Assembly: GCA_027596945.1 (NCBI GenBank)
Contig: JADGJH010000925.1
Coordinates: 2,603-13,122, forward strand
Direction of reading: 5' to 3'
Origin: Physocladia obscura
Lineage: Eukaryota > Chytridiomycota > Chytridiomycetes > Chytridiales > Chytriomycetaceae
Length of the DNA stretch: 10,520 bases
The notes beneath the pieces are model-generated. The model was not told the DNA's origin. It searched no databases and worked only from the letters and a program-made list of their open reading frames with translations. The translations under genes and the position numbers were made by a program. Below, in pieces: positions 1 to 10,520 of the stretch; the first letter of the stretch is position 1; each line of letters begins with the position of its first letter.

Positions 1-138
1 TGTCTCTTTTTGTGTTTTTTGTTTTTCTCTTTTTTTAAATTTTTATTTTTTTTTTTTTTTTTTAATTATTATAATTTAAAAAATTATTTTTTTTTTTTTT
101 TTTTTTTTTTTTTGTTCCCCCAAAAAAAAAAAAAAAAA
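1..138. repeat. Poly-T/poly-A homopolymer tracts downstream of the LRR-like gene
   Basis: Almost uninterrupted T runs at about 48-63 and 86-113 are followed by a C5 run and then a run of about 17 A (122-138). On the minus strand this lies directly after the stop codon of the host gene, so it is its 3' flank and probably its 3' UTR. It holds no coding sequence: the translation on the plus strand is simply poly-Phe. Run lengths in such tracts are prone to assembly error. Confidence 0.8.
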
Positions 139-155
139 CACATGAAACAAATTAT

Positions 156-2405
156 TCAGCTTCTCAAAACTCTGACTGCAACAAGTCCCAACAAACTCAA
201 TCCAGTAATAGCTCCAGCCGTGGCCACAAAGCTTTTTGAGTCTGTAGCAACGCTCTTATCTATATCAGAAATGTTCAATTTTTCTGTTGCAGTAGTAGTC
301 GACCCATACCAACCCTTACCACCAGATACTTTAGCATTGCCTACAATCGGATGCGTTTCAATAATCTTTTCAGCTTCAGCAATTGGCAAGGGTTTTTTTC
401 CGACTGTGAATGTCTGCTGAGAGTCAATGTATTCATGGAAACTTTCGAAATCGGCTGTACGAACATTGGGATCATACCGACCTATGGCGTGCTCTTGGGA
501 AAGTGTAGATGGGTTCTATCGTTTATTTATTATTTATTGTCATTTAATTTTTTCTTTGTTTTGTAATTTTTTAATTTTACTAACATGGTCTAAATGCGCG
601 TCGAATTCTGTTCTTACGCTCAAAATCGCAGCAGTTTTCTTGAATGCTGATTCAAGATTAGCTTTCACAAGAGCAAAAATATCCAATTCGGACGATGACG
701 GGACATGTGTTTCTACTTCTTTTGTAACAGGAATCTTCGAGGATACAAATTCAGAAGTATAGTTTTGCGAAGCGTTTAGATATTCTTGAGTTGTTTCATA
801 GTCTTCACGGCGCACAGAGTACTTGATATCCTTTGCCTGGCTTGCAATTACATCAAGGGTCTACATGGTTTTTTAATTATTTAACAAATACTGTTTGTTT
901 TTTTTTTTGACTATGTGTTTTTTTTTTTTTTTAATTGTATTTAGTATTTAAGACTTACATCATCATCTAAATGGGCGTCAAATTGACTTGTGCTCGTCAA
1001 TAAACTTGTAGTTGATTTAATAACGGTTTCCAAACTCTGCTCAACCGCAACCGCAGCAGTTTCGAAGAATGAACGACCATGAGAGCTTTCGGTTCCCCGG
1101 TCTTCTTCACTGAAGAGATCGCGTTCTTGAACAACATGAAAGCTTTCATCGGAAGGGGTGTTTGTACGACTCTGCAGCTGGTGTTGTTGCTTTTCAACAA
1201 TAATCAAAGATGCCGCTTGTTGAGCAGCCACAAATTCTTCGTACGTGTCAAAATCTGATTCTTGAAGATTTTTTGATGTAGCGCTATCACCATCATCCTT
1301 GACGAAAATATTTCGATCTTGTGAAACAACTTCGATTCGAGGAATATTTATCTCTTTGTTAGCAATAGATTCCACGTTGATTACTTCAATCAAGCCCGTC
1401 TTTGTTTCCTCTGCCACTGCTGCCACGGCGATCACTTGCTCTTCAATTGCGAAATTGTTTTCAACAGCAGCATCCTTGTTTTCAACCGTCACAAAAATGG
1501 CAGAGGATGATTCCTCAATGATAGATGGAGAATCGGCTGGCTTGATGACATTTCGAATCTTTTTTTCAACTTCTTGTTCCTCATTCACCAAAACAGTTTT
1601 TTTGACTTTACGAGTGTGTGCCGCAATAAAAGCAGCATTATTCCTGTCGAGAGCCGCTTGAACAGTTGCAGCATGAACCTCCGACTCAAAAGCATACACA
1701 AAAGTAAGAAGTCTGTACGAAAAAAAAAGTTGATAGAGAAAGTCCATTTTGTGATTCGGCCAAAAAAACAGGAGAAACAACTCAACTGGTTATTTTCACT
1801 CACAGCATCTGCAAGAGCTTGTTGAAGGTCTGCGCTCGTAACTCTGATCTGAGAACCGATAACAAGCTCTCGAAGACCTTTGTTGGCAATGATTGCTTTG
1901 GCGAGAGAGGCTAATCCGGTATCCGAGATTTCGTTTCCAGAGAGATCAAGTTTTTCTAAATTTGTGTTGAAGTGTAAGGCCTGTTTTGGAAATATAATTA
2001 GTCAGTCCAGGAAAGCGAAGAAAAAGAGAGAAATGAATTGACAGACAGCGAAAGAGAGGTATTTTTGGGACAAACAGATAAATAGCGAAGGAGTGTGCAA
2101 AAAAACAAACACACATTTCCAATAGCAATTATGTCCTCGTCGGTCAGCTGAGCTTCGGTAAGTTCAAGCGCGGCAAAGTCTGCATTTGCGGCGATCTGCT
2201 CGGCAAGGCCAGCAATATCGCCCTCAGTCTCTTCAGCCGTTGTTTCCACAGGTACATCAATGTCGATAATCTCTTCCTCGATTTCCTTGGCCACGACCAC
2301 CGTTTTGGTTTCGTGAACCACAGTTTCCTCAACAGTTTCGCCGAATTCATTTATAAACCGCGTTGTTTCTGAGTGTGTTTGCGGTGGTGTTTGAGAGTTG
2401 GCCAT
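156..2405 (-). CDS. Spliced gene: LRR/tropomodulin-like, repeat-containing protein with C-terminal membrane anchor
   Basis: Five exons are inferred: 2405-2115, 1980-1804, 1684-959, 860-585 and 515-156. They give 609 aa. All four introns are phase 0, with donors GTGTGT, GTGAGT, GTAAGT and GTTAGT and AG acceptors. The ATG at 2405 sits in a good context (AAAAGATGG). Residues 1-97 are acidic, rich in Glu and Thr. Residues about 75-156 form a leucine-rich, ribonuclease-inhibitor or tropomodulin-like unit, with LEKLDLSGNEISDTG and then a helix. The middle is charged and Ala/Glu/Val-rich, probably helical. A motif of the form D-[FY]-[DE]-[ST]-x2-E-[FY] followed by Gln/Ser-rich residues occurs once in each of exons 3, 4 and 5. 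Exons 3 and 4 both end in FDAHLD. The last about 25 residues are hydrophobic (ITGLSLLGLVAV) and end in RVLRS, which suggests a tail-anchored protein of the mitochondrial outer membrane or ER. No frame disruption is seen. The function is unknown; the exon joins are predicted from splice signals and frame only. Confidence 0.8.
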
Positions 2406-2512
2406 CTTTTGCGTTGTTTTTGTGAGTTTAAGTTTCGAAAAGTGTTTCAAAAGACACAAGAACGGACGAATGTCGTCAGCCACAGAAGAAAAAATTTACA
2501 AGAAAAAAAATC

Positions 2513-2518
2513 TTTATT
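2513..2518 (-). terminator. Polyadenylation signal AATAAA of the truncated upstream gene
   Basis: Reading the minus strand, AATAAA starts two bases after the TGA stop of the gene fragment at 2520-2857 and is followed by a T-rich stretch. It marks that fragment as a genuine 3' gene end. It leaves only about 107 bp as the intergenic and promoter region of the LRR-like gene that starts at 2405. Confidence 0.6.
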
Positions 2519-2519
2519 C

Positions 2520-2857
2520 TCACACCACAATAATATTGCAACTAAATTCTAATTGTGTCAGTCCGAATGTTTGGCAGATTGGAATATCTATCGATGGATC
2601 ATATTTAACGCCACCTTCGACCATGTGCTCCAAGCAATCTCCGTGCTAGTCATTTTCATGGAAAATAACTTTTATAGCCAAGGCAGCACCGATATGAAAT
2701 GCAGTGGATATACTGTACGCGTAATTAGCTCTACCATGAATAGGTCATTATGTTTGATTTCATATTTCAGATTTCGTCCAGCGTTGTTACTATGAAAGAA
2801 ACATTTAAGAGGTGCTACCAATTTCGCTAACTGAGTCGATGGAGCGCCAAAAAATAT
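2520..2857 (-). pseudogene. 3' end of an unrecognised gene, broken and cut off by the mobile element
   Basis: On the minus strand a coherent protein-like sequence runs from about 2857 to 2520 in two frames. The first part includes HSNNAGRNLKYEIKHNDLF and VELITRTVYP. After a one-base shift near 2690-2705 it continues as FHIGAALAIKVIFHEND, an in-frame TAG at 2648-2646, then HGDCLEHMVEGGVKYDP and ICQTFGLTQLEF, ending in TGA at 2522-2520 followed at once by AATAAA. Residue composition is globular and unlike the neighbouring low-complexity DNA. The upstream side ends at the GGGGGGCCCCC junction where the terminal repeat starts, so the 5' part is missing from this side. I do not recognise the family. 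A tiny intron could in principle explain the TAG, but no matching donor was found. Confidence 0.6.
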
Positions 2858-2948
2858 GGGGGGCCCCCTACTATACAGCCCACACACACTTTTCTGCGGA
2901 GCTTCTCTAATAAAATTTTGAATTTCAAAGATTCTAACTGCGGCAAGT

Positions 2949-3274
2949 GACAAATCACCTCAACTTTGAATACAGTGAGGATTGTTCACTTGAATTCAGT
3001 GATGGGTGTTTTGATTTATTTCAGTGTGTGTGTTCGCACAAAATGATGCGTTTATTTTGAGACGAATCAACTCAACTTTGAATAAGTGTTTTATTTACAC
3101 TCAATGAAAGTGATGGGTATTGTGTTTGATTTGAGTGAGAGTATTCATTAAGAAAATTCATTGTTGCGACGAATCAACTCAACCTTGAATAGTCTGTTTA
3201 CTTTACACTGAGAGTTAGTGAGGATTAATGTGATTTATTTCAGTGTGAAGAGTCGCTGAAAACGGTGTGTTGGT
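2949..3274 (+). repeat. Three degenerate tandem units of about 110 bp inside the left TIR
   Basis: Each unit opens with GAC[AG]AATCA[CA]CTCAA[CT][TC]TTGAAT, at 2949, 3061 and 3168, so the spacing is 112 and then 107 bp. Each continues with sequence containing AGTGAGGATT or AGTGATGGGT and then TTTGATTT or GATTTATTTCAGTG. Only one such unit occurs in the right TIR, at the same offset from the outer end (82 nt). Confidence 0.8.
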
Positions 3275-3318
3275 TTGAATGAAATGTGTATTGTGTGGTC
3301 AAAGAAAAAGTCCACTCA

Positions 3319-3331
3319 GCCGGATTTTTTG
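3319..3331 (-). promoter_or_regulatory. CAAAAAATCCGGC motif, left TIR copy
   Basis: On the minus strand this reads CAAAAAATCCGGC. It is one of three occurrences of the core AAAAATCCGGC; the others are at 6658-6669 and 10278-10289. It lies 25 nt before the first ATG of the plus-strand spliced gene at 3356. Its function is unknown; a promoter element or a replication-protein binding site are both possible. Confidence 0.5.
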
Positions 3332-4523
3332 TGCTCAAAATAAGTTGTTCGGACCATGAAACATTTTATCACATACTCGACAAAGCATCGCCTTGCGCAC
3401 AAACAACGACAAACTGCTCCACTGCAGACGCGTGCGCGCTCGCAGTCTGGACCTTCCACGGCGGCCGTCGTAGAACCAAGCGTTGTAGAAGCGACAACTC
3501 ACACAGAGACCACGCAAGAGATGCGTCGTCGTTCCTTGCCCGTCGATTCTGGCCTGCTTACACGTAACTTGTTGTCTGCTTCGAAAGAGACGCGCGAGTT
3601 TTCTTTATCTCCTCCAATTCGGACTTCTGCCAAAAACGCGCGGAACATCATCGATTCAGACAGCGACGAATCTATAGTGCCAAATACCCAAAGAGCCATT
3701 GATTATAATCGCAGCTGTGCCCGATACTTTATCAGTGTTATGGGATGCTGAAATTAGTGATTCAGATGATGGAGAATACGACCATGGAAGTGATTCGGAG
3801 GACTCTTGATTATGAAATTTTCTCCCAGACTCCCAATCATGTAAATATGTTTCTTTGTTTGACTACCCTTACTAACTCCCACCAATAGTCTCAAAATAGC
3901 AATGCAGAGGTATGAATTTGAATTAATTCAATTCACGTGACCATTCTGGTTACTTTAAAAGCTCGCTCTCTTTTTTCATCGTCTTTAAAAAACTCTTTCA
4001 AAAATAGGGAGCGATGGATGACCTTGAGTCAACTAGCGTGAAGCAGAGGCGTACGACCTTGGGAATGGAAGGAATCCAATGTGTTTTTTCGTTCGAGGAC
4101 ATTTCGGTAAATTTCATTCATATGCAAGAGAACTTGTTAACCGAACAATACACAGCTAAAATTTTGTGTATTTGATTATGACCCTGACAACATGCGCTCT
4201 GGTATTCACTTTCATGGTAAAATTTATTTCTGACTACCTGACAAAGCTGATTATTTGGTAAAAACAGTTGCCATCCCTGAAAACGTGTCCCTTGCGAACA
4301 AAAAATTATCAATCAAAATCGAAGCATTCAAGCTTCAAACGATGGCTACTCGTGTGGTGGGTTCTCTATCAAGCTTCCAGATGGGACTGTCATTGGTTTC
4401 AATCGCTCATATCATGCTATAATTAGTTGCGAGACTGCGTCATACAACAATACTTTGGACAAGTTCTTGTACTATTGCTTCGGGTGTGAATTTCTCAAAA
4501 GCAATTTGCACGGAAACCCAAAA

Positions 4524-4646
4524 GTAAGTGTTAAATTCACCCCAACAAACTAGCCGAGATGCCCCCTCATTTAAACACGACCCTCAGCCGGGTCCTGTTC
4601 TCTCTTTTGATTTTTGGATATTTCTTACTAATCTTTATTGGTATAG
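4524..4646 (+). repeat. Intron 5, first copy of a duplicated 123-nt intron
   Basis: This intron runs GTAAGTG...TATAG with a TACTAAT branch-point-like site. It is 123 nt long, exactly the length of the next intron (4770-4892). The first 82 nt share 71 identities with it, and a 53-nt core (GCCGAGATG to TGTTCTCTCT) differs at only two positions. The core includes ACCC-TCAGCC-GGGT, a short inverted repeat. The last 41 nt diverge. Confidence 0.85.
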
Positions 4647-4769
4647 GCTCTCGACCGCGACAAGCAGTACCAGAAGCGCTTGCAAGAGTTGACTGCTGAA
4701 TATGACCTGGATTCTGAGCAGGTCAAGAAGCGCAAAGCCGAGAATCACCCGACAAGCGGCAATCTTGTG

Positions 4770-4892
4770 GTAAGTGTCAAATTCACCCCCTTCTTCCCGC
4801 CGAGATGCCCCCTCATTTAAACACAACCCTCAGCCGGGTCGTGTTCTCTCTCGTTGGACTTTTAATTCACTCTCTGATTATTTGATACGTAG
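4770..4892 (+). repeat. Intron 6, second copy of the duplicated 123-nt intron
   Basis: This intron runs GTAAGTG...ACGTAG with a CTGAT branch-point-like site and is homologous to 4524-4646. It is separated from that copy by one phase-0 exon that is also 123 nt (4647-4769). The flanking exons show no obvious similarity to each other, so the intron alone seems to have been copied. Confidence 0.85.
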
Positions 4893-5944
4893 GTTTCCCT
4901 TGCCCGCAGAGAAAAGTTTGAGTCTTTCATTACGGCAACTGCGCAGGAGTGTAGGAGAGCTGATTTGGAGTGGGTGTCAAAAGCAGGTTTGTTTTTTCAT
5001 TCTAGTTGTCGGCTCTGAACCATTTGTTTAGGAACCAATCAATTCAAAGATGTCACGGAAACTGCATTGGAGGTTAAGACTGTCCAAGAATTTGAAGTTA
5101 TCCTAATGTTATCTTATGCTGCGTACATTGGTGAAATTCATTGGTTTTACTAATATTGGGATTAATTTTGTATTTTGTTTGGAACAAGGGTGTAAATGCG
5201 ATATCTGCAAACGCCCAAATCTTATTTTCCGTTCAGACGCAGGGGCAGAACAGGCCAGTAAAAACCGGTATCTCACGTATTGAATCATGATATTAGCGCT
5301 AACAAACGTTGCTTTTCTGGTTTAGGAAATTCAATAATATCATTTACTCGAACGCGTCTCAAAACATCAATTGGATTTGTGTTTTGTGTAACATGTTAAT
5401 GGGACCGGACGAATTCACAGTGATATCCGAAGAAACAGCAAAGGAGTTCATCGTCGAAATAGGAACTCATTATCGCTCTCCATCTGTGAAACGAAACCGA
5501 AATCGAGTACATTAAAAGGAAAAAGTACAAGGGTCACTACAATAAGGATATGGAAAGGTTCAAAAACCAAAAGAAAAGAGGCTTCACAGTGGTTGGAAAA
5601 ACAGCGACTGTTGAACTTGCAAAGAATAGTGGAGGTTGATGAACGAATGGGGCTGGCTGTGGAATGGGATGCAAAGGCTGAAATAGTCGACTCAGGTATA
5701 AAAACAACCCTCTTTTGGCTTTTCTTTTGGTAACTCTAATTTGAATCCGTAAACACAGCTTTAATCGGAAAAAAATTATGAGGGACCGAGAACGAAACCA
5801 ACAATGAAATTCCAACATTCGAAGGACAATTTAATTGTGTCGCTGTTGTGCCTAAACAAAGCAGAAGGGAATTATGGCGAAAATGCCTTGATGTTGTGGC
5901 AGCGAGGTATTGCTGAAGGTTGGGTCAACGAGCTGTCTGAGGCT

Positions 5945-6582
5945 TCAGTGGATGAAAGGAATGTGGTGATTATGAGCAATGAGAGTGATAGTGAATGACA
6001 ATATCTTAAGAAGTTTATTGTAAAGGCTCTTGCTGATTTGCTCAGTGAGCTTGATTTTCATTTCAGCACGCTCTGTGCCTTGATACTCACGATATTTCTT
6101 GGATTCCAATGTATCATACATATCGTTGAACTCAGAATTTGCAACTGCATATCTTCGAGTGGTTAGAGGAGTGTACTTTGAGAGGAACTGTTTGACTTCG
6201 GCAAACTTATTGACTGTAGTGGCAGTCGAAGTTGATGTAAATTGGGTTATTGAATCAGGAATATACGCTTCCATGCGCATTGGCTGGACAGGAGAAGGTG
6301 CTGTTGATGCTGGAGAAGCTGAAGTTGGAGAACTGCCTTGTTGACTTTGAGCTGCATCATCTGAACTTTGATATGTTGACGCATTTCTCCTACAAGTGTA
6401 CAACTCTCAGTGTCACTTGCTGTACCGTTTGTAGTCACAGGAAGAGCATCAAATTGCGAAAGTATATTTCTGATGATAGGCAGCTTGATAGTGTGCAAAT
6501 CTTGATGTAAATCGTCGGCTGGTTTTGCTAGCTCTCCTCTCATCCACTTGATGAAAGCATCACGGTAGGCATCAAGTGGCAT
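5945..6582 (-). pseudogene. Ser/Thr/Gln-rich element protein, single frameshift
   Basis: The gene starts at ATG 6582 (MPLDAYRDAFIKWMRGEL). The first about 60 residues are helical and charged. Near 6400 the frame must shift by one to keep protein-like sequence: the continuing frame gives ASTYQSSDDAAQSQQ, then a Ser/Pro/Ala linker, then IPDSITQF, a helical tail with FAEVKQFLSKYTPL and KYREYQGTERAEMKIKL, ending at 5945. With the shift removed it would be about 212 aa. It is divergent to the polymerase gene across a 175-bp regulatory region and overlaps the 3' end of the plus-strand spliced gene by 54 bp. No family is recognised. The layout of a folded N-terminus, a flexible linker and a helical C-terminus would fit a DNA-binding or accessory replication protein, but that is a guess. 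Confidence 0.6.
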
Positions 6583-6624
6583 TTGCAGTTGAAAGATTGT
6601 GTTCTAGAATTTCCAAAAATACTA

Positions 6625-6648
6625 TTTGTCTAATCCTCGTTAGACAAA
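6625..6648. promoter_or_regulatory. Palindrome TTTGTCTAA-6 nt-TTAGACAAA
   Basis: A perfect 9-bp inverted repeat with a six-base spacer lies in the divergent intergenic region, 43 nt upstream of the minus-strand ATG at 6582. It is one of two related palindromes here (see 6680-6702). It could be an operator, a replication-initiator site or an RNA hairpin in a 5' leader. Confidence 0.65.
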
Positions 6649-6657
6649 ATGTTTGGA

Positions 6658-6669
6658 CAAAAATCCGGC
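6658..6669 (+). promoter_or_regulatory. CAAAAATCCGGC motif, central copy
   Basis: This 12-mer is identical to 10278-10289 and, on the other strand, near-identical to 3319-3331. It sits between the two TTTGTCT palindromes, 76 nt upstream of the minus-strand gene and 89 nt upstream of the polymerase ATG. It is embedded in CCGGCCG, a short palindrome. Confidence 0.6.
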
Positions 6670-6679
6670 CGAACTAACT

Positions 6680-6702
6680 TTTTGTCTAATTGTCAGACAA
6701 AA
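6680..6702. promoter_or_regulatory. Palindrome TTTTGTCT-7 nt-AGACAAAA
   Basis: A perfect 8-bp inverted repeat with a seven-base spacer uses the same half-site (TTTGTCT) as the palindrome at 6625-6648. Together the two supply four half-sites flanking the CCGG motif. Confidence 0.65.
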
Positions 6703-6733
6703 TGACTAAAAAAAATGAATTTAATTCAAAAAC

Positions 6734-6757
6734 TTATTTTATTTTATAATACTAAAC
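6734..6757 (+). promoter_or_regulatory. A/T box immediately before the polymerase ATG
   Basis: The run TTATTTTATTTTATAATACT directly precedes the ATG at 6758. A very similar run, TTATTTTCTTTTATTATAAT, directly precedes the ATG at 10186 on the minus strand. The position and similarity suggest a shared core promoter or leader element. Confidence 0.5.
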
Positions 6758-9591
6758 ATGTTCTTGTTGAAAAGTGTACGTTCTTTCTACCAAAGTATAC
6801 AGCTATTTGAGCCAAACAATTATGCCCTGACTTACAAAGGGCTGTTCATCCCTTGTAAGAGAAGAAGTAGAACTGTTGTAAACAGATTGAAGCTTCCTTG
6901 TAATGAAAAGGAGCACAAGATGTTGCAAGCACACATTGCAAATCTTATACGAAACAATAAAGCAACAATTATTGGAAACTATATTCTAAAGCTGGACAAC
7001 ACATTCATCAAGAAAACTGACAAGACAATGAAGCAACTTCAAAACGGGGGGTATGGATGTTGTTCACAATGTTTTGAAGAAGGAGGCCAGATTCACCTGA
7101 TCCATCAAGAAAGGAGCAACAAATGGACATTTTAATGAAAAGAAAGAGGCCAAATGTCCCGTTTGATGCTCAAAAAGAAAGACACATTGAATATTTGTTG
7201 TACTATCTTCCAACTCTCTTCTCACAGAGAGTAATTGTGACTTATGAATTCAAGTATGTGATTCATTATGGAGATTACAATTATGAAGACAGCAAAACAG
7301 GCATCATTCTGGATATTCCTGACCATTTGATTGAACAACACCTTGACACTCTGACAAAAGAATATGCTCAGAGGCAGCCTTACGATTGTGATATTTTAGA
7401 AATTGATTATACTACTCAACCAGTTCCACATCAACAAGCAGCTTTATTGGAACAAAGAATGTTTGGGACTGTTTTAAACTATCACCATTTAAACCTTGCA
7501 CCAAACTTTACCAATGAAAACATTTGTGTTCATCAACATTTATTAGACACGTATTCAAAACACATTAAAGGAATAACTTTCAATGGTTTAAAAGGTATCT
7601 TTGAAGAAGACGAGATTGATACTGGAATAACAACAAATCAAGTAGTTTGATTCTATGAAAAGTATGGAATTAGCTTGTATGCAATGGATTTAGAGTTTGA
7701 GATTTTCTGCCAACATGTCCCCAAAGTCAGAAATCACTATGTCCCATGCTTGATTTACATTGTAGACCACATGTATTCTGTATTAGAAGAGGAGCTTAGA
7801 AGGAGTATTGTTGCATCTGAGAAGACAAAGGGCACCAACAATTCAAGAGTCTTTAAGCTAAAAGAGAAGCAAGTGAATACTTTTGATAGAACAATCAAAA
7901 CTCTATTAAATGTTCCATATGAAACTCTAAGTCAACTTGAAAACTGTATGTTGTTTATACTAATAGAGAAGACCTTTCAGATTTGGTTGTATATTTGACA
8001 CAGACTGAACAAACTGTATACAAGACACGAGGTAATGGCAGGCATATATTTCGAATTGAATATAAGAACAACGTCATTATTAAAGTCAACAAGCACTATC
8101 AAGAGTCATTGTCAGTATCAAAAGCATTAACAATTCCTTTTAGAAACCAAAACCTCATCAGTTTGGTCTTAGAGGCCTTCCAAATATACAAGGGTGATGA
8201 CTTTATAGAGAGCACATTCAATCGAGTGACTCAATCTGTTTTCTCCAACTGTGTCAAGGGAGCAATCATTGATACATTTTATGAACCATCAGAATTGGCT
8301 GATTTAAAGAGTTTCGATATTCAAAAATGCCATACAGCATGTTTAACTATCAAGAATGAAATGCCTTGGTCTGTGTTTAGCATTTTTGATGAAGTCAAGC
8401 CGTACTCTGGTAAATTGAGAACTGGATTCTATTATGTTGAAACTGAGAATACGTTTCCACTAAGAGGAACTCGTTGGTATTCAGCACCCATACTCTGATA
8501 TTGTCAAATGATTGGAGTGCCACTCAAGATTGTATATGAAATTATCCCAAGTAAGACTCTCAAAGCAGACTACTTCAATGATTTTGTAAAGAGAATATAT
8601 GACAAGAATAGCGATAATGCAAAGCTAATGATTAATTGTTTTGTTGGATGCTTGAACAAAAGAAGCGATAAAAAGCAGACAGATAGGTTTACAATGAGTT
8701 TGAATGATGCAGTTCAATACTTTTTCTCAAACAAAAATACAGTGTATTCATGGATCTCACAAGACCCTAAATTGTATCACATTTCCATAAAAAATGACAC
8801 TCTAAAGCATTTCAACACAATTCCAATATACTGGCAGGTGATTGATAATGGCAATATGATGTTGCATCAATTAGCAATGAAAATGGTAGAATTGTCAAGC
8901 TAAAGACTGATTGTGTGGTAGTTGAGGATGGCAATGATGATAGGCAATTATCATATAGAAGCATTACCAAAAGAGTACAAAGTATCCAAGGCATTCAAGA
9001 GCACATATGCGTTTCAGCTTGAGAATAAAGACTGGATTCCAACAGAAAATAGATTAGAGCATCAGTTATTAACTGGAATTGCAGGTACAGGGAAGTCAAC
9101 AGACGTCAGAGAAACCATTAAAGAACTGGAGCCTGGTTTGTTTGTACTATTAGCAAGTACAAACAAGGCAGCAAGATTGATAAATGGTCAGACAGTCCAC
9201 CATTTCTTTCATATATGACAAGTGCAACTTGAAGGAAGTGGTAAAGGCAGCCAGCAGATATCAATACATTTTCATTGATAAAATTGGCATGCTGAGAGCA
9301 ACAATTTATGAAATCTTGTATTATGTGAAGCTGCAAACAAAAGTCAAGTTTGTGTTAGTTTGTGACTATAAACAGTTGGGAGGCATAGAGAAAAACAACT
9401 GGAAATATGATTACCTCAGTACCCTAGCATTAAAGAAACTGATTGATTACAGTATAACAGAGCTCTTGATTAATCACCATTCAGACAACTCAGTAACAGT
9501 GCTATTTGACATTGTGCACACATTGAATCCAAGTGACTTTGACAATGAGCACATGTTTACTCAAGTATCTCAACAATCTTCTCTTTGTTGA
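6758..9591 (+). pseudogene. Family-B DNA polymerase fused to SF1 (Pif1/RecD-like) helicase, degraded
   Basis: One intronless coding region spans several frames. The N-terminal part (6758-7650) has no recognised motif. From about 7651 the sequence (EKYGISLYAMDLEFEIF, then HYVPCLIYIVDHMY) resembles polymerase-helicase proteins I associate with fungal and virus-like elements. Polymerase motif A is SFDIQKCHTACL (about 8310-8345). Motif B is KLMINCFVGC (8622-8651). Motif C is KTDCVVV (8903-8923) in another frame, with a single Asp. The helicase follows: Walker A GIAGTGKST (9075-9101), an ASTNKAA segment and TVHHFF, then Walker B FIDKIGM (9271-9291) and CDYKQLGG. The Walker B Glu is replaced by Lys and LPP by LGG. 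Helicase motifs IV-VI are absent. Frame shifts lie near 7080, 7945, 8876, 8945 and 9205; in-frame TGAs are at 7648 and 8496. It would replicate the element, and pairing with TIRs suggests protein-primed replication. The copy is clearly non-functional. Confidence 0.85.
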
Positions 9592-9988
9592 ATTCCTTCT
9601 TGAGATGATGGTAGAGTCTCTTCTAGATAGCTGGCTGGTTGTGATGGAGTCCTTTGCAGAGGTTTGAGTTGCCTTTCATCAAGTCTTGTTTGATTTGCTG
9701 AATCCTCTTTTTATTGTCACCACTGCTCTTCTTTCTTAGATAATAGACAAGTATATTGTCGACAAGAAACAAGTCACTATCAGTCTCATAGCATTCATTT
9801 CCATCCATTAATTGTTTTATTTTATCCAGTAATGAATGTTTTATATCAATCACCGACAGCTTCTCGAAATCAGGGTCTGTTGCCTCTCTCAGCTCTGATT
9901 AAAGTCTCTTGACAGTCTCTTCTAACTCATTGATTCATTCCTTCATTGATTGGTTAATGTTGACTCTTGTTGGATTGATCATTTTCAT
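9557..9988 (-). pseudogene. Right-arm coiled-coil-like element gene with in-frame stops
   Basis: Reading from ATG 9988 on the minus strand, one frame stays protein-like for 432 nt despite three stops: TGA at 9937, TAA at 9901 and TAG at 9625. It contains INELEETVKRL, PDFEKLSVIDIKHSLLDKIK, SDLFLVDNILVYYLRKK and KRIQQIKQDLMKG. After the TAG it continues as KRLYHHLKKEFNKEKIVEIL and stops at TAA 9559-9557. The composition is Lys/Leu/Glu-rich and helical. The ATG directly follows the TAG that ends the ORF at 9989-10186, in the same frame, so both could be one original gene with four nonsense mutations (about 209 codons). Its 3' end overlaps the polymerase-helicase region by 35 bp. No family is recognised. 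Confidence 0.6.
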
Positions 9989-10186
9989 CTATTTATCAGG
10001 TACTTCAATAATGACAGGCTCGTTTGAACTGAAATAAGGTATGCCTACTTTTGAAAGAGTTGTATTGATTTTACGTTCTTGTACCTCATAAGTGTGTTCA
10101 TTACGTGGGTCCTTGTAGATTGTTCCAATAGGAAGTGTCTTCAAGAATCGATTTCTCACAGTTGTGGATGGAATTGTGACAGTCAT
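9989..10186 (-). CDS. Small 65-aa right-arm ORF (or N-terminal part of a longer broken gene)
   Basis: ATG 10186 opens a 65-codon ORF (MTVTIPSTTVRNRFLKTLP, then GTIYKDPRNEHTYEV and a C-terminal VIIEVPDK) ending in TAG at 9991-9989. The ATG is preceded by an A/T box like the one before the polymerase, and 92 nt further upstream by the CAAAAATCCGGC motif at the TIR's inner end. This supports 10186 as the true start; the open frame extends further upstream to 10333, into the TIR, without an ATG that fits. The sequence looks like a small beta-rich domain. The next codon after the stop is an in-frame ATG that opens further protein-like sequence, so the TAG may be a nonsense mutation. The function is unknown. 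Confidence 0.55.
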   Translation of the reverse strand: MTVTIPSTTVRNRFLKTLPIGTIYKDPRNEHTYEVQERKINTTLSKVGIPYFSSNEPVIIEVPDK

Positions 10187-10213
10187 AGTTTTATTATAAT
10201 AAAAGAAAATAAT
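10187..10213 (-). promoter_or_regulatory. A/T box immediately before the right-arm ATG
   Basis: On the minus strand, TTATTTTCTTTTATTATAAT and a few A-rich bases lead directly into the ATG at 10186. Thirteen of its first 14 bases match the run before the polymerase ATG at 6758. Confidence 0.5.
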
Positions 10214-10269
10214 TTTATGTAAATATCGTTCAATTGAAATTAAAATAGTCGTTGATGTAATGTGTCTAT

Positions 10270-10520
10270 TTTTAGTACAAAAATCCGGCTGTGCGGACTT
10301 TTTCTTTGACCTCAGAACACACATTACATTCAAACGAACACACCGTTTTCAGCGACTCTTCTCCCTAACATAAATTACAATACCTCCACTAACTCCCAGT
10401 GAACACTCTTCACGCCATTCAAAGTTGAGTTGATTTATCACTTGCCGTAGTTGGATTCTCATCAATTCAAATATTTATTACAGAAGCTCCACAGAAAAGT
10501 GTGTGTGGGCTGTACAGCAG
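10270..10520 (-). repeat. Right terminal inverted repeat (reaches the window edge)
   Basis: It is the reverse complement of the left repeat at 2868-3343, with one copy of the 110-bp unit instead of three. The outer 103 nt align without gaps; inner blocks AGTCGCTGAAAACGGTGTGTT and CAAAGAAAAAGTCC are also shared. The repeat is still matching at base 10520, so it may continue beyond the window. Confidence 0.9.
10278..10289 (+). promoter_or_regulatory. CAAAAATCCGGC motif, right TIR copy
   Basis: This copy is identical to 6658-6669. It is followed by TGTGCGGACTTTTT, so AAAAATCCG and CGGACTTTTT can form an imperfect hairpin. It is 92 nt upstream of the minus-strand ATG at 10186. Confidence 0.55.

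What the first reader, a model, noticed from the sequence alone, without database searches (positions are those of the whole stretch)
2868..10520. TIR-bounded element with its own polymerase-helicase and a spliced nuclease-like gene: possibly an undescribed class
Long terminal inverted repeats enclose a family-B polymerase fused to an SF1 helicase, a gene with an HNH-like zinc segment, and two unrecognised genes. Polintons use a protein-primed PolB plus a retroviral-type integrase and capsid genes, and Helitrons use a Rep-helicase without TIRs. This layout matches neither. The four-gene, two-convergent-pair architecture could define a distinct eukaryotic self-replicating transposon family.
Basis: partly seen in the sequence, partly recalled or inferred. 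Interest (0 to 1): 0.9.

Follow-up and report, generated by a model that had tools for sequence, protein, structure and literature searches.

The report
Capsid-less polymerase-helicase transposon in chytrid fungus
The window holds a decayed copy of a multi-copy mobile DNA element, probably of a chytrid fungus, that carries its own viral-type DNA-copying enzyme fused to a helicase while no virus shell gene was recognised in it, making it a likely small nuclear cousin of elements described from virus-like transposons and from parasites of giant viruses.

Summary
The element is real: one copy of a dispersed family in a 21.76 Mb genome, probably a chytrid (polymerase matches on 59 contigs). The window copy is dead: broken frames, and 1.75 kb missing relative to copy C951. 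Its right end is the contig end.

Fuller copies (about 8.6-8.7 kb) carry variable left gene(s), a pPolB-SF1 helicase-HNH gene (+), a zinc-finger gene (+), gene D (-), and TIRs. The large protein has the published Tlr1-like helicase (pPolB-S1H) architecture: invariant vOTU-position Cys/His, a palm whose motif C lacks its first Asp, then an SF1 helicase. The palm evolved under purifying selection (median dN/dS 0.14).

No capsid, packaging ATPase or integrase was recognised. Most readable ends are variable C-tracts preceded by A; 9 two-ended copies share no fixed-length target duplication. Published carriers of the fusion are capsid-bearing (Tlr1, polinton-like viruses) or episomes of giant viruses (transpovirons). 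I read this as a new variant: a capsid-less, nuclear, transpoviron-like element, probably replicated as protein-primed linear DNA and inserted by end-joining. Replication and insertion are inferred. A wholly new class is not supported.

The parts
2864..3330 (+). Left terminal inverted repeat and subterminal repeats; outer end is a C-tract followed by TACTATACAGCC
   Evidence: the repeat finder arms 2868-3001 and 3226-3329; same end type on other contigs
2945..3191 (+). Three direct repeats (28-nt core, spacing 112 and 107) inside the left TIR; possible protein-binding sites (inference)
   Evidence: repeat family D2
10279..10520 (-). Right terminal inverted repeat; cut off by the contig end
   Evidence: the repeat finder; contig length 13122 = window end
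3356..5998 (+). Left gene: spliced, HNH-like zinc segment (CxxC ... WICVLCN) at about 5190-5400; broken frame
   Evidence: ORF pieces; a piece is 86-89% identical on C427 and C525, 39-50% on C1217, C182, C588; no Pfam HNH hit
4524..4646 (+). Intron 1 of the left gene (GT...AG), near-identical core to intron 2
   Evidence: repeat families D3 and D7; 33 matches in the genome; borders read by eye
4770..4892 (+). Intron 2 of the left gene, twin of intron 1
   Evidence: repeat families D3 and D7; borders read by eye
5990..6603 (-). Gene C (unknown), convergent with the left gene; seen in a subset of copies
   Evidence: ORF pieces 5945-6406 and 6247-6603; 90% identical DNA in L064
6725..9566 (+). 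Remnant of the pPolB-SF1 helicase gene (Tlr1-like helicase), with stops and frame changes, 3' part deleted
   Evidence: 88% DNA identity to the C951 copy; the C951 protein is 89% identical to Obelidium P0007
7440..7795 (+). vOTU-like cysteine protease segment (NICVHQH ... DHMYS)
8310..8930 (+). PolB palm: motif A DIQKC, motif B KLMINCFVG, motif C KTD (the last in a shifted frame)
9070..9566 (+). SF1 (Pif1/Dda-like) helicase N-terminal part with Walker A GIAGTGKST
   Evidence: PF05970 E 2.9e-4 in the window piece, below its cut-off; PF13245 E 1.1e-11 in the C951 copy
9566..9572 (.). Deletion junction: about 1.75 kb present in C951 is absent here
   Evidence: L061 5871 to 7619 against window 9566 to 9572; no zinc-finger gene match on C853
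9593..10186 (-). Gene D (about 200 aa, unknown), convergent with the polymerase gene; broken
   Evidence: 105 matches on 83 contigs for the piece 9989-10348

Best explanation
The region is a decayed copy of a capsid-less mobile element of a chytrid nuclear genome, built around a pPolB-S1H ('Tlr1-like helicase') replication protein.

Shown: family structure, gene order, domain signature, selection on the palm, C-tract ends, no fixed target duplication in the copies tested.

Inferred mechanism: the element replicates as a linear DNA. The N-terminal domain of the fusion primes DNA synthesis at the ends and the vOTU domain cuts it off. The palm copies by strand displacement with help of the fused helicase. 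Slipping of the primed start on the terminal C-tract explains its variable length. The linear copy is then joined into chromosome breaks by host end-joining, which would leave no fixed target duplication. The breaks may be made by the element's HNH-type nuclease(s): the C-terminal HNH and perhaps the left gene.
For: Copies: 77 polymerase matches on 59 contigs; gene D 105 matches on 83 contigs; zinc-finger gene 81 matches. Order: polymerase and gene D convergent on 22 of 23 contigs, 16 of the 22 at 3.1-3.3 kb.
Function during spread: dN/dS on a 182-codon palm piece from 23 of the 30 loci cut out, median 0.139 (0.056-0.276) in the 77 of 253 copy pairs with 0.3<dS<2.
Ends: of 43 ends with a C-run of 4-11 picked out by script, 35 have A before it; one of the 43 (L043) is not an element end; 15 other ends had no such run. 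No shared fixed-length target duplication in 9 two-ended copies.
Against: No extrachromosomal form, terminal protein or end-joining footprint was seen. The terminal-protein domain could not be identified. Two of 9 copies have possible 5-base duplications (CAAAA, TTAAA), and the observed mean best match (2.2) is above that of mismatched pairs (1.25), so an ordinary integrase with decayed duplications is not excluded. The A before the C-tract could be a target preference of an unknown integrase. Fifteen ends had no C-run. Lack of capsid genes rests on the ORFs of a few long copies; C951 is cut at its left end by the contig start and C365 was read only near its ends and in pieces. The genome-wide capsid profile search was uninformative. 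The C-terminal HNH of the chytrid proteins is a motif, not a significant Pfam hit (HNH_4 E 0.23).
Confidence: 0.6

Rival explanations
1. These are shortened, non-autonomous remains of a full polinton-like virus of chytrids. A capsid-bearing parent with the same ends supplies integrase and particle genes.
For: Many copies are internally deleted (0.5 to 4.3 kb between ends). A polinton-like virus was reported integrated in the chytrid Spizellomyces punctatus (PMC7805220, passages). A separate PolB remnant with motif KLFLNALWGKFGQR lies on C275.
Against: The same right-hand gene set recurs on many contigs, with selection on the polymerase. No Pox_A32-type packaging ATPase was found in the genome; this profile rang in 2 of 14 control genomes. 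The capsid profile search rang nowhere, controls included, so it does not decide.
Confidence: 0.2
2. A transposon that copies itself in place: an HNH nuclease nicks the target and the nicked end primes the element's polymerase, as in target-primed transposition.
For: The Obelidium homologue and C951 P0002 end in an HNH-like motif (HNH_4 only E 0.23); the left genes of some copies share a weakly HNH-like stretch with Physocladia P0013.
Against: TIRs at both ends of several copies, and a polymerase of the protein-primed kind, fit a linear intermediate better. The literature takes such nucleases on these proteins for homing-type insertions (PMC11071308, passage).
Confidence: 0.12
3. A transpoviron-like satellite of a giant virus that infects chytrids, which entered the nuclear genome repeatedly.
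For: Same size class, TIRs of hundreds of bases, pPolB-S1H protein and a zinc-finger gene as the transpovirons (PMC7031253, passages; PMC3671162, passages).
Against: Introns in the left gene and dozens of dispersed copies fit a nuclear life. No giant virus is tied to it here; this was not searched.
Confidence: 0.1

Closest known systems
Tlr1 element of Tetrahymena and polinton-like viruses with a Tlr1-like helicase (pPolB-S1H)
   Same: Fusion of vOTU, palm without the first Asp of motif C, SF1 helicase, and a C-terminal HNH or GIY-YIG nuclease
   Different: Those are viruses with capsid genes, and Tlr1 has an RVE integrase (PMC11071308, passages); none was recognised here
Transpovirons of Mimiviridae
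   Same: Element of about 7 kb with TIRs of 380-520 nt, helicase and zinc-finger protein among its core genes (PMC7031253, passages); pPolB-S1H and no structural module (PMC11071308)
   Different: Here chromosomal, in dozens of copies, with introns, a left HNH-like gene and an HNH-like end of the fusion; no tie to a giant virus seen or searched
Polintons/Mavericks
   Same: Protein-primed family-B polymerase, long TIRs
   Different: No RVE integrase or capsid genes recognised, no fixed duplication found; polymerase fused to a helicase
OmPLV of Oxyrrhis marina (SF1 helicase-pPolB fusion)
   Same: Fusion of the same two activities in an endogenous element (PMC12721341, abstract and passages)
   Different: Opposite domain order, complete exonuclease, about 25 kb with capsid gene and tyrosine recombinase
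Spizellomyces punctatus polinton-like virus
   Same: Chytrid host, integrated element (PMC7805220, passages)
   Different: Not compared by sequence here

Membership tests
pPolB-S1H (Tlr1-like helicase) elements | Protein-primed PolB palm with motifs A and B, motif C lacking the first Asp | tested here: met
pPolB-S1H (Tlr1-like helicase) elements | SF1 helicase fused C-terminal to the palm | tested here: met
   PF13245/PF05970 in the C951 protein and PF13245 in Obelidium P0007; Pif1/Dda structures
pPolB-S1H (Tlr1-like helicase) elements | Conserved Cys and His at the vOTU position | tested here: met
   Cys180 and His263 invariant in 10 of 10 sequences
pPolB-S1H (Tlr1-like helicase) elements | OTU fold of that domain | tested here: inconclusive
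pPolB-S1H (Tlr1-like helicase) elements | No exonuclease domain | tested here: inconclusive
   The phi29 alignment starts at model residue 305 and spans chain residues 6-499, so an exonuclease-like remnant may sit before the palm
pPolB-S1H (Tlr1-like helicase) elements | Terminal-protein domain before vOTU | tested here: inconclusive
   A small domain there gave only generic matches
Polinton/Maverick | RVE integrase and capsid (MCP, mCP), ATPase, protease genes | tested here: not met
   The long ORFs of C951 and ORFs of C988, C427 and C16 copies gave no such Pfam or PHROG match; no Pox_A32 in the genome
Polinton/Maverick | Fixed target duplication (6 bp, recalled) | tested here: not met
   9 two-ended copies share no fixed length
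Polinton-like virus | Double jelly-roll capsid gene in the element | tested here: inconclusive
   No ORF recognised as one in the copies read, but the capsid profile rang in no control either
Transpoviron | Episome of a Mimiviridae virus | not tested
   Chromosomal copies shown; no search for a giant virus was made
Transpoviron | pPolB-S1H helicase plus zinc-finger gene between TIRs | tested here: met
   homology of the zinc-finger genes to those of transpovirons was not tested
Helitron | Rep (HUH) fused to helicase, no TIRs | tested here: not met
   TIRs present; no Rep match for the ORF pieces scanned

The most novel reading that the evidence does not exclude
A distinct lineage of capsid-less, self-synthesising TIR elements of chytrid fungi that needs neither virus particle nor giant-virus helper. 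It is replicated by a pPolB-SF1 helicase-HNH protein as protein-capped linear DNA and inserted, without target duplication, at breaks made by its own HNH nucleases. It would be the nuclear counterpart of transpovirons.
Probability: 0.35. Interest if true: 0.8.

Novelty: new variant of a known kind. Interest (0 to 1): 0.6.

Why it matters
pPolB-S1H proteins are placed at the junction of polintons, polinton-like viruses and transpovirons, and loss of the structural module has been inferred for transpovirons (PMC11071308, passages). A capsid-less member living as a high-copy nuclear element in fungi would show that loss in a cellular genome and give a host group (cultured chytrids) in which protein-primed replication and integrase-free insertion of a transposon can be tested. 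The element's genes also show strong CpG-type decay, a handle on how chytrids silence mobile DNA.

Tried and rejected
Considered and set aside.
Helitron: the arms are inverted and no Rep was found in the pieces scanned.
Standard Polinton: no integrase or capsid gene recognised, no fixed duplication.
Ordinary cut-and-paste transposon with TIRs: no transposase match in the ORFs scanned.
The left gene as a known nuclease: Pfam pieces gave nothing. A homologue search with the Physocladia N-terminal part returned only itself. C951 P0004 and Physocladia P0013 align weakly (28% over 82 aa, E about 5e-5).
Relatives in viral contigs: 52 pattern matches for A1 and 3 for P0016, none confirmed. The wider alignment A2 could not be used.
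Capsid: PF04451 rang nowhere, controls included, so it shows nothing.
Second structure model (P0013, mean pLDDT 52.2): Foldseek gave no match at E <= 0.001; the OTU match by VIA-align is modest, the rest uninformative.
BFVD top match H6WBE3 (E 6e-36, 983 columns) has no name in the table; that it is a transpoviron protein would be recall and is not claimed.
No report of such elements in chytrids was seen in the listings of searches of the open library. The 2016 paper on the fusion (PMC5499653) is not held and was not read. Bellas et al. excluded fungi from their survey (PMC10120064, passage).

Full report
WHAT IS THERE. The window lies at the end of contig C853 of a 21.76 Mb, 1222-contig genome. 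Left of 2864 is host sequence with an intron-rich gene, one exon of which matches a leucine-rich repeat (LRR_6 E 3e-7). From 2864 to the contig end lies a TIR-bounded element. The arms are 82% and 88% alike over 134 and 104 nt, and the left arm also holds three direct repeats of a 28-nt core. The window ends where the contig ends, so the outermost bases of the right arm and its flank are missing.

IT IS A DISPERSED FAMILY. The left TIR probe gave 57 matches, the window's own included. Probes from three end types each reached the limit of 40 scored candidates. A polymerase piece matched 77 places on 59 contigs, a gene D piece 105 places on 83 contigs, the zinc-finger gene 81 places. Of 23 contigs with both polymerase and gene D, 22 hold them convergent, 16 of these at 3.1-3.3 kb; C820 is the exception, and the window's own spacing is 1.5 kb. 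In typed subsets of the hits the zinc-finger gene follows the polymerase on 28 of 28 contigs and faces gene D on 33 of 33. Two copies measure about 8.6-8.7 kb: C951, whose left end runs into the contig start, and C365, known from its two ends, which are of different type, and from pieces between them. Two-ended copies of 0.5-4.3 kb also exist.

ANATOMY. In C951 (L061) the order is: TIR; ORFs of 209 and 315 aa; polymerase-helicase ORF of 937 aa followed, after a frame change, by 303 aa ending in EIDHI...NLRLISRKENNKLG; zinc-finger ORF of 190 aa; gene D on the other strand; TIR. The left part differs between copies. The window type is shared with C427 and C525 (86-89% in one piece) and more weakly with C1217, C182 and C588 (39-50%, and a second short C588 piece at 70%). 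The C951 type has a partial match on C195. A third type on C16 matches the N-terminal part of a Chytriomyces confervae protein. The window copy is shorter: against C951 it lacks 1.75 kb between 9566 and 9572, and its genes carry stops and frame changes. Fuller copies exist on other contigs.

COMPARISON WITH PRINT. In passages read of PMC11071308, Tlr1-like helicases are described as proteins with vOTU, a palm lacking the first Asp of motif C, an SF1 helicase, and in different polinton-like viruses a C-terminal GIY-YIG or HNH nuclease; transpovirons, which lost the structural module, encode them too. That is this protein. Passages of PMC7031253 give transpoviron TIRs of 380-520 nt and a helicase and a zinc-finger protein among three core genes. 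Passages of PMC12721341 describe a fusion in the opposite order. Passages of PMC7805220 report a polinton-like virus integrated in a chytrid.

FUNCTION AND AGE. On a 182-codon palm piece from 23 copies (of 30 loci cut out, of 77 matches), 77 of 253 pairs had 0.3<dS<2 and gave dN/dS of median 0.139 (0.056-0.276); 14 pairs with dS of at most 0.3 had median 0.195; the rest were saturated or undefined and dropped. So the protein was functional while the family spread. In the pairs computed the copies are well diverged. Stops in 32 aligned records (three copies are held twice) are 120 TGA, 37 TAA and 24 TAG, with 39 of the TGA opposite arginine. CpG observed/expected is 0.64 in the window element against 1.05 in its host flank, and 0.58-0.76 in the four other stretches measured, of which only the C951 value is element alone. 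This points to decay at methylated CpG sites (inference).

ENDS AND INSERTION. A script picked out 43 ends with a C-run of 4-11 (33 of 43 with 5-7); the base before the run is A in 35, G in 4, T in 4. One of the 43 (L043) is not an element end, and 15 other ends had no such run; a hand list had given A in 33 of 39. In 9 two-ended copies the best shared string at the two flanks averages 2.2 bases against 1.25 in 72 mismatched pairs. Two copies reach five bases (CAAAA, TTAAA), seven have two or fewer. For C2 and C365 the two ends are of different type, so each may belong to two insertions. There is thus no fixed-length duplication, though a decayed one cannot be ruled out.

HOST. A chytrid is inferred from the named homologues and from a family-B polymerase on C443 whose frame is open if TAG is read as leucine; that chytrid mitochondria use this code is recalled.

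VERDICT. A real, multi-copy, decayed element. It belongs by its replication protein to the Tlr1/polinton-like/transpoviron network, and is unusual in being, as far as read, capsid-less, nuclear and fungal. The linear protein-primed life cycle and end-joining insertion are inference. On re-checking, confidence in the best explanation was lowered from 0.62 to 0.60 because of the 15 ends without a C-run.

Noticed in passing
window 4524-4646 and 4770-4892: Two successive introns of the left gene are near-identical in their core (53 nt at 96%, 20 nt at 95%). The intron probe matched 33 places, several in pairs; most of their contigs also turn up in the element searches. The repeated intron thus seems to travel with the element rather than be dispersed in host genes.
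   Followed up: partly
copies of the polymerase gene, e.g. window 6725-9566: Stops are mostly TGA, most often opposite arginine, and CpG is depleted in the element stretches but not in the window's host flank: methylation-type decay in a chytrid.
   Followed up: partly
L096 (G000 contig C443), 3-3873: A family-B polymerase in two long ORFs, open with TAG=Leu: probably a mitochondrial plasmid-type polymerase.
   Followed up: no
L098 1087-1854 (contig C275) and contig C33: DNA_pol_B_2 remnants (motif KLFLNALWGKFGQR seen on C275), a different, more polinton-like polymerase on a contig that also holds an element copy.
   Followed up: no
L064 (contig C16), around contig position 22116: One element end is preceded by sequence that looks like the inner TIR of another copy: a nested insertion.
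   Followed up: no
L059 (C225) and L069 (C632), left ends: Two copies share similar outer flanks, suggesting a duplicated region or repeated target.
   Followed up: no
window 500-2495: Intron-rich host gene on the minus strand with a leucine-rich repeat exon next to the element.
   Followed up: no
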